DNA of 59,045 nt from an uncultured Pelagibacteraceae bacterium (GTDB taxonomy: Bacteria; Pseudomonadota; Alphaproteobacteria; Pelagibacterales; Pelagibacteraceae): contig CACJVQ010000006.1 in assembly GCA_902596915.1 (NCBI GenBank), positions 1 to 59,045 of the forward strand, given 5' to 3'. The notes under the pieces are model-generated. The model worked only from the letters and a program-made list of their open reading frames with translations. It did no database searches and had not been told where the DNA came from. The position numbers and the translations under genes are program-made. Numbering within the stretch: the first letter of the stretch is position 1; each line of letters starts with the position of its first letter. Below, in pieces: positions 1-59,045 of this stretch.

Positions 1-417
1 TTATCAAGTAAAGGTAGATACGCTGTAATGGCTTTAGCGGATCTTGCAAAATTTAATTTAAAAGAGCCGGTATCTTTAAGAGATATATCTCTAAGACAAG
101 GTATATCGCTTGTTTACTTGGAACAGCTTTTTTCAAAATTAAAAAAGAACCAAATTGTTACAAGTGTTAGAGGCAATAAAGGTGGTTACGTATTATCAAA
201 ACAAGCATCTGAGATAAAAATTTCAGATGTGTTTATTGCTGTTGATGAAAAAGTAAAAACAGTTGGTTGTGAAAAACATTCAGAGAATGGATGCAACGGT
301 AAATCTTCTAAATGTATTACGCATGATTTATGGGATGAGCTAGAAGATTATATAAATAACTTTTTCCAGCAAAAAACATTAAGTGATTTAATTAATAAGA
401 GAAATGTAAATGGATAA
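1..417 (+). CDS. iscR: Rrf2/IscR-type Fe-S-sensing transcriptional regulator (5' partial)
   Basis: The reading frame is open from base 1 and begins LSSKGRYAV, the conserved N-terminal winged-helix start of Rrf2 proteins, so only a few N-terminal codons lie outside the window. An ATG at 28 is internal. The helix-turn-helix region ([17 protein letters not shown], then a [12 protein letters not shown] wing) is followed by three cysteines and a histidine in the pattern C-x7-C-x6-C-x2-H. This matches the 2Fe-2S ligand set of IscR but with wider spacing than the C-x5-C-x5-C of E. coli. IscR represses or activates Fe-S assembly genes according to its cluster state. It overlaps sufB by 8 bases, so it is probably the first gene of the operon it controls. 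The promoter and operator are outside the window. Confidence 0.9.
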
Positions 418-1852
418 CAGACAAAAAGAAATTGATAATTTAAAAGATTATAAATACGGATTTACAACCGATATTGAAAACACAAGAGCGCCCAAGGGAT
501 TAAACGAAGATGTGATAAAATTCATTTCTAACATTAAAAAAGAACCACAATGGATGCTTGATTTTAGATTAAAAGCATATGAAAGATTTAAACAGTTAAA
601 AGAACCTGATTGGCAAAAACCAAAATATCCAAAAATAGATTACCAAGATTTATATTATTATTCAGCTCCTAAAAGTATGAAAGATAAACCAAAAAACTTG
701 GATGATTTGGACCCTAAACTTTTGGAAACATATAAAAAATTAGGAATCCCACTTCAAGAGCAAAAGAGACTTAATGGTATAGCAGTTGATGCAGTATTTG
801 ATTCTGTTTCTGTAGCAACAACATTTAGAGAAGAACTTACAAAACAGGGAATTATTTTTTGTCCAATTTCAGAAGCTATACAAAATCATCCTGAATTAGT
901 TAAAAAATATTTAGGTTCGGTTATACCAGTCACTGATCATTTCTTTGCAACTCTAAACTCTGCAGTTTTTACTGATGGATCATTTGCCTACATACCCGAA
1001 GGTGTACGTTGCCCAATGGAGCTTTCAACATACTTTAGAATTAATGCATCTAATACAGGACAATTTGAAAGAACATTAATTGTTGCTGATAAGGGAAGCT
1101 ATGTAAGTTATTTAGAAGGTTGTACTGCTCCTATGCGAGACGAAAATCAGTTACATGCTGCAAATGTTGAATTAGTTGCATTAGATGATGCAGAGATAAA
1201 ATATTCTACAGTTCAGAATTGGTACCCTGGTGATAAAGATGGAAAAGGTGGGATTTATAATTTTGTTACGAAGCGTGGATTGTGCAAAGGAAAGAACTCC
1301 AAAATCTCTTGGACACAAGTCGAAACTGGTTCTGCCATTACTTGGAAATATCCAAGTTGTATTTTAAAAGGTGATAATTCTGTTGGTGAATTCTACTCAA
1401 TAGCTATTACAAATAATCATCAAAAAGCAGATACTGGAACTAAAATGATTCATTTAGGAAAAAATACTAAAAGCAAAATAATATCAAAAGGTATTAGTGC
1501 TGGTTTCTCTGATATGACCTATAGAGGTTTGGTTGATATCTCTTCGAAAGCCGCAAATTCCAATAATTATACTCAATGTGACTCTTTATTAATGGGTAAC
1601 AAATGTGGGGCGCACACAGTTCCTTATATTAAAAATAAAAATTCAGAGTCCAACATTGCTCATGAAGCAACAACATCAAAGATTAGTGAAGAGCAGTTAC
1701 ATTACTGTCAACAGAGGGGTTTGAGTGCTGAAGAAGCAGTAGGGCTAATTGTAAATGGATTTTGTAAAGAGGTATTACAACAATTACCAATGGAATTTGC
1801 TGTTGAGGCTCAAAAACTAGTTGGCATCAGCTTAGAAGGTAGTGTTGGCTAA
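410..1852 (+). CDS. sufB: Fe-S cluster assembly scaffold subunit SufB
   Basis: SufB is the scaffold subunit of the cytosolic SufBCD complex, on which Fe-S clusters are built with sulfur delivered from SufS. The 480-residue length is normal. Typical SufB stretches are visible, including [41 protein letters not shown] and [21 protein letters not shown], plus the C-terminal [19 protein letters not shown] segment shared with SufD. Its start lies inside the end of iscR and its last base is the first base of sufC, which implies translational coupling in one operon. Confidence 0.97.
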
Positions 1853-2586
1853 TGTTAAAAATAAATAAATTAAACGCAAAAATTGATAGCAAAGAGATTT
1901 TAAAGGAATTTTCTCTAAATATTAATCCTGGAGAGGTTCATGCTATTATGGGTCCTAATGGATCTGGTAAAAGTACTTTATCAAATATTTTGTCAGGTAA
2001 AAAGGGATATGAAGTTTCAGGAGAAGTACTTTTTGAGGAAAAAGATTTGTTTGAACTTGAAACTGAGGAAAGAGCTCATAAAGGTATTTTTCTTGCTTTT
2101 CAATATCCATTAGAAATTCCAGGTGTTAATACAAATATATTCCTAAAGACTTCATTAAATGCTGTAAGAAAAGCAAGAGGTGAAAAAGAGCTCGATGCAA
2201 TAGAATTTTTAAAATTGGTGAAGGAAAAATCTAAAGAACTTAAATTCGATGAAGAAAAATTAAACAGACAACTAAATGTCGGTTTTTCAGGCGGAGAGAA
2301 AAAGAAAAATGAAATTTTACAAATGTCATTATTGGCTCCAAAATTATCAATATTGGATGAAACAGACTCAGGTTTAGATATTGATGCATTAAGAATTGTA
2401 GCTGATGGAGTTAATACATTAAGGGATAATAAAAATTCATTTTTAATAATTACACATTACCAAAGATTACTTGATTATATCAAACCAGATTTTGTCCATG
2501 TTTTAATGGATGGAAAAATTGTTAAATCTGGTGGTGCAGAACTAGCTTTGGAATTAGAAAAAAAAGGGTATGAAAATTTTCATTAG
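1852..2586 (+). CDS. sufC: Fe-S cluster assembly ATPase SufC
   Basis: SufC is the ABC-type ATPase of the SufBCD complex; ATP hydrolysis reshapes SufB-SufD during cluster formation. The 244-residue protein has a Walker A motif GPNGSGKST near residue 34, an ABC signature in the SufC form ([20 protein letters not shown]), Walker B with D-loop ([16 protein letters not shown]) and the switch histidine in [10 protein letters not shown]. There is no membrane domain, as expected for this soluble member. It shares one base with sufB and abuts sufD. Confidence 0.97.
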
Positions 2587-3834
2587 ATGAAAGAGCAACT
2601 ACAAAAAGATTTTGATAATACTATTAGAAATTTAACTTTATCTCAAAAAGATATTGAAATAAAAAAATTTTATTTAGATAATTTTATCAACAAAGGTTTT
2701 CCAAACAGAAAAGAAGAGGATTGGAAATTTTCTGATCTTAACCAAATAATAAAAAAAAATATTGGAGAGTTAAGTTTTTATAGTGACTATACATCTACAA
2801 ATAAAGTCGATACTTCTGCATTCGTAGATGGTCTAGAGCATAACAAAATAGTATTTATCAATGGAAGAATAGAAAAAATTGATTTTGATTATGAAAAAAA
2901 AGACCAAATAGAAATAATTGATCAGTCGGAAACTATCAATAAATTCAATAATAATAGCTCTTTATCTGATTTAAATAGTGCTTTTACCAACAAGTCTTTT
3001 AAAATAGTGGTAAAAGAGGGTTATCAATTAACAAAACCTCTTATTATCTATCATACTACCAACTCAAAAATTTGGTCTAAAAATATTAATTTAAGATTAA
3101 ATTTTGAATTATATGAAAATAGTTCTCTAAAATTAATTGATTTATTTAGAGACACTTCAGAAAAAAATTTCCTAAATATTTTTTACAACTTTGATTTAAA
3201 AGAAAATTCTGTTTTAAAAAACTATAAAGTAGACAAATTAGAAAATAAAAATATTAAGTATTCCTTTAACAATATTGATCAAGACAAAAACAGTATTTCA
3301 GAAACATTTATTTTATCTTCGGGGTCAAATTTTTGTAAGAATGAAATTAACTGTAATTTAAATGGAGAATATTCATCAGCTTTTGTAAATGGTATTTTCT
3401 CTATAAATAATAATAAACACCATGAAATTAGAACAATCATTAATCACTTAACCGAAAACACAAAAAGCTATCAGCTTATAAAAAGTGTTTTAGAAGATAG
3501 TTCAAGAGCGGTTTATCAAGGAAAAATATTTGTTAACTCTAAAGCACAGAAAACAGATGGCTATCAATTTAGTAAAGCAATATTATTAAATAAAGACTCA
3601 GAGTTTAATGCTAAACCAGAGTTAGAAATTTATGCAGATGACGTGAAATGTTCACATGGTTCTGCATCAGGTAGTCTTAATGAGGACTCAATATTTTATT
3701 TAATGTCTAGGGGATTAAATTATCAACAATCAAAAGAACTTTTGATAAACGGGTTTCTGCTTGATGTAGTTGAAAAAATTACAGACCCTGAAGTAAAAAA
3801 TTTAATTAAAAATATGATTGGAATAAAGGAATGA
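2587..3834 (+). CDS. sufD: Fe-S cluster assembly protein SufD
   Basis: SufD is the partner of SufB in the SufBC2D scaffold and helps iron entry. The protein is 415 residues. The N-terminal region is poorly conserved, with FPNRKEEDWKFSDLNQI typical of SufD starts. The conserved C-terminal beta-helix segment includes YQGKIFVNSKAQKTDGYQ, ADDVKCSHGSASGSL and the MSRGL...LLINGFL end. It starts directly after the sufC stop codon and overlaps sufS by 4 bases. Confidence 0.96.
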   Translation: MKEQLQKDFDNTIRNLTLSQKDIEIKKFYLDNFINKGFPNRKEEDWKFSDLNQIIKKNIGELSFYSDYTSTNKVDTSAFVDGLEHNKIVFINGRIEKIDFDYEKKDQIEIIDQSETINKFNNNSSLSDLNSAFTNKSFKIVVKEGYQLTKPLIIYHTTNSKIWSKNINLRLNFELYENSSLKLIDLFRDTSEKNFLNIFYNFDLKENSVLKNYKVDKLENKNIKYSFNNIDQDKNSISETFILSSGSNFCKNEINCNLNGEYSSAFVNGIFSINNNKHHEIRTIINHLTENTKSYQLIKSVLEDSSRAVYQGKIFVNSKAQKTDGYQFSKAILLNKDSEFNAKPELEIYADDVKCSHGSASGSLNEDSIFYLMSRGLNYQQSKELLINGFLLDVVEKITDPEVKNLIKNMIGIKE

Positions 3835-5051
3835 AAATAGAAAATATAAAAACTGAGTTTCCTATATTTGATGAAAAAATTCAAAATAATGATCTAGTCT
3901 ATTTAGATAGTGCTAACTCATCACAAAAACCAAAAGTTGTAGCGGATAAAATAAATGAATTCTATACTAAACAATTTTCAAATGTTGGAAGAAGTGTTCA
4001 CTATTTAGCAGTTCCAGCGACAAACTTATATGAAAATACACGTTCTTCTGTTCAAAAATATATAAATGCTAAAGATAAAAATGAAATAGTTTTTACAAAG
4101 GGAGCAACTGAGGCATTAAATTTAGTTGCTAATACTCTAGGGCAAAAATATCTGAATGAGGGAGATGAAATTTTAATTACAGAGCTTGAGCACCATTCAA
4201 ATTATGTGCCTTGGCATTTTTTAAGAAAATCAAAAAATATAAAAATCAATTTTGCAGAGGTAAATGAAGATGGTGACATTTCTTTAGAGGATATTGAAAA
4301 AAAAATAACATCTAAGACCAAAGTAATAGCAATTACTCATTTATCCAACGTGACGGGAGCAATATTGCCTGTTAAAGAAATAACAGATTTAGCTCATTCG
4401 AAAGGAATAATAGTTGTCATTGATGGTTGTCAGGGAGCTCCTCATCTTAAATTAGATATGCAAGATTTAGATTGTGATTTTTATGCAATATCTTGCCATA
4501 AAATGTACGGACCAACTGGACTAGGTGTTTTATATGGTAAAAAAAAGTGGTTAGAGGAACTGCCACCCTATCAAGGCGGAGGTGGAATGATTAGAGAAGT
4601 CAAAAAAGATAAAATATCTTATGGAGATTTACCAAATAAATATGAAGCTGGTACCATGGCTACAGCACAAGTTATTGCGTTTGATCAGTCAATAAAGTTT
4701 ATGGAGAGTGTTGGTATAGAGAATATTATGAAACATGAAGCTGATTTAATTGAATATGGTCAAGAATTGTTACAAAAAAATAATTCAGTTAAATTAATTG
4801 GTAGTCCAAAAAATAAAGGTGGAGTTTTATCCTTCACATTGGAGGGCGTTCATCCACATGATATTGCAACAATACTTGATGAAGATGGGGTTGCAATAAG
4901 AGCAGGCCACCATTGCTGTCAAATATTACACGATAAATTAAATATACCTGCTAGTGCAAGAGCGTCGGTTGGAATTTATAATACTAAAGATGATTTAGAC
5001 AAGTTAAACGACTCAATTAATAACTGTAAAAAAATATTTAATTTAAAATGA
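3831..5051 (+). CDS. sufS: Cysteine desulfurase SufS (group II, PLP-dependent)
   Basis: SufS removes sulfur from L-cysteine to give alanine and an enzyme persulfide, feeding the Suf system. The 406-residue protein shows the PLP-binding lysine in ISCHKMYGPTG (Lys224) and the desulfurase loop RAGHHCCQ near residues 357-364, where Cys362 fits the persulfide-forming residue; the following Cys363 is an extra cysteine. The LEHHSNYVPW and DGCQGAPH motifs are typical of group II enzymes. It overlaps sufD (ATGA) and sufU (4 bases). With SufU next door, SufU rather than SufE is the probable sulfur acceptor. Confidence 0.96.
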   Translation: MKIENIKTEFPIFDEKIQNNDLVYLDSANSSQKPKVVADKINEFYTKQFSNVGRSVHYLAVPATNLYENTRSSVQKYINAKDKNEIVFTKGATEALNLVANTLGQKYLNEGDEILITELEHHSNYVPWHFLRKSKNIKINFAEVNEDGDISLEDIEKKITSKTKVIAITHLSNVTGAILPVKEITDLAHSKGIIVVIDGCQGAPHLKLDMQDLDCDFYAISCHKMYGPTGLGVLYGKKKWLEELPPYQGGGGMIREVKKDKISYGDLPNKYEAGTMATAQVIAFDQSIKFMESVGIENIMKHEADLIEYGQELLQKNNSVKLIGSPKNKGGVLSFTLEGVHPHDIATILDEDGVAIRAGHHCCQILHDKLNIPASARASVGIYNTKDDLDKLNDSINNCKKIFNLK

Positions 5052-5512
5052 ACCTAAAAGAACTTTATCAAGAAATTATTTTAGAACATGGGAAAAATCC
5101 AAGGAATCTTGGAAAAGTACATGAGTTTAATAAAGATGCAAAAGGTCATAATCCGTTATGTGGAGACAATGTTCATGTTTATCTAAAATTAAATGGACAA
5201 AAAATAGTCGAGGATATTTCGTTTGAGGGAAGTGGGTGTGCTATTTCAATGGCATCAGCTTCGATTATGACTGATTTAATTAAAGGTAAAAATGAACATG
5301 AGGCTAAAGAGATAGTTGAAGATTTTTTAGGAATGATAAAAGAAAATCCAGAATTAAAATCAGAATACTTAAAAGAAGATGAGAAAACCAAATTGATGTG
5401 TTTATCTGGTGTTAAACAATATCCAATGAGAGTTAAGTGTGCAACATTATCGTGGCATACCCTTACATCAGCAATGGATAACTCAAAGGAAATCACTAAT
5501 ACCGAGTCTTAA
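5048..5512 (+). CDS. sufU: SufU-type sulfur acceptor / IscU-like protein
   Basis: This 154-residue member of the NifU_N/IscU fold carries three conserved cysteines: Cys38 (NPLCGD), Cys64 (GSGCAIS) and Cys131 (VKCATLSW), with Asp40 as the likely fourth ligand. The roughly 20-residue extra segment between the second and third cysteines distinguishes SufU from IscU. SufU binds zinc and takes the persulfide from SufS. It overlaps sufS by 4 bases and precedes sufT by 4 bases. No SufE or SufE-like gene is seen in the cluster. Assignment as SufU rather than IscU rests on the insertion and on sitting beside SufS. Confidence 0.9.
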   Translation: MNLKELYQEIILEHGKNPRNLGKVHEFNKDAKGHNPLCGDNVHVYLKLNGQKIVEDISFEGSGCAISMASASIMTDLIKGKNEHEAKEIVEDFLGMIKENPELKSEYLKEDEKTKLMCLSGVKQYPMRVKCATLSWHTLTSAMDNSKEITNTES

Positions 5513-5516
5513 CTTT

Positions 5517-5813
5517 ATGGAATTAAAAGAAAAAGTAATTGAAGAAATAAAAAAAATCTACGATCCTGAAATACCAGTAAATATTTACGAACTTGGATTA
5601 ATATATGATATCGCCGTAGATAAAAAAAATATTAGTGTAAAAATGACACTTACTACTCCAAATTGTCCAGTAGCCGAAAGTTTGCCTAAAGAAGTTAAAG
5701 ATAGTATTATGCAATTAGATGAAGTTGATAAAGTAGATTTAGATTTAGTTTGGGAACCACCATGGGATAAGTCTATGATGTCAGAGGCAGCAAGATTAGA
5801 ATTAAATTTATGA
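5517..5813 (+). CDS. sufT: SufT / MIP18-family (DUF59) Fe-S assembly factor
   Basis: This small DUF59/MIP18 protein assists Fe-S maturation of client proteins. I place the start at the ATG at 5517, four bases after the sufU stop, which gives 98 residues beginning MELKEKVIEEIKKIYDPEIP. An in-frame ATG at 5439 would lie deep inside sufU and add unrelated sequence. Family motifs seen are DPEIPVNIYELGLIYDI, TLTTPNCPVAESLP with its conserved cysteine, and the C-terminal VWEPPWDKSMMSEAARLEL. It overlaps sufA by 4 bases. Confidence 0.9.
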   Translation: MELKEKVIEEIKKIYDPEIPVNIYELGLIYDIAVDKKNISVKMTLTTPNCPVAESLPKEVKDSIMQLDEVDKVDLDLVWEPPWDKSMMSEAARLELNL

Positions 5814-6145
5814 CGAAACAAGTTATATCATTAAGTGATCAAGCAGCAGATAGGATAAAAGAAATTATGTCTTCTGCTGATAATGACTCTATTGGTGTTA
5901 GAGTTGGAGTAAAATCAGGTGGATGCGCAGGAATGTCTTATATTATGGAATATACAAAGGAAATAAATCCTAATGATGAAGTTATTGAGGATAAAGGAGT
6001 AAAAGTATTCATTGATCCAGCAGCTGTTATGTATCTTTTTGGAACTGAAATGGATTATAAAAAAGAGCAATTTTCCTCTCAATTTGTCTTTAATAATCCT
6101 AATGAGACTGAAAGATGCGGTTGTGGAGAGTCTTTTAAAGTTTAA
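5810..6145 (+). CDS. sufA: A-type Fe-S carrier protein SufA
   Basis: This is a HesB/IscA-family carrier that receives clusters from SufBCD and passes them to apo-proteins. It has 111 residues with the three conserved cysteines at Cys39 (SGGCAGMSY) and Cys103/Cys105 (CGCGESF). It starts within the sufT stop (ATGA) and is the last gene of the operon. ErpA or IscA are alternative names, but context favours SufA. A weak 6-bp stem at about 6182-6198 followed by T-rich sequence could end the operon. Confidence 0.93.
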   Translation: MTKQVISLSDQAADRIKEIMSSADNDSIGVRVGVKSGGCAGMSYIMEYTKEINPNDEVIEDKGVKVFIDPAAVMYLFGTEMDYKKEQFSSQFVFNNPNETERCGCGESFKV

Positions 6146-6283
6146 TTATTGGTAATAGGAAATAAACCAATATTGTCCTCTCTTATTCATAGAATAAGTC
6201 TTATTTTTTCTTCTCTTAGGTCTCCTATTTTCAGGTTTTTTTAAACCAATAATATTCTTTAAGTTTGATATGAACTTGGTCAT
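6146..6283 (-). CDS. Possible small basic protein, 45 aa (unrecognised)
   Basis: A minus-strand ORF fits exactly between the sufA stop and the hairpin that follows glnA. The 45 codons begin MTKFISNLKNIIGLKKPENR and end in an aromatic, basic tail (RGQYWFISYYQ). Residues 15-34 are very rich in Lys and Arg, as in nucleic-acid-binding or ribosome-associated peptides. AGAAGG lies 2 bases upstream of its ATG, a rather tight spacing. Its stop codon abuts the sufA stop on the opposite strand. I do not recognise the family, and chance ORFs of this size occur in AT-rich spacers. Confidence 0.35.
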   Translation of the reverse strand: MTKFISNLKNIIGLKKPENRRPKRRKNKTYSMNKRGQYWFISYYQ

Positions 6284-6323
6284 AGCCTTCTCATAACAAA
6301 ATTGAATGAAATTAGAATTCTAA

Positions 6324-6360
6324 TATGGGAATACCTGCTATTACTGCAGGTAATCCCATA
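6324..6360 (-). terminator. Hairpin downstream of glnA, probable terminator
   Basis: A 15-bp inverted repeat with one mismatch (arms 6324-6338 and 6346-6360, 7-base loop) starts 12 bases past the glnA stop on the minus strand. The following minus-strand sequence (TTAGAATTCTAATTT) is AT-rich but has no clean T-tract, so it may act as a 3' stabilising stem as much as a terminator. Confidence 0.6.
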
Positions 6361-6371
6361 AAATAAGCTTT

Positions 6372-7778
6372 TTAACAGCTATAATACATGTCGAATTCAA
6401 TAGGGTGCGGCGTATGTTCAAAATTATGAATTTCTTCATATTTAAGTTCAATGTACGCATCTATTTGATCATCAGTAAATACATTACCTTGAGTTAAGAA
6501 ACTTCTATCTTTATCCAAAGCTTCCATCGCTTCTCTCAAAGAGCCACAAACAGTTGGCACTTTTTTTACTTGCTTTTCTGATAAAGCATAAAGATCTTTG
6601 TCAAACGATTTACCTGGATCAATTTTATTTTTTATTCCGTCAATTCCAGCCATAAGCATTGAAGCAAATGTTAAATATGGATTTCCAGATGCATCTGGGA
6701 ATCTGATTTCGCATCTTGCACCTTTTTTACTCAATGTTATTGGAATTCTGCATGAAGCCGATCTATTTCTTGCAGAATATGCAAGTAAAACAGGAGCTTC
6801 AAATCCTGGTATTAATCTTTTGTAACTATTTGTAGTAGCATTAGCAAATGCATTAATCGCTTTTGCATGCTTTAGTACTCCACCAATATAGTAGAGAGCA
6901 GTTTGTGACAATCCAGCATATTTGTTTCCAGAAAATACGGGAGTTTTGCCTTTCCAAATTGATTGGTGAGTATGCATTCCAGAACCATTGTCTCCTTTAA
7001 CAGGCTTAGGCATAAAAGTTGCAGTTTTACCAAAAGAGTGAGAAACCATTTGAACTACATATTTATATAGTTGAACGTTGTCTGCTTGATCAACCAAAGT
7101 TCCAAATAACATTCCAAGTTCATGTTGACTTGGAGCAACTTCATGGTGGTGTTTTTCTACAGTAATTCCAACATCTCTTAGTCCTTTAAGATATTCACCT
7201 CTCATATCTTGAGCACTATCAACTGGTGGTACTGGAAAATATCCCCCTTTTACTCCAGGTCTATGACCCATGTTTCCATTGTCGTAAGATTTTCCAGAAT
7301 TATAAGGACCTTCTGTGCTATCAATTGAAAAACTTGTTTCATTCATATCGTTTTTAATTCTTACATCATCAAAAACAAAAAACTCAGGCTCTGGCCCAAA
7401 GTAAGCTGTATCTCCAATTCCTGTTTTCTTTAAATAAGCTTCAGCTTTTTTTGCAATCCCTCTTGGATCTCTTTCATAGGGATCTCTCTTAACTGCATCT
7501 AAAATATCGCAAAATAAAATTAAAGTATTATGAGATGTATAAGGATCTATTACTTTTCTACTTAAATCAGGCTTTAATATCATGTCAGACTCATTAATCG
7601 CTTTCCATCCTGCAATTGAAGATCCGTCAAAAAAAACACCGTCATTTAGCATTCCTTCATCTACGATAGTTGTATCCATTGTTAAATGTTGAAGTTTACC
7701 CCTTGGGTCTGTAAATCTAAGATCCACAAACTCAATATTCTTAGACTTCATTAATTTTAGTACGTCCTTAGCGCTCAT
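6372..7778 (-). CDS. glnA: Glutamine synthetase, type I
   Basis: This enzyme makes glutamine from glutamate, ammonia and ATP, the entry point of ammonium assimilation. The 468-residue length is normal for GSI. Visible motifs are FFDGSSIAGW, GPEPEFFVFDD, the ATP-binding PVKGDNGSGMHTHQSIW, IPGFEAPV and NRSASCRIP. Tyr397 in DKDLYALS sits at the position adenylylated by GlnE in GSI-beta enzymes, so covalent regulation is possible. The ribosome site AGGAGATAAT is directly before the ATG. It is transcribed alone, convergent with the suf operon, with a short leader hairpin upstream at 7801-7821. Confidence 0.97.
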   Translation of the reverse strand: MSAKDVLKLMKSKNIEFVDLRFTDPRGKLQHLTMDTTIVDEGMLNDGVFFDGSSIAGWKAINESDMILKPDLSRKVIDPYTSHNTLILFCDILDAVKRDPYERDPRGIAKKAEAYLKKTGIGDTAYFGPEPEFFVFDDVRIKNDMNETSFSIDSTEGPYNSGKSYDNGNMGHRPGVKGGYFPVPPVDSAQDMRGEYLKGLRDVGITVEKHHHEVAPSQHELGMLFGTLVDQADNVQLYKYVVQMVSHSFGKTATFMPKPVKGDNGSGMHTHQSIWKGKTPVFSGNKYAGLSQTALYYIGGVLKHAKAINAFANATTNSYKRLIPGFEAPVLLAYSARNRSASCRIPITLSKKGARCEIRFPDASGNPYLTFASMLMAGIDGIKNKIDPGKSFDKDLYALSEKQVKKVPTVCGSLREAMEALDKDRSFLTQGNVFTDDQIDAYIELKYEEIHNFEHTPHPIEFDMYYSC

Positions 7779-7800
7779 ATTATCTCCTATAATTTTTTAA

Positions 7801-7821
7801 TTTTCTTATCAGTTAAGAAAA
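7801..7821 (-). promoter_or_regulatory. Perfect inverted repeat in the glnA leader
   Basis: An 8-bp perfect inverted repeat (arms 7801-7808 and 7814-7821, loop TCAGT) lies 23-43 bases upstream of the glnA start codon. Its position suits an operator or a 5' UTR hairpin. AT-rich arms make chance occurrence plausible, and I recognise no known glutamine riboswitch structure. Confidence 0.3.
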
Positions 7822-7916
7822 GATAAATAATGCCTATTAAATAGATATCACTTATGCTTTTTTTACATGTATATTAACCTTAAAAAATTGGAATATTCAA
7901 TCAATCCTAAGTTGCA

Positions 7917-8399
7917 ATGATGAGTTTATTAAATAAAGAACCAGTTAAAAGAGCTGAAAAAGCATTAAAAGAATTCGATGAGGCTTTATCAGTTACAGAA
8001 TTAGAAAATACAGCAAGAACAGCGGTAGACGCGGCAAAATCTTTAAATTGTGAAGTGGGAGCAATCGTAAAAAGTTTACTTTTTAAAAATGGTGATAGTT
8101 ATTTTTTATGCTTAGTCTCTGGTGACAAAAGATGTTCATTAAACAAATTAAAAAAGTTTTTTAATAGTAAAGATTTAAGCATGGCATCACCTAATGATGT
8201 GAAAGAACAAACTGGATATACAATTGGAGGAGTATCTCCAATAGGACACACTAATAGCTTGCAGATATTAGTTGATAGTTCTTTGAAGAGATTTAAAGAT
8301 TTATTTGCAGCAGCAGGACATCCAAACTGTATTTTTAAAATTAATTTTGATGATCTTATTAAAATAACAAATGGATCAATAGAAGATTTAATTGAATGA
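7917..8399 (+). CDS. YbaK/ProX-family aminoacyl-tRNA deacylase-like protein
   Basis: A 160-residue single-domain protein of the YbaK / prolyl-tRNA-synthetase-associated fold, whose members hydrolyse mischarged tRNAs such as Cys-tRNAPro or Ala-tRNAPro. Evidence is the conserved lysine in EVGAIVKSLLFK, the GDKRCSLNKLKK segment and the GGVSPIGH loop, which lines the substrate pocket in the family. Two ATGs (7917 and 7920) compete for the start. It overlaps the following transporter gene by 4 bases, so they are co-transcribed. The substrate cannot be read from the sequence. Confidence 0.85.
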   Translation: MMSLLNKEPVKRAEKALKEFDEALSVTELENTARTAVDAAKSLNCEVGAIVKSLLFKNGDSYFLCLVSGDKRCSLNKLKKFFNSKDLSMASPNDVKEQTGYTIGGVSPIGHTNSLQILVDSSLKRFKDLFAAAGHPNCIFKINFDDLIKITNGSIEDLIE

Positions 8400-9289
8400 A
8401 ATCTCCAAACGCTACTGATTATTTCATTCTTACTTTTTTAGCCTTACTTTGGGCTTCAGCTTTTTTTAACATTAAAATTGCAACATATTCTTATGGACCG
8501 ATAACCATAGCTTTTTTAAGAATTTTTTTTGGAATGATACCTCTATTATTACTTTGTTATTTTAAAAAAATTAAAATTGAGGCTTTTTCTAAGGATTGGA
8601 AATGGTTTGCTGCAATAGGTATCATTAATTTAGTTATACCTTTTTTTCTAATAGCATATGGAGTTCAAAAGGTTCAAAGTAACTTAGCTGCAATTTTAAT
8701 GTCAACTACACCTATAAGTGCAACAATTCTCGCACATTTTTTTGCAGATGGTGAGAGAATAAACATAATAAAAATATTTGGAATAGTATTAGGCTTTTCA
8801 GGAATTGTTTATTTATTTTCAGAAAATTTACTTATAAATAATGAAAATTTATTTTCAGCTCTTATGATACTATTGGGATCTACTTTTTATGTTATTGGGG
8901 GAATTTTAACATTAAAAATTAGTAATAAGAAAAATGAAAATGTAACTGCATCAATTCTTATTTGGGGAGCTATAATTGCTTGTCCAATATCACTAATAAT
9001 TGAGCAACCTTGGAATTTAAATCCATCATTAGAATCTACATTATCATTAATTTATCTTGGTGTTTTTCCAACTGGAGTAGCATGGTTATTAAGATTTATG
9101 ATTTTAAAGAAAAATGGCTTAGTTTTTCAAAGTCAGGTTGCTTATCTAATACCAATTTTTGGAGTTATTTTAGGATATATTTTCCTAAATGAATTAGTAA
9201 CACCTAAAATTTTAATTGCTTTATGTGCTGTTGTCTTAGGAATTTATTTTGTAAAAAAAGCGGGAGATAAAAAAATACAAAGTATATAA
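8396..9289 (+). CDS. EamA/DMT-family inner-membrane transporter
   Basis: This 297-residue protein has about ten hydrophobic helices in two EamA repeats. Features include FLALLWASAFFNIKIA near the start, FLRIFFGMIPLLLL, and LAAILMSTTPISATILAHFF at the end of repeat one; the second repeat includes YLIPIFGVILGYIFLNE. DMT proteins export or exchange amino acids, metabolites or nucleotide sugars; this substrate is unknown. It is translationally coupled to the YbaK-like gene and convergent with the next gene, with a 7-base gap and no terminator. Confidence 0.88.
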   Translation: MKSPNATDYFILTFLALLWASAFFNIKIATYSYGPITIAFLRIFFGMIPLLLLCYFKKIKIEAFSKDWKWFAAIGIINLVIPFFLIAYGVQKVQSNLAAILMSTTPISATILAHFFADGERINIIKIFGIVLGFSGIVYLFSENLLINNENLFSALMILLGSTFYVIGGILTLKISNKKNENVTASILIWGAIIACPISLIIEQPWNLNPSLESTLSLIYLGVFPTGVAWLLRFMILKKNGLVFQSQVAYLIPIFGVILGYIFLNELVTPKILIALCAVVLGIYFVKKAGDKKIQSI

Positions 9290-9296
9290 AAAACTT

Positions 9297-10313
9297 CTAA
9301 TTTATTTTTAATTTTTCAAATTTTTTTGATTTAACAGATTTTTGTGCAGCTTCTGCTAGTATTATAGACTTTCTTCCATCTTCAAAAACAGCTCTAGGTT
9401 TTTTATTTTTTTTGCAAAAGTTTTCAAGGTCAGATAGTTGCAACCTAAAAGCTTCTGCATATCTCTCTATAAAAAAATGAAGGAGTGGGGATTTATTATT
9501 TGTTGAATTTTTTAAAAAGAGATTAGTTTCAGTATCTCTTTTATTATCTGATATCATCATTCCTTTTGTTCCAAAAAGCTCAACTCTTTGGTCATAACCA
9601 AAACTACAATGTCTCGAATTAGTTATAATGCATTGCACTCCCTTTTTCGACTTAAGCACTGTAGTTGCAAGTTCATAGTCTTTTATCTTATTAAATCTTT
9701 GATCTGATATATTACTCCCAGTAGCAAATACTGATGTAAATTCATCTGAACCTAGGTAGTATCTTGCTAAATCAAAATCATGAATCATCATATCTTTAAA
9801 AATTCCTCCAGAACCTTTTAAATAAGATAAAGAAGGAGGAGCAGGGTCCCGACTAGTTATAATAATTTTTTCTAGTTTGCCTATTTTATTTTTCAATAAA
9901 TTCTTTTTAAGTAAATTATGTCCAGGATCATATCTTCTATTAAAGCCTATTTGAACTTTAGGATTAAGTTTTTTAATTTTCTTTAGAGATGAATTAATTT
10001 TTTTTAAATTTAAATCTAGTGGTTTTTCGCAAAAGATTACTTTTTTGTATTTTGCACCCTTTTCAATAAATTTTAAATGTGTAGAGGTAGAGGAGGCTAT
10101 AAAAATACATCTAATTTCATTATCTTTAAAAGCTATATCTGGATTATTTATAGAAATAGAATTTAATTTTTTTGAAATTTTGTTTGATAGATTTTTATTT
10201 AAATCAAAAACATATTTTAATTCAAATTCACTATTTTTTCTTAAATTATTAGCATGCATTTGGCCAATTCTACCAAGGCCAAACAGAGCAGTTTTTATTT
10301 TATTTTTACCCAT
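9297..10313 (-). CDS. iolG: Gfo/Idh/MocA oxidoreductase, inositol 2-dehydrogenase-like
   Basis: An NAD(P)-dependent dehydrogenase with an N-terminal Rossmann motif (ALFGLGRIGQMHANNL) and the family's EKP motif (VIFCEKPLDLN), followed by the active-site region FKDMMIHDFDLARYYLG. This FGLGRIG / MIHDFDLARY form is typical of myo-inositol 2-dehydrogenase, and iolE and iolD are nearby. I prefer the internal ATG at 10313 (MGKNKIKTALFG); an ATG at 10340 adds nine residues and increases the overlap with the upstream gene to 46 bases. The exact cyclitol or sugar substrate is an inference. Confidence 0.82.
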   Translation of the reverse strand: MGKNKIKTALFGLGRIGQMHANNLRKNSEFELKYVFDLNKNLSNKISKKLNSISINNPDIAFKDNEIRCIFIASSTSTHLKFIEKGAKYKKVIFCEKPLDLNLKKINSSLKKIKKLNPKVQIGFNRRYDPGHNLLKKNLLKNKIGKLEKIIITSRDPAPPSLSYLKGSGGIFKDMMIHDFDLARYYLGSDEFTSVFATGSNISDQRFNKIKDYELATTVLKSKKGVQCIITNSRHCSFGYDQRVELFGTKGMMISDNKRDTETNLFLKNSTNNKSPLLHFFIERYAEAFRLQLSDLENFCKKNKKPRAVFEDGRKSIILAEAAQKSVKSKKFEKLKIN

Positions 10314-11440
10314 CTTTTTTTTCTGTTTGAAACTTTGCATGCATCAATAAATTTTGCAGTTTCCAGTCCTTCATCCTCATTAGGGTAAAAATACCTTTTT
10401 TTTGCATTATTTTTCAAGGAATCTGCAAATTCACGATAAATATTTGCAAATGCATCTAAATAACCTTCAGGATGTCCAAATTTTAACCTAGAAAATTTTT
10501 TAGACAATTCAGCATTAAAAAAACCTCTTTCAATAAATTTAACAGCACCATTAGATGGATTAAGTTTTAAATAGTTTGGATCATTTTGAACCCATTCCAA
10601 ACTTCCTTTCGTTCCAAATATTCTTATTCGTAATCCGTAAACACCACCTCTAGCCATCACACTTGTCCAAAACATTCCTTTAGCTCCATTATTAAAATTA
10701 ATCATTACTTGAGCATTGTTATCCATTTTAACTTTATTTGAAACTTGTTTAATATCTGCAAAAATAGTTTCACCTTTTAAACCTGATATATAAGTTGCGA
10801 TATGATATGCATGGGATCCAATTTCATTCAGGACTGCTGAAGTTCCAACAATATTTTTATCTATTTTCCATTTAAACTTTTTCTTTGCATTTTTTTGAGA
10901 GATATTTTCTCCATCTGACCAATCTTGAACATATTCAACATTTACATATTCAACTTTTCCAATTTTACCTTTTTCAACCAATACTTTTGCTTCTCTAACC
11001 ATAGGATAAGCAGAATAATTATGTGTCAAAGCATACTTAATTTTTTTATTTGATTTTATTTTTTTAAATAATTTCTTGGCTTGAGTAAGATTTCCAGCAA
11101 ATGGTTTATCAGAAATCACATGAATATTTTTATCAATAAATTTTTCTGCAATAATTTGGTGACTTGAAGGAGGTGTCATTATTGCCACAACATTAATACC
11201 ATCTTTTCTTTCCGCTTCTCTTTCAGCCATCTCTCTAAAATTTGAATAGCATCTCTCTTTTAAAATACCTAGGGTTTGACCAAAGCTTTTAGATAGTTTT
11301 GAATTTCTTGAAAAAACACCAGCAACTATCTCATATTGATTATCAAATCTTGATGAAATTCTATGAACATGACCAATCCAAGATTTTGGTCCACCTCCAA
11401 CTACGCCAAGCTGGATTTTTTTTCCTTTAATTAATCTCAT
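10295..11440 (-). CDS. Gfo/Idh/MocA oxidoreductase, inositol-pathway type
   Basis: A 381-residue dehydrogenase starting MRLIKGKKIQLGVVGGGPKS. The ATG at 11438-11440 is chosen because the alternative at 11521 runs into the divergent iolE gene and adds unrelated residues. The nucleotide-binding motif GVVGGGPKSWIGHVHR and the EKP-equivalent VISDKPFAGN (D in place of E) are visible, with the catalytic stretch VLNEIGSHAYHIATYISG. The GGGPxSxIGxVHR form marks the subgroup often found in inositol gene clusters. It overlaps the following iolG-like gene and is divergent from iolE with only 31 bases between starts. Confidence 0.85.
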   Translation of the reverse strand: MRLIKGKKIQLGVVGGGPKSWIGHVHRISSRFDNQYEIVAGVFSRNSKLSKSFGQTLGILKERCYSNFREMAEREAERKDGINVVAIMTPPSSHQIIAEKFIDKNIHVISDKPFAGNLTQAKKLFKKIKSNKKIKYALTHNYSAYPMVREAKVLVEKGKIGKVEYVNVEYVQDWSDGENISQKNAKKKFKWKIDKNIVGTSAVLNEIGSHAYHIATYISGLKGETIFADIKQVSNKVKMDNNAQVMINFNNGAKGMFWTSVMARGGVYGLRIRIFGTKGSLEWVQNDPNYLKLNPSNGAVKFIERGFFNAELSKKFSRLKFGHPEGYLDAFANIYREFADSLKNNAKKRYFYPNEDEGLETAKFIDACKVSNRKKRWVKIK

Positions 11441-11471
11441 GATTAAATATATCTTAACAAATAAAAAATTT

Positions 11472-12374
11472 ATGTCAGTAAAATTAGGTATAGCACCAAT
11501 CGCTTGGAGTAACGATGACATGCCCGAGCTAGGTGGAGATACTCCTCTAGAGCAATGTTTGTCAGAAGCAAGTCAGGCTGGATTTGTTGGTATTGAATCA
11601 GGTGGTAAATTCCCAAAAACATCTGAAGAACTATTACCAAAATTAGATAAGTATAACTTAAAATTATGTTCTGGGTGGTATAGCGGAAATCTCAGAAAAA
11701 ATTCTGTTAAACAAGAAAAAAATTTAATTCAAGATCAACTGAAATTATTTAAAGATTGTGGAGCTCCATGTATCGTTTTTGCTGAAGTTTTTGGTTCAAT
11801 ACAAGGCGATCCAACAGTAAATCTTTCAAGAAGGCCGAAGATGACGGACCAAGAATGGAAAGATTATTGCACAAAAATTTCTGAACTTGCAAAGTATCTT
11901 GAAGATGAAGGTATGCCTTTAGCTTACCACCATCATATGGGTACAGTAATAGAAACAGAAGAAGAAACTATTAGATTGTTAGAAAATACAGATGATAGTG
12001 TAAAATTAACCTTAGATACCGGGCATATGTTATTTGCTCAGGGAAATTCAATTAATTTAATTAATAAATTTAAGGAAAGAGTAATCCATATTCACTGCAA
12101 AGATATTAGGCAAGAAGTATTAAAAAAAGCTCTTTCTGAAGATTACAGTTTTAGAGATGCGTTTTTAGAAGGTGCATTTACCGTGCCTGGAGATGGGTGC
12201 ATCGACTATAAACCTCTGTTTGATATTTTAAAAAAAAATAATTATCAGGGTTGGCTTGTTGTAGAAGCTGAACAAGATCCTAAAAAAGCTAATCCACTTG
12301 AATATGCTATTAAAGGTTACAAATATATTACAGATACTTTAAAGAAATCAAATTTAGAGATTAATAATTTATAA
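11472..12374 (+). CDS. iolE: myo-Inosose-2 dehydratase IolE
   Basis: IolE dehydrates 2-keto-myo-inositol (inosose) to trihydroxycyclohexane-dione. The start at 11472 gives MSVKLGIAPIAWSNDDMPEL, matching the family's LGIAPINWTNDD beginning; a start at 11439 would overlap the divergent gene. It is a 300-residue TIM-barrel of the xylose-isomerase-like superfamily. Metal-ligand candidates lie in GIESGGKF, YHHHMGTVIE, LTLDTGHMLF, HIHCKD and VVEAEQDP. Its 3' end overlaps the convergent hydroxyacid dehydrogenase gene by 6 bases. Confidence 0.92.
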   Translation: MSVKLGIAPIAWSNDDMPELGGDTPLEQCLSEASQAGFVGIESGGKFPKTSEELLPKLDKYNLKLCSGWYSGNLRKNSVKQEKNLIQDQLKLFKDCGAPCIVFAEVFGSIQGDPTVNLSRRPKMTDQEWKDYCTKISELAKYLEDEGMPLAYHHHMGTVIETEEETIRLLENTDDSVKLTLDTGHMLFAQGNSINLINKFKERVIHIHCKDIRQEVLKKALSEDYSFRDAFLEGAFTVPGDGCIDYKPLFDILKKNNYQGWLVVEAEQDPKKANPLEYAIKGYKYITDTLKKSNLEINNL

Positions 12375-13325
12375 TTTTATTTTTTTACTATCCTCAAGTT
12401 TACCATCGAAAAAATCAAAAATATTTTGAATAGTTTCTTTTGCCATTCTTGTCATGCATTCCTCAGTGAATGCTGCAGCATGAGGACTAAGGAAAACTTT
12501 GTCATTTTTTAATAGAGGATTATCAGCCTCTGGAGGTTCTATCTCAAATACATCAATTCCTGCTCCAAAAATCAAATTTTCATTCAAAGCCCTATCTAAA
12601 TCTTTTTCATTTATAATACCGCCTCTTGCGGCATTTATGATGATGCAGTTTTTCTTCATCGTTTTTAGAAGTTCATAATTTATAATATTTTTAGTTTGAT
12701 CAGTTAAAGGTATATGGAGTGAGACAACATCCATATTTTTAATAGCTTCTGATAAATCTTCAACTTTTTTACCACCCATTTTGCTTATTATTTCTGTATC
12801 TACAAATGGATCGTAAACAAAAACGTTCATTTCAAATCCTAAACATCTTTTAATCAACGCTTTTCCTATTCTTCCAAATCCAGCAATAAGAATATTTTTA
12901 TCCCAAATCTCTATAGTTTTTGGTAATTTATTTCGTTCAGTAAATTTTCCACTTTTGACTGAATGGTCATACATATTCTTTCTTTTTGAGATACTTAAAA
13001 GCATGAAAAGAACATGTTCTGCAACTGCCACAGCATTTGCTGTTGCAGTTATTGCTACATCGATATTTCCTTTTTTACAGCTATTTAAATCAATATTATC
13101 GTAACCAACTCCATGTCTTGAAATTATTTTAAGGTTTTTTGCATTTTCAATTGCCTCAGCAGGTAATATCGAAGTTCTTAAAGAAACTGCGTCTGCATCT
13201 ACAATTCTTTGTTTCACGTTTTCAATACTTAAATCTTCAACAACTTCGTAACTATAGTCACTATTACTTTTTAATAATTCCATACCTTTTTCATGAATAG
13301 GTTGGACAATGAGAATTTTTTTCAT
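12369..13325 (-). CDS. D-2-hydroxyacid dehydrogenase (3-phosphoglycerate dehydrogenase-like)
   Basis: An NAD-dependent D-isomer-specific 2-hydroxyacid dehydrogenase of 318 residues. It has the substrate-binding loop ISRHGVGYDNID, the Rossmann motif LIAGFGRIGKALIKR, the catalytic Arg region INAARGGIINE, Glu in FEIEPPEADNPL and His in FLSPHAAAFTEE. It lacks the regulatory ACT domain of true SerA, so catabolic or detoxifying use is likely. It is the last gene of a minus-strand operon with PhyH, a second dioxygenase and a PanE-like reductase, 16 bases after the PhyH gene. The substrate is unknown. Confidence 0.85.
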   Translation of the reverse strand: MKKILIVQPIHEKGMELLKSNSDYSYEVVEDLSIENVKQRIVDADAVSLRTSILPAEAIENAKNLKIISRHGVGYDNIDLNSCKKGNIDVAITATANAVAVAEHVLFMLLSISKRKNMYDHSVKSGKFTERNKLPKTIEIWDKNILIAGFGRIGKALIKRCLGFEMNVFVYDPFVDTEIISKMGGKKVEDLSEAIKNMDVVSLHIPLTDQTKNIINYELLKTMKKNCIIINAARGGIINEKDLDRALNENLIFGAGIDVFEIEPPEADNPLLKNDKVFLSPHAAAFTEECMTRMAKETIQNIFDFFDGKLEDSKKIKL

Positions 13326-13341
13326 AATTTTAAAAAAGAAA

Positions 13342-14331
13342 TTATACTAGTCTAGCAAGATCTCTTTTACTATTTCTAAATGTTGGAAGTGGATATTTAA
13401 ATGCATACTTTCTTGGAATACATTTATTCTTTGCTTTTTCCCACAAAGCAATCCATTGCTTATAGTTGTGGATTGTAATATTTTTTTTATTTTTACTTCT
13501 TACATAAAAATTGGGCAAAGGTTTCCTACCAGATGGGGTTCCGGCTCTATTGTATCTTAAATCAGCGCTAATTCTAAAATTATTAGATCTATTAGGCAAT
13601 GAACAATGAATGGAATGTTTGTGCAAAATAATAATATCACCGACATTAGCTTCTAGAAAAACCGGTTTGTAATTATCAAGTAGTTTACTATCTTTTATTT
13701 CGACCTGACCTCTGTATCCCGATACATGATTCAATAGTCCTAATTTATTAATTTCTTTGACTGTAATCATACATCCATTTTTTTTTGTAGTTTTAGTAAA
13801 TGGGATCCAAACAGTAACCATATCTGTTAATCTTTGTCCCAAAGATGATAATACTGCTGCATCCTGATGCCATGGCGTTCGGCCTGAGAGACCATCGTGA
13901 ACAGAATGTTTAGGTAATTTATTTTCAGGTTGTTTAATTCTTGTATTTTGAACTGGATTTGAAAGTATCTCTGGCCCTAATAATTTTTCAACCACATCCA
14001 AGATTCTTTTGTGATTTATTAAATTCCATAAAGATTGAGATGCAAAATAATCGCTGTCTTTCTTCACGTGATCTCTTGGAAGTCTAGTATTAAAATATTG
14101 ATCAAGATCATAAATATTTAGCTTTGAAATGTATGTGTATTTTTTCCTAAAGTTATATTTAAAAATCTTTTCTTTCATATGCGCTGGTGCAAATTTATGA
14201 ACTAAATTGTCCATTACATATTCCATGTCATTTAAAATTGGTTTTAAATCTTTATTGAAGTTAAGAACATTTCTTACTCTTAAGAAACCATCCCTATCTA
14301 AAATACTCTTTAATTTAGTCTTAATCTGCAT
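13342..14331 (-). CDS. Phytanoyl-CoA dioxygenase (PhyH) family 2-oxoglutarate/Fe(II) oxygenase
   Basis: A 329-residue PhyH-type oxygenase. The iron-binding facial triad is visible as TPWHQDAAVL (His and Asp) and HKHSIHCSLPNRS (distal His), followed by the probable 2-oxoglutarate-binding Arg in NFRISADLRYNRAG. The family hydroxylates small molecules using O2 and 2-oxoglutarate. Five bases separate it from the upstream, unrelated 2OG oxygenase and 16 from the downstream dehydrogenase. The target could be a secondary metabolite, osmolyte or phosphonate; nothing in the sequence decides this. Confidence 0.85.
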   Translation of the reverse strand: MQIKTKLKSILDRDGFLRVRNVLNFNKDLKPILNDMEYVMDNLVHKFAPAHMKEKIFKYNFRKKYTYISKLNIYDLDQYFNTRLPRDHVKKDSDYFASQSLWNLINHKRILDVVEKLLGPEILSNPVQNTRIKQPENKLPKHSVHDGLSGRTPWHQDAAVLSSLGQRLTDMVTVWIPFTKTTKKNGCMITVKEINKLGLLNHVSGYRGQVEIKDSKLLDNYKPVFLEANVGDIIILHKHSIHCSLPNRSNNFRISADLRYNRAGTPSGRKPLPNFYVRSKNKKNITIHNYKQWIALWEKAKNKCIPRKYAFKYPLPTFRNSKRDLARLV

Positions 14332-14336
14332 AATTA

Positions 14337-15197
14337 CTAATTTTTTAGCAAATAATTTGAATCATGAAAAGATGTAAGCATTCTTTTTTTCGTCGCAACA
14401 ATATGTGGATGATATTCAGAATTTTTATATTTCCATATTACTGGTTTATTAAGGGCATAACTTCCATAAATAAAAAATCTTTTTGGACATTCTTTTTCCT
14501 TAAATCTTTTTACTCCGTGATAAGAATTAGGAGTAGATTTAAAGAAAATTACACTTCCTTGTTTTGGTGTAAATTCCTTTAATTTATCAAGTTCATTAAT
14601 CTTAGGAAACCTTCTAAAGCTTTTTCTAAGGTTTTTGTTTGCTTTTTTTTTATATAAAGTAAGAGATCCTCCATTTTTTTTTGGTATATCGGTTAAATAG
14701 ATCAAAAAATTATATAGCCTATTCACATCATCTCTATGTGGTCTTAATCTATATCCTCCTTTAGATACTGAGAAATCAATATCTAAATTTAAATTTGGGT
14801 TTTTATAATTTTTACCTAGTAGTTTTTTTAGCTCTTTGGAATTTACTTTTCTTTTTAGTGTATATTTTTTTTTATTAAATTTTTTTGGTTTAAACAAACT
14901 TTCCCAAGTATTTGCCTTAAACTCTAATTTAAATTTTTTATCAATTTTCTTATAAAATGATTGTGTATTGAAAGTAGCAAAAAGTTTTTTTGAGATTTTA
15001 GAACTTGAGATATATTTGTTGAAATTTTTTGATCCTTTGTTAATCCTGCTTCTGCCACCCATAATCATATCATCAAAACTTTTTGAATTAGTTATTTCTT
15101 TAATTAAAGAATTGCAGACCTTTTTACTGATTATTTGTTCTCCAACAATGACTGGGAAGTTTGATTTAATTTTCTTTAGTTTGCTAATTTTCAGCAT
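14337..15197 (-). CDS. 2-oxoglutarate/Fe(II)-dependent oxygenase (prolyl-4-hydroxylase-like fold)
   Basis: A 286-residue protein with a clear 2OG-Fe(II) oxygenase core at about residues 145-250. It shows GYRLRPHRDDVNRLYNFLIY with the HxD iron ligands, YLTDIPKKNGGSLTLY, and FFKSTPNSYHGVKRF with the distal His, followed by KRFFIYGSYAL. The N-terminal half is Lys/Ser/Asn-rich and has no motif I recognise. It starts one base after the PanE-like stop, showing tight coupling. It is not homologous at motif level to the neighbouring PhyH oxygenase, so two independent hydroxylation steps are implied. Confidence 0.8.
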   Translation of the reverse strand: MLKISKLKKIKSNFPVIVGEQIISKKVCNSLIKEITNSKSFDDMIMGGRSRINKGSKNFNKYISSSKISKKLFATFNTQSFYKKIDKKFKLEFKANTWESLFKPKKFNKKKYTLKRKVNSKELKKLLGKNYKNPNLNLDIDFSVSKGGYRLRPHRDDVNRLYNFLIYLTDIPKKNGGSLTLYKKKANKNLRKSFRRFPKINELDKLKEFTPKQGSVIFFKSTPNSYHGVKRFKEKECPKRFFIYGSYALNKPVIWKYKNSEYHPHIVATKKRMLTSFHDSNYLLKN

Positions 15198-16142
15198 TTA
15201 GCTGTACATACCCTCTTTTACTTTAATCATTTTGTACATAAGGTCATTTAATGGTGTGGCTATTCCATGTTTTTTTCCTATTTTAGATACAGCGCCACTT
15301 ATGAAATCAATTTCAGTTTTTCTTTTATAAAGTACATCAAAAGCCATTGAAGACTTATTTGTTTGTTTTGAATCAACAATTTTGTTGAACATAAATAAAC
15401 ACTCATCTTCAGAAACATCAACACCATCTGCTAAAGCAACATCTCTTGTTTCTAAAATTATCTCTTTACCTAAACTTCTAGAAACATCATTGGCATTATT
15501 ATTTATGTAAAGATCGGTGTGATGCAGATCAAAAATAGCCGAAAGTGGACCTATTGCGGTTAAAGCAAAAAGTTTCATCCATTTTCTTTTTTTTACATCT
15601 TCAGCTGCAATCATTTCTAAATTATGAGCAGTAAATGTGTCTGCAATTTCAGTTATTCTATCTGTTATCCCACCATCATATTCTCCTATCCAAGAGGGTA
15701 GAGCTGCATGATTCATAATATGACCAGGGCCTAAGATATTCGATGCTTGAGTTGTTGTTCCACCAATTACTTTTTCATCGCCAACAATACTTTTAATTAT
15801 TGCTTCATGTCCAATTCCATTTTGAAAAGACATGAAAACTGTTTTATCGTTAATAATGTTTTTTATACTTTTTAAAGCAGGTTCTAGAGATGTTGCTTTA
15901 CACATGACTATCACAGCATCAACTTTTCCCATTGTAGATGGGTCTGATGTTGCTGGTACCTTTATAAATCTATCACCTCCATGACCATCCATTTTTAGAC
16001 CATTTTTATTAATTTCATCAACGTGCTCTTTCCAAACATCAATGAGCATTACATTTAGACCTTTTTCAGCAAGCAGGCCTCCAAATAGACAACCCATTGC
16101 TCCCGCGCCAAGAACTGCAACTTTTAAATCTTTATTATTCAT
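15198..16142 (-). CDS. PanE/ApbA-family 2-ketoacid reductase (ketopantoate reductase-like)
   Basis: A 314-residue NADP-dependent reductase with Rossmann motif VAVLGAGAMGCLFGGLLAEKG, the conserved Lys segment WMKLFALTAIGPLSA and the C-terminal KTEIDFISGAVSKIGKKHGI that carries the family Glu. True PanE reduces ketopantoate to pantoate. Here it heads an operon with two dioxygenases and a hydroxyacid dehydrogenase, which points to a catabolic 2-oxoacid/2-hydroxyacid interconversion instead. It is divergent from the DUF1907-PanB-like pair with 64 bases between. Confidence 0.82.
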   Translation of the reverse strand: MNNKDLKVAVLGAGAMGCLFGGLLAEKGLNVMLIDVWKEHVDEINKNGLKMDGHGGDRFIKVPATSDPSTMGKVDAVIVMCKATSLEPALKSIKNIINDKTVFMSFQNGIGHEAIIKSIVGDEKVIGGTTTQASNILGPGHIMNHAALPSWIGEYDGGITDRITEIADTFTAHNLEMIAAEDVKKRKWMKLFALTAIGPLSAIFDLHHTDLYINNNANDVSRSLGKEIILETRDVALADGVDVSEDECLFMFNKIVDSKQTNKSSMAFDVLYKRKTEIDFISGAVSKIGKKHGIATPLNDLMYKMIKVKEGMYS

Positions 16143-16206
16143 TTTTAAGAAACGAAATATATTTATGTAAAAAAATTATGCAATATATTATGTACCTAAT
16201 TTATAT

Positions 16207-17175
16207 ATGGAATTAAAAATAGAAAAAGGAATTTTCAAAAAATTTAGTTTAGAAGAAATATCAAACGCATTAGAAAAAGGTCTGTCAAAGAATTATGATA
16301 GTGTAAATGCAGAGGTAATTGATTGTCCAAATTTAAGAAATTGGGATTGTCCATCTGAAGGTATGAGTGGCAACCAAAGGATAATCGATGTTGGAGGAGA
16401 GCCTTACATGCATGATCCAAAATATCTTGGAACTGAATTTGATTATTCAGAAATTTCAAAGATGATAGGATCAGAAAAATCATACGCACTTGGTGCAGGA
16501 TCTGGAGCAATGTCTTGCCTTGATGGACACTGTGGAGAATTGGTTATAAATGAAAACTTTATAACAAAAGAAAATAGATCTTTAATTGCTAGGGTAGGAA
16601 AAGATAAAGAATGTATAGTAGAGGACTATACAGCAAGCAAACATGGTGGGCTAGGTAATGTTTATTATTCCGATGGAATTAAAGGAGAAGTTATATATTT
16701 AAAAATAAAAAAAAGAATTGGAAAACAAGGTTCATTACCTCAATCAATAAGAACAGCACTTTCAGAAAATCTTAAAATTGGGAATAAAGATCATATTGCT
16801 CTTGCTGGTGTATTTAGAGTTTTGAATGGAAAAATAAGATCACACGTACAACCAGATTATAAGGATATAAAACATGAATATTATGATCCGCAATTGATGA
16901 AATGTACAAAAGATTTTCTACAATTTTACGAGCCTGTTGGACCAAAATTACAATGCTATACTGTTTTATGGTCTGGTGATCCTACGGGGGGAGAATTAAA
17001 TTTAAGAGAATCCGGTGAGCATACTCACTTTCACTCATATGAGCATAAGAATGATGCTGGACATTATCATTTTGATGTATCTCCAGATGAAATTGAATAT
17101 GAAGGATATTTTAATATTGCACAAGAAGTACATAGAGTGAATAATATCTATAAAGAATTAAAAAATATAAAATGA
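16207..17175 (+). CDS. DUF1907 (C11orf54/PTD012-like) predicted zinc metalloprotein
   Basis: A 322-residue protein that I recognise as DUF1907, the family of human C11orf54/PTD012, a zinc protein with reported esterase activity. Family landmarks are VIDCPNL near residue 39, VGGEPY, LGAGSGAMSCLDG and the C-terminal HTHFHSYEHKNDAGHYHFD. In the last of these, His272, His274 and His286 or 288 resemble the zinc ligands, followed by EIEYEGYF. Its stop overlaps the start of the PanB-like gene by 4 bases, so the two proteins are probably made together. The family's physiological substrate is uncertain to me; a sugar-acid or keto-acid role is suggested only by the surroundings. Confidence 0.8.
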   Translation: MELKIEKGIFKKFSLEEISNALEKGLSKNYDSVNAEVIDCPNLRNWDCPSEGMSGNQRIIDVGGEPYMHDPKYLGTEFDYSEISKMIGSEKSYALGAGSGAMSCLDGHCGELVINENFITKENRSLIARVGKDKECIVEDYTASKHGGLGNVYYSDGIKGEVIYLKIKKRIGKQGSLPQSIRTALSENLKIGNKDHIALAGVFRVLNGKIRSHVQPDYKDIKHEYYDPQLMKCTKDFLQFYEPVGPKLQCYTVLWSGDPTGGELNLRESGEHTHFHSYEHKNDAGHYHFDVSPDEIEYEGYFNIAQEVHRVNNIYKELKNIK

Positions 17176-17987
17176 AAAAGATTTATACCTGGGCCGCTCA
17201 ACCTGCCAACAGAACTCTTACAGTTGATGATCTTAAAAAAGCAAAAGGAAAAAAAAAATTTACTCAAGTCACAGCTAATACAATAGATGAAGCTGAGGCC
17301 GCAGATAAGGCTGGATTTGACATGATGATCTGCAATACTTTTAATGTAAAACAGGTGAGAGAGGGATCAAAGAATCTATTTTTAACTGCTGCGCTGGTAT
17401 TAAATAAGTTTGTCACTTCAGAAGATATAATGAGAGGAGCGTTTGAAGCCTTAGAAAATGGAGCTGATGCTGTAATGACACCTAGAAGTATGAAAATAGT
17501 TGAGATGTTGGCTAATGAAGATGTTCCAGTTATGGGGCATCTTGGTTTAGTTCCAAGAAAATCCACATGGATTGGTGGATTAAGAGCAGTTGGAAAAGAC
17601 AGTGAGGAGGCACACAAACTTTTTTTAAAATTTAAAAGATTGGAAGATGCGGGAGCTTTTTCTGCTGAATGTGAAGTTATTCCAGAAAATGTTATGGGAG
17701 AAATCTCTAAAAGAACAAATATAGTTACAGTTTCTTTAGGTTCAGGAAAAAAGGCGGATGTAATGTATTTGTTCATGGAAGATATATGTGGAGATACTTT
17801 AAATCCTCCAAGACATTCAAAAGCTTATGGAAATTTATTAAAATTAAAAAATGAAATAAAAATTGAGAGAGTTCGAGCTCTTAAGGCATTCAAAAAAGAT
17901 TCTATCGCAGGAAAATTTCCAGGAAAAAAACAGTCTTCAAATTTAAATAAAAAGGAGTTCGAATCTTTTCTTGATAAACTTGATTAA
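17172..17987 (+). CDS. Divergent PanB-like (ketopantoate hydroxymethyltransferase superfamily) protein
   Basis: A 271-residue protein with the PanB barrel landmarks VMGHLGLVPRKSTWIGGL (residues 120-137), a KRLEDAGAFSAECEVIP strand with Glu166/Glu168 near the position of the PanB catalytic Glu181, and a later SLGSGKKADVMYLFMEDICG segment. Compared with E. coli PanB as I recall it, the metal ligands Asp45, Asp84 and Glu114 align with Asn55, Ala74 and Pro104, and a loop of about 20 residues is missing. So it is unlikely to make ketopantoate. It is coupled to DUF1907 by a 4-base overlap, and its end overlaps the convergent aldolase gene by 4 bases. Confidence 0.72.
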   Translation: MKKIYTWAAQPANRTLTVDDLKKAKGKKKFTQVTANTIDEAEAADKAGFDMMICNTFNVKQVREGSKNLFLTAALVLNKFVTSEDIMRGAFEALENGADAVMTPRSMKIVEMLANEDVPVMGHLGLVPRKSTWIGGLRAVGKDSEEAHKLFLKFKRLEDAGAFSAECEVIPENVMGEISKRTNIVTVSLGSGKKADVMYLFMEDICGDTLNPPRHSKAYGNLLKLKNEIKIERVRALKAFKKDSIAGKFPGKKQSSNLNKKEFESFLDKLD

Positions 17988-18775
17988 TATGTTTCAGACT
18001 CTTTTTTGCTTATTGAGCCTTTCATTTTTTCAACAATTGCTTTAGCTCCAGCACTCATTGCTCTTTGATCAGCTCCAATTGTTACAAAATTAAAACCTTT
18101 ATCAATCATTTTTTGGGCATATTCAGTTGTTCCATTATGTATTCCTGCAAAGATATTATGTTTTTTGGCATGCTCTAATATTCTAAGAATTTCTGAATAA
18201 GCTTTTGTATCCTCCGCTCTATCAAATCCAGGTTTCTCTCCAATTGCTAAACTTAAGTCAGCTGGACCAATATATATTCCATCTACACCATCTGTAGACA
18301 TGATCTCATCTAATTTATCTAAAGACTCTTTTGTTTCAATCATAGCTAACTTTAAAATTTCATCATTTGCATGATCGGCATAATCAGCTCCACCATAAAT
18401 CAATCCTCTAACGGGACCAAAACTTCTATATCCTCTTGGAGGGTACATGCAGGCTTGTACAAATCTCTCTGCTTCTTCTTTATTGCTTACCATAGGACAT
18501 ATAATTCCATAACAACCAGCGTCTAAAATTTTCATGATTTGGCCTGGTTCATTCCAATTTACTCTTGCAAGAGGAGTTACATCAGTTGATGAAATAGTTT
18601 GAAGCATTGGAAGTGCGTTTGTGTAATCAACAAGTCCATGCTGCATATCTACAGTTAGAGAATCCCAACCTTGATGCGCCATAACTTCAGCTGATACAGT
18701 GCTTGGTATTTGTAACCAACCATTTACAACAGGCTTACCTTCAGCCATCATTTGTTTGACTTTATTTTTTCTCAT
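17984..18775 (-). CDS. HpcH/HpaI-family class II aldolase (2-keto-3-deoxy-acid type)
   Basis: A 263-residue metal-dependent aldolase. Family residues are seen in order: His46 in VDMQHGLVDY, Arg in LARVNWNEPGQIMKILDAG, the GIICPMV strand, metal ligands Glu in AMIETKES and Asp in IYIGPADLSLAIG. HpaI relatives such as YfaU cleave 2-keto-3-deoxy acids (for example 2-keto-3-deoxy-L-rhamnonate) to pyruvate and an aldehyde. It follows the aldehyde dehydrogenase gene with a 1-base overlap (TAATG), a sensible pairing because the dehydrogenase can oxidise the released aldehyde. The exact substrate is inferred. Confidence 0.87.
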   Translation of the reverse strand: MRKNKVKQMMAEGKPVVNGWLQIPSTVSAEVMAHQGWDSLTVDMQHGLVDYTNALPMLQTISSTDVTPLARVNWNEPGQIMKILDAGCYGIICPMVSNKEEAERFVQACMYPPRGYRSFGPVRGLIYGGADYADHANDEILKLAMIETKESLDKLDEIMSTDGVDGIYIGPADLSLAIGEKPGFDRAEDTKAYSEILRILEHAKKHNIFAGIHNGTTEYAQKMIDKGFNFVTIGADQRAMSAGAKAIVEKMKGSISKKESETY

Positions 18776-20217
18776 TAATAATTGAGACCGAAGTGAGTGT
18801 ACTTAATGTTCAAATAATCTTTGATAGCCATAGAACCACCTTCTCTTCCATAGCCTGTTTGTTTTATTCCTCCAAAAGGCACTTCAGCAAAAGCAATTGT
18901 CGGATGGTTCACTGCGCATGTTCCAGTTTCCATTTTTTCTGAGACTTTGTGCGCTTTTTCTAAAGAATTAGTGTAAATATAGCTTGCTAAACCAAGGTCA
19001 TTGTCATTTGCTCTTTCCACAACTTCATCTGTGTCTTTAAAAGTAAGCAATGGAACTAAAGGTCCGAATGGCTCTTCTTTAGCAATTGTAAAATTATCTT
19101 TAACATTGTCAAAAACAGTTGGTTCATAGAAATATCCTTTATTAAAACCAGCTGGCCTCTTTCCCCCACATAAAACTGTTGCTCCCTCACTTTTAGTTTT
19201 TTCTACTAATGCCTCTATTTCATTTAATCTTTTTTCTGTAGTTAAAGGTCCTAGAATTGTATCTTCATCCATTCCGTTACCAACTTTGAGTTTAGTAACC
19301 TTTTCAACTAATGTTTTAGCAAATTCATCTTTTTTACTTTCATGAATATAAAATCTTGCTGGCGATATACAAACTTGACCATTATTCCTAAATTTAGCAG
19401 TGATTGCCATGTCGGTTACTTTGTTAATATCTACGTCGTCAAAAACAATGAAAGGTGAGTGGCCACTTAATTCCATTGTAACTCTTTGTACTTTTTCAGC
19501 AGCTTGTTTTAAAATTAGTTTTCCAACTCTTGTTGAACCAGTAATAGAAACTTTTTTCACTATATCAGATGATATTAATTGAGATGAGATTTTAGCTGGA
19601 TCACCAGATAATAAATTTACTACTCCTGGAGGAACGCCCGCATCATTTATAATATTCATAAGTTCCATTACACTACCTGGAGTAATTACATCAGGCTTAC
19701 AAATTACTGAACATCCTGCAGCTAAAGCAGTGGAAATTTTTCTTGAGGATAAAACTATTGGAAAGTTCCATGGTATTAATCCAGCAACAACTCCAACTGG
19801 CTCATATTTTACATACATTCTTGTATTTTCAAATCTACTTTCAACTATCTGACCATAAATTCTTTTTGTTTCTTCAGAGTTCCATTCAAAAATATCTGCA
19901 GCTCCTCCAACTTCCCCTTTTGCTTCTGATAGTGGCTTTCCAACTTCTAATGTTAACCACTTAGCCAAAACATCAGTTCTCTCTCTCATTAGGTCGGCAA
20001 TTTTTCTTATAATTTTTGATCTTTGCCAAGGTGGAGTATTTCTCCAAACTTCTAGACCTTTTTCTGCAGACTTAAGTGCTTTGTTTACATCTTCTTCACC
20101 TGCTTTAGATGCCTTACCTAAAACTTCTTCTGTTGCAGGATTTAAAACATCATAAGTTTCATTATTTTGTGATGCTTGCCATTTGCCATCAATGAATTGT
20201 CCAAATTTGCTATACAT
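18775..20217 (-). CDS. Aldehyde dehydrogenase (lactaldehyde/glycolaldehyde/succinate-semialdehyde type)
   Basis: A 480-residue NAD(P)-dependent aldehyde dehydrogenase with LIPWNFPI, the catalytic Glu segment VTMELSGHSPFIVFDDVD, the nucleophile Cys283 in NNGQVCISPARF and the C-terminal PFGGIKQTGYGREGG. The length and motifs fit the AldA/GabD group. It lies directly before the HpaI aldolase in one operon, so oxidation of an aldolase product such as L-lactaldehyde is a reasonable guess. An IolA-like role in the inositol pathway is less likely from the motifs but not excluded. Confidence 0.9.
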   Translation of the reverse strand: MYSKFGQFIDGKWQASQNNETYDVLNPATEEVLGKASKAGEEDVNKALKSAEKGLEVWRNTPPWQRSKIIRKIADLMRERTDVLAKWLTLEVGKPLSEAKGEVGGAADIFEWNSEETKRIYGQIVESRFENTRMYVKYEPVGVVAGLIPWNFPIVLSSRKISTALAAGCSVICKPDVITPGSVMELMNIINDAGVPPGVVNLLSGDPAKISSQLISSDIVKKVSITGSTRVGKLILKQAAEKVQRVTMELSGHSPFIVFDDVDINKVTDMAITAKFRNNGQVCISPARFYIHESKKDEFAKTLVEKVTKLKVGNGMDEDTILGPLTTEKRLNEIEALVEKTKSEGATVLCGGKRPAGFNKGYFYEPTVFDNVKDNFTIAKEEPFGPLVPLLTFKDTDEVVERANDNDLGLASYIYTNSLEKAHKVSEKMETGTCAVNHPTIAFAEVPFGGIKQTGYGREGGSMAIKDYLNIKYTHFGLNY

Positions 20218-20272
20218 AATTTTTATTTTGTGGTTTATTAGTTGAATATTTGAGGAGAATATAACTAGAAAA

Positions 20273-22117
20273 ATGAAAAAAATAAAGCTTACTTGCGCGC
20301 ATGCCTTAGTTAAACACTTAATTGCACAGAAAATCTATATAGATGGTAAGGTTGAACCTTTATTTCCAGGAGCTTTTGGTATTTTTGGACATGGAAATGT
20401 AGCATGTATTGGACAAGCTTTAGAGGAAAATAAAGATAAACTTCCAACATTTAGAGGTCATCATGAACAAAATATGGCTTTAACAGGTGTGGCTTTTTCA
20501 AGAGCAAAAAGAAGAAAGCAAATTTTTATTGCAACAAGTTCGGTTGGACCAGGATCTACAAATCTAGTTACAGCATCAGCGGTAGCAATGAGTAATAGAT
20601 TGCCAATTTTATTTTTACCTGGAGACATTTACGCAAATAGAATGCCAGATCCAGTTTTGCAACAGGTTGAACACTTTTCAAATCCAGGAATGACAGCAAA
20701 CGACTCATTTAAACCAGTTACAAAATATTTTGATAGAATTACAAGACCAGAGCAAATATTACAGTCACTTCCTCAAGCAATTCAAACCATGTTAGATCCA
20801 GCAGATTGTGGTCCTGCATGTTTATCTTTATGCCAAGATGTACAAGGAGAAACATTTGAATATCCCGAAGAATTCTTTAAAGAAAGAGTTCACAATATTA
20901 GAAGACCTAAGCCAGATGATTTTCAAATTAAACAAGCTGTTGAAAGAATTAAAAATTCCAAATACCCAATTATAATTTCAGGTGGAGGAGTATTTTATTC
21001 TGATGCAATGGATGAATTAGGAAATTTTGCAGTTAAACATAATATACCAGTGACCCAAACAGTTATGGGATACTCAACAATGAAAAAAGATCACTCTCAT
21101 TTTGTAGGACCAATTGGAGGACTTGGAGGAAAGGCTGCAAATAATTTAGCTAAAAAAACTGATTTAGCAATTTGTATTGGTACAAAATTAGCTGACTTTA
21201 CAACTGGATCATGGGCAAATTTTGAAAATCCTGAATTTAAGCTAGTTTCAATCAATATTGCTAGACATGATGCAAATAAACATTTAGCAGAGGCAGTTAT
21301 TGGAGATGCAAAAGTATCATTAATAGAATTATCAAATGCACTTGGAGATTGGAGATCATCTGATAGTTGGCATAAAAAATCACAAGATGAGCTTGAGTCT
21401 TGGAATGAATATGTAGATAAAGAGAGTGGGCCAACTAATCAAGAATTACCAAGTTATGCTCACGCTGTTGGGGCAATTTATAGGAATTCAGATCCAACTG
21501 ATATAGCTGTTACAGCAGCCGGAGGTTTGGTCGGAGAAGTTGTTCAAGTTTGGCGGCCAAAAGAGTTAAATACTCATGAGACAGAGTGGGGATTTAGTTG
21601 CATGAGTTATGAAATTTCTGGTGCTCTTGGAATTAAAATGGCAAACCCAGATAAAGATGTTATTGCATTTGTAGGAGATGGTTCATATTTATTAAATAAT
21701 TCTGACATATATTCTTCAGTATTAACAAATAACAAATTAATAATTATCGTGTGTGATAATGGTGGGCATGCTGTTATTAACAGACTTCAACTTTTCAAAG
21801 GTGGAAAAGAATTTAACTGTTTATTTAATTCATCAAATGTTCAAAATTTAAAAGAAGTTAATTTTGCTCAACATGCTGCAAGTATGGGTGCAAAATCAGA
21901 ACATGTTTCTAGTATTTCAGAATTAGAAGAGGCATTTAAAAGAGCTAAGCAGTCAGATATCACTTATGTCATTTCAATCAAAACGCATGGTTATGAATGG
22001 CTTGAGGGATCTGCTTATTGGGAAAGTCCTACGCTTGAAATACCAACATCAAAAGAAAATGAAGAAGCATTAAAACTCCACAAAGAAGGAAAATCAAAAC
22101 AGAGACAAGGTGTTTAA
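20273..22117 (+). CDS. iolD: IolD, trihydroxycyclohexane-1,2-dione hydrolase (ThDP-dependent)
   Basis: IolD opens the ring of the dione produced by IolE. The 614-residue protein has the ThDP-enzyme architecture. The N-terminal pyrimidine domain contains FRGHHEQNMALTGVAFSRAK with the catalytic Glu, and IATSSVGPGSTNLVTASAVA; a central domain follows; and the C-terminal pyrophosphate domain has VIAFVGDGSYLLNNSDIYSS, the GDG...NN metal/ThDP motif. Length and motifs match IolD rather than acetolactate synthase. It is divergent from the aldehyde dehydrogenase (55 bases between starts) and 9 bases before another dehydrogenase. Confidence 0.92.
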   Translation: MKKIKLTCAHALVKHLIAQKIYIDGKVEPLFPGAFGIFGHGNVACIGQALEENKDKLPTFRGHHEQNMALTGVAFSRAKRRKQIFIATSSVGPGSTNLVTASAVAMSNRLPILFLPGDIYANRMPDPVLQQVEHFSNPGMTANDSFKPVTKYFDRITRPEQILQSLPQAIQTMLDPADCGPACLSLCQDVQGETFEYPEEFFKERVHNIRRPKPDDFQIKQAVERIKNSKYPIIISGGGVFYSDAMDELGNFAVKHNIPVTQTVMGYSTMKKDHSHFVGPIGGLGGKAANNLAKKTDLAICIGTKLADFTTGSWANFENPEFKLVSINIARHDANKHLAEAVIGDAKVSLIELSNALGDWRSSDSWHKKSQDELESWNEYVDKESGPTNQELPSYAHAVGAIYRNSDPTDIAVTAAGGLVGEVVQVWRPKELNTHETEWGFSCMSYEISGALGIKMANPDKDVIAFVGDGSYLLNNSDIYSSVLTNNKLIIIVCDNGGHAVINRLQLFKGGKEFNCLFNSSNVQNLKEVNFAQHAASMGAKSEHVSSISELEEAFKRAKQSDITYVISIKTHGYEWLEGSAYWESPTLEIPTSKENEEALKLHKEGKSKQRQGV

Positions 22118-22126
22118 AAACTTTTT

Positions 22127-23284
22127 ATGAATAAGGTTTTTAAAATTGGTTTAATAGGTTGTGGACATATTGCTGAAACATATTTTAGAGCTGAAAAATA
22201 TTTTAATAATATTAAAATAATTAAATGCGCCGATATTAATGTGAAAGCTGCAAAACGTTGTGCATTAAACTATGGAATAAAATTTTTAACTGTAAATGAA
22301 CTGCTAAAAGATAAAGAGGTTGAAATTATTTTAAACCTTACAATTCCAAAAGCGCATTATTCAATATCTAAAAATGCTTTAACAAATGGAAAACATGTAT
22401 ACTCTGAAAAGCCATTAGCAATAAATTTAAAAGATGGAAAAGATTTAATAAAATTATCAAAGAAAAAAAAATTATATTTAGGTAATGCTCCCGATACATT
22501 TTTGGGTGGTGGAATTCAAAAATCAAAAGAACTAGTTGAAAAAAACATAATTGGAAAAATTAAATTAGGTAATGCAATTTTTGCTTTTCCTGGAATTGAG
22601 TCTTATCATCCTAACCCTGAACCTTGGTTTGCAAAAAATGAGGGAGGCCCTGTTATCGATATGGGACCGTATTATATTACCGCTTTAGTAAATCTGTTAG
22701 GACCTGCAAAAAAAGTAACTAGCACCATCATTCAAGGTCAAAAATATAGAACTATTGGTATAGGACCCAAAAAAGGAAAAAAATTTAAAGTAGAATGTCC
22801 AACTACTTATTTATCTACAATCACTTTTAAAAATAACTCCGTTATAAGATTAACATTATCATTTGATGTAATAGCTCATCAAAGAAATCACATTGAATTA
22901 TATGGAGAAAAGGGCTCAATGATTGTTCCTGACCCAAATATGTTTGGTGGATCAGTGTTAACTTGTAATAAATTAGGGGAAAATTGGAAAGAATTTAAGA
23001 CTACAAAAATGTCTTTAGGACGTATTAACATAAGAACACAAAGTTCTAGAGCTAACGAAGCACCAACTAATGCAAACTATCGAGGAGCTGGACTATCTGA
23101 AATGGCATATTCAATTGAGAATAAAAGAAAACATTTATGTAATGGTGAGATATCTTTACATGTATTAGAAATTATTACTTCTATTATGAAAGCAGCTAAA
23201 TTTGGAACATCTGTGTCAATTAATTCTAACTGTGTAAAACCAAAAAAGTTTTTAGAAATAGATGCAAAGAAATTACTTAAATAA
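22127..23284 (+). CDS. Gfo/Idh/MocA oxidoreductase
   Basis: A 385-residue NAD(P)-dependent dehydrogenase with GLIGCGHIAETYFRAEKYF, the EKP motif (VYSEKPLAINLKDG) and the active-site helix GGPVIDMGPYYITALVNLLGPAKKV. It sits nine bases after iolD and eight before a 2-hydroxyacid dehydrogenase, so a role in cyclitol or sugar oxidation is likely. The substrate cannot be read from the sequence. Confidence 0.87.
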   Translation: MNKVFKIGLIGCGHIAETYFRAEKYFNNIKIIKCADINVKAAKRCALNYGIKFLTVNELLKDKEVEIILNLTIPKAHYSISKNALTNGKHVYSEKPLAINLKDGKDLIKLSKKKKLYLGNAPDTFLGGGIQKSKELVEKNIIGKIKLGNAIFAFPGIESYHPNPEPWFAKNEGGPVIDMGPYYITALVNLLGPAKKVTSTIIQGQKYRTIGIGPKKGKKFKVECPTTYLSTITFKNNSVIRLTLSFDVIAHQRNHIELYGEKGSMIVPDPNMFGGSVLTCNKLGENWKEFKTTKMSLGRINIRTQSSRANEAPTNANYRGAGLSEMAYSIENKRKHLCNGEISLHVLEIITSIMKAAKFGTSVSINSNCVKPKKFLEIDAKKLLK

Positions 23285-23291
23285 ATAGACT

Positions 23292-24314
23292 GTGAAGAAA
23301 CATATAGTTATTTCTGATCCATATCCAAGAAGATTAGATTTAATCTTTTCAAAAAAAAAACTTAAGGAATTAAAATTAAAATATAAATTAATAACTGCTC
23401 CTAAGTTAAATAAAAAAGATTTTTATGAAAAAAATATTCATAAAGCTACTTTTATAATAGGTCAGCCAGATCTTGATAAAAATCTTTTATCAAAAGCTTC
23501 TAAGTTGAAATGTATTATAAATGTCGAAAGTAATTTTATGGATAATATTGACTATGATTATTGCTTTAAAAAAAAAATTGATGTCATTGCTACATCACCT
23601 GTTTTTTCAAAGCCTGTTGCTGAAATAGCCTTAGGTATGACTTTGTCTATATTAAGAAATATACATAATGCTCATTTTGATTTTATAAAAGGTAAAGAAA
23701 AATATGGTTTAAAGAGTAATTTGAATGCTTCCCTTTTGGCAAATAAAAAAATTGGTTTACTTGGTTTTGGAGATTTAGCTAAGGCGCTTTACCCATTGCT
23801 GCTACCATTTACAAAAAATATAAATGTTTATGACCCCTGGGTCCCAAATAAAATAATAAAAAAAGCTGGTTTTAAGTCTATTAATTTAAATAAAATGTTT
23901 AGTGATTGTGAGATTATTTATGTTTTAGCAACTGTCACAACTAAAAACAAAAATTTAATAAGCAAAAAATTATTAAATAAAATGAAGCCTAAATCAGTTT
24001 TTGTTTTAATGAGTAGAGCAGCAATCGTTAATTTTGTGGACCTAAAAAAAAGAATTAAAAAGGGAGATATATATGTCGCAACAGATGTATTTCCTGAAGA
24101 ACCTGTAAAAAAAAATGATCCAATTAGAAAGCTTAAAAATATATTGTTTTCAGCTCATAGAGCTGGAGCTTTAGAACAGGCTTTTTTTGAAATGGGTGAT
24201 ATTGTTCTAAAAGATATGAACTTAATTTTAAAAAAAATGCCTCCAAAATTCTGCAAAAGGGCTCAAAGAAAAACAGTAAATCTGTTAGCCTCAAAACCTG
24301 TTGCAATTAACTGA
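23292..24314 (+). CDS. D-isomer-specific 2-hydroxyacid dehydrogenase family protein
   Basis: A 340-residue protein starting with GTG at 23292, eight bases after the previous stop. The Rossmann segment KKIGLLGFGDLAKALYPLLLPF and the C-terminal VLMSRAAIVNFVDL, DVFPEEPVKKNDPI and ILFSAHRAGALEQ place it in the D-2-hydroxyacid dehydrogenase family. The substrate loop reads CIINVESNFMDNIDYDYC in place of the usual G-x-G-x-D-N-I, and the NAD motif is GFGDLA in place of GxGxxG. It is therefore a diverged member, and substrate and activity are uncertain. Confidence 0.75.
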   Translation: MKKHIVISDPYPRRLDLIFSKKKLKELKLKYKLITAPKLNKKDFYEKNIHKATFIIGQPDLDKNLLSKASKLKCIINVESNFMDNIDYDYCFKKKIDVIATSPVFSKPVAEIALGMTLSILRNIHNAHFDFIKGKEKYGLKSNLNASLLANKKIGLLGFGDLAKALYPLLLPFTKNINVYDPWVPNKIIKKAGFKSINLNKMFSDCEIIYVLATVTTKNKNLISKKLLNKMKPKSVFVLMSRAAIVNFVDLKKRIKKGDIYVATDVFPEEPVKKNDPIRKLKNILFSAHRAGALEQAFFEMGDIVLKDMNLILKKMPPKFCKRAQRKTVNLLASKPVAIN

Positions 24315-24336
24315 TTTTTTTATATTTTCTTCACTT

Positions 24337-25086
24337 ATGTCATCAATTAATCAATTACTTTTAGAAGCAAAAAGTGTAACAAAATACTTTGGAACAATAA
24401 CAGCCCTTGAGAATGTAAATTTAAAGATACATGCAGGAGAATGTCTTGGTGTTGTGGGCGATAATGGAGCTGGAAAATCAACTTTAATGAAGGTTTTATC
24501 AGGTCTATACAAACCAAGTGCAGGCTCATTATTCTTTGATGGTAAAGAGAAAATTTTAGAAAGTCCTAAAGATTCTCAAAATTTAGGTCTAGAAATGGTT
24601 TATCAAGACTTGGCATTAGCTGGCAATCTTCCAATAGGTGAAAATATTTTTTTAGGGCGTGAACCAACTAAAAATCTTGGACTGCTTAAATTTCTAGATT
24701 ATAAAAAAATTAAAGAACTTACTGATGCGCATCTTGGTAAATTAAAAATTAATGTCAAAAGTGCTGATCAAAAAGTAGAAGAACTTTCAGGTGGTCAAAG
24801 GCAAGCAGTTGCAATTGCAAGATCAACAGCATTTAATGCTAAAGTTGTAATAATGGATGAACCAACTGCTGCACTTGCAATTAAAGAAGTTGGTAAAGTT
24901 CTAGATCTTATAAATAGTTTAAAACAAACAGGTGTTGGAGTAATAGTTATCAGTCATAGAATGGATGATATTTTTGCCGTGTGTGATCGTGTGATGGCCT
25001 TATTCCAAGGAACAAATTTTGCAGAGTCTGAATTATCTAAAACTTCAAGAGATGAAGTTATAGGTTGGATTATGGGTAAAAAATAA
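24337..25086 (+). CDS. Sugar ABC transporter ATPase, single-domain (FrcA/ribose type)
   Basis: A 249-residue ATPase with Walker A GDNGAGKST, signature LSGGQRQAVAIAR, Walker B VVIMDEPTAALA and the switch His in VISHRMDDIF. It has one nucleotide-binding domain where RbsA-type CUT2 proteins have two, resembling FrcA of fructose/mannose/ribose systems, so it should work as a homodimer. The ATG at 24337 is chosen; a TTG at 24301 would overlap the upstream gene and add a hydrophobic tail untypical of the family. The permease follows after 2 bases. Confidence 0.92.
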   Translation: MSSINQLLLEAKSVTKYFGTITALENVNLKIHAGECLGVVGDNGAGKSTLMKVLSGLYKPSAGSLFFDGKEKILESPKDSQNLGLEMVYQDLALAGNLPIGENIFLGREPTKNLGLLKFLDYKKIKELTDAHLGKLKINVKSADQKVEELSGGQRQAVAIARSTAFNAKVVIMDEPTAALAIKEVGKVLDLINSLKQTGVGVIVISHRMDDIFAVCDRVMALFQGTNFAESELSKTSRDEVIGWIMGKK

Positions 25087-25088
25087 TT

Positions 25089-26103
25089 ATGGAAAATAAA
25101 GATCAAGAAAAAAATTCGCTATATTTAAAAATAATGCCATACCTTGAAAAGTATGGAATATTATTGCTACTGGTAATAATGATTGTAGTAATGCACTTCC
25201 TTCAGCCAGATGTTTTCTTATCCTGGAGAAATGTTACCAATGTATTCAAGCAAATTTCCTGGCAATCGATGTTAGCATTAGGTGTATTTATGGTGATAGT
25301 TACTGCAGGGATTGATCTATCGGTTGGATCAATAATGATGTTGTCGTTAATGATACTTGCAATAGTTGCTAAAGCAGGAGCGCCTTGGTACATAGTAGTT
25401 ATAACGCCTTTGATAGCAGGATTTCTATGTGGTCTATTTAATGGATTAGGAATAACCCTCCTAAGGATGCCTCATCCTTTCATAATGACTTTAGGAACAT
25501 TGTATATCTTTAGAGGTACAGGAAATTTAATTTCAGGTGGAACGCCAATAAGTGGTTTTACAGACGAAGTTAGATATCTTGGTCATGGACGGATTGATTT
25601 AACTTGGCTTGGTTTAGAAAAATCACAATATTTACCAGTCAGTTTAGTTCTTATTGCAATTGTTTATATAATTTTTTGGATATTTATGAATAAAACTCGA
25701 ACAGGAAAATGGATTTATGCAATTGGAGGAAATCCTAATGCTGCAAGAGCCTCCGGTATTAACGTCAATAAAATTCTAGTAATAGTTTACTCACTCTGTG
25801 GATTTCTATCTGGAATTGGAGCACTTATTTTAGCTGGACGAACAGACTCGGGATATCCTAATGCTGGATTACAATCTGAATTAGATGCAATAGCAGCATG
25901 CATTATTGGGGGGGGCGAGTTTTTTTGGAGGAAGAGGTACAGTTCTTGGAGTTTTTGCTGGTGTAATGATCATGGGTATTTTAAGAAATGGTCTTAATCT
26001 GATGGATGTAAGTTCATTTTGGCAACAGGTTCTAATTGGATCTATTATAGTGTTAGCTGTATATATCGACGTTCTCAGAAGAGACCTTGGTACAAGAAAA
26101 TAG
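25089..26103 (+). pseudogene. Sugar ABC transporter permease (RbsC/FrcC type), frameshifted at a G8 run
   Basis: A CUT2-family permease with about eight to ten membrane helices, an early FMVIVTAGIDLSVGSIMMLS and the EAA-like region NPNAARASGINVNKILVIVYSLCG. The frame from 25089 is normal to about codon 273, then reads EFFWRKRYSSW and stops at 25997. The expected continuation GGASFFGGRGTVLGVFAGVMIMG is found in another frame and ends at 26103. Removing one G from the eight Gs at 25908-25915 restores a 337-residue protein of usual length. Single-base error, true mutation or phase variation are all possible. Confidence 0.88.
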
Positions 26104-26197
26104 CACACCTAAAAGTTGTAACTGTAAATTTGATGGTCTTTTATAACAGTTGAATTTTTTTTAAAAATTTCATTAAATTAATTTTTTAATAATTATT

Positions 26198-26204
26198 AAA
26201 GGGG
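26198..26204 (+). promoter_or_regulatory. Strong ribosome binding site of the sugar-binding-protein gene
   Basis: AAAGGGG is placed 7 bases before the ATG at 26212. It supports this start and a high translation rate; most other genes here have little or no visible Shine-Dalgarno sequence. Confidence 0.6.
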
Positions 26205-26211
26205 TAAATAT

Positions 26212-27144
26212 ATGAGAGAACTAAACAGAAAAATTGTTGTTTTCATTTCAGCAATTTTTTTATTGATTAGCATGGGGTCAGTATCTTTTGCTGACGGACA
26301 TGGTAAAAAAATCTTATTCAGTATTAAAGGACCTGGTTCTGGAAACCCATTCTGGGCTTCTGTAACAAAAGGTGCTGAAGAAGAGGCAAAAAAATTAGGA
26401 GTAAAATTAATTTTAATTGCTCCTCCACAAGAAGGTGATGTACAAGCCCAGATTAACCAAGTCGAGGACCAACTTGCAAAAGGGGTTGATGCACTAGCAC
26501 TAGCACCAGGAGATCCAAACGCTTTTGCACCAATTGTAGACGATGCTATTAAAAGCGGTGTTCCAGTTGTATTTGTTGATACAAAAGGAATTAATGAAGG
26601 TGTAACTTTCATTGGGACAAATAATATGAACGGTGCAGAATTAGCTGCAAAATTTATTTGTGATAAAACTCCAAAAGGATCCGATGTTGCAATTCTTACT
26701 GGGATTGAGTCTCAATCGACTGCATTACTAAGAAGAGATGGTGCAATTAAAGGATTTAAAAACTGTGGTTTAAACCTTGTTGCTACTCAAACAGCTGAGT
26801 GGGATACTGCAAAAGGTAGATCAGTTACTGAGTCAATTATCTTGAAAAATCCTAACATCAAAGCAATCTTTGCTTCTAATGACAATATGGGTTTAGGTGC
26901 TATGCAAGCACTAAAAGATGCTGACATGAATGATGTGATCGTTGTTGGTTTTGATGCTACTCCAGATGCTGCTACTAGCATCCTAAAAGGAGAGATGACT
27001 GCAACAATAGCTCAGTTCTCATACAACATGGGCGCGTATGGAGTTAAATATGCTCTTGAGCTAGCTAATGGTGGAAGTATTGATCCTAATATTGATACTG
27101 GTACACAATTAGTAACAACAGAAAACGCTAACGATTTTAAATAA
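26212..27144 (+). CDS. Periplasmic sugar-binding protein (ribose/fructose type)
   Basis: A 310-residue CUT2 solute-binding protein that delivers a sugar to the adjacent permease. The N-terminus has charged residues, a hydrophobic stretch and the likely cleavage region SVSFADG around residue 27. The mature part shows the family pattern ISIKGPGSGNPFW-like start, VDALALAPGDPNAFAPIVD, GVPVVFVDTKG and the hinge strand VVGFDATPDA. It follows the frameshifted permease by 108 bases, with its own ribosome site. A strong terminator follows. Ribose, fructose or a 6-deoxysugar are candidate ligands given FucU and ribokinase downstream. Confidence 0.9.
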   Translation: MRELNRKIVVFISAIFLLISMGSVSFADGHGKKILFSIKGPGSGNPFWASVTKGAEEEAKKLGVKLILIAPPQEGDVQAQINQVEDQLAKGVDALALAPGDPNAFAPIVDDAIKSGVPVVFVDTKGINEGVTFIGTNNMNGAELAAKFICDKTPKGSDVAILTGIESQSTALLRRDGAIKGFKNCGLNLVATQTAEWDTAKGRSVTESIILKNPNIKAIFASNDNMGLGAMQALKDADMNDVIVVGFDATPDAATSILKGEMTATIAQFSYNMGAYGVKYALELANGGSIDPNIDTGTQLVTTENANDFK

Positions 27145-27165
27145 TCTTTAGAAAAATCAAAATTA

Positions 27166-27198
27166 AAAGGGTGGAATTTTATTTCACCCTTTTTTTTT
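27166..27198 (+). terminator. Intrinsic terminator after the sugar-binding-protein gene
   Basis: A 9-bp stem (27169-27177 with 27181-27189, one G-U pair, 3-base loop) is followed directly by nine Ts (27190-27198). It lies 24 bases past the stop codon and upstream of fucU, so it should reduce transcription of fucU and the ribokinase gene. Confidence 0.9.
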
Positions 27199-27216
27199 AT
27201 ATATTATAGTGGCCTA

Positions 27217-27681
27217 ATGCTAATTAAAATTAATCCAATTTTAAGCCCTGAGCTCCTATATCAGTTAAGGGCAATGGGTCATGGTGATAAACTTGTTTTA
27301 ACTGATGCTAATTTTCCAGCATATTCTCACTCTTTAAATAATAAAGTAATTAGATTAGATGGAGTAGATATTTATGATGCTACAAAGGCAATTCTTTCTG
27401 TTTTTCCATTAGATAGTTTCATTGATTCAGCTGCAAAAAGAATGCAAGTTGATAACAAACCTGATGAATTAACTGATTGTCATAAAGATTTTATTAAAGC
27501 TGTAAAAGAAACTTCCGGAGAAAATTGGAAGATTGGTTCAATTGAAAGACAAGAATTTTATAAAGAGGCAAAAAAATCTCAATTAATAGTATCAACCTCT
27601 GAAATGAGACCATATGGGTGTTTTATATTAACAAAGGGAGTAATTAAACCAGATGGTAGTGTTTGGGTTCTTGATAAATAA
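27217..27681 (+). CDS. fucU: RbsD/FucU-family sugar mutarotase, FucU-like
   Basis: A 154-residue mutarotase that interconverts alpha and beta anomers of L-fucose or a related sugar after import. Features are SPELLYQLRAMGHGDKLVLTDANFPA near residues 9-34 with the catalytic His, and the C-terminal EMRPYGCFILTKGV. The length and the AMGHGD form fit FucU better than RbsD (about 139 residues). Its stop shares a base with the ribokinase start. Context links it to the sugar ABC transporter just upstream. Confidence 0.9.
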   Translation: MLIKINPILSPELLYQLRAMGHGDKLVLTDANFPAYSHSLNNKVIRLDGVDIYDATKAILSVFPLDSFIDSAAKRMQVDNKPDELTDCHKDFIKAVKETSGENWKIGSIERQEFYKEAKKSQLIVSTSEMRPYGCFILTKGVIKPDGSVWVLDK

Positions 27682-28595
27682 TGAGCTCAATATGTGTCTT
27701 TGGAGTATTTGTAGCTGATCTTTGTTTTTTTGCAGACAAAATTCCAATCAAAGGTGAAACAGTTTTAGGTAAAAATCATATAGTTGGTCCAGGTGGAAAA
27801 GGGTCAAACCAAGCTATCGCTGCTGCAAGACTTGGTGGAAATGTAAATTTTATAACTAAGATAGGAGATGATCAAAATGCCAAGATGGCTCTTAAGTTGT
27901 ATAAGGAGGCTGGAATTAATACAGACTCAATAATTCAAGATCCAAATCAGTCAACTGGTGTTGCAGGTATAATGATAAATGAAAAAACGGGGGATAATGC
28001 AATTAATATTGTACCTGGAGCTGCGGGTTCTATATCTAATGAAGATATTGACAACAATATTGAGTTTATAAAAAAATCTGAAATTTTTTTAACTCAACTA
28101 GAAACACCTAATGAAGTAACTAGTTATGCGCTCAATAGAGCAAAAGAGACAGGATCTATTACAATTTTTAATCCGGCACCTGCATCAGATATAAAAGAAG
28201 GTGATTTTAAGTGTATTGATTATTTTACTCCCAATGAAACTGAAGCAAGTTTTTATTTAGGCAAAAAGGTTGAGAGTAAAACAGAAATTGAAGAGTCTGC
28301 AAAAACTTTTTTACAAAAAGGAGTAAAAAATATTATCATTACATTAGGTCCAAAAGGCCTATACTTTGCAAACTCTGAGGAGAGTTTTTTTATAGATGTT
28401 TATAGTTTAAAGGATAAAGTTATAGATACCACTGGAGCAGGTGATGCTTTTAACGGAGCTTTTGCATATGCTTTATCCAATAAATTTAAAATTAAAGATG
28501 CTCTAGAATTTTCAAATAAAGTAGCTGCAATTTCCACAACAAAAGCAGGCGCAGCTAATGCAATGCCAAAACTTGATGAAGTAGAAGCTTATTAG
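27681..28595 (+). CDS. rbsK: Ribokinase / PfkB-family sugar kinase
   Basis: A 304-residue kinase that phosphorylates ribose or a similar sugar with ATP. It has the N-terminal PfkB signature PGGKGSNQAIAAARLGGNV, a TPNETEA segment, ITLGPKGLYF and the C-terminal active-site motif DTTGAGDAFNGAFAYAL, whose Asp is the catalytic base. It overlaps fucU by one base. The order ABC transporter, mutarotase, kinase is the standard ribose-type module. Its end abuts the convergent dehydratase gene with no spacer. Confidence 0.9.
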   Translation: MSSICVFGVFVADLCFFADKIPIKGETVLGKNHIVGPGGKGSNQAIAAARLGGNVNFITKIGDDQNAKMALKLYKEAGINTDSIIQDPNQSTGVAGIMINEKTGDNAINIVPGAAGSISNEDIDNNIEFIKKSEIFLTQLETPNEVTSYALNRAKETGSITIFNPAPASDIKEGDFKCIDYFTPNETEASFYLGKKVESKTEIEESAKTFLQKGVKNIIITLGPKGLYFANSEESFFIDVYSLKDKVIDTTGAGDAFNGAFAYALSNKFKIKDALEFSNKVAAISTTKAGAANAMPKLDEVEAY

Positions 28596-29771
28596 TTATT
28601 CTATTATTTTGAAATCAGACTTAAATTTATCAGTAATTGTTAAACCTAGACCAGGTTTGTTATCATCTAAATTTATATATCCATTTTTAGGGGCAGGATC
28701 ACCTTCAAAAATGTAATAAAATAATTCATTGCCAATTTCTACATCATGGACTGGGAAAAATTCTGATATTGGACAATTAAAATTTGACATTGTTAAATGA
28801 TAATTATGCATTTGACCAGCATGAGGAATAACTGGCACTTGATAAGCTTCTGCCAATGCATTTATTTTATTTGCAATTGTAAATCCACCAACTCTATTAT
28901 TGTCATATTGAATATAGCTCACTGCTTTAATATCCAATAATTGTTTAAATCCAAATAAGTTGAATTCATGTTCTCCACCAGAAATTGGAATTGCATTCAT
29001 ATTATTTAATTCTGCATAGCCATGAATATCATCTGCTATTACAGGTTCCTCTAACCATCTAGGGTTAAATTTTACTAATTTCGGGATCATCCTTTTTGCA
29101 TAATCTAAGTTCCAACCCATATAACATTCCATCATTAGGTCGGTATCATATCCAATAACTTCTCTAACTGCTTCAGCTAGCTCAATATTTTTTTTCATAC
29201 CACCAGGTCCATCTTTTGGCCCCCACCCAAATCTCATTTTAAACATTTTAAAACCTTGCTTAACATAGCTTTCAGCTTCTTTTTGCAAATCCTTAATTGG
29301 TTGGCTGTATAGTTTAGATGCGTAGACTGGTATCTTTTCCTTTGTTCTTCCACCTAATAGTTTAAAAACAGGTTTGTTTGTAATTTTTCCCATTATATCC
29401 CAGAGCGCAATATCAATTGCAGAAATAGCTACCATTCCCAATCCTCTTCTTCCCCACGCATGCGTTCTTCTATACATTTTTTCCCAGACATAAGAATAAT
29501 CAAAAGGATCTTCGCCTATTACTAAAGGAGTTAAATAAGTATCGATTGTTTTTTTTACCAATTGAGGTGCTAGTGCCGCATTTCCAATTCCAATAATACC
29601 ATCGTCTGTTTCGATTTCACATATTAACCATTCATGAAATCTAAATGAACCCATAGCATCTGATTTTTCAAACAAAAGGTCTGAAGCATTTGTGCAAAAA
29701 TTATTTTGTGGAGGAACTGTTTTACCGTTCCATTGATATACTTTGGTACGAATACTTTTTATTTTAGACAT
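28596..29771 (-). CDS. Enolase-superfamily sugar-acid dehydratase, L-rhamnonate dehydratase-like
   Basis: A 391-residue mandelate-racemase-subgroup enzyme. The N-terminal cap includes [25 protein letters not shown]. The barrel includes [15 protein letters not shown], the metal-ligand strands [18 protein letters not shown] and ISGGEHE, and the catalytic His region [18 protein letters not shown]. The WGPKDG loop and AWGRRGLGM cap are what I associate with rhamnonate dehydratase. The product would be 2-keto-3-deoxy-L-rhamnonate, which the HpaI aldolase at 17984-18775 could cleave. It abuts the PdxA-like gene in an operon. Substrate assignment in this superfamily is error-prone. Confidence 0.82.
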
Positions 29772-30767
29772 TTAATTGTTTTTATTTTCTGCCATTGTTA
29801 ATGCAATTTTAAATGAATTCAAAGTAGGTTCTAAGTTTGCCACATTTTTACCTGCAATATCAAACGCTGTACCGTGAGCAGGAGTGGTAATAGGTAAAGG
29901 TAAACCTCCTTGAACGGTTACACCTCGATCAAATCCAAATGCTTTTAAACCTGATTGTAAAGCATCATGATACATACCAACAATACAATCATGATTTCCA
30001 TCTTTATAAGCAGTAATAAAAGAAGTATCACACGGCAAAGGTCCATCAGCATTAATACCTAGTTTTTTTGCCTCTTCTATTGCGGGTATAATTTCTTCTT
30101 TTTCCTCAGTTCCAAATTCAGCATGAGGATTCAGTGCTTGAACTGCTACTCTTGGACTTTTAATACCATTTAATTTCATAGCTTCATTTATAAGTTTAAT
30201 TGGCTTAATAATTTTTTCCTTTTTTACATGTTCTGGAACTTCTTTTATTGGAATATGTGATGATACCCTTGCTGTCCAAAAATTATCAATAACATTAAAT
30301 TCACAAAAAAAATTTTTAACCTCTAACTTTTCAGCCATTAAATGTAATTCATCAGAATATTTATTTCCTCCAAGTTTAAGACTTGTTTTATTAAAAGGTC
30401 CAAAGTTTATTGCATGAATTTTATTTTCTTTAGCAAGATCTAAAGCTAAATTTAGCGAAGCTAAGACGCTTTCTCCCGCCTCTTTAGAGCACTCAGATAA
30501 TTTATAATTATGATTTTTACCATTAGAGATATCTAGAAAAAATTTATTACTCTTCGCAAAATCAATATTATCGAAATCTTCTACAAAATTTAGATTATGT
30601 GATTTGCCTGAAATTTTATTTCCACTTTCTAATATATTTTTTTCACCTATGATAATTAAATTAGCCTTGTTAGTGATTTCCTCTGATAATAGTTTTGAGA
30701 CCAATTCGGGGCCTATACCAGAAGGGTCCCCTAAAAGAACTACCATGTTAATTTTATTTTGAGCCAT
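29772..30767 (-). CDS. PdxA-family 4-phospho-hydroxyacid dehydrogenase (PdxA2-like)
   Basis: A 331-residue NAD-dependent dehydrogenase with LLGDPSGIGPELVSKLL at the start and the metal-ligand regions ISSHIPIKE-like VSSHIPIKEV, VQALNPHAEFGTEE, VGMYHDALQSGLKAFGFDRG and TTPAHGTAFDIAGK. PdxA itself acts in vitamin B6 synthesis. Relatives named PdxA2 oxidise D-threonate or erythronate 4-phosphate in sugar-acid catabolism. The position directly before a sugar-acid dehydratase gene favours the latter, although the DUF1537 kinase that usually accompanies PdxA2 is not present here. Confidence 0.82.
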   Translation of the reverse strand: MAQNKINMVVLLGDPSGIGPELVSKLLSEEITNKANLIIIGEKNILESGNKISGKSHNLNFVEDFDNIDFAKSNKFFLDISNGKNHNYKLSECSKEAGESVLASLNLALDLAKENKIHAINFGPFNKTSLKLGGNKYSDELHLMAEKLEVKNFFCEFNVIDNFWTARVSSHIPIKEVPEHVKKEKIIKPIKLINEAMKLNGIKSPRVAVQALNPHAEFGTEEKEEIIPAIEEAKKLGINADGPLPCDTSFITAYKDGNHDCIVGMYHDALQSGLKAFGFDRGVTVQGGLPLPITTPAHGTAFDIAGKNVANLEPTLNSFKIALTMAENKNN

Positions 30768-30828
30768 TTTTTACTTTACGCTATGTATCAGATTATGTTT
30801 ATATATTTAAATATAAATTAACTAAAAA

Positions 30829-30834
30829 GAGGGA
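30829..30834 (+). promoter_or_regulatory. Strong ribosome binding site of tctC
   Basis: GAGGGA lies 4 bases before the ATG at 30839. Nearly the same AGAGGGAAAT block precedes the binding-protein genes at 35586 and 46919. Confidence 0.6.
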
Positions 30835-30838
30835 AATA

Positions 30839-31813
30839 ATGAAAAAAAGTTTTAAATTATTTTTAGCTGCCGCATTTTTGGTAACTGAATTTTTTGTTGT
30901 TGCACTTCCACTTATGATTACTTCTGCAAAAGCAGATGGTCACCCAATTCAAGCTATTACACACGCTGGTTTTGGTGGTGGTACAGACGTAACTACTAGA
31001 ATGATGTTGTTAAGAACTAGAAGGTATCTAAAACAAGATATGCAATTAGTTAACAAGAAGGGTGGTGGTGGAGCTGCATCTATGGATTACATGATGACTT
31101 TACCAGCAGATGGTCAACATACTTTAACTTGGACTACAGGACATGCTGTTTCTATGGCATTAGGAAAAACAAAAGTTAAATTAAGTGATATGCAACCACT
31201 TGCTAGAGGAACTGATGATCCTCAATTATTTGTAGTAAATTGTAAAAATGATATTAAAGACGCTAAAAAATTTATTAGCGCTCAAAAATCAAAATCATTA
31301 AAATATGGTACTACTCATGTTGGTGGTATTGATGATGTAAGTGCGATTGCTTTTACAAAAAAAGGAAAATTAACAGATCCAACAATTGTTCCTTATAAAG
31401 GTGTTGGTCCTATTAAAACTAACCTTATCAAAGGAGATATAGATGTAGGTGTTTTAAACTTAGGAGAAGCTGTAACAGAAATTGAAGATGGTACATTGTG
31501 TGTTTCAGTTGTACTTGCTAGCAATAGAATGGAAAAATTAAGTAATGTTCCTACTGCTACTGAGTTAGGAATACCGGTTGTGTTATCAACTGTTAGAGGA
31601 TTTGTAACAAGAAAAGGTGTTCCTGCTGACAGAAAGAAACAATTGGAAGATGCAATGATAAAAGCTATGGAGCATAAATATTTCCAAAGCTTTTTAACTG
31701 ACATCGGACTTGATTCAACTAGTGTTGTTGGAGCTGATGAGTGGGGCAAGCAAATGGAAGTAATGCTTGCAGAAATGACTGCTCAACTTAAAGCTTTGGG
31801 TTACATTAATTAG
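30839..31813 (+). CDS. tctC: Tripartite tricarboxylate transporter substrate-binding protein TctC
   Basis: A 324-residue periplasmic binding protein of the TTT (Bug) family. A Lys-rich start, a long hydrophobic segment and a cleavage region near ITSAKADG (about residue 31) form the signal peptide. Mature features are THAGFGGGTDVTTRMMLLR, NKKGGGGAASMDYMM, VPYKGVGPIKTNLIKGDIDVGVLNLGEA and the C-terminal FVTRKGVPADRKKQLEDAM. Bug proteins bind carboxylates of many kinds. tctB and tctA follow, separated by tandem hairpins that probably limit transport-subunit expression. Confidence 0.92.
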   Translation: MKKSFKLFLAAAFLVTEFFVVALPLMITSAKADGHPIQAITHAGFGGGTDVTTRMMLLRTRRYLKQDMQLVNKKGGGGAASMDYMMTLPADGQHTLTWTTGHAVSMALGKTKVKLSDMQPLARGTDDPQLFVVNCKNDIKDAKKFISAQKSKSLKYGTTHVGGIDDVSAIAFTKKGKLTDPTIVPYKGVGPIKTNLIKGDIDVGVLNLGEAVTEIEDGTLCVSVVLASNRMEKLSNVPTATELGIPVVLSTVRGFVTRKGVPADRKKQLEDAMIKAMEHKYFQSFLTDIGLDSTSVVGADEWGKQMEVMLAEMTAQLKALGYIN

Positions 31814-31823
31814 TCATAAGAAA

Positions 31824-31849
31824 GTACATTTTTTTTATGAATAATGTAC
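31824..31849 (+). promoter_or_regulatory. Hairpin presenting the tctB start codon in its loop
   Basis: A 7-bp perfect inverted repeat (31824-31830 and 31843-31849) encloses a 12-base T-rich loop that contains the ATG at 31837. Folding could affect ribosome access to tctB. It lies immediately upstream of the terminator hairpin. Confidence 0.45.
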
Positions 31850-32343
31850 GAAATAAAAAAAGGGCAAACAAAAGTTTGCCCTTTTTTTTTAAAGATGAAT
31901 TTAAAGTTTTTTTTGTAATTATATTTGTTTCGACAATATTATTAGTAACTACTTTTACATTTGATAAGGTTCCTCCAATTTTAAATAGAGGCATACAACC
32001 TGCTACTTTCCCAAAAGGATTGTTAGTATTGATAATGTTTTTAACTGCAGTTATTTATTATCTTTCATTCAAAAATCCTTGGAAAAAAGAAAAAAAACTT
32101 CCAAAACCATTTTTTTTAACAATCTTAAGCTTTATTTTATTTATTATAATTTCTAAAACATTAGACTTTTTCTTAGCTATATCAGTACTCTCAATATTTG
32201 TTTCATACAATTGGGGTGAAAAGAGAATTTTTTATTTATTATTAGTTGGAATTTTGTTTCCATTAGTAGTTTTCATATTTTTTGAAATGATATTGGGACT
32301 TAGATTTCCTCCAGGAATAATTACAAACCTTTATTATTACTAG
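31837..32343 (+). CDS. tctB: Tripartite tricarboxylate transporter small membrane protein TctB
   Basis: A 168-residue protein with four hydrophobic segments (about residues 24-40, 59-75, 88-107 and 120-150), normal for TctB. It contains IQPATFPKGLLVLIMFL and a C-terminal FFEMILGLRFPPGI that is typical of the family. The first 20 residues (MNNVRNKKRANKSLPFFFKD) are encoded across a terminator hairpin. No in-frame ATG, GTG or TTG is obvious between it and the first membrane helix, so the ATG at 31837 stands. tctA follows one base later. Confidence 0.87.
   Translation: MNNVRNKKRANKSLPFFFKDEFKVFFVIIFVSTILLVTTFTFDKVPPILNRGIQPATFPKGLLVLIMFLTAVIYYLSFKNPWKKEKKLPKPFFLTILSFILFIIISKTLDFFLAISVLSIFVSYNWGEKRIFYLLLVGILFPLVVFIFFEMILGLRFPPGIITNLYYY
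31854..31890 (+). terminator. Intrinsic terminator inside the 5' coding region of tctB
   Basis: A perfect 8-bp GC-containing stem (31862-31869 with 31874-31881, AAAA loop) is extended by A-T pairs and followed by nine Ts (31882-31890). It is a textbook terminator that works in sequence terms on both strands. It starts within the first dozen codons of tctB, so transcription into tctBA would require read-through. Confidence 0.85.
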
Positions 32344-32344
32344 T

Positions 32345-33817
32345 ATGGACAATCTTTTATTAATGATGGCACCTTTGTTTAGTTCTAAGTTATTAATTGT
32401 TTTAATTTTTGGGACTTTATTTGGATTGATCTTAGGCGTTCTTCCAGGATTAGGCCCTACAACTGGTGGTGCATTAATTTTACCATTTACTATGACTTTA
32501 GACCCTCTTTCAGCAATAGTTCTCTTAACATCAATTTACTGTGCTGGAACATACGGCGGTGCAATCACTGCAGTTTTAATAAATACCCCTGGAACTCCAG
32601 CAGCAGCAGCCACTTGTCTGGATGGTTATCCCCTAGCTCAAAAGGGGGAAGCAGGAAGAGCCTTGGGTATGGCAACAGTTTCAAGCACAGTGGGTGGAAT
32701 TTTTAGCGTAATAGTTTTGGTATTTTTTGCACCTGTTTTAGCTCAACTTGCCTATGAATTTGGTCAACCAGAATATTTTGCGTTAGCTATTTTTGGTTTA
32801 ACAATGCTAGCATCAATTGGTGAAGGAAGTCCGATCAAAAATTTAATCGCTGGTGCGTTTGGAATTTTAATTTCTACTATTGGAAAAGATTTTATGACTT
32901 CAATTGATAGATTTACTTATGGTATAAATGAGCTTTCTGTAGGAATAGGATTTATACCAGTTGTAGTAGGTTTATTTGCAATAAGCGAAATGTTAACTCA
33001 GTCTACACTTCTTGATCAAGTTTTCAAAAGAGTTGCACTAAAAGCGGTAAAACTTCCATCCATAGATGATTATAAAAAAACTTGGAAAACTATTCTTAGA
33101 TCTAGTGGTATTGGTTCGTTTATTGGAGTTTTGCCAGCTGAGGGTGGGACTGTAGCATCCTTAATTGGTTATTCAGAAGCGAAAAGATTTTCTAAAGAGC
33201 CAGAAGAATTTGGAAAAGGGTCAATAGAAGGTATTGCCGGTGCTGAGGCAGCAAATAATGCTGCTACAGGTGGTGCAATGGTTCCAACGTTAGCATTAGG
33301 AATACCTGGAAGTGCTACAACAGCAGTCATATTAACTGGGCTTATAATTCATGGTGTCAGACCAGGTCCAGATCTATTTAGAGAGCAACCAGACTTTTTG
33401 TATGGAATTTTTGGGGCAATGTTAATTGCTAATGTTTTATTTTTTATTTTTGGATTTTTTGGTGCAAAATTATTTGCAAGAATAACTCTTGTTCCTAACA
33501 AAATTTTATGGCCTATGATATTTGCTGTATCTGTGTGTGGTACTTATTCTTTAAGTCAGTCAATAATTGATGTTTGGATTATGTTATTTTTTGGTGTGCT
33601 TGGATTTTTTATGAGAAGATTTGGTTTTTCAGTTGTTCCAGTAATTATAGGATTAATTTTAGGAGAATTAGTAGAAGGAACCTTAAGACAATCTTTAGTT
33701 ATTTTTGATGGAAATTGGCTGATGTTTTTAACAAGACCTATAGCTTTAACCTTTTTTATTTTATCTTTAATTGCATTAGCTTTTCCTTTATTAAGGTCAA
33801 AAAAACAAAAAAAATAG
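32345..33817 (+). CDS. tctA: Tripartite tricarboxylate transporter large permease TctA
   Basis: A 490-residue membrane protein with about eleven to twelve helices, the ion-coupled channel subunit of the TTT system. Highly conserved family stretches are GLILGVLPGLGPTTGGALILPF, YGGAITAVLINTPGTPAAAATCLDGYP, FIGVLPAEGGTVASLIGYSEAKR and GGAMVPTLALGIPGSATTAVIL. Length is typical (about 500). It is followed one base later by an SDR gene, so transporter and enzyme form one operon. Confidence 0.95.
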   Translation: MDNLLLMMAPLFSSKLLIVLIFGTLFGLILGVLPGLGPTTGGALILPFTMTLDPLSAIVLLTSIYCAGTYGGAITAVLINTPGTPAAAATCLDGYPLAQKGEAGRALGMATVSSTVGGIFSVIVLVFFAPVLAQLAYEFGQPEYFALAIFGLTMLASIGEGSPIKNLIAGAFGILISTIGKDFMTSIDRFTYGINELSVGIGFIPVVVGLFAISEMLTQSTLLDQVFKRVALKAVKLPSIDDYKKTWKTILRSSGIGSFIGVLPAEGGTVASLIGYSEAKRFSKEPEEFGKGSIEGIAGAEAANNAATGGAMVPTLALGIPGSATTAVILTGLIIHGVRPGPDLFREQPDFLYGIFGAMLIANVLFFIFGFFGAKLFARITLVPNKILWPMIFAVSVCGTYSLSQSIIDVWIMLFFGVLGFFMRRFGFSVVPVIIGLILGELVEGTLRQSLVIFDGNWLMFLTRPIALTFFILSLIALAFPLLRSKKQKK

Positions 33818-33818
33818 T

Positions 33819-34568
33819 ATGATTAATTTTGATTTAAAAAATAGAGTTGCAGTTGTTACAGGAGGAGCTCAAGGATTTGGTTTAGCTATCACAGAAAGAT
33901 TTATTGAATCAGGGGCAAGTGTAGTGATTTGGGACATTGATGAGGAAGCAATTAAAACAGCAATCAATAAAATTAATTCAGATAAGGTTTCATACCAAAT
34001 TGTTGATGTTGGAAATTATGAGAATATAGAAAAAAATTTAGCCGAAATCGAAAAAACACACAAAAAAATTGACATTTTTATCAATAATGCAGGCGTTGCA
34101 GGAAAAAATACCACGGTAGTTGATTATCCACTTGATGAATGGAAGAAGGTTATAGACCTAAATTTAAATGCAGTATTTTATTGTTGTAAAGCAGTTACCC
34201 CCTACATGATAAAGAATAATTATGGAAGAATTGTAAATATTGCATCAATTGCAGGAAAAGAAGGCAATCCTAACGCTAGTGCTTACAGCACTTCTAAAGC
34301 AGGAGTAATAGGTTTAACAAAGTCATTGGGAAAAGAATTAGCATTAAAAAATATTGCAGTTAATTGTGTTACTCCAGCAGCAGCAAAAACAAGAATATTT
34401 GATCAAATGACTGAGGAACATATAAACTATATGTTATCTAAAATTCCTAGAAATAAATTTGCCAAAGTTAATGAATTAGCATCTCTAGTAACTTGGTTAT
34501 CTAGTGAAGAAAATTCTTTTTCAACAGCTGCAGTATTTGATTTAAGTGGTGGAAGAGCAACTTATTAG
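33819..34568 (+). CDS. Short-chain dehydrogenase/reductase (SDR)
   Basis: A 249-residue classical SDR with cofactor motif TGGAQGFG, NNAG structural motif (INNAGVAG), catalytic Ser in IVNIASIAGK and YxxxK as YSTSKAG. It lies in the tct operon between tctA and a ROK kinase with gaps of 1 and 2 bases. A sugar or sugar-acid dehydrogenase is likely; similar proteins are often labelled 3-oxoacyl-ACP reductase without evidence. The substrate is unknown. Confidence 0.88.
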   Translation: MINFDLKNRVAVVTGGAQGFGLAITERFIESGASVVIWDIDEEAIKTAINKINSDKVSYQIVDVGNYENIEKNLAEIEKTHKKIDIFINNAGVAGKNTTVVDYPLDEWKKVIDLNLNAVFYCCKAVTPYMIKNNYGRIVNIASIAGKEGNPNASAYSTSKAGVIGLTKSLGKELALKNIAVNCVTPAAAKTRIFDQMTEEHINYMLSKIPRNKFAKVNELASLVTWLSSEENSFSTAAVFDLSGGRATY

Positions 34569-34570
34569 TT

Positions 34571-35473
34571 ATGCAAATAGGAATTGATGTAGGTGCAACA
34601 AAAATAGAAAGTGTAATTTTAGATGAAAAAGGCAATGAAAGTAATCGTGAAAGAACAGATTGTCCAAAAGATTATTTCCAAATTGTTAAAACAATTAAAG
34701 ATATTAACAAAAAGTTAGAGAAAGAATTGAATAAAGAATTACCAATTGGTGTATGTCATCCTGGCATACATTCACCTCAAACTGGATTAGTTAAAAATGC
34801 GCCAAATTGTTATTGGTTAGAAAAAAAACCATTTCAAAATGATTTAAGAAAAGAATTGGGTAAAGAGGTATTTTGTGAAAATGATGCAAATTGTTTTGCT
34901 TTATCTGAAGCATTAGATGGTGCGGGAAAACATTATAAAATTGTTTATGGAATTATAATTGGTTCAGGTGTTGGTGGTGGTTTGGTAATAGATAAAAAAA
35001 TAGTTAGCGGACCTAATGGAGTAGCAGGAGAGTGGGGACATAATCAAATTACTCATTTAATTGCAAAAAAAGAAAACTTCGAGTCTACCAATTTAAGAGA
35101 GGGTGAAATTGAGAGTTTTATGTCAGGTTTAAGTTTAGCAAAAAAATTCAATAAAAAATTCAAAAAGAATTTAAAGACAAACGAAATTTTTGATTCTTAT
35201 AGAAAGCATGATTTAGATGCTGAAGATTTAATAGATAATTTTAAAGTAAATTTAGCAATGTCCTTAGCGAATATAATTAATATTCTTGATCCTGATTGTT
35301 TTGTTTTTGGTGGGGGTGTTTCAAATGAAATTGATTTTTTAAGTGAAATCGAAACTATCGTAAGAAAATTTGTAACTGGCAGAGAGTATGAGGGTGTGTT
35401 TCTTAAACCAAAGTACGGAGATGCTAGTGGCGTTAGAGGTGCTGCAAGATTAGGAAGAAAATCAATCTATTAA
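34571..35473 (+). CDS. ROK-family sugar kinase-like protein lacking the zinc motif
   Basis: A 300-residue ROK protein without a DNA-binding domain, hence a kinase-type member. It has the ATP-binding start IGIDVGATKIESVILDEKG, the ENDANCFALSEALDG motif with the catalytic Asp, and GIIIGSGVGGGLVIDKKIVSG followed by GEWGHNQI. The usual ROK zinc motif (CxCGxxGCxE) after this point is absent, replaced by a Lys/Glu-rich stretch with no cysteine. It is the last gene of the tct operon. It may phosphorylate the imported compound or its product; the missing zinc site makes normal activity uncertain. Confidence 0.82.
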   Translation: MQIGIDVGATKIESVILDEKGNESNRERTDCPKDYFQIVKTIKDINKKLEKELNKELPIGVCHPGIHSPQTGLVKNAPNCYWLEKKPFQNDLRKELGKEVFCENDANCFALSEALDGAGKHYKIVYGIIIGSGVGGGLVIDKKIVSGPNGVAGEWGHNQITHLIAKKENFESTNLREGEIESFMSGLSLAKKFNKKFKKNLKTNEIFDSYRKHDLDAEDLIDNFKVNLAMSLANIINILDPDCFVFGGGVSNEIDFLSEIETIVRKFVTGREYEGVFLKPKYGDASGVRGAARLGRKSIY

Positions 35474-35550
35474 TATTATATATCAATTAATAGTTGTATT
35501 TTTTTTTTCTTGTAGTCTTTTAATAAATCAATCTATAATTGTTTTTTTTT

Positions 35551-35560
35551 AAGTTAACTT
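35551..35560 (+). promoter_or_regulatory. Perfect 10-bp palindrome upstream of a sugar-binding-protein gene
   Basis: AAGTTAACTT lies 26 bases before the start codon at 35586, in a 112-base spacer that otherwise holds long T-runs. It could be an operator half-site or part of a promoter; AT-rich palindromes of this length can arise by chance. Confidence 0.25.
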
Positions 35561-35574
35561 AATTTAACAAATAA

Positions 35575-35580
35575 GAGGGA
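35575..35580 (+). promoter_or_regulatory. Strong ribosome binding site of the CUT1 binding-protein gene
   Basis: GAGGGA lies 5 bases before the ATG at 35586, within the AGAGGGAAAT block shared with tctC and the TRAP binding-protein gene. Confidence 0.6.
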
Positions 35581-35585
35581 AATAT

Positions 35586-36842
35586 ATGAAAAAAATGCTA
35601 ATTGCTTTAATTGCTTTTGCATTCACTTCTACATCTTCTTTTGCAGGACCAAAAATTGAGGTTTTGCACTGGTGGACATCAGGTGGTGAAGCAGCTGCAC
35701 TTAAAGTATTAAAAGATGATTTCGCTGCAAACGGTGGTGAATGGTTAGACATGCCTGTAACAGGTGGTGGTGGAGATGCTGCCAACGTTGCACTTAAAGC
35801 AAGAATAGTTGCAGGAGATCCTCCTTCAGCTTCTCAAATTAAAGGTCCAACAATTCAAGAATATGATCAAGAAGGAGTAGTTGCTCCATACAACATTGAT
35901 CCTATTGCTCAATCAGAAGGTTGGGATGGATTATTAGATCCTATGATTGCTGCAGTTCACAAATGTCAGAATAACAGTGGTCCATATTGTGCGGCTCCAG
36001 TAAACATTCATAGAATTGATTGGATGTGGGCTAACAAAGCAGTATTTGATGCTAATGGAATTTCAGTTCCTACATCTTGGGATGAATTAAATGCAGCAGC
36101 AGAAAAACTTCAAGCTGCAGGTATCATTCCTTTTGCACATGGTGGACAAGCTTGGCAAGACGCAACAGTCTTCGAAGCAGTAGCTATGGGTATTGGTGGA
36201 AATAACTATTACAAAAACTGTTATGTAGATCTTAAAGAAACTTGTTTAAGAAGTGAGACAACTGTAAAAGTTTTTGATCAAATGAGAAAACTTCAAGGTT
36301 TTACTGATGAAGGTAGCCCAGGAAGAGATTGGAACGTTGCTACTGGAATGGTTATTGAAGGAAAAGCTGGTTTCCAAATTATGGGTGACTGGGCAAAAGG
36401 TGAATTTACTGCTGCTGGAAAAGTACCAGGTGTAGATTACTATTGTGCTGCAACTCCATCTAATAATGGATACTTGTACAATGTAGACAGCTTTATATTC
36501 TACAAAACAAGTGACCCAGACAAACAAGAAGGTCAAAAATTATTAGCTAAATTAATGATGGGTAAAAACTTCCAAAAAGTTTTCAACTTATACAAAGGAT
36601 CAATTCCAGCACGTTTAGATGTGCCAATGGATGAATTTGATAAATGTGCAAAAACATCAAATTCTGACATCAAAACTGCAGGAGCAAGTGGTGGATTAGT
36701 TCCAAGTTTTGCTCATGGAATGGCTCAAGGTAATACTATGAAAGCTGCTTTACAAGATGTGATTACAGAACACTTTAATTCTGACATGTCCTCAGTTGAT
36801 GCAGCAAATGCTTTGGCTGATTCAGTATTAGATAATATGTAA
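35586..36842 (+). CDS. CUT1 sugar ABC transporter substrate-binding protein (glucose/mannose type)
   Basis: A 418-residue binding protein with a clean signal peptide (MKKMLIALIAFAFTSTSSFAG, cleavage near residue 20). The mature start IEVLHWWTSGGEAAALKVLKD and the regions IKGPTIQEYDQEGVVAPYN and PTSWDELNAAAEKLQAAGI, followed by HGGQAWQDATVFEAVA, are characteristic of glucose/mannose-type binding proteins of this family. It is followed by a strong terminator and then two permeases and an ATPase. The ligand is most likely a hexose or related sugar, by family only. Confidence 0.92.
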   Translation: MKKMLIALIAFAFTSTSSFAGPKIEVLHWWTSGGEAAALKVLKDDFAANGGEWLDMPVTGGGGDAANVALKARIVAGDPPSASQIKGPTIQEYDQEGVVAPYNIDPIAQSEGWDGLLDPMIAAVHKCQNNSGPYCAAPVNIHRIDWMWANKAVFDANGISVPTSWDELNAAAEKLQAAGIIPFAHGGQAWQDATVFEAVAMGIGGNNYYKNCYVDLKETCLRSETTVKVFDQMRKLQGFTDEGSPGRDWNVATGMVIEGKAGFQIMGDWAKGEFTAAGKVPGVDYYCAATPSNNGYLYNVDSFIFYKTSDPDKQEGQKLLAKLMMGKNFQKVFNLYKGSIPARLDVPMDEFDKCAKTSNSDIKTAGASGGLVPSFAHGMAQGNTMKAALQDVITEHFNSDMSSVDAANALADSVLDNM

Positions 36843-36854
36843 AATACAAAAATT

Positions 36855-36888
36855 AAGGCCACCTAATTTTTAGGTGGCCTTTTTTTTT
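36855..36888 (+). terminator. Intrinsic terminator between binding-protein and permease genes
   Basis: A perfect 12-bp stem (36855-36866 with 36870-36881, 3-base loop, core GGCCACC) runs into Ts ending at 36888. It starts 13 bases after the binding-protein stop and ends 25 bases before the first permease start, so it should make the binding-protein transcript more abundant than the permease transcript. Confidence 0.93.
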
Positions 36889-36912
36889 AATCAAAATTAG
36901 AAAATATTTATA

Positions 36913-37788
36913 ATGCTCAAGTGGCTAGAAAAAAACCTACCTAAAATCGTAATGGCTCCAGCTGTTGGATTAATTGGTTGGTTTGTCTATGGTTTTGTAC
37001 TTTGGACCTTATATATATCTTTTACAAATTCTAAAATCTTGCCCAAGTATGAACTTTGGGGAGTAGGTCAGTATGTTAAACTTTGGGGTTCTAGAAAATG
37101 GCTTATTGCAGTTGATAATCTTCTTATTTTCACAGCTTTATTCTTAATTTTTTGTGTTGTGATTGGAATTATTCTTGCAATATTTCTAGATCAAAAAATT
37201 AGGGCAGAAGGTGTCTTGAGAACTATTTATCTATATCCTATGGCTTTATCATTTATCGTTACAGGAACAGCTTGGAAATGGATTTTAAACCCAACCCTTG
37301 GTATCCAAAAAATGTTTATCGATTGGGGATTTGAAAACTTTACTTTTGATTGGTTGGTCAATCGGGAAATGGCAATCTACACCATTGTGATTGCAGGTGT
37401 TTGGCAATCTGCAGGTTTTGTAATGGCATTATTTCTAGCTGGGTTGAGATCAGTTGAAGATGAAATCGTTAAAGCAGCCAAAATAGATGGCGCAAATTTA
37501 TTTACAGTTTATTGGAAAATTCTACTACCAATGATGAGACCAGTTTTTTTTACAAGTTTTGTAATTTTGGTTCATATATCAATTAAAAGTTATGATCTTA
37601 TTGTTGCGTTAACCCAGGGTGGTCCGGGTATATCTACAACCATGCCTGCATTATATATGACACAAACTGCATTTCACAAAAGTCAAGTTGGTTTGTCAGC
37701 AGCGAGTGCGATGATGATGTTTATGGCAGTAGCAGCTGTGATTATACCTTATTTATATTCTGAATTGAGGAGAGAAAATGCAAGATAA
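36913..37788 (+). CDS. Sugar ABC transporter permease 1 (MalF/UgpA type)
   Basis: A 291-residue inner-membrane protein with six helices. It carries the EAA loop AAKIDGANLFTVYWKILLPMMRP near residue 190 that contacts the ATPase, preceded by GTAWKWILNPTLGIQ and WQSAGFVMALFLAGL. The C-terminal LTQGGPGISTTMPALYM is typical of CUT1 permeases. It overlaps the next permease by 11 bases. Confidence 0.93.
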   Translation: MLKWLEKNLPKIVMAPAVGLIGWFVYGFVLWTLYISFTNSKILPKYELWGVGQYVKLWGSRKWLIAVDNLLIFTALFLIFCVVIGIILAIFLDQKIRAEGVLRTIYLYPMALSFIVTGTAWKWILNPTLGIQKMFIDWGFENFTFDWLVNREMAIYTIVIAGVWQSAGFVMALFLAGLRSVEDEIVKAAKIDGANLFTVYWKILLPMMRPVFFTSFVILVHISIKSYDLIVALTQGGPGISTTMPALYMTQTAFHKSQVGLSAASAMMMFMAVAAVIIPYLYSELRRENAR

Positions 37789-38680
37789 AACACACTCTTC
37801 ATATAAACAGCTTGAACAAAAATCTAAATATACAAATTTGTTTTTGAGATGGTTTTTATATTTTGTTTTAGTAATTTTTGCTTTGTATTTTATTTTTCCC
37901 TTGTATGTAATGGTTGTTACTTCATTAAAAACAATGGAAGAAATCCGTCAAGGAACACTTCTAACTTGGCCAAGTGGATTAAATTTTGACTCTTGGTTAG
38001 TTGCATGGGGTGGAAGAGGATATGGTGCAGGTGATACTTTCCTAAAACCATATTTTTGGAATTCAATTAAAATGGTTGTTCCAGCAGTATTCTTTTCTAC
38101 TTTTATTGGTGCGATGGCTGGATATGTTTTAACAAAATGGAGGTTTAAGGGAGACAAATGGGTTTTCCTTTTCTTATTGTTTGGTTGTTTTATTCCTTAT
38201 CAAGCCATCTTATTACCCATGGCTAGAACTCTTGGAGTTCTAGGAATATCGAATTCTGTAATTGGACTTGTTTTGGTTCATACAGTTTATGGTATTCCCT
38301 TTACAACTTTATTTTTTAGAAATTTTTATGTTTCTATTCCTTCTGAATTAGTAAAAGCTGCTAGAATAGATGGGGCAGGGTTTTTTAAAATATTTTTTAA
38401 AATTTTACTTCCAGTATCAACTCCAATTATAGTAGTAACAATAATCTGGCAATTCACACAAATTTGGAACGACTTTTTATTTGGCTCAACATTTTCATTT
38501 GGAGAGGCAGCTCCAATACAAGTTGCTTTAAACAATATGGTTTTATCAAGCACTAGTGTTAAAGAATATAATGTGGATATGGCATCTGCTATTATTGCAG
38601 GAATTCCAACACTTATTGTGTATGTTCTAGCAGGTAAATATTTTATTAGAGGATTAACTTCAGGAGCAGTAAAAGGATAG
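37778..38680 (+). CDS. Sugar ABC transporter permease 2 (MalG/UgpE type)
   Basis: A 300-residue permease with six helices and the EAA loop KAARIDGAGFFKIFFKILLPVS near residue 190. The N-terminal region has LYFIFPLYVMVVTSLKTMEEIRQG, and the C-terminus has the common YFIRGLTSGAVKG end of glucose-type CUT1 permeases. It pairs with permease 1, and the ATPase gene follows after 2 bases. Confidence 0.93.
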   Translation: MQDKTHSSYKQLEQKSKYTNLFLRWFLYFVLVIFALYFIFPLYVMVVTSLKTMEEIRQGTLLTWPSGLNFDSWLVAWGGRGYGAGDTFLKPYFWNSIKMVVPAVFFSTFIGAMAGYVLTKWRFKGDKWVFLFLLFGCFIPYQAILLPMARTLGVLGISNSVIGLVLVHTVYGIPFTTLFFRNFYVSIPSELVKAARIDGAGFFKIFFKILLPVSTPIIVVTIIWQFTQIWNDFLFGSTFSFGEAAPIQVALNNMVLSSTSVKEYNVDMASAIIAGIPTLIVYVLAGKYFIRGLTSGAVKG

Positions 38681-38682
38681 GG

Positions 38683-39777
38683 ATGAAAACATTAAAAATA
38701 GAGGAATTATCAAAGAACTTTGGATCAACTGAGGTTTTAAGGAAAATAAATTTAGAGATAGATGAAGGTAATTTCTTAGTTCTTTTAGGACCTTCTGGAT
38801 GTGGAAAATCAACCTTGTTAAACATTATTGCAGGATTAGAAACTATTAATGAAGGAAATGTTCACATAGATGATTACAATGTAAGTAAAGTAGAGCCAAA
38901 AGACCGAAATATTGCAATGGTATTTCAATCTTATGCTTTGTACCCATCTATGAATGTACGTGAAAATATGATCTTTGGTCTTAAACAAGCTAAAGTTTCA
39001 AAGGAGAAAATCGAAGAGCAATTGGAAAAAGTATCAAAATTTTTACAAGTAGATGCTTTGTTAGAGAGAAAGCCATCACAATTATCGGGCGGACAGAGAC
39101 AGCGTGTTGCAATAGGAAGAGCGTTGGTAAGAGAACCAAGAATATTTTTATTTGATGAACCTTTATCAAATTTAGATGCAAAGTTAAGAGTTGAGATGAG
39201 ACGAGAAATTAAAAAACTTCATCAGCAACTTAAAACAACAGTAGTTTATGTAACGCATGATCAAACAGAAGCTATGAGTTTAGGTACAAATATTGCAATT
39301 ATGAATCATGGTGTAATTCAGCAAAATGATACACCTGAAAATATTTATAATAAACCTAGCAATACTTTTGTGGCAGACTTCATAGGTTCTCCATCAATGA
39401 ATTTAATAAAAGGCAATCTAAAAGAGAGTTCAAATAAATTTTCATTTATTACCCATGGATCAAATATCGAAATTCCGATAAATGGATATGATTTTAAAGA
39501 AAAGTCTAATTTAGACAATAAAGAAGTTTTTTTTGGAATAAGACCAGAACATATATTTTTTAAAAAATCTAATGAAAAGGATTTTGAGATTAATTTAAGA
39601 GCAGATTTAAGTGAATATATTGGACATGAACAGATAATGACTTTTAATTTTGAAAATCAAGAGGTGTTAGCTAAGTTTCCATCAACAGTAAAAATAGATC
39701 TATCAAAAAATACAAAATTATTCTTTGATTTAACTCAAATTTCATTGTTTGATGCTAAAACAGAGGAGAGAATTTAA
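38683..39777 (+). CDS. Sugar ABC transporter ATPase (MalK/UgpC type)
   Basis: A 364-residue ATPase with Walker A LGPSGCGKSTLL, signature LSGGQRQRVAIGRAL, Walker B IFLFDEPLSNLDAKLR and switch His in VYVTHDQTEAM. A C-terminal OB-type domain follows, including FGIRPEHIFFKK, as in MalK. It energises the two permeases upstream. The next gene, an SDR, starts directly after its stop codon. Confidence 0.94.
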   Translation: MKTLKIEELSKNFGSTEVLRKINLEIDEGNFLVLLGPSGCGKSTLLNIIAGLETINEGNVHIDDYNVSKVEPKDRNIAMVFQSYALYPSMNVRENMIFGLKQAKVSKEKIEEQLEKVSKFLQVDALLERKPSQLSGGQRQRVAIGRALVREPRIFLFDEPLSNLDAKLRVEMRREIKKLHQQLKTTVVYVTHDQTEAMSLGTNIAIMNHGVIQQNDTPENIYNKPSNTFVADFIGSPSMNLIKGNLKESSNKFSFITHGSNIEIPINGYDFKEKSNLDNKEVFFGIRPEHIFFKKSNEKDFEINLRADLSEYIGHEQIMTFNFENQEVLAKFPSTVKIDLSKNTKLFFDLTQISLFDAKTEERI

Positions 39778-40539
39778 ATGAAAGTAAAATATTTTGACTT
39801 AAAAAACAAAAAAGTTTTTATTACTGGAGGTGGCTCAGGTATTGGAGCTTCAATAGTGGAACATTTTTGTGAACAGGAATGTGATGTTTATTTTGTTGAT
39901 ATCAATAAGAAAGACTCAAATAAATTAATTAAAGATCTTAAAAAAAAAGGTCTTAAAGTACCTCATTTTATTGAATGTAATCTTATTAAAATTAAAAAAT
40001 TACAAACTATCATTCAAAAAATAATTAAATCAAAAGGTCCTATCGATATTTTAATAAATAATGCAGCTAATGATGATAGACACTCCACGGATCAAGTAGA
40101 TGAAAAATATTGGAATAACAGAATGGATGTGAATTTAAAACATTTTTTCTTTACAATTAAAGCAGTTTTAAAAGGAATGATTAAAAATAATGGTGGCGCT
40201 ATCGTAAATTTAAGTTCAGTTTCATGGATGTTGGGAGAGGGTGATAAAGTTGCTTATGAGACAGCAAAGTCTGCTGTTATTGGATTGACTAGATCTTTTG
40301 CTAGAGAATTTGGCAAATATAATATTAGATGTAACTCTGTTACACCGGGATCAATTGCTACCGAGAGACAAATAAAGCATTGGTTAACTCCAAAGTATAA
40401 AAAATTTATTCTTGATAAACAATGTTTGAAGAGACAACTAAAGCCTGATGATGTAGCAAGTTTAGTTGTTCATCTTTCGTCCGATGTATCGTCAGGATGT
40501 ACAAAACAAAACTTTATCATAGACGCTGGTATCACTTAA
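39778..40539 (+). CDS. Short-chain dehydrogenase/reductase (SDR)
   Basis: A 253-residue SDR with cofactor motif TGGGSGIGASI, structural motif INNAAND, catalytic Ser in IVNLSSVSW and Tyr/Lys in VAYETAKSAVIGL. It abuts the sugar ABC ATPase, so oxidation of the imported sugar (for example an aldose 1-dehydrogenase step) is the natural guess. It precedes a Gfo/Idh/MocA gene by 11 bases. The substrate is unproven. Confidence 0.88.
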   Translation: MKVKYFDLKNKKVFITGGGSGIGASIVEHFCEQECDVYFVDINKKDSNKLIKDLKKKGLKVPHFIECNLIKIKKLQTIIQKIIKSKGPIDILINNAANDDRHSTDQVDEKYWNNRMDVNLKHFFFTIKAVLKGMIKNNGGAIVNLSSVSWMLGEGDKVAYETAKSAVIGLTRSFAREFGKYNIRCNSVTPGSIATERQIKHWLTPKYKKFILDKQCLKRQLKPDDVASLVVHLSSDVSSGCTKQNFIIDAGIT

Positions 40540-40550
40540 AATTTATATAA

Positions 40551-41591
40551 GTGTCTAAGAAAATAAAAATAGCTGTTGTTGGAATAGGTTTAATGGGACT
40601 ACAACATATTAAATCAATTCAAAAATCAAAGTTAGCAACTCTTCACTCAATTGTTGAAATAAAAAAAGATGGGATAAAATTGTCTAAAAAATTCAACGTA
40701 CCACTTTATAAAAATATCAAAATTTTATTAGCAAAAAATAAACCCGATGCAGTGATAATTGCAACACCTAATGTTTTACATGAAACTGATACAATACAAT
40801 TTTTAAAAACAAAAATACCTGTTTTATTAGAGAAGCCAATTTCAGATAATATTAAATCTGCAAAAAAAATTATTAATAGCGCACATTCAAATAAAACTTC
40901 ATTATTGATAGGATATCACAGACGCCATAATTCAATTGTAAACAATGTAAAAAAAATAATAGAAAGTAAAAAACTTGGAAAAATTGTATCTGCAAATATT
41001 TTATGCTGGCTATATAAACATAAAAAATATTTTAATGAAAAATGGAGAGTAAGTGTGGGTGGTGGACCATTAGGTATTAATTTGGTTCATGATATTGATA
41101 TGATTTGTTATTTGCTTGGTCCTGTTAAATATGTCCAGGCATTTAAATCAAATAATATTAGAAAATATAAGGTTGAGGATACAGCTTCAGTAAATTTATT
41201 TTTTAAATCTGGAACTTTATGTACTCTAAATGTATCTGATACTATAACATCACCATGGAGCTATGAATTAACTGCTGGTGAAAATCCTGCTTATCCAATA
41301 ACTGATCAATCTTCTTATTTTATTGGAGGAACTAGAGGTTCTGTTCAATTTCCTAATTTAAAGTTATGGTACTATAAAAAAGAAAGAAGTTGGTGGAATA
41401 ATATTTTTAATAATAAAATAAAAGTTCAAAAAAGTAATGAAACTTTAATTAATCAGATCGATCACTTTTCTAGAGTAGTTTTGAAAAAAGAAAAACCAAA
41501 AGTAACTGGTAAGGATGGATTAAATTCTTTAATAATTTTTGATGCAATAAACAAAAGCTCAAAATCAGGTAAAAAAATAAGAATTAATTAA
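40551..41591 (+). CDS. Gfo/Idh/MocA oxidoreductase
   Basis: A 346-residue dehydrogenase with a GTG start at 40551. It has AVVGIGLMGLQHIKSIQ, the EKP motif (VLLEKPISDN) and the catalytic-helix stretch GPLGINLVHDIDMICYLLGPVKYV with HDID. A GYHRRHNSIV loop precedes it. It is the last gene of the CUT1 transporter cluster and overlaps the convergent EamA gene by 8 bases. A role in oxidising an imported sugar or cyclitol is inferred. Confidence 0.87.
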   Translation: MSKKIKIAVVGIGLMGLQHIKSIQKSKLATLHSIVEIKKDGIKLSKKFNVPLYKNIKILLAKNKPDAVIIATPNVLHETDTIQFLKTKIPVLLEKPISDNIKSAKKIINSAHSNKTSLLIGYHRRHNSIVNNVKKIIESKKLGKIVSANILCWLYKHKKYFNEKWRVSVGGGPLGINLVHDIDMICYLLGPVKYVQAFKSNNIRKYKVEDTASVNLFFKSGTLCTLNVSDTITSPWSYELTAGENPAYPITDQSSYFIGGTRGSVQFPNLKLWYYKKERSWWNNIFNNKIKVQKSNETLINQIDHFSRVVLKKEKPKVTGKDGLNSLIIFDAINKSSKSGKKIRIN

Positions 41592-42468
41592 TTTTTTTAA
41601 CCTTCTTTGTTCCCTCAACTCTAATAAACAGAACTCCAAAAATTATAATTCCAATGAGACCAATTATTTTGCTTATATCTGCTGGAACCCCAAAAATTAA
41701 AAAATTAATTATCGTTGACCAAAGTAACTGAGAATACTGAAAATTAGTTACAAATGACAAATTAGATAATTGAATTGCATAAATAATTATAAAGTGACTT
41801 ATAAAACCAAAAATTCCCATAGCAACTAAACCAATCCAATAAATATTATTTTCAATCGGTACCCAATTGAATGAAATATAAATTGTAAATATCAAAGCTC
41901 CAGTAACTGCCGTATAAAAAACTGCTGAGAAAGGTTCATTATTTCCTGAAATAAGTTTTGTAAAAAATTGATAAAGCGCCCAACATAGTGGTGGCACAAT
42001 AGGAAAGATTAATTCTGGCGATAATACTTTCATACTAGGTCCTAGAGCATAGATAATTGATCCAAAACTTAGCAACATCAAAATTGTACCTTTAGGAGAC
42101 AATATATCTTTTAAAAAATATGCAGATAAAAGTGAAACAATTAATGGAGCACTAAAAAAAACTACATATATGTCAACCAAATCAAATCTTTGTAAAGAAT
42201 TGAACATAAAGAAAGTTGCTGTAACCATTAATAATGATCTAATAATTTGAATTTTAAAATTTCTAGTTAAATTTAGCTTCGGCTTAAAGATTACGAAATA
42301 GACACAAAGAGCAACAAAGTGAAAAAAAAACCTTCCCCATACAGCTTGTGTAACTGGCATAACATTTCCTAAATATTTTGCAGTTGAGTCCATACAAACA
42401 AATAAAAAAAACCCTGAAGCTGATAGAAAAATAACCTTAATTAAAGAGGCTTTTTGATTTTTTGACAT
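41584..42468 (-). CDS. EamA/DMT-family inner-membrane transporter
   Basis: A 294-residue protein with about ten membrane helices in two EamA repeats. FFLFVCMDSTAKYLGNVMPVTQAVWGRFFFHF opens repeat one, followed by FMFNSLQRFDLVDIYVVFFSAPLIVSLLSAYFL. The second repeat has YAIQLSNLSFVTNFQYSQLLWSTIINFLIFG. It is unlike the EamA protein at 8396 in sequence detail. The substrate is unknown. It is downstream of the UxaA dehydratase gene on the same strand with 28 bases between. Confidence 0.87.
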   Translation of the reverse strand: MSKNQKASLIKVIFLSASGFFLFVCMDSTAKYLGNVMPVTQAVWGRFFFHFVALCVYFVIFKPKLNLTRNFKIQIIRSLLMVTATFFMFNSLQRFDLVDIYVVFFSAPLIVSLLSAYFLKDILSPKGTILMLLSFGSIIYALGPSMKVLSPELIFPIVPPLCWALYQFFTKLISGNNEPFSAVFYTAVTGALIFTIYISFNWVPIENNIYWIGLVAMGIFGFISHFIIIYAIQLSNLSFVTNFQYSQLLWSTIINFLIFGVPADISKIIGLIGIIIFGVLFIRVEGTKKVKKIN

Positions 42469-42496
42469 GATAATTTATGAAAAATTTATCAAAAAG

Positions 42497-44002
42497 TTAC
42501 ATTACTACGCCTACTTGCCAAGGATTAAACTCCTCGTCACCGTAGCCATTAATTTCACTTTTCGATTTATTTCCTGATGCAGTGTTTACAACTAGATCAA
42601 ATATTCTATTTCCAACTTTTTCAATGTCTTCCTTACCTTCTGCAATAGTCCCACAATTTATATCCATATCTTCTTCCATTTTTTCATACATCGCAGTATT
42701 TGTAGATAATTTTAAACTTGGAACAGGTTTGCATCCAAAACATGAACCTCTACCTGTTGTAAAACAAATTACATTTGCACCTGAAGCAACTTGACCTGTT
42801 ACAGACACAGGGTCATACCCTGGAGAGTCCATAAAGTTAAAACCTTTATTTTTTAATGGTTCTGCGTATTCAAGCACATCTTCTAGAATTGATTTACCAC
42901 CTTTTGCAACTGCACCCAGTGACTTTTCAAGTATAGTAGTTAAACCACCTCGTTTATTTCCAGGCGCAGGATTATTATCCATTGTGCTGTTATTAATAGA
43001 AGTATAGTTTTTCCACCATTTTAATCTCTCTATTAATTTATCTGCTGTTTCTTGACTGTTTGCTCTATTAATTAGAAGATGCTCAGCCCCGTAGATTTCA
43101 GGAGTTTCAGATAATATTGAACTTCCACCTTTTTTAACCAACAAATCAGCTGCAACACCTAAAGCTGGATTTGCTGTAATACCAGAGTATCCATCTGATC
43201 CTCCACATTGAAGAGCTAAAGTTAAATGACTAACAGACTGAGGTGTTCTCTTAATTTTGTTAGCTTCAGGTAATAAATTTTTTATTTGCGATAGAACTTT
43301 TTCGACAATTTTTTTAGTTCCACCCTCATCCTGAATTGTTAAAAAATGAATTCTATTGTGTTTTTTTACAGACTCATCAAACAAACTCACTTGAGCACAT
43401 TCACAACCTAAACCAATAACAAAAACATGAGAAAAATTTGGATGGTTCTTAAAACCATCGATTGTTCTTTGAAACATTTGCATTCCTTCGCTTACAGTAT
43501 TCATGCCACATCCAGTTGAGTGAGTAATCGGCACTATGCCATCAATATTAGGATAATCATTTAGAATGTTAGAATATTTTATTTTTTCAACTATCATTTT
43601 AGTAACAGTTGCTGAACAATTAACTGTACTAACGATACCTATATAATTTCTGGTAGCTACTTGACCGTTGTCTCTTAATATTCCTTTGAAAAATGTATCA
43701 ACTTTTTCATCAACAATTGTTTTTTTACTTTTTACTTGAAACTTTCTATCAAATTCTTTGAATTCTAAATTATGAGAATGAACATGTTCACCAGCGGTAA
43801 TATTTTTTGATGCAAATCCAATTATCTGATCATATTTAATTATAGGATCACCTTTGTTTATGGGTTTTAAACAAACTTTATGTCCAAACGGTATAGGATC
43901 AATAGTACTTATCTCTTGACCATTAATTTTCGTTTTTTCTGGTATAATAAATTGACTTACGCCTACATTATCATTTTTATTGAGTACAATTAGACTATTC
44001 AT
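42497..44002 (-). CDS. uxaA: UxaA/GarD-family sugar-acid dehydratase (altronate/galactarate type)
   Basis: A 501-residue full-length UxaA-type dehydratase. The N-terminal SAF domain covers about residues 1-80 (KVCLKPINKGDPIIKYDQIIGFA, then AGEHVHSHNLEF). The catalytic domain shows THSTGCGMNTVSEG, FVIGLGCECAQVSL, LALQCGGSDGYSGITANPALG and CFTTGRGSCFGCKPVPSLKLSTN. Members dehydrate altronate, galactarate or related acids to 2-keto-3-deoxy acids. It is divergent from an IlvD/Edd dehydratase 47 bases away, so two unrelated dehydratase types share one promoter region. The symbol is a family-level guess. Confidence 0.88.
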   Translation of the reverse strand: MNSLIVLNKNDNVGVSQFIIPEKTKINGQEISTIDPIPFGHKVCLKPINKGDPIIKYDQIIGFASKNITAGEHVHSHNLEFKEFDRKFQVKSKKTIVDEKVDTFFKGILRDNGQVATRNYIGIVSTVNCSATVTKMIVEKIKYSNILNDYPNIDGIVPITHSTGCGMNTVSEGMQMFQRTIDGFKNHPNFSHVFVIGLGCECAQVSLFDESVKKHNRIHFLTIQDEGGTKKIVEKVLSQIKNLLPEANKIKRTPQSVSHLTLALQCGGSDGYSGITANPALGVAADLLVKKGGSSILSETPEIYGAEHLLINRANSQETADKLIERLKWWKNYTSINNSTMDNNPAPGNKRGGLTTILEKSLGAVAKGGKSILEDVLEYAEPLKNKGFNFMDSPGYDPVSVTGQVASGANVICFTTGRGSCFGCKPVPSLKLSTNTAMYEKMEEDMDINCGTIAEGKEDIEKVGNRIFDLVVNTASGNKSKSEINGYGDEEFNPWQVGVVM

Positions 44003-44028
44003 TTTTTAATTAAGGTTTTATATATCAC

Positions 44029-44034
44029 TATAAT
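44029..44034 (+). promoter_or_regulatory. Possible -10 box of the IlvD/Edd dehydratase gene
   Basis: TATAAT lies 15 bases before the ATG at 44050 in the 47-base divergent spacer, which would give a very short leader of about 8-10 bases. No clear -35 box is seen, and TATAAT is common in such AT-rich DNA. Confidence 0.3.
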
Positions 44035-44049
44035 ATATTTTATTATTTT

Positions 44050-45825
44050 ATGAAAAAGAAGAATTTAAGAAGTAAACAATGGTTTGACGACCCAAAAGAT
44101 CCAGGTATGACAGCCATGTATTTAGAAAGATATCTAAATTATGGTCTTACAAGAAAAGAACTTCAATCAGGAAATCCAATAATTGGAATAGCCCAATCTG
44201 GTAGTGATTTATCTCCATGTAACAGACATTTTCTGGATTTAAGCAAAAGAATTAAAGATGGAATTAGAAGAGCAGGTGGTATTCCGATGGAATTTCCTAC
44301 TCACCCAATTCAAGAAACTGGAAAAAAGCCTACTGCAATGTTGGATAGAAACTTATCATATTTGTCTTTGGTTGAGATACTTTACGGATACCCACTTGAT
44401 GGAGTTATACTTACAACTGGATGTGATAAAACTACCCCAGCAGCGTTAATGGCAGCTGCAACAGTCAATATTCCTGCAATTGTTTTATCTGGTGGTCCAA
44501 TGCTTGATGGAAATTATAAAGGTAAGAAAGCTGGTGCAGGAACCATTATTTGGGAGGCAAGAAGATTACATGCTAAGGGAGAAATTAATTACGAAGAATT
44601 TATGGATATGGCGGCAGCATCTTCACCAAGCCCTGGGCACTGCAATACAATGGGAACAGCTTCATCAATGAATTCTGTTGCTGAGGCATTGGGAATGTCT
44701 TTACCAGGATGTGCAGTAATACCAGCTCCCTACAGAGAAAGAGAACAAATTTCTTTTGAGACTGGATCTAGAATTGTAAAAATGGTTCATGAAGATTTAA
44801 CTCCTTCAAAAATTATGACAAAGAAAGCTTTTGAAAATGCAGTTATAGTTGCAAGTGCTATAGGAGCTTCTAGTAATTGTACTACACATTTAATTGCTAT
44901 TGCAAAACATATGGGTGTTAAATTTGATTTATCTAATTGGCAAAAGCTTGGGCACAAAATACCTTTATTAGCAAACTGCCAACCTGCAGGTGAACATTTA
45001 ATGGAAGGTTTTTACAGAGCTGGAGGAATACCAGCAATCATGAAAGAATTAATGAAGAATAACAAAATTCACCAAAACTTAATTACTGTTACTGGTAAAA
45101 CAGTTGCGCAAAATTTAAGAAAAAAAATCGATGTAAATAGAGATGTGATTAAAACATTTAAAGATAATTTGACTGATAAGGCCGGGTTTTTAGTTATGAA
45201 AGGAAATTTCTTTTCATCAGCAATTATGAAAACTTCAGTAATTAGTAAAGAATTTAGAGATAGATATTTATCAAACCCTAAACATCCAAACGTTTTTAAA
45301 GGAAAAGCAGTAGTTTTTGAAGGTCCAGAGGATTATCATGACAGGATCAATAGCAAGAAACTAAAAATAGATGAAAATTCTATTTTAATAATAAGAGGTT
45401 GTGGGCCTGTTGGATACCCTGGTTCTGCTGAGGTGGTTAATATGCAACCGCCAGATAGACTACTAAAAAAAGGCATTAATGCACTTCCAACACTTGGAGA
45501 TGGAAGACAGAGTGGTACCTCTGAAAGCCCTTCAATACTTCATGTATCACCAGAATCTGCTGTTGGCGGTGATTTAGCCATTGTTAAGACAGGAGATAAA
45601 ATGACTATAGATCTAAATAAAAGAAGAGTTGATCTTCAAATAACAAAGTCAGAATTTATTAAAAGAAGAAAAAAGAAAAGAATAAAGAAACTTACAAATC
45701 AAACTCCGTGGCAAGAAATATCCAGATCAAATGTCGGTCAACTTGAAGACGGTGCATGCATTATGTCAAGAGATCAGTATTTAGATATCACTAAAACAAA
45801 AGGTGTTCTAAGAAACTCTCATTAG
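44050..45825 (+). CDS. IlvD/Edd-family sugar-acid dehydratase (arabinonate/xylonate/galactonate type)
   Basis: A 591-residue Fe-S dehydratase. Cluster cysteines are visible in TTGCDKTTPAALMAAATV and PSPGHCNTMGTASSMNSVAEAL, with a further NCQPAGE region. The length and the N-terminal SKQWFDDPKDPGMTAMYLERYLNYG are typical of pentonate/hexonate dehydratases such as L-arabinonate dehydratase rather than branched-chain IlvD, which lacks that opening. Suf-built clusters would be needed. Its stop directly abuts the following hydroxyacid dehydrogenase gene. Confidence 0.87.
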   Translation: MKKKNLRSKQWFDDPKDPGMTAMYLERYLNYGLTRKELQSGNPIIGIAQSGSDLSPCNRHFLDLSKRIKDGIRRAGGIPMEFPTHPIQETGKKPTAMLDRNLSYLSLVEILYGYPLDGVILTTGCDKTTPAALMAAATVNIPAIVLSGGPMLDGNYKGKKAGAGTIIWEARRLHAKGEINYEEFMDMAAASSPSPGHCNTMGTASSMNSVAEALGMSLPGCAVIPAPYREREQISFETGSRIVKMVHEDLTPSKIMTKKAFENAVIVASAIGASSNCTTHLIAIAKHMGVKFDLSNWQKLGHKIPLLANCQPAGEHLMEGFYRAGGIPAIMKELMKNNKIHQNLITVTGKTVAQNLRKKIDVNRDVIKTFKDNLTDKAGFLVMKGNFFSSAIMKTSVISKEFRDRYLSNPKHPNVFKGKAVVFEGPEDYHDRINSKKLKIDENSILIIRGCGPVGYPGSAEVVNMQPPDRLLKKGINALPTLGDGRQSGTSESPSILHVSPESAVGGDLAIVKTGDKMTIDLNKRRVDLQITKSEFIKRRKKKRIKKLTNQTPWQEISRSNVGQLEDGACIMSRDQYLDITKTKGVLRNSH

Positions 45826-46794
45826 ATGAAACCAAAAATTTTAGTTTCTCGAAAAATTTCTGATGGCGCTGAAGAAATATTAAAAAAAGAATTTGATGTA
45901 ACTCTTAATTTAGAAGACAAACCTTACGCATATGAGCAATTAATAAAACTTTCTAATGAATATGATGGTTTAATCTCTACAAGTTTTGATAAATTAGATA
46001 AAAATTTTTTTGATAATTTAAATGGAAAATTAAAAATTATTGGTCATGTTGGAGTTGGATACGACAATATTCATACACAATCAGCCAAAGAAAAAAATAT
46101 TAAAGTTTCAAATACACCAAATGTATTAAACGATGCTGTAGCAGAAATAACAATCCTTTTAATTTTAGCATCGTCAAGAAGAATTGGTGAGGCTTATAAT
46201 CTAGTTAAGTCAAATACTTGGAAAGATCATAGACCAGATATAACTAAATTAATGGTTGGTAATGAAATTACAGGAAAAACTTTAGGTATAATAGGTATGG
46301 GAAGAATTGGGCAAATAGTTGCTGACAGGGCAAGAGCGTTTAAAATGAAAATAGTTTATTACAATAGAAATAAGTTATCGAAAGATCTTGAAAAAGATGC
46401 AACTTATTACTCTGATTTAAAATCAATGCTACCTAATTGCGATTATGTAAGTTTACATACTCCTGCCACACCAGAAACTAAAAATATAATTAATTCAGAA
46501 ATTTTAAAACTATTCCCAAAACATTCGGTTTTCATAAATACTTCAAGAGGATCAACAGTAGATGATGATGCTCTGATTGAAGTTTTACAAAATAAAAAAA
46601 TCTATGGAGCAGGATTAGATGTTTTCAATAATGAGCCTAATCTTGATAAGAGATATTTAGAGTTAGAAAATTGTTTTGTTCTTCCTCATGTAGGTAGTGC
46701 GACACATGAAACTAGATTAGCTATGAGTATGTTAGCTGTTGATAATATAAAATGTTTTTTTTCTCAAAAACCTCTTTTATCTGAGGTTGTTTAA
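45826..46794 (+). CDS. D-2-hydroxyacid dehydrogenase (glyoxylate/hydroxypyruvate/2-ketogluconate reductase-like)
   Basis: A 322-residue D-isomer-specific dehydrogenase with substrate loop IGHVGVGYDNIHTQ, Rossmann motif LGIIGMGRIGQIVADRARAF, catalytic Arg in INTSRGSTVDDDAL, Glu in VFNNEPNLDKRY and His in FVLPHVGSATHET. These resemble the GhrB/glyoxylate reductase group. It is co-transcribed with the IlvD/Edd dehydratase, start directly after stop. It probably reduces a 2-ketoacid or hydroxypyruvate released in sugar-acid breakdown. Confidence 0.88.
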   Translation: MKPKILVSRKISDGAEEILKKEFDVTLNLEDKPYAYEQLIKLSNEYDGLISTSFDKLDKNFFDNLNGKLKIIGHVGVGYDNIHTQSAKEKNIKVSNTPNVLNDAVAEITILLILASSRRIGEAYNLVKSNTWKDHRPDITKLMVGNEITGKTLGIIGMGRIGQIVADRARAFKMKIVYYNRNKLSKDLEKDATYYSDLKSMLPNCDYVSLHTPATPETKNIINSEILKLFPKHSVFINTSRGSTVDDDALIEVLQNKKIYGAGLDVFNNEPNLDKRYLELENCFVLPHVGSATHETRLAMSMLAVDNIKCFFSQKPLLSEVV

Positions 46795-46907
46795 AAACAA
46801 CAACTTTTGGTTGCAATTATAAAAATTAATTATTTTTAGAAATTTATTTACCTCTTTTATTTGAATTTTTTTTCCCTTTATGTTTAAATTTAAAAAAACA
46901 TAACCGA

Positions 46908-46913
46908 GAGGGA
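46908..46913 (+). promoter_or_regulatory. Strong ribosome binding site of the TRAP binding-protein gene
   Basis: GAGGGA lies 5 bases before the ATG at 46919. The 124-base spacer upstream holds T-runs and a weak ATGTTT/AAACAT repeat but no recognised riboswitch. Confidence 0.6.
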
Positions 46914-46918
46914 AAATA

Positions 46919-47935
46919 ATGTTAAAATTAATAACAAAAATAACTGCTGCTATTGCTGTAGTTTCTATTGCTTTATTTGGTTCTGCTAACGCAAAAACTC
47001 TTAAAATAGAAACTCACTTTACAGCTAGCTCACCAAATGGTGAAGTTGCAGCTCAATTCGCTAAAAATGTAGAAATGTTTTCTGGCGGAAGCTTAAAAAT
47101 ACAAATGTTCTATTCATCATCAGTAACTGGTAAATCTGCTGAGGTATTTAACTCTGCACAAACTGGAATTATTGATTGTGATATGACAGGTGCTGGATAC
47201 CAAACTGGTAAAAATGCAGCTTTCCAATTCGCAGGTGATGTAATGGGTGGATACGATAACCCATATCAACAATATGAATTTTTGAACTTCCCAGGAGCTC
47301 AAGAAGCTGTTGATGCACTTTACAACAAATATGGAATGACTTTAATTGGCTGGTGGATACCAGGACATGAGTCTTTAATATCTAGTAAACCAATTCCAGA
47401 TGTTGCATCTATCAAAGACTTTAAATTTAGATCACCTCCAGGAATGGAAAGTATGATCTTTACAGCATTAGGTGCTAAACCAATCGTAATGGATTTTGGT
47501 GAAGTTCCAACTGCTTTACAAACTGGTCTTATTGATGGAGCTGATTATTCGTCTTTAGCTACTAACTATGCAGGTGGACACTATGAGCAAAATAAATATG
47601 CTACATATCCAGGTTTCCACTCTATGCCAGCTGACCACTTAGCTTGTAACACTAAAGTTTGGAACAAGTTAAAACCTCATGAAAGAGGAGCAATGAAAGC
47701 AGGAATAGAGATCGCTGGAAGAACTATCACTAGTTTAGTTGAGAGAAAAAACGCTGAAGCTGTAAAAGCTTTAAATGAAATGGGCGTTACTCTTCACGAC
47801 TGGTCTAGAGAAGATAGACTTAAGTTCAGAAATGCTGCACTTGGTGCTTGGGAAGAATGGAAGAAAAAATCTCCTGAGGCTGCTGCTCTTATAGAAATAC
47901 ACACAGCTTACATGAAAGCTAACGGTATCCTATAA
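46919..47935 (+). CDS. dctP: TRAP transporter substrate-binding protein DctP
   Basis: A 338-residue periplasmic protein with a signal peptide (hydrophobic residues 10-22, cleavage after GSANA near residue 25). The family core is clear: FRSPPGMESMIFTALGAKPIVMDFGEVPTALQTGLIDGADYS, including the conserved Arg that binds the ligand carboxylate. LIGWWIPGHESLISSKPI precedes it. TRAP systems import organic acids with a sodium gradient; here a sugar acid or keto acid is likely because catabolic genes for such compounds follow. A stem-loop separates it from dctQ. Confidence 0.93.
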   Translation: MLKLITKITAAIAVVSIALFGSANAKTLKIETHFTASSPNGEVAAQFAKNVEMFSGGSLKIQMFYSSSVTGKSAEVFNSAQTGIIDCDMTGAGYQTGKNAAFQFAGDVMGGYDNPYQQYEFLNFPGAQEAVDALYNKYGMTLIGWWIPGHESLISSKPIPDVASIKDFKFRSPPGMESMIFTALGAKPIVMDFGEVPTALQTGLIDGADYSSLATNYAGGHYEQNKYATYPGFHSMPADHLACNTKVWNKLKPHERGAMKAGIEIAGRTITSLVERKNAEAVKALNEMGVTLHDWSREDRLKFRNAALGAWEEWKKKSPEAAALIEIHTAYMKANGIL

Positions 47936-47957
47936 TTAATAGCATACAATGAAATAT

Positions 47958-47998
47958 TGAAGGGCCTGAAAAGGCCCTTCGTACAAAACAATTTTTTT
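47958..47998 (+). terminator. Stem-loop between dctP and dctQ
   Basis: An 8-bp perfect GC-rich stem (47959-47966 with 47973-47980, loop TGAAAA) lies 23 bases after the dctP stop. The T-run (47992-47998) begins 11 bases later instead of immediately, so the hairpin may protect the dctP transcript end after processing or act as a partial terminator. Confidence 0.65.
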
Positions 47999-48002
47999 GC
48001 CA

Positions 48003-48587
48003 ATGAATGATAAAGAGCTTCAAGATAAACAGTTACAAGAGCAAAGTGAAAAAGTTGCAAGTAAAGATGATTTTCCGATATTTTGGATAGATAGAATTTC
48101 TCTATTTTTAAGCCACACAATTAAATATTTAATTCCCATAATAGTACTTGTTATGATGTACGAAATTTTCATGAGATATGTCTTATTTAAACCAACTTTG
48201 TGGGCCAATGAATTATGCCTATGGTTGGCTGGTGTTTGTTATTTAGTTGGGGGTATCTATGCAACAAGACTAAGAAGCCATATTAGAATAGTATTATTAT
48301 ATGATTATGTCAGTAGACCGACACAGCGAATTTTTGATCTAATTAGTACTGTAGTTATTGTTCTTTTTGCAGCAGCTGTAATTTATGGTGGTATGGAAGA
48401 TGCATACAGATCATTTGTAAACTGGGAGAGATTTGCAACTTATTGGGATCCTCCAATTCCAGCTACTATGAAACCACTTACACTTATATGTGTATTTCTT
48501 ATTGCACTACAGTCTATTAACAATTTAATAATTGATTGGAGAAATCCTAAAGAAAGACAATACGATCCCGCTAAAGATTTAGAATAA
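48003..48587 (+). CDS. dctQ: TRAP transporter small permease DctQ
   Basis: A 194-residue protein with four membrane helices (IKYLIPIIVLVMMYEIFM, LWLAGVCYLVGGIYA, VVIVLFAAAVIYGG and LICVFLIALQSINNLI). The FLFKPTLWANE-like motif (YVLFKPTLWANELCLWL) and the RLRSHIRI segment are typical of DctQ. The ATG at 48003 is chosen over the TTG two codons upstream. The N-terminus is long and charged. dctM begins one base after its stop. Confidence 0.9.
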   Translation: MNDKELQDKQLQEQSEKVASKDDFPIFWIDRISLFLSHTIKYLIPIIVLVMMYEIFMRYVLFKPTLWANELCLWLAGVCYLVGGIYATRLRSHIRIVLLYDYVSRPTQRIFDLISTVVIVLFAAAVIYGGMEDAYRSFVNWERFATYWDPPIPATMKPLTLICVFLIALQSINNLIIDWRNPKERQYDPAKDLE

Positions 48588-48588
48588 T

Positions 48589-49911
48589 ATGGAATTTGAA
48601 ATAGGAACACTCTCGATAATACTAATTGTTGGATTACTAGCTCTTATAGCTATTGGTGTTCCAATGGGTTTTGCTTCAGGTTTTATGGGTGCTGTACTTG
48701 TATTTTTATATATAGGTGAGCATGCATTAGGAATTTTACTTTCAAGATATTATTCTCTTGTTGTAACGTATTCTTTCTTATCGGTACCCTTATTTATATT
48801 CATGGCCTCCTTACTTGAACGCTCTAACATCGCGAGAGATTTATATGATGCATTAAATGCTTGGTTACGAAAAACTAGAGGAGGGGTTGGAGTTGTTACT
48901 GCAATTATGGCAACTATTATGGCTGCTATGAGTGGAATTATTGGAGGAGAAATAGTTTTATTAGGATTGATTGCACTGCCTCAGATGTTGAGATTAAAAT
49001 ATGATCAAGACATGTCTATTGGTATTATTTGTGCATCAGGTTCCCTAGGTACTATGATACCCCCGTCTATTGTTTTAATTATATACGGATTGACAACAGA
49101 AACATCAATTACAATGTTATTTCAAGAAGCTATTGTTCCAGGTCTTATGATTTCAGGTTTAATTATTACTTACATTCTTATACGAACAAGATTACAACCG
49201 CATCTTGCACCATTAAGTGATGAACCAGCTTTAACTTTAAAGGAAAAAATGTCTTACCTTCCAGGCCTTTTACCACCAATTGGTATTGTAATAATTGTTT
49301 TAGGTTCAATTTATTCTGGAATAACAGGTATCACAGAAGCAGCAGGTATGGGTGTAGTTGCAACATTAATTATAATAGCTGCAAGAAAAGAGCTGACATG
49401 GTTTCTATTTAAAGATGCGCTTGTTAGAACTTTTAAAGCATCAGGTACGATTTTAACAATTACATTTGGAGCTACGGTTTTGGCTGGAGCCTATTCTTTA
49501 GCGGGTGGACCAACTTATGTAGCTGAAACTATTTTAGCTTATGATTTAAAACCAATGTATTTAATCTTTATGATGCAAGTAATGTTTTTGATAATGGGTG
49601 CTTTTATGGATTGGGTTGGAATTGTCCTACTGGCTATGCCTGTATTTTTACCAATAGTTCTCGCGCTTGGTTTTGATCCTATATGGTTTGGAATACTGTT
49701 TTGTGTTAATATGCAAGTCTCATTTTTAAGCCCACCTTTTGGCCCAGCAGCTTTTTATTTAAAATCAGTAGCACCTCCACATATTTCATTAACAGATATT
49801 TTCAGAGGATTTGCTCCATTCGTAGTAATTCAGTTAATTGTTTTAGCATGTGTTATGTACTTTCCAGAAGTAATGACACAAAATTTCCACGAATTCGTAC
49901 CCAAAAAATAA
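48589..49911 (+). CDS. dctM: TRAP transporter large permease DctM
   Basis: A 440-residue membrane protein with about twelve helices, the sodium-coupled transport subunit. Conserved stretches include VPLFIFMASLLERSNIARDLYDAL, GEIVLLGLIALPQMLRLKYD, the GTMIPPSIVLIIYG motif, and LLAMPVFLPIVLALGFDPIWFGILFCVNMQ near the C-terminus. Length is normal. The next gene starts immediately after the stop. Confidence 0.95.
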   Translation: MEFEIGTLSIILIVGLLALIAIGVPMGFASGFMGAVLVFLYIGEHALGILLSRYYSLVVTYSFLSVPLFIFMASLLERSNIARDLYDALNAWLRKTRGGVGVVTAIMATIMAAMSGIIGGEIVLLGLIALPQMLRLKYDQDMSIGIICASGSLGTMIPPSIVLIIYGLTTETSITMLFQEAIVPGLMISGLIITYILIRTRLQPHLAPLSDEPALTLKEKMSYLPGLLPPIGIVIIVLGSIYSGITGITEAAGMGVVATLIIIAARKELTWFLFKDALVRTFKASGTILTITFGATVLAGAYSLAGGPTYVAETILAYDLKPMYLIFMMQVMFLIMGAFMDWVGIVLLAMPVFLPIVLALGFDPIWFGILFCVNMQVSFLSPPFGPAAFYLKSVAPPHISLTDIFRGFAPFVVIQLIVLACVMYFPEVMTQNFHEFVPKK

Positions 49912-50784
49912 ATGACAAAAAAAATAGGTTTTATAGGCATAGGCCTGATGGGTCTGCCAATGTCTAAAAATATAGTAAAAGCTGGATATAATTTAACAGT
50001 ATTCAATAGATCAAAGAATAAAGCAGAACCACTAAAAGAATTTGGAGCAAAAATTTCAAATACGTTAAAAGATGCTGTGGATGGAAGTGATATTGTTATC
50101 ACAATGTTAACAGATGATACTGCTGTTGATGAGGTGATGAATAATTTAGATTTTTTAAATAATTTAAAACCAGGAGCTATAGTTATTGATATGAGTTCTG
50201 TTAAACCAACTACAGCAACTAAACATGGTAATAATTTAAAATTAAAAAATATAAATTATTTGGACGCACCTGTATCTGGAGGAACAATTGGTGCAGAGGA
50301 GGCTTCATTAGCTATAATGGTTGGGGGAGAGCAAAATATTTTTGACGATGCATTTGATATTTTAAAAAAAATGGGTAACCCAACATTAGTCGGTCCAATT
50401 GGAAGTGGACAAGTTTCAAAATTAGCAAATCAAATCATAGTTGGTTTAACAATTGGTGCTGTTGCAGAAGCTATTACTCTTTGTGAAAAAGCTGGAGCAG
50501 ATCCAAATAAAATGATCAAAGCTTTGTCAGGTGGATGGGCAGATAGCAAAGTTCTACAGACACATGGAAAAAGAATGATCAATAAAGATTTTACTCCAAA
50601 AGGTAGAACATCAGTTCATTTAAAAGATATGAATAATATCTTAGAATGTGCCAATAATTATAATACTCATTTACCTATTTCAAATTTGGTTAAAGAAATG
50701 TATAAATCTCTTGTTGAAAATGGACATGGTGAAACGGACCATAGTTCACTTTATAAAGAAATTGAAAGGATAAATAATAAATGA
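49912..50784 (+). CDS. 3-hydroxyisobutyrate dehydrogenase / tartronate-semialdehyde reductase family (GarR-like)
   Basis: A 290-residue NAD(P)-dependent beta-hydroxyacid dehydrogenase with the start IGFIGIGLMGLPMSKNIVKAGY, the substrate loop DAPVSGGTIGAEEASLAIMVGG and the catalytic Lys in GSGQVSKLANQIIVG. GarR reduces tartronate semialdehyde to glycerate in galactarate/glucarate catabolism, which fits the surrounding sugar-acid genes. It abuts dctM and overlaps the next SDR by 4 bases. Confidence 0.87.
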   Translation: MTKKIGFIGIGLMGLPMSKNIVKAGYNLTVFNRSKNKAEPLKEFGAKISNTLKDAVDGSDIVITMLTDDTAVDEVMNNLDFLNNLKPGAIVIDMSSVKPTTATKHGNNLKLKNINYLDAPVSGGTIGAEEASLAIMVGGEQNIFDDAFDILKKMGNPTLVGPIGSGQVSKLANQIIVGLTIGAVAEAITLCEKAGADPNKMIKALSGGWADSKVLQTHGKRMINKDFTPKGRTSVHLKDMNNILECANNYNTHLPISNLVKEMYKSLVENGHGETDHSSLYKEIERINNK

Positions 50785-51524
50785 GTGGAAGACTAGAAGG
50801 TAAAAAAATTGTAGTTACAGCAGCAGGCCAAGGTATTGGAAAAGCAACAGCAATCGCTTTTCATAATGAAGGGGCTCATGTAATAGCAACAGATTTGAAT
50901 GAAAAAACTTTAGCTGATTTAAATAAAGAATATCCTAATATAAAAGTTAAAACTTTAGACTCTACTGACAACAACGCAATTTTAGAATTTGTTAAAACAC
51001 TTGATGAGGTTAATGTTTTGTTTAATGCAGTAGGATTTGTTCATCATGGAACAATTTTAGATTGTGAAGAAAAAGATTGGGATTTTTCTTTTGATGTAAA
51101 CATTAAATCTATGTATTTCATGTGCAGAGCAATTTTACCGTTAATGGTGAAGCAAAATGGTGGAAGTATAATCAATGTTTCGTCTATTGCCTCCAGTTTA
51201 AAAGGGTTACCAAATAGATTTGTTTATGGCGCATCAAAAGCTGCAATTATTGGGTTAACTAAGTCTATAGCTTCAGACTTTGTAAAACAAAATATTAGAT
51301 GTAATTCAATAGCACCAGGAACAGTTTTCTCTCCTTCTTGGCAAGATAGGGTAAACCAAAGCCCTGATCCTGTTCAAGCTAAGAAAGATTTTATAGCAAG
51401 ACAACCTATGGGAAGACTAGGAACAGCTGAAGAAATTGCTTCTATGGCTATTTATTTAGCTGGCGATGAATCAACATTTACAACAGGAAATACATTTTCT
51501 GTTGATGGTGGAATGACAATTTAA
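50781..51524 (+). CDS. SDR, 2-keto-3-deoxy-L-fuconate dehydrogenase-like
   Basis: A 247-residue SDR with cofactor motif TAAGQGIGKATA, NAVGFVHHGTILDCEEKDWDF, catalytic Ser in INVSSIASSLKG and YGASKAA. The VGFVHHGTILDCEEKDWDF stretch strongly resembles DHRS6 and the 2-keto-3-deoxy-L-fuconate dehydrogenases. These oxidise the 4-hydroxyl of a 2-keto-3-deoxy acid to a 2,4-diketo acid. The following FAH-family gene would hydrolyse that product, a well-matched pair. ATGA overlap with the preceding gene. Confidence 0.85.
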   Translation: MSGRLEGKKIVVTAAGQGIGKATAIAFHNEGAHVIATDLNEKTLADLNKEYPNIKVKTLDSTDNNAILEFVKTLDEVNVLFNAVGFVHHGTILDCEEKDWDFSFDVNIKSMYFMCRAILPLMVKQNGGSIINVSSIASSLKGLPNRFVYGASKAAIIGLTKSIASDFVKQNIRCNSIAPGTVFSPSWQDRVNQSPDPVQAKKDFIARQPMGRLGTAEEIASMAIYLAGDESTFTTGNTFSVDGGMTI

Positions 51525-51529
51525 ATATA

Positions 51530-51535
51530 AAGGAG
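51530..51535 (+). promoter_or_regulatory. Ribosome binding site of the FAH-family hydrolase gene
   Basis: AAGGAG lies 5 bases before the ATG at 51541, a canonical site that fixes this start within the operon. Confidence 0.55.
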
Positions 51536-51540
51536 AAACA

Positions 51541-52383
51541 ATGAAACTATTAAGAGTAGGAGAAAAAGGAAAAGAAAAACCAGCAATTTTAGACGCTGAT
51601 GGAAAAATAAGAGACATAAGTTCTCACATAAACGACTTAAACCCAGAAAATTTAAATTTTGAAACATTGTCAAAAATTCAAAGTGCAGACACATCAAGTC
51701 TTCCTGAGCTTTCAACTAATGAAAGAGTAGGTTCATGTATAACAAGTCCTGGAAAATTTGTTGCAATAGGACTTAATTATTCAGATCATGCAGCTGAAGT
51801 CGGTGCCGATATTCCTAAAGAACCAATAATGTTTATGAAGGCTACTAGCTCAATGTGTGGTCCTAATGATGATGTAGAAATAGTTTCTGGATCAAAAAAA
51901 CTAGATTGGGAAGTTGAACTTGGAATTGTAATTGGAAAAGAAGCAAAACATATTTCAGAAAGTCAATCACAAGATCATATTTTAGGATATTGTTTAGTAA
52001 ACGATGTTAGTGAACGAGAATGGCAAATTGAAAAGATGGGACAATGGGTTAAAGGAAAGTCTCATGACACTTATGGCCCTACTGGGCCTTACTTAGTAAC
52101 TAAGGATGAAATTAAAGATATTAATAATTTAAAGATGATGTTGGATGTAAATGGTGAAAGAATGCAAACAGGAAATACAAGTACTATGATTTTTAATGTA
52201 GATATCATTGTATCTTATGTGAGTAAATTCATGTCATTACAACCTGGAGATATTATAACTACAGGAACTCCTCCAGGAGTAGGTATGGGAAGAAAGCCTC
52301 AAGTATTTTTAAAAGCTGGTGATGAAATGAAATTATCTATAGAAAATTTAGGAGAACAGAACTCTAAAGTAGTTGCTGTTTAA
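51541..52383 (+). CDS. FAH-family hydrolase, 2,4-diketo-3-deoxy-L-fuconate hydrolase-like
   Basis: A 280-residue fumarylacetoacetate-hydrolase-fold enzyme. Conserved features are VAIGLNYSDHAAEVG with the catalytic His, PIMFMKATSSMCGPND, the metal ligands in LDWEVELGIVIGK and NDVSEREWQIE, and the C-terminal MSLQPGDIITTGTPPGVGMG. Diketo-deoxy-acid hydrolases of this group release pyruvate and lactate (6-deoxy acids) or glycolate (pentonates). It follows the SDR that could make its substrate. Ureidoglycolate lyase is a common label for relatives and is less likely here. Confidence 0.87.
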   Translation: MKLLRVGEKGKEKPAILDADGKIRDISSHINDLNPENLNFETLSKIQSADTSSLPELSTNERVGSCITSPGKFVAIGLNYSDHAAEVGADIPKEPIMFMKATSSMCGPNDDVEIVSGSKKLDWEVELGIVIGKEAKHISESQSQDHILGYCLVNDVSEREWQIEKMGQWVKGKSHDTYGPTGPYLVTKDEIKDINNLKMMLDVNGERMQTGNTSTMIFNVDIIVSYVSKFMSLQPGDIITTGTPPGVGMGRKPQVFLKAGDEMKLSIENLGEQNSKVVAV

Positions 52384-52388
52384 TAATT

Positions 52389-53561
52389 GTGAAGATCAGC
52401 TCAATCAAAAGTTATATACTTAGATATGAGTTAGATAAAGAATTAGGATATTCTCAGCAATATTACAAACACAGAACTGCCCACTTAGTAGAGATAGAAA
52501 CTGATGAAGGTATTACGGGTTGGGGAGAATGTTTTGGCCCTGGAAATATAGCTACCGCTAATAAATATATTGTAGAAAAAGTAATACAGCCTTTAATAAT
52601 AGGAGAAGATCCAATTAATAAAGAATATATCTGGCATAAAGTTTATAATTTACTCAGAGATAGTGGCCAGAAAGGAATGCCTATTCAGGCATTATCAGGA
52701 ATTGATATAGCATTGTGGGATATACTGGCAAAAAAAGCAAAATTGCCTCTTTATCAATTATTAGGTGGCAAAACCAACAGCAAAATTCCAGTTTATGGTT
52801 ATGGAATGATGCTGCAAAAAAAATCAGTCGAAGAATTATGTGAATTATTCAAAAAAGAAGCCAATCAAATAAAAGAAAAAAACTTCAAGGCGATGAAGAT
52901 GAAAGTTGGTTTAGGTCCAAAAGAAGATTTAAAGTTAGTAAGCGCAGTAAGAGAAGCAATTGGAGACGATTTTAAACTAATGGTCGATGCCAATCATGCA
53001 TATAATAAAAATGATGCTTTATATGTGGGCAGAGGATTAGATGAAATGAAAATTTATTGGTTTGAGGAACCTGTGGCACCAGAGGATTACGATGGATACA
53101 AAGAACTTAAAGAAAGATTAAAAACAAATATTGCTGGTGGTGAAGCAGAGTTCACAAAATATGGCTGGAATCAATTAATTAAAAATAATTGCATTGACAT
53201 AGCCCAACCAGAAGTTTGCGGTTTAGGTGGAATTACAGAATATTTAAAAGTATCAGCGTTAGCTCAGTCGAATTTCATCCCAATTGTTAATCATGTGTGG
53301 GGTTCAGCTTTAAGTGTAGCAGTAAATCTGCATTTACTTACCTCTTTACCAGATATGCCAGGTGGACTATTTCCAACAAAATCAATGTTAGAATTCGACA
53401 CCACTGAAAAAAATATTTTTATTACAGATCTAGCTGAAGAAAAATTTTCAATTTTAGATCAAGTAAAAGACAAAGATGGATTTGCTTCCCCATTAGAAAA
53501 TATAGGAATTGGAATTAATCCAAAAAAAGATTTTATAAAAGAATACGAGTATAATGGTTAA
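52389..53561 (+). CDS. Enolase-superfamily enzyme, D-galactarolactone cycloisomerase-like
   Basis: A 390-residue mandelate-racemase-group enzyme with a GTG start. Catalytic and metal features are the KxK motif in FKAMKMKVGLG, Asp in LMVDANHAYN, Glu in YWFEEPVAPED, Glu in IAGGEAEFTKYGWNQ and His in PIVNHVWGSALSVAVNLH. The DANHxY, HVWG and LEFDTTEKN stretches resemble Agrobacterium galactarolactone cycloisomerase as I recall it. A fuconate or other aldonate dehydratase activity is also possible and would fit the next step (SDR). It follows the FAH gene by 5 bases and overlaps the lactonase gene by 8. Confidence 0.83.
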   Translation: MKISSIKSYILRYELDKELGYSQQYYKHRTAHLVEIETDEGITGWGECFGPGNIATANKYIVEKVIQPLIIGEDPINKEYIWHKVYNLLRDSGQKGMPIQALSGIDIALWDILAKKAKLPLYQLLGGKTNSKIPVYGYGMMLQKKSVEELCELFKKEANQIKEKNFKAMKMKVGLGPKEDLKLVSAVREAIGDDFKLMVDANHAYNKNDALYVGRGLDEMKIYWFEEPVAPEDYDGYKELKERLKTNIAGGEAEFTKYGWNQLIKNNCIDIAQPEVCGLGGITEYLKVSALAQSNFIPIVNHVWGSALSVAVNLHLLTSLPDMPGGLFPTKSMLEFDTTEKNIFITDLAEEKFSILDQVKDKDGFASPLENIGIGINPKKDFIKEYEYNG

Positions 53562-54447
53562 GATTATAACTTCAAAACCTGAAGTTTTGTGGAATTTAAA
53601 ATGTATATTAGGTGAAGGTACTTTGTGGGTCAAAGAGCATAATTCAATCTATATTACTGACATTAAAAAAAAAAGAATTCATATTTTAAATTTAAAAAAT
53701 AAAAAAAAAGAAACTATTAAAGTAAATAAAGAAATAGGATTTTTAGCTCATATTAAAAATAAAATATTTATATTAGGTCTCCAAGGTGAATTAAGAATAG
53801 TAAATTTAAAAAGTAAAAAAAAAATTAAATCAATAGCTATTGAAAAGTCATTAAAAATGAACAGGATTAATGACGGCAAAACAGATCTTAATGGAAAACT
53901 TTGGTTTGGAACAATGGATAACCCTGAAAGAAATATCCCTAATGGATCTCTTTATTGCCTAGATAAAAAATTTAATCTTAAAAAAGTAGATGACAATTAT
54001 ATGATTACTAATGGGCCTGCATTTATTGATAAAAACAACTTTTACCATACAGATAGTAGAAAAAGGATAATCTACAAAATTAAGATAGATAAAAATGAAG
54101 ATATAATAAGTAAAAAAATATTTAAAAGATTTTCAAATAAGGAAGGAGTGCCAGATGGCATGACCTTAGATAAAGCTGGAAATTTATGGGTATGCCAATT
54201 TCACGGAGCTTGCATACGCGTCTTAAATAAATTTGCTAGGCAGATATATAAGATCAATTTACCCGCTAAAAATATTACTAATTGTGCCTTTGGGGGTCCA
54301 AAAAATTCAGATTTATTTGTCACATCTGCATTAAAAGGTATGAAAAACAGTGAAATTAAAAAATTTAAATTTTCTGGAAGTTTATTTAAAATACAAACTA
54401 ATGCTATTGGTATAAACCAGAAAAAGTTTGTAATTAAAAATGCTTAA
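53554..54447 (+). CDS. SMP-30/gluconolactonase-family sugar lactonase
   Basis: A 297-residue six-bladed beta-propeller lactonase. Metal-site features are the Glu in CILGEGTLWV, the KMNRINDGKTDLNGKLWFGTMD segment, TNGPAFIDKNNFYHTDS and GVPDGMTLDKAGNLWVCQF. Members open aldonolactones such as glucono-, arabino- or fuconolactone to the acid. It lies between the cycloisomerase/dehydratase gene and ppc, overlapping each by 8 bases. It would feed acid to the pathway from an imported or internally made lactone. Confidence 0.87.
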   Translation: MVKIITSKPEVLWNLKCILGEGTLWVKEHNSIYITDIKKKRIHILNLKNKKKETIKVNKEIGFLAHIKNKIFILGLQGELRIVNLKSKKKIKSIAIEKSLKMNRINDGKTDLNGKLWFGTMDNPERNIPNGSLYCLDKKFNLKKVDDNYMITNGPAFIDKNNFYHTDSRKRIIYKIKIDKNEDIISKKIFKRFSNKEGVPDGMTLDKAGNLWVCQFHGACIRVLNKFARQIYKINLPAKNITNCAFGGPKNSDLFVTSALKGMKNSEIKKFKFSGSLFKIQTNAIGINQKKFVIKNA

Positions 54448-57127
54448 AAGAGACCTCTATTATGAAAGAATACCAACAAAATCTTTAAGAGATGATGTTA
54501 GATATTTAGGCAATATATTAGGCAGAGTTATTAAAAATCAAGAAGGACAGAAGTTTTTTGATCTTGTTGAGAAGATTAGATTACTGTCTAAAGCAAATAT
54601 AGCTAATAAAAATCATAGAGAGCCCTTTAAAAAAATTTTAAATGAAGTTAAAAAATTATCTCCAAATTCACTTTTTAAATTAACTAGAGCATTTAACCAC
54701 TTTATGAATTTTTATAATTTGGCTGAATCAATTGATGCATCAAGGACTTTAGATCTCTATGAAAATGTCAAACAAGATAAAAAATTTCAAAATATTTTCA
54801 TAGAGGAAATATTTGAAAATTTTTTTAAAAATAAAAAAATATCAAATAATAAAATCTATAATATTGCCAAAAGCTTAAATATAGGTATTGTGCTAACAGC
54901 ACATCCAACAGAAGTTAAAAGAAGAACTTTAATACAGAAATATCATTCTTTAACTGAAATATTAGAGCAAAGAAACTTGCTTAAAAATTATCCTTCAAAA
55001 TTAAAAATTTTAGATCGTAAAGTTTTTGATGAGATTACAATTATATGGAATACAGATGAAATCAAAAGATCTAAACCAACTCCTTTAGAAGAAGCAAGAT
55101 GGGGGCTTGCAATTATTGAAGATAGTTTGTGGGATACAATTCCCAAAGTATATAGGAGACTAAATCAAATATTTGAAAAAAATATGGATAAGGGTTTACC
55201 TAAAAACTTTAATCCAATTGAGTTTGGATCATGGATGGGTGGTGATAGAGATGGAAATCCATTTGTTACTGCAGAAGTTACTAAAAGAGTTATTTTGTTA
55301 TCAAGGTGGGAGGCAGCTAAACTTTATGAAAAGTCAATGACAAAATTAATTAGATCTTATTCTATGGAAAAATGTTCAAATAAAATTTTAAAAACTACAG
55401 GAAAAACATTCGAACCTTATAGGGTTTATCTAAGACCTTTAAGAGATAAATTAAGAAAAACGCACCGAGCAATAGAACGCCATTTAGTAAATAATAAACC
55501 ACTAAATGAAAAAAATTTATTATCTGAAAGAGAGGAAATTCTAAAACCATTGAGAGTAGTTAGAGAGTCGTTAGAACAAAACCAAAGTGAAAATATAGCA
55601 AGTGGAGATCTATTAGATTTAATGCGTAGAGCAAAATGTTTTGGCATAAACCTTGCTCGACTTGATATAAGACAAGAATCTTCCAGACATTCTCAATTAT
55701 TAGCAGAATATATAAGGAAAAAGCTTAACCAGGATTATTCATCATGGGATGAGGACAGAAAAATAAAGTATTTATCTGCAAAAATGCAGAACAAAAATGT
55801 GTTAAAGAATTTTCAATTTAAAAATAAAGAAAACAAAGAAGTTTGGTCCACTTTTAAAGTATTGGCAACTCAACCTAAAGAGTGCCTTGGGGCTTATGTA
55901 ATATCAATGACATCCTCAGCCTCAGATATTTTATCAGTTATGTTTTTTCAAAAAGAAGCAAATATTGAAAATAGACTAAGAGTTGTACCTTTATTTGAAA
56001 CCTTGGATGATTTAATAAATGCAAAACCAATAATGGAAAAACTTTTTTCATTAAAATGGTATAGAAAAGATATTAATCTTAAACAGGAAATCATGATTGG
56101 ATACTCAGACTCTAGTAAAGATGCTGGAAAGCTTTCTGCGAGTTGGCACCAATATAAATTACAACAAGAAATAATTAAACTAGCTAAAAAATATAAAATA
56201 GACATAACATTCTTTCATGGAAGAGGAGGGTCTGCAGGAAGAGGTGGTGGACCAATACAAGCTACATTGAGATCACAACCAGCAGGTACAGTGAATGGTA
56301 AAATTAGGATTACAGATCAAGGAGAAGTAATACAGCAAAAATATGGTTATGAGCCTTTGGCAAAGTATAATCTATGTAGTTACATAGGGTCTGTTATGGA
56401 AGCTACTTTAAACCCACCTCCAAAGCCAAAAGATAGTTGGGTAAAATTAATTCAAAGTATGTCAGAAATATCAACAAGCTCTTATAGAAAAAATATAAAT
56501 CAAAGTTCAGATTTTATAAGATATTTTAAAACTGTAACTCCACATATGGCACTTGGTAAATTGTCAATAGGTTCAAGACCTTCAAAAAGAAAAAATGTTG
56601 ATAATATTAATAGTTTGAGAGCCATCCCTTGGGTATTTGCCTGGACGCAGATCAGATTAATGTTACCTGCTTGGTTAGGTACTGCCGAAGCTTTAAGATA
56701 TTCATCTATGAAAAAATTTAAAAAGACACTAATTGATATGGAAAAAAACTGGCCATATTTTAATTCAACAATGGACTTGCTTGATATGGTACTTTCAAAA
56801 GTAGACCCGGAGATATCTAAAATTTATGAAAAAAATTTAGCTGATGATAAACTTGTAAGAGTTGGAAAAAAATTAAGGTTCCAATTTGAAGCAGTTAAAA
56901 AATTAAATGATCAAATAACACCAAAAGAAATTTATAAACAAAGAAAAAGTTTTAGAGGTCCGGCAATTATTAGAAATATATATTCTGAAATCCTTAATGT
57001 TTTACAAGCAGTAGTAATGAATAAGCTTTTGAAAAAAAAATTAAACAAGCAGGATAAAAAAGACTTGAATGATGCAATGATGGCATCAATAGCAGGTATT
57101 TCGGCGGCTATCAAAAATACAGGGTAA
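54440..57127 (+). CDS. ppc: Phosphoenolpyruvate carboxylase
   Basis: PEP carboxylase makes oxaloacetate from PEP and bicarbonate to replenish the TCA cycle. The 895-residue length is normal. The catalytic His155 lies in VLTAHPTEVKRR. Other motifs are GSWMGGDRDGNPFVT, MIGYSDSSKDAGKLSASW, and the Gly-rich FHGRGGSAGRGGGP with its essential Arg residues. The C-terminal NTG end is typical. The gene overlaps the sugar lactonase gene by 8 bases, so it seems to be expressed at least partly with the sugar-acid operon; an internal promoter could exist. Confidence 0.97.
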   Translation: MLKRDLYYERIPTKSLRDDVRYLGNILGRVIKNQEGQKFFDLVEKIRLLSKANIANKNHREPFKKILNEVKKLSPNSLFKLTRAFNHFMNFYNLAESIDASRTLDLYENVKQDKKFQNIFIEEIFENFFKNKKISNNKIYNIAKSLNIGIVLTAHPTEVKRRTLIQKYHSLTEILEQRNLLKNYPSKLKILDRKVFDEITIIWNTDEIKRSKPTPLEEARWGLAIIEDSLWDTIPKVYRRLNQIFEKNMDKGLPKNFNPIEFGSWMGGDRDGNPFVTAEVTKRVILLSRWEAAKLYEKSMTKLIRSYSMEKCSNKILKTTGKTFEPYRVYLRPLRDKLRKTHRAIERHLVNNKPLNEKNLLSEREEILKPLRVVRESLEQNQSENIASGDLLDLMRRAKCFGINLARLDIRQESSRHSQLLAEYIRKKLNQDYSSWDEDRKIKYLSAKMQNKNVLKNFQFKNKENKEVWSTFKVLATQPKECLGAYVISMTSSASDILSVMFFQKEANIENRLRVVPLFETLDDLINAKPIMEKLFSLKWYRKDINLKQEIMIGYSDSSKDAGKLSASWHQYKLQQEIIKLAKKYKIDITFFHGRGGSAGRGGGPIQATLRSQPAGTVNGKIRITDQGEVIQQKYGYEPLAKYNLCSYIGSVMEATLNPPPKPKDSWVKLIQSMSEISTSSYRKNINQSSDFIRYFKTVTPHMALGKLSIGSRPSKRKNVDNINSLRAIPWVFAWTQIRLMLPAWLGTAEALRYSSMKKFKKTLIDMEKNWPYFNSTMDLLDMVLSKVDPEISKIYEKNLADDKLVRVGKKLRFQFEAVKKLNDQITPKEIYKQRKSFRGPAIIRNIYSEILNVLQAVVMNKLLKKKLNKQDKKDLNDAMMASIAGISAAIKNTG

Positions 57128-57834
57128 TGATTGAATTTATTTTAGCTTTTGGAGCTGGTTTACTAAGCTTTTTATCTCCATGTGTTCTACCTCTAATACC
57201 AGGGTACATATCATATATATCAGGATCAACCCTTAATGAATTACTTGAAAAAAAGACTGTTAATATTTTTCCTATTATTTTATTTGCAGTTGGATTTTCT
57301 ATTGTATTCATAAGTTTCGGAGCTACTGCTACATTTTTAGGTTCTTTAGTATTAGAAAACTCTTATCAACTCAGAATTGGAGCTGGAATAATCATTATAA
57401 TATTTTCTTTACAAATATTAGGACTAATAAATCTTAAGTTTTTAAATTATGAGAAGAGATTTCAGACAAATAACAATACTGGAATAATAGGTTCAATTTT
57501 AATTGGTATGGCTTTTGGTTTTGGTTGGACACCTTGTATTGGTCCAATTTTAGGATCAATTCTTGCAATCGCATCAACTGAAGATAGTATTAATAAAGGC
57601 ATTGGTCTTTTATCATTTTATTCTCTGGGTCTGGCAATCCCCTTTGTTCTATCAGGTTACTTGATACAAAAGTTTATGATTTTTTCTAAAAATCTAAAAG
57701 CAAAGATGAAGATGATAAATATGTTTGGTGGATCTCTTCTATTAATTACAGGAATATTAATGATTACAAACCAGTTGCAAGCTTTGGGTTATTATCTTCT
57801 CGAGTTTATGCCTTTTCTACAAACTATAGGATAA
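57127..57834 (+). CDS. ccdA: Cytochrome c biogenesis protein CcdA (thiol-electron transporter)
   Basis: A 235-residue inner-membrane protein with six helices. The two membrane cysteines that carry reducing power from cytoplasmic thioredoxin to the periplasm are present in LLSFLSPCVLPLIPGY and FGFGWTPCIGPILG. CcdA supports haem attachment to cytochrome c. It shares one base with the ppc stop and ends 1 base before the convergent oxygenase gene. It is a short DsbD-type form without the periplasmic domains. Confidence 0.93.
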   Translation: MIEFILAFGAGLLSFLSPCVLPLIPGYISYISGSTLNELLEKKTVNIFPIILFAVGFSIVFISFGATATFLGSLVLENSYQLRIGAGIIIIIFSLQILGLINLKFLNYEKRFQTNNNTGIIGSILIGMAFGFGWTPCIGPILGSILAIASTEDSINKGIGLLSFYSLGLAIPFVLSGYLIQKFMIFSKNLKAKMKMINMFGGSLLLITGILMITNQLQALGYYLLEFMPFLQTIG

Positions 57835-57835
57835 A

Positions 57836-58954
57836 TTAATTTATATTAAATTTTCTTAATAAATGTCTAAGTTTACTATCTGTACTGTCATATTCAATAT
57901 AACATCCTTGTAAAAATCTTTTACCCTCATTTGGATTAAATTCTGTTCTACCATGGAGCAGTCTGTAATTATCCATCATAATTAAATCTCCAGGCATTAA
58001 TTTAAATTCTATTCTATAGTAATCAGAGTTATATAAATCAGATAATTTTTTTCTAGCTTTATAATAAAGGTCTAGTTCATCTTTTTTTAAGACTGGCACG
58101 TAATCAAGTCGAGGACTAAATCTAACTTGCTTAAAATTCTTGTTTTCATCGAGCTCTATTAATTCAGACCAGTCTTCTAAAATCACATCTTTATCAATAA
58201 ATTTAAATTTTACTTTTACTTTAGTTAATATTTTATAATATTCAGGAAAGTCTTTTTTTAAATCTTCAGTAACAGTGTAACCATCGACTAACGTAGATAA
58301 ACCACCAGATACTTCGTTTTCAATACAATGCAATATCTGAATACAAGGGACTGGATTTCTATATGGATTATCAGTATGTGGAGCTAACGGTAAAGGTGTA
58401 TAAGCAAGATCATTAGGATTAGGTTTTGACGAAACATTAAAGTGTTCACCAAAATTAGTTCTTCTAACACTGCCTATAGAGTTAGCATATTTTATTAAAT
58501 AATTATTATGAGTTGGAACATTCTTTATAATTACAAATCCATACTTGTAAAAAGAAGCAAGTAATTCATGCATTTCAACACTTTCATAAATATTCTCATG
58601 AAAATTAAATTTTTTTACGTCATTAAGTGAGGAAGTCCATTTTACTTTTTCTTTAATTTTACTAATTGAGTTGGAATTTTTAAATTCTCGAATTATTTTA
58701 TTAATATCAATTTTAGTTTCAATTCCATCTGAAAAAGTTATGTTTAAAAGGTTTTTTTCAATTATTGCTGATTTGATAATGACGTCTGATTCCATTGTGC
58801 TTGGATCAAACAGTCTCTGCTGTGTCTTTTGATCCAGTAATTCAACATTTTCTACTCTTTCTCTAAGCCAGAAAGGATGAATTTCTTCATTCAAATTTTC
58901 ATCTCTAAAGAAAACCTTATTATTATCTAATTCAATTTTCATAAAATTGAGCAT
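57836..58954 (-). CDS. Gamma-butyrobetaine hydroxylase-like (TauD-superfamily) 2-oxoglutarate oxygenase
   Basis: A 372-residue protein with an N-terminal domain (residues 1-100, HPFWLRERV and QQRLFDPSTM) like that of gamma-butyrobetaine dioxygenase. The TauD domain has LAPHTDNPYRNPVP with the HxD ligands, VDGYTVTEDL, and LMPGDLIMMDNYRLLHGRTEF with the distal His, then the 2OG-binding Arg in KRFLQGCYIEYD. The family hydroxylates trimethylammonium compounds on the carnitine route. The N-terminal cysteines that bind zinc in animal enzymes are not seen. An ATG four codons in (58942) is an alternative start. The substrate is uncertain. Confidence 0.82.
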   Translation of the reverse strand: MLNFMKIELDNNKVFFRDENLNEEIHPFWLRERVENVELLDQKTQQRLFDPSTMESDVIIKSAIIEKNLLNITFSDGIETKIDINKIIREFKNSNSISKIKEKVKWTSSLNDVKKFNFHENIYESVEMHELLASFYKYGFVIIKNVPTHNNYLIKYANSIGSVRRTNFGEHFNVSSKPNPNDLAYTPLPLAPHTDNPYRNPVPCIQILHCIENEVSGGLSTLVDGYTVTEDLKKDFPEYYKILTKVKVKFKFIDKDVILEDWSELIELDENKNFKQVRFSPRLDYVPVLKKDELDLYYKARKKLSDLYNSDYYRIEFKLMPGDLIMMDNYRLLHGRTEFNPNEGKRFLQGCYIEYDSTDSKLRHLLRKFNIN

Positions 58955-59003
58955 TAATTAAAAAATATCTTTAATCAAGAGAAATTAAGTAGTATTTGGA
59001 ATT

Positions 59004-59045
59004 ATGGATAACAATCTAATAATTAAAAATAATGAATTTCCAAAG
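59004..59045 (+). CDS. Start of a divergent gene (3' partial, unrecognised)
   Basis: An ORF opens with ATG at 59004 and stays open for 14 codons to the window edge (MDNNLIIKNNEFPK). It is divergent from the oxygenase gene with 49 bases between starts. Too little is present to name a family, and it could be a chance ORF. Confidence 0.35.
   Translation, partial: MDNNLIIKNNEFPK

Follow-up and report, generated by a model that had tools for sequence, protein, structure and literature searches.

The tctB gene of a Pelagibacteraceae transporter operon begins with an intrinsic-terminator-like hairpin and T-run that lie inside its own reading frame (31855 to 31890, + strand, tctB codons 7 to 18), and sequence comparisons indicate that selection acts on this RNA structure as well as on the frame. 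We think it probable that the element is a partial terminator within the operon, embedded in the coding sequence of the first membrane gene, and that it determines how much binding protein is made relative to the membrane subunits.

The window (the whole 59,045-nt stretch of DNA analyzed, contig G000:C6 of a 1.0 Mb, 78% complete genome) holds the genes tctC, tctB and tctA in this order on one strand, with identities confirmed by Pfam. tctC (30839 to 31813, + strand; TctC, PF03401, E = 1.1e-17) encodes the periplasmic binding protein of a tripartite tricarboxylate-type (TTT) transporter, tctB (31837 to 32343, + strand; TctB, PF07331, E = 1.3e-11, match from residue 26) the small membrane subunit, and tctA (32345 to 33817, + strand; TctA, PF01970, E = 3e-158) the large membrane subunit. 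The tctC stop codon reads from the sequence at 31811 to 31813, leaving a 23-nt spacer before tctB. The hairpin and T-run occupy +18 to +53 of tctB rather than the intergenic region. They follow the binding-protein gene and precede most of the membrane-gene sequence, all on one strand.

The first-pass annotation had described a terminator with an 8-bp perfect stem, an AAAA loop and nine Ts, and this description was borne out. The 5′ arm (GGGCAAAC, 31862 to 31869), the AAAA loop (31870 to 31873) and the 3′ arm (GTTTGCCC, 31874 to 31881) form eight pairs, five of them G-C, followed by nine Ts (31882 to 31890). An A-tract of seven As (31855 to 31861) can pair with seven Ts of the T-run, which would lengthen the stem to 15 bp. 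Folded alone, the terminator reaches −19.5 kcal/mol (z = −5.5), and the fold of 31790 to 31900 reaches −30.8 kcal/mol (z = −5.2); in each case 0/200 shuffles were as low. A stable GC-bearing hairpin directly before a U-run is the sequence signature of an intrinsic (Rho-independent) terminator, and as a sequence feature the terminator is real. A window scan that required Ts after the stem did not list the tctB site, a miss that would be explained by the stem pairing with its own Ts, against the Ts-after-stem rule. The structure is near-symmetric, such that 31885 scores as a terminator on the minus strand too, where no gene was seen reading in. A known RNA family at the site was considered and rejected: Rfam returned no match in the window at the gathering threshold, and the 52 permissive hits, mostly to sRNA families, were all sub-threshold.

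Codons 7 to 18 translate to KKRANKSLPFFF, so that the N-terminus of TctB is encoded by the terminator, as the annotation had also proposed. Upon synonymous recoding with the window's codon usage, 0/20,000 sequences folded as well as the native terminator; the same procedure gave 0 and 2 of 20,000 for two other orthologs (L021 and L029, respectively). The stem uses the rare codons CCC (32/678 proline codons) and AGG (49/536 arginine codons). A chance or protein-driven hairpin is ruled out for the window's group by recoding together with the covariation and frozen codons described below.

We assembled orthologous junctions from a family-wide tctB search of 197 genomes, which gave tctB-like matches in 40 genomes and 46 match rows. 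Twenty-nine rows (L003 to L031, with the window's own locus as L003) form the ortholog set; four others were left aside, namely G158, a fragment at the end of a contig, and three matches that were very weak. A second collection, the best 80 of 282 relatives, is made up entirely of Pelagibacteraceae, includes Ca. Pelagibacter ubique SCGC AAA795-J21, overlaps the set of 29 and comprises 56 distinct sequences. We take these Pelagibacteraceae relatives to be the SAR11 group. The orthologs are mostly close relatives, and the counts of 29 and 80 represent far fewer independent events.

A hairpin and T-run lie within tctB codons in 29/29 orthologous junctions, between +12 and +54 of tctB, and the terminator is present in 80/80 loci of the second collection. 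Stem pairing across the 5′ ends of related tctB genes, which the first-pass annotation had suggested comparing, is conserved while the letters change: the 5′ arm appears as GGGCAAAC, GGGACAAAC, GGGCGAAC, GGGGCAGAC, GGGCAGA or GGGCGGAT, with 3′ arms to match, and one ortholog (L030) loses a single stem pair. The loop varies in length by multiples of three. The annotation had counted homologs that lose the hairpin and keep the amino acids against its proposal, and we found the opposite, with the peptide shifting from KRANKSLPFFF to KGTNKSLSLFF or KKGRFNSALF under a kept hairpin. Among the 25 distinct rows, 93.9% of terminator cells are paired and 5/15 terminator pairs show double-sided changes, such as G-C to A-U and A-U to G-C. 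Eight to nine unbroken Ts follow directly after the GC stem in 21/25 distinct rows of the window's group; the run is interrupted in L025 and has 5 to 6 Ts in L029 to L031.

For the two-stem structure (the terminator plus the start-codon stem discussed below), 0/500 shuffles did as well in covariation score or in the fraction of cells paired, and slid controls scored less than half of the real structure. Two of the five measures were weak, as 15/500 shuffles reached the number of double-change pairs and 456/500 the number of pair types. We note that covariation here counts sequences, not events, and that the rows are related.

Codon choice shows the same constraint. When two orthologs share a residue, they use the same codon in 2764/2881 pairs (0.959) across the terminator (alignment columns 6 to 18), compared to 2879/4588 (0.628) in columns 19 to 39 and 22265/37725 (0.59) further on. 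As the frame stays open while the hairpin and its codons are conserved, both the frame and the RNA are under selection.

The tctB start and frame are conserved through the hairpin. The ATG (31837 to 31839, + strand) is kept in 28/29 orthologs, the exception being L016, where a 1-nt insertion led us to count from another in-frame ATG. In L016 and its twin L253, which lie on the same contig, the extra base is near the A-tract and puts the usual ATG out of frame, with an internal ATG in frame; this is either a sequencing error or a shifted start. With L253 dropped and L016 counted from its other ATG, all rows counted (108/108) keep an open frame between the start and the VPPIL motif. Could tctB nevertheless start downstream of the hairpin, which would make the 31837 start wrong and the element an intergenic terminator of the usual kind? 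The match to Pfam TctB covers residue 26 onward, and a sister group of TctB proteins begins right after the position matching the terminator; by alignment, about 18 N-terminal residues, 12 of them terminator-encoded, precede the part shared with that group. Yet the window has no in-frame ATG or GTG within 90 nt, and its single TTG (+39) lies inside the 3′ arm, is absent from L017, L019, L030 and L031 and is found elsewhere in L029. Moreover, the frame is open in every row though the spacer before the start ranges from 11 to 30 nt in all phases, and loop length changes in threes. We therefore regard a downstream start as very unlikely.

Upstream of the terminator, a 7-bp perfect inverted repeat flanks the start codon. 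Its 5′ arm, GTACATT (31824 to 31830, + strand), is in the noncoding tctC-tctB spacer, and its 3′ arm, AATGTAC (31843 to 31849, + strand), covers tctB codons 3 to 5, which places the ATG in a 12-nt loop as drawn. The first-pass annotation had proposed this stem, and its letters are present in the window and conserved in 26/29 orthologs, as well as in 80/80 loci of the second collection (best 80 of 282), but the fold favored in the window is a different one. The stem is weak (−3.6 kcal/mol folded alone, z = −2.1), with 95.5% of its helix cells paired across the alignment. It is the favored fold, with a probability of at least 0.97, in 21 of the 26 orthologs that bear the motif, and has a probability of 0.0 in the window (L003) and in L004 to L007. 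In these five, the 3′ arm pairs instead with the last tctC codons, in a fold that in the window lies within 31802 to 31850, and the ATG is paired wholly in L003 to L006 and partly in L007. In 10 of the 21 orthologs that favor the start stem, the whole ATG is unpaired with a probability of at least 0.98, and is thus open rather than locked. The motif is absent in L029 to L031, which represent two other genera and are the most distant sampled, and the stem is therefore not essential to the device.

The conservation of the noncoding arm suggests a role for the start stem. We hypothesize that it affects ribosome loading, perhaps in a manner tied to the ribosome finishing tctC, and this is the least supported part of our account. 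That the repeat is instead a DNA operator or another protein site unrelated to the terminator strikes us as highly improbable. It is a perfect inverted repeat, and in 5/26 orthologs, the window included, it is not the favored RNA fold; however, its 5-bp half sites are anywhere from 13 to 19 nt apart, unlike those of a fixed-spacing operator, and inspection by eye shows both arms of L020 altered together at the sixth pair, from T-A to C-G. An alignment gap hides the L020 double change from the pair count, and the one double change that was counted in this helix falls in L029 to L031, rows without the motif.

Related hairpins are found at tctB in other lineages of the order. A Pfam TctB search of 397 genomes gave matches in 189, from which 91 loci were examined and clustered by protein identity; these are at most 88 genes, given the duplicates L034/L072, L041/L059 and L047/L126. 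In group 0 (31 loci), the hairpin extends from −6/−11 to +36/+41 of tctB, is followed by 6 to 7 Ts and holds the start codon, which is GTG in every locus, inside its 5′ arm (31/31). An ATG at this place would break a G-C pair. In L050, the 5′ arm also holds GGAGG. The window genome has a second TTT operon that belongs to this group (L125, on contig G000:C33), with a tctB GTG at about 1102 in the locus, within a terminator-like stem. Recoding of the coding half of the group 0 hairpin alone left 2,813 and 10,459 of 20,000 sequences folding as well, which is uninformative because the hairpin needs the noncoding upstream arm. Covariation in this group is modest: 1/11 pairs has a double change, a number that 455/500 shuffles reach, and controls slid by +2 and +3 score nearly as high as the real structure (0.123 vs 0.139).

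In group 2, every one of the 13 loci (13/13) carries a hairpin, located at +14 to +55 and followed by a weak U-tract (4 to 5 of 8 Ts). Recodings that fold as well are few (1, 3 and 42 of 20,000), and covariation is the strongest of the groups, with double changes in 7/14 pairs and 0/500 shuffles as good; codon freezing is absent (0.608 vs 0.593 and 0.573). The number of pair types was not above shuffles in any of the three group covariation tests (reached by 456, 500 and 496 of 500). In group 3 (10 loci), the hairpin is intergenic, at −34 to −10, with 3 to 4 Ts. This group joins the window's group in the TctB tree with moderate, unstarred support (83/87) and long branches, and the alignment puts its start codon immediately past the site of the window's terminator. 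The hairpin therefore has a constant position with respect to the membrane domain, and the start codon lies before or after it. Embedded hairpins may have arisen more than once, and we do not take the tree as a basis for counting origins. In group 4 (four fetches, three genes), the hairpin finder detected either a weak simple hairpin or nothing, and it detected nothing in L128 or L131. As a control, only 1/72 tctB/tctA junctions in groups 0 to 2 has a hairpin of −11 kcal/mol or stronger.

To place the element against its background, we scanned the window and 400 kb of a relative. Among 434 ORF starts, five have a hairpin of −11 kcal/mol or stronger in −12 to +66, and three reach −13 kcal/mol or stronger, namely the window's tctB, its ortholog and L079. 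The start-overlapping hairpin of L079 was rejected as an artefact that arises when the ORF is extended to a TTG further upstream. Across 459 ORFs in the same stretches, scanned on both strands, we found 34 sites with a strong hairpin and T-run, only two of which, the window's tctB and its ortholog, are in the first 60 nt of an ORF. Apart from this pair and L079, 5/34 sites are mid-ORF; two of these, in L089 and L080, are weak (−9.1 and −10.1 kcal/mol) and fall slightly beyond the 60-nt limit, with their first bases 72 and 75 nt inside the ORF. A terminator that doubles as coding sequence, called unusual in the first-pass annotation, is unusual for the SAR11 gene starts scanned, whereas among the SAR11 tctB loci examined it is the usual condition.

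Twelve terminators in the scanned stretches lie on the same strand as, and within 45 nt of, an upstream gene; a same-strand site in L077, 730 nt past its upstream gene, was left out. By Pfam, the upstream gene encodes a periplasmic binding protein in nine cases and a porin in one and has no match in two, and the 9/12 is biased upward because L081, one of the 20 G063 stretches, was picked for the tct ortholog that it contains, and the window has orthologs of two of the three sites there. What follows is a membrane-transporter gene (seven), RbsD/FucU (two), another enzyme (two) or the end of the stretch (one). Two elements of this kind are intergenic in the window, both on the + strand: one at 27165 to 27193, after a binding-protein gene (26212 to 27144), and one at 36855 to 36881, between a binding-protein gene (35586 to 36842) and its permease gene (36913). 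The latter is a perfect 12-bp hairpin that scores as a terminator on both strands. On the minus strand of L094, at about 16702 and 18454, terminators follow short proteins without a Pfam match and precede glutamine synthetase and ammonium transporter genes.

We also compared DctQ junctions of TRAP operons, using 30 loci from a genus-wide search (L144 to L173, many near-identical) and the window's own at 48141. With the first in-frame ATG taken as the start, a junction hairpin is present in 31/31. In the 30 relatives, it ends 2 to 7 nt before the ATG and is followed by 6 to 8 Ts in 23 and by four in seven, so that hairpin and T-run cover the usual position of the ribosome site and not the frame. 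The window's dctQ hairpin, with 3 Ts and 22 to 45 nt upstream of the first ATG, is unlike most relatives examined. Outside the order, a class-wide search gave tctB matches in 107/289 genomes; in the best-scoring 30 loci, five have a hairpin followed by at least five Ts. Four of these hairpins end 38 to 101 nt before the domain, and the fifth, in L101, reaches into the start of the domain and, at a GC of 0.65, could be a chance hairpin in GC-rich DNA. Embedding was thus not clearly seen among these 30 loci, judged by distance to the domain rather than by start codons.

Under the reading we favor, RNA polymerase would transcribe tctC and the beginning of tctB, the hairpin at 31855 to 31890 would form, and most polymerases would be released in the T-run, giving a tctC mRNA with a stable 3′ hairpin. 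A minority would read through to yield tctBA, and a ribosome starting tctB would have to traverse the hairpin. As the hairpin is downstream of the tctB start, any full-length tctB transcript must be a read-through product, and a promoter placed before tctB could not bypass it. We infer termination, its efficiency, the TctC excess and the ribosome effects from the sequence. A level of TctC kept above that of TctBA, as the first-pass annotation suggested, would fit the conservation of the hairpin, its place after binding-protein genes and the experimentally studied precedent in Clostridia considered below.

The poor T-runs of groups 2 and 3, which nevertheless keep strong hairpins, mean that a function other than termination must be considered there. 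One such function would be that of a barrier to 3′-5′ exonucleases, stabilizing the tctC mRNA after cleavage in tctB in the manner of E. coli malE, where an excess of binding-protein mRNA based on decay is known (PMC5927463). As the main function of the hairpin this seems unlikely to us, since a barrier does not need the long unbroken T-runs seen in most distinct rows of the window's group, and T-runs are likewise long at the two binding-protein hairpins that begin at 27165 and 36855.

A tentative extension of the partial-terminator reading is that, in several SAR11 TTT lineages, one element serves as terminator, start-site lock and N-terminal coding sequence at once, such that tctB expression would need ribosomes to catch the nascent RNA before the T-run is made. 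We give no greater weight to a translation-gated attenuator, in which termination and tctB initiation would be mutually exclusive, quick ribosome loading would open tctBA and slow loading would close it, and structure around the ATG would delay the ribosome and favor termination. In group 0, start and terminator cannot be used simultaneously, as the GTG is within a terminator arm. In the window, the terminator stem begins 18 nt after the A of the ATG, within reach of a starting ribosome. Gating is also consistent with the retention of the noncoding 5′ arm of the start stem and with the ATG being largely or wholly paired in the competing fold of the five orthologs that do not favor that stem. 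A 2010 survey (PMC2965389) proposed terminators that also sequester the ribosome site and, in its account of them, had no proven case at the time; from its sequence, group 0 is a good candidate for such an element. Against gating, the start stem is weak, the ATG is open in nearly half of the orthologs that favor it, and polymerase would take only a few seconds from the ATG to the T-run, leaving little chance for ribosomes. No antiterminator fold that breaks the terminator stem was seen by eye; competing folds were seen only around the ATG.

The closest parallel to the partial-terminator reading comes from cellulolytic Clostridia, where Wu et al. (2022, PMC9045158) used Northern blots and reporter plasmids to study intergenic stem-loops between binding-protein and translocator genes. 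As that paper describes them, a terminator-like stem-loop follows the binding-protein gene of ABC-importer operons and precedes the membrane genes, and the stem gains length where its 3′ U-tract pairs with bases on the 5′ side, both as in tctB. The binding-protein excess described there is for SAR11 deduced from sequence. The Clostridia elements were sought in intergenic regions (of more than 50 bp in the survey), whereas the SAR11 hairpin is inside the frame of a membrane gene, in a TTT operon, and compensatory substitutions preserve it even as the amino acids vary. Differential decay of malE-malF mRNA (PMC5927463) likewise raises the binding-protein share of operon mRNA, with a model in which 3′ structure protects the upstream gene; it is post-transcriptional, needs no T-run, and the survey in that paper excluded junctions with terminator motifs. 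Attenuators in 5′ leaders (PMC2965389) are alike in that a terminator at a gene start decides read-through. They lie between the promoter and the first start codon and alternate between two folds, whereas the SAR11 site falls within an operon and within coding sequence.

Structured RNAs of Ca. Pelagibacter ubique were reported by Meyer et al. (2009, PMC2704228) in the same group of organisms, including a motif upstream of rhtB that often precedes a U-run. That screen ranked intergenic regions longer than 100 bp, which puts hairpins inside coding starts out of its scope, and the word "tricarboxylate" is absent from its main text. ORF-internal 3′ ends have been treated generally in E. coli and Borrelia (PMC7815308, PMC10319736), with no permease-start case named in the parts that concern them. 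Among the top-ranked open-licence PMC papers searched, none described a terminator located within the start of a permease gene, either in SAR11 or in TTT operons. The function is known in kind, and what appears new, judged from these papers, is its placement inside the start of a membrane gene, kept by compensatory change.

These hairpins are candidates for a device, readable from sequence in uncultured genomes, that fixes the proportion of binding protein to membrane subunits, and one that screens of intergenic regions would miss. They also provide clear cases in which an RNA signal persists although the encoded amino acids differ. Group 0 ties the terminator to the start codon itself, which makes the proposed link between termination and initiation directly testable.
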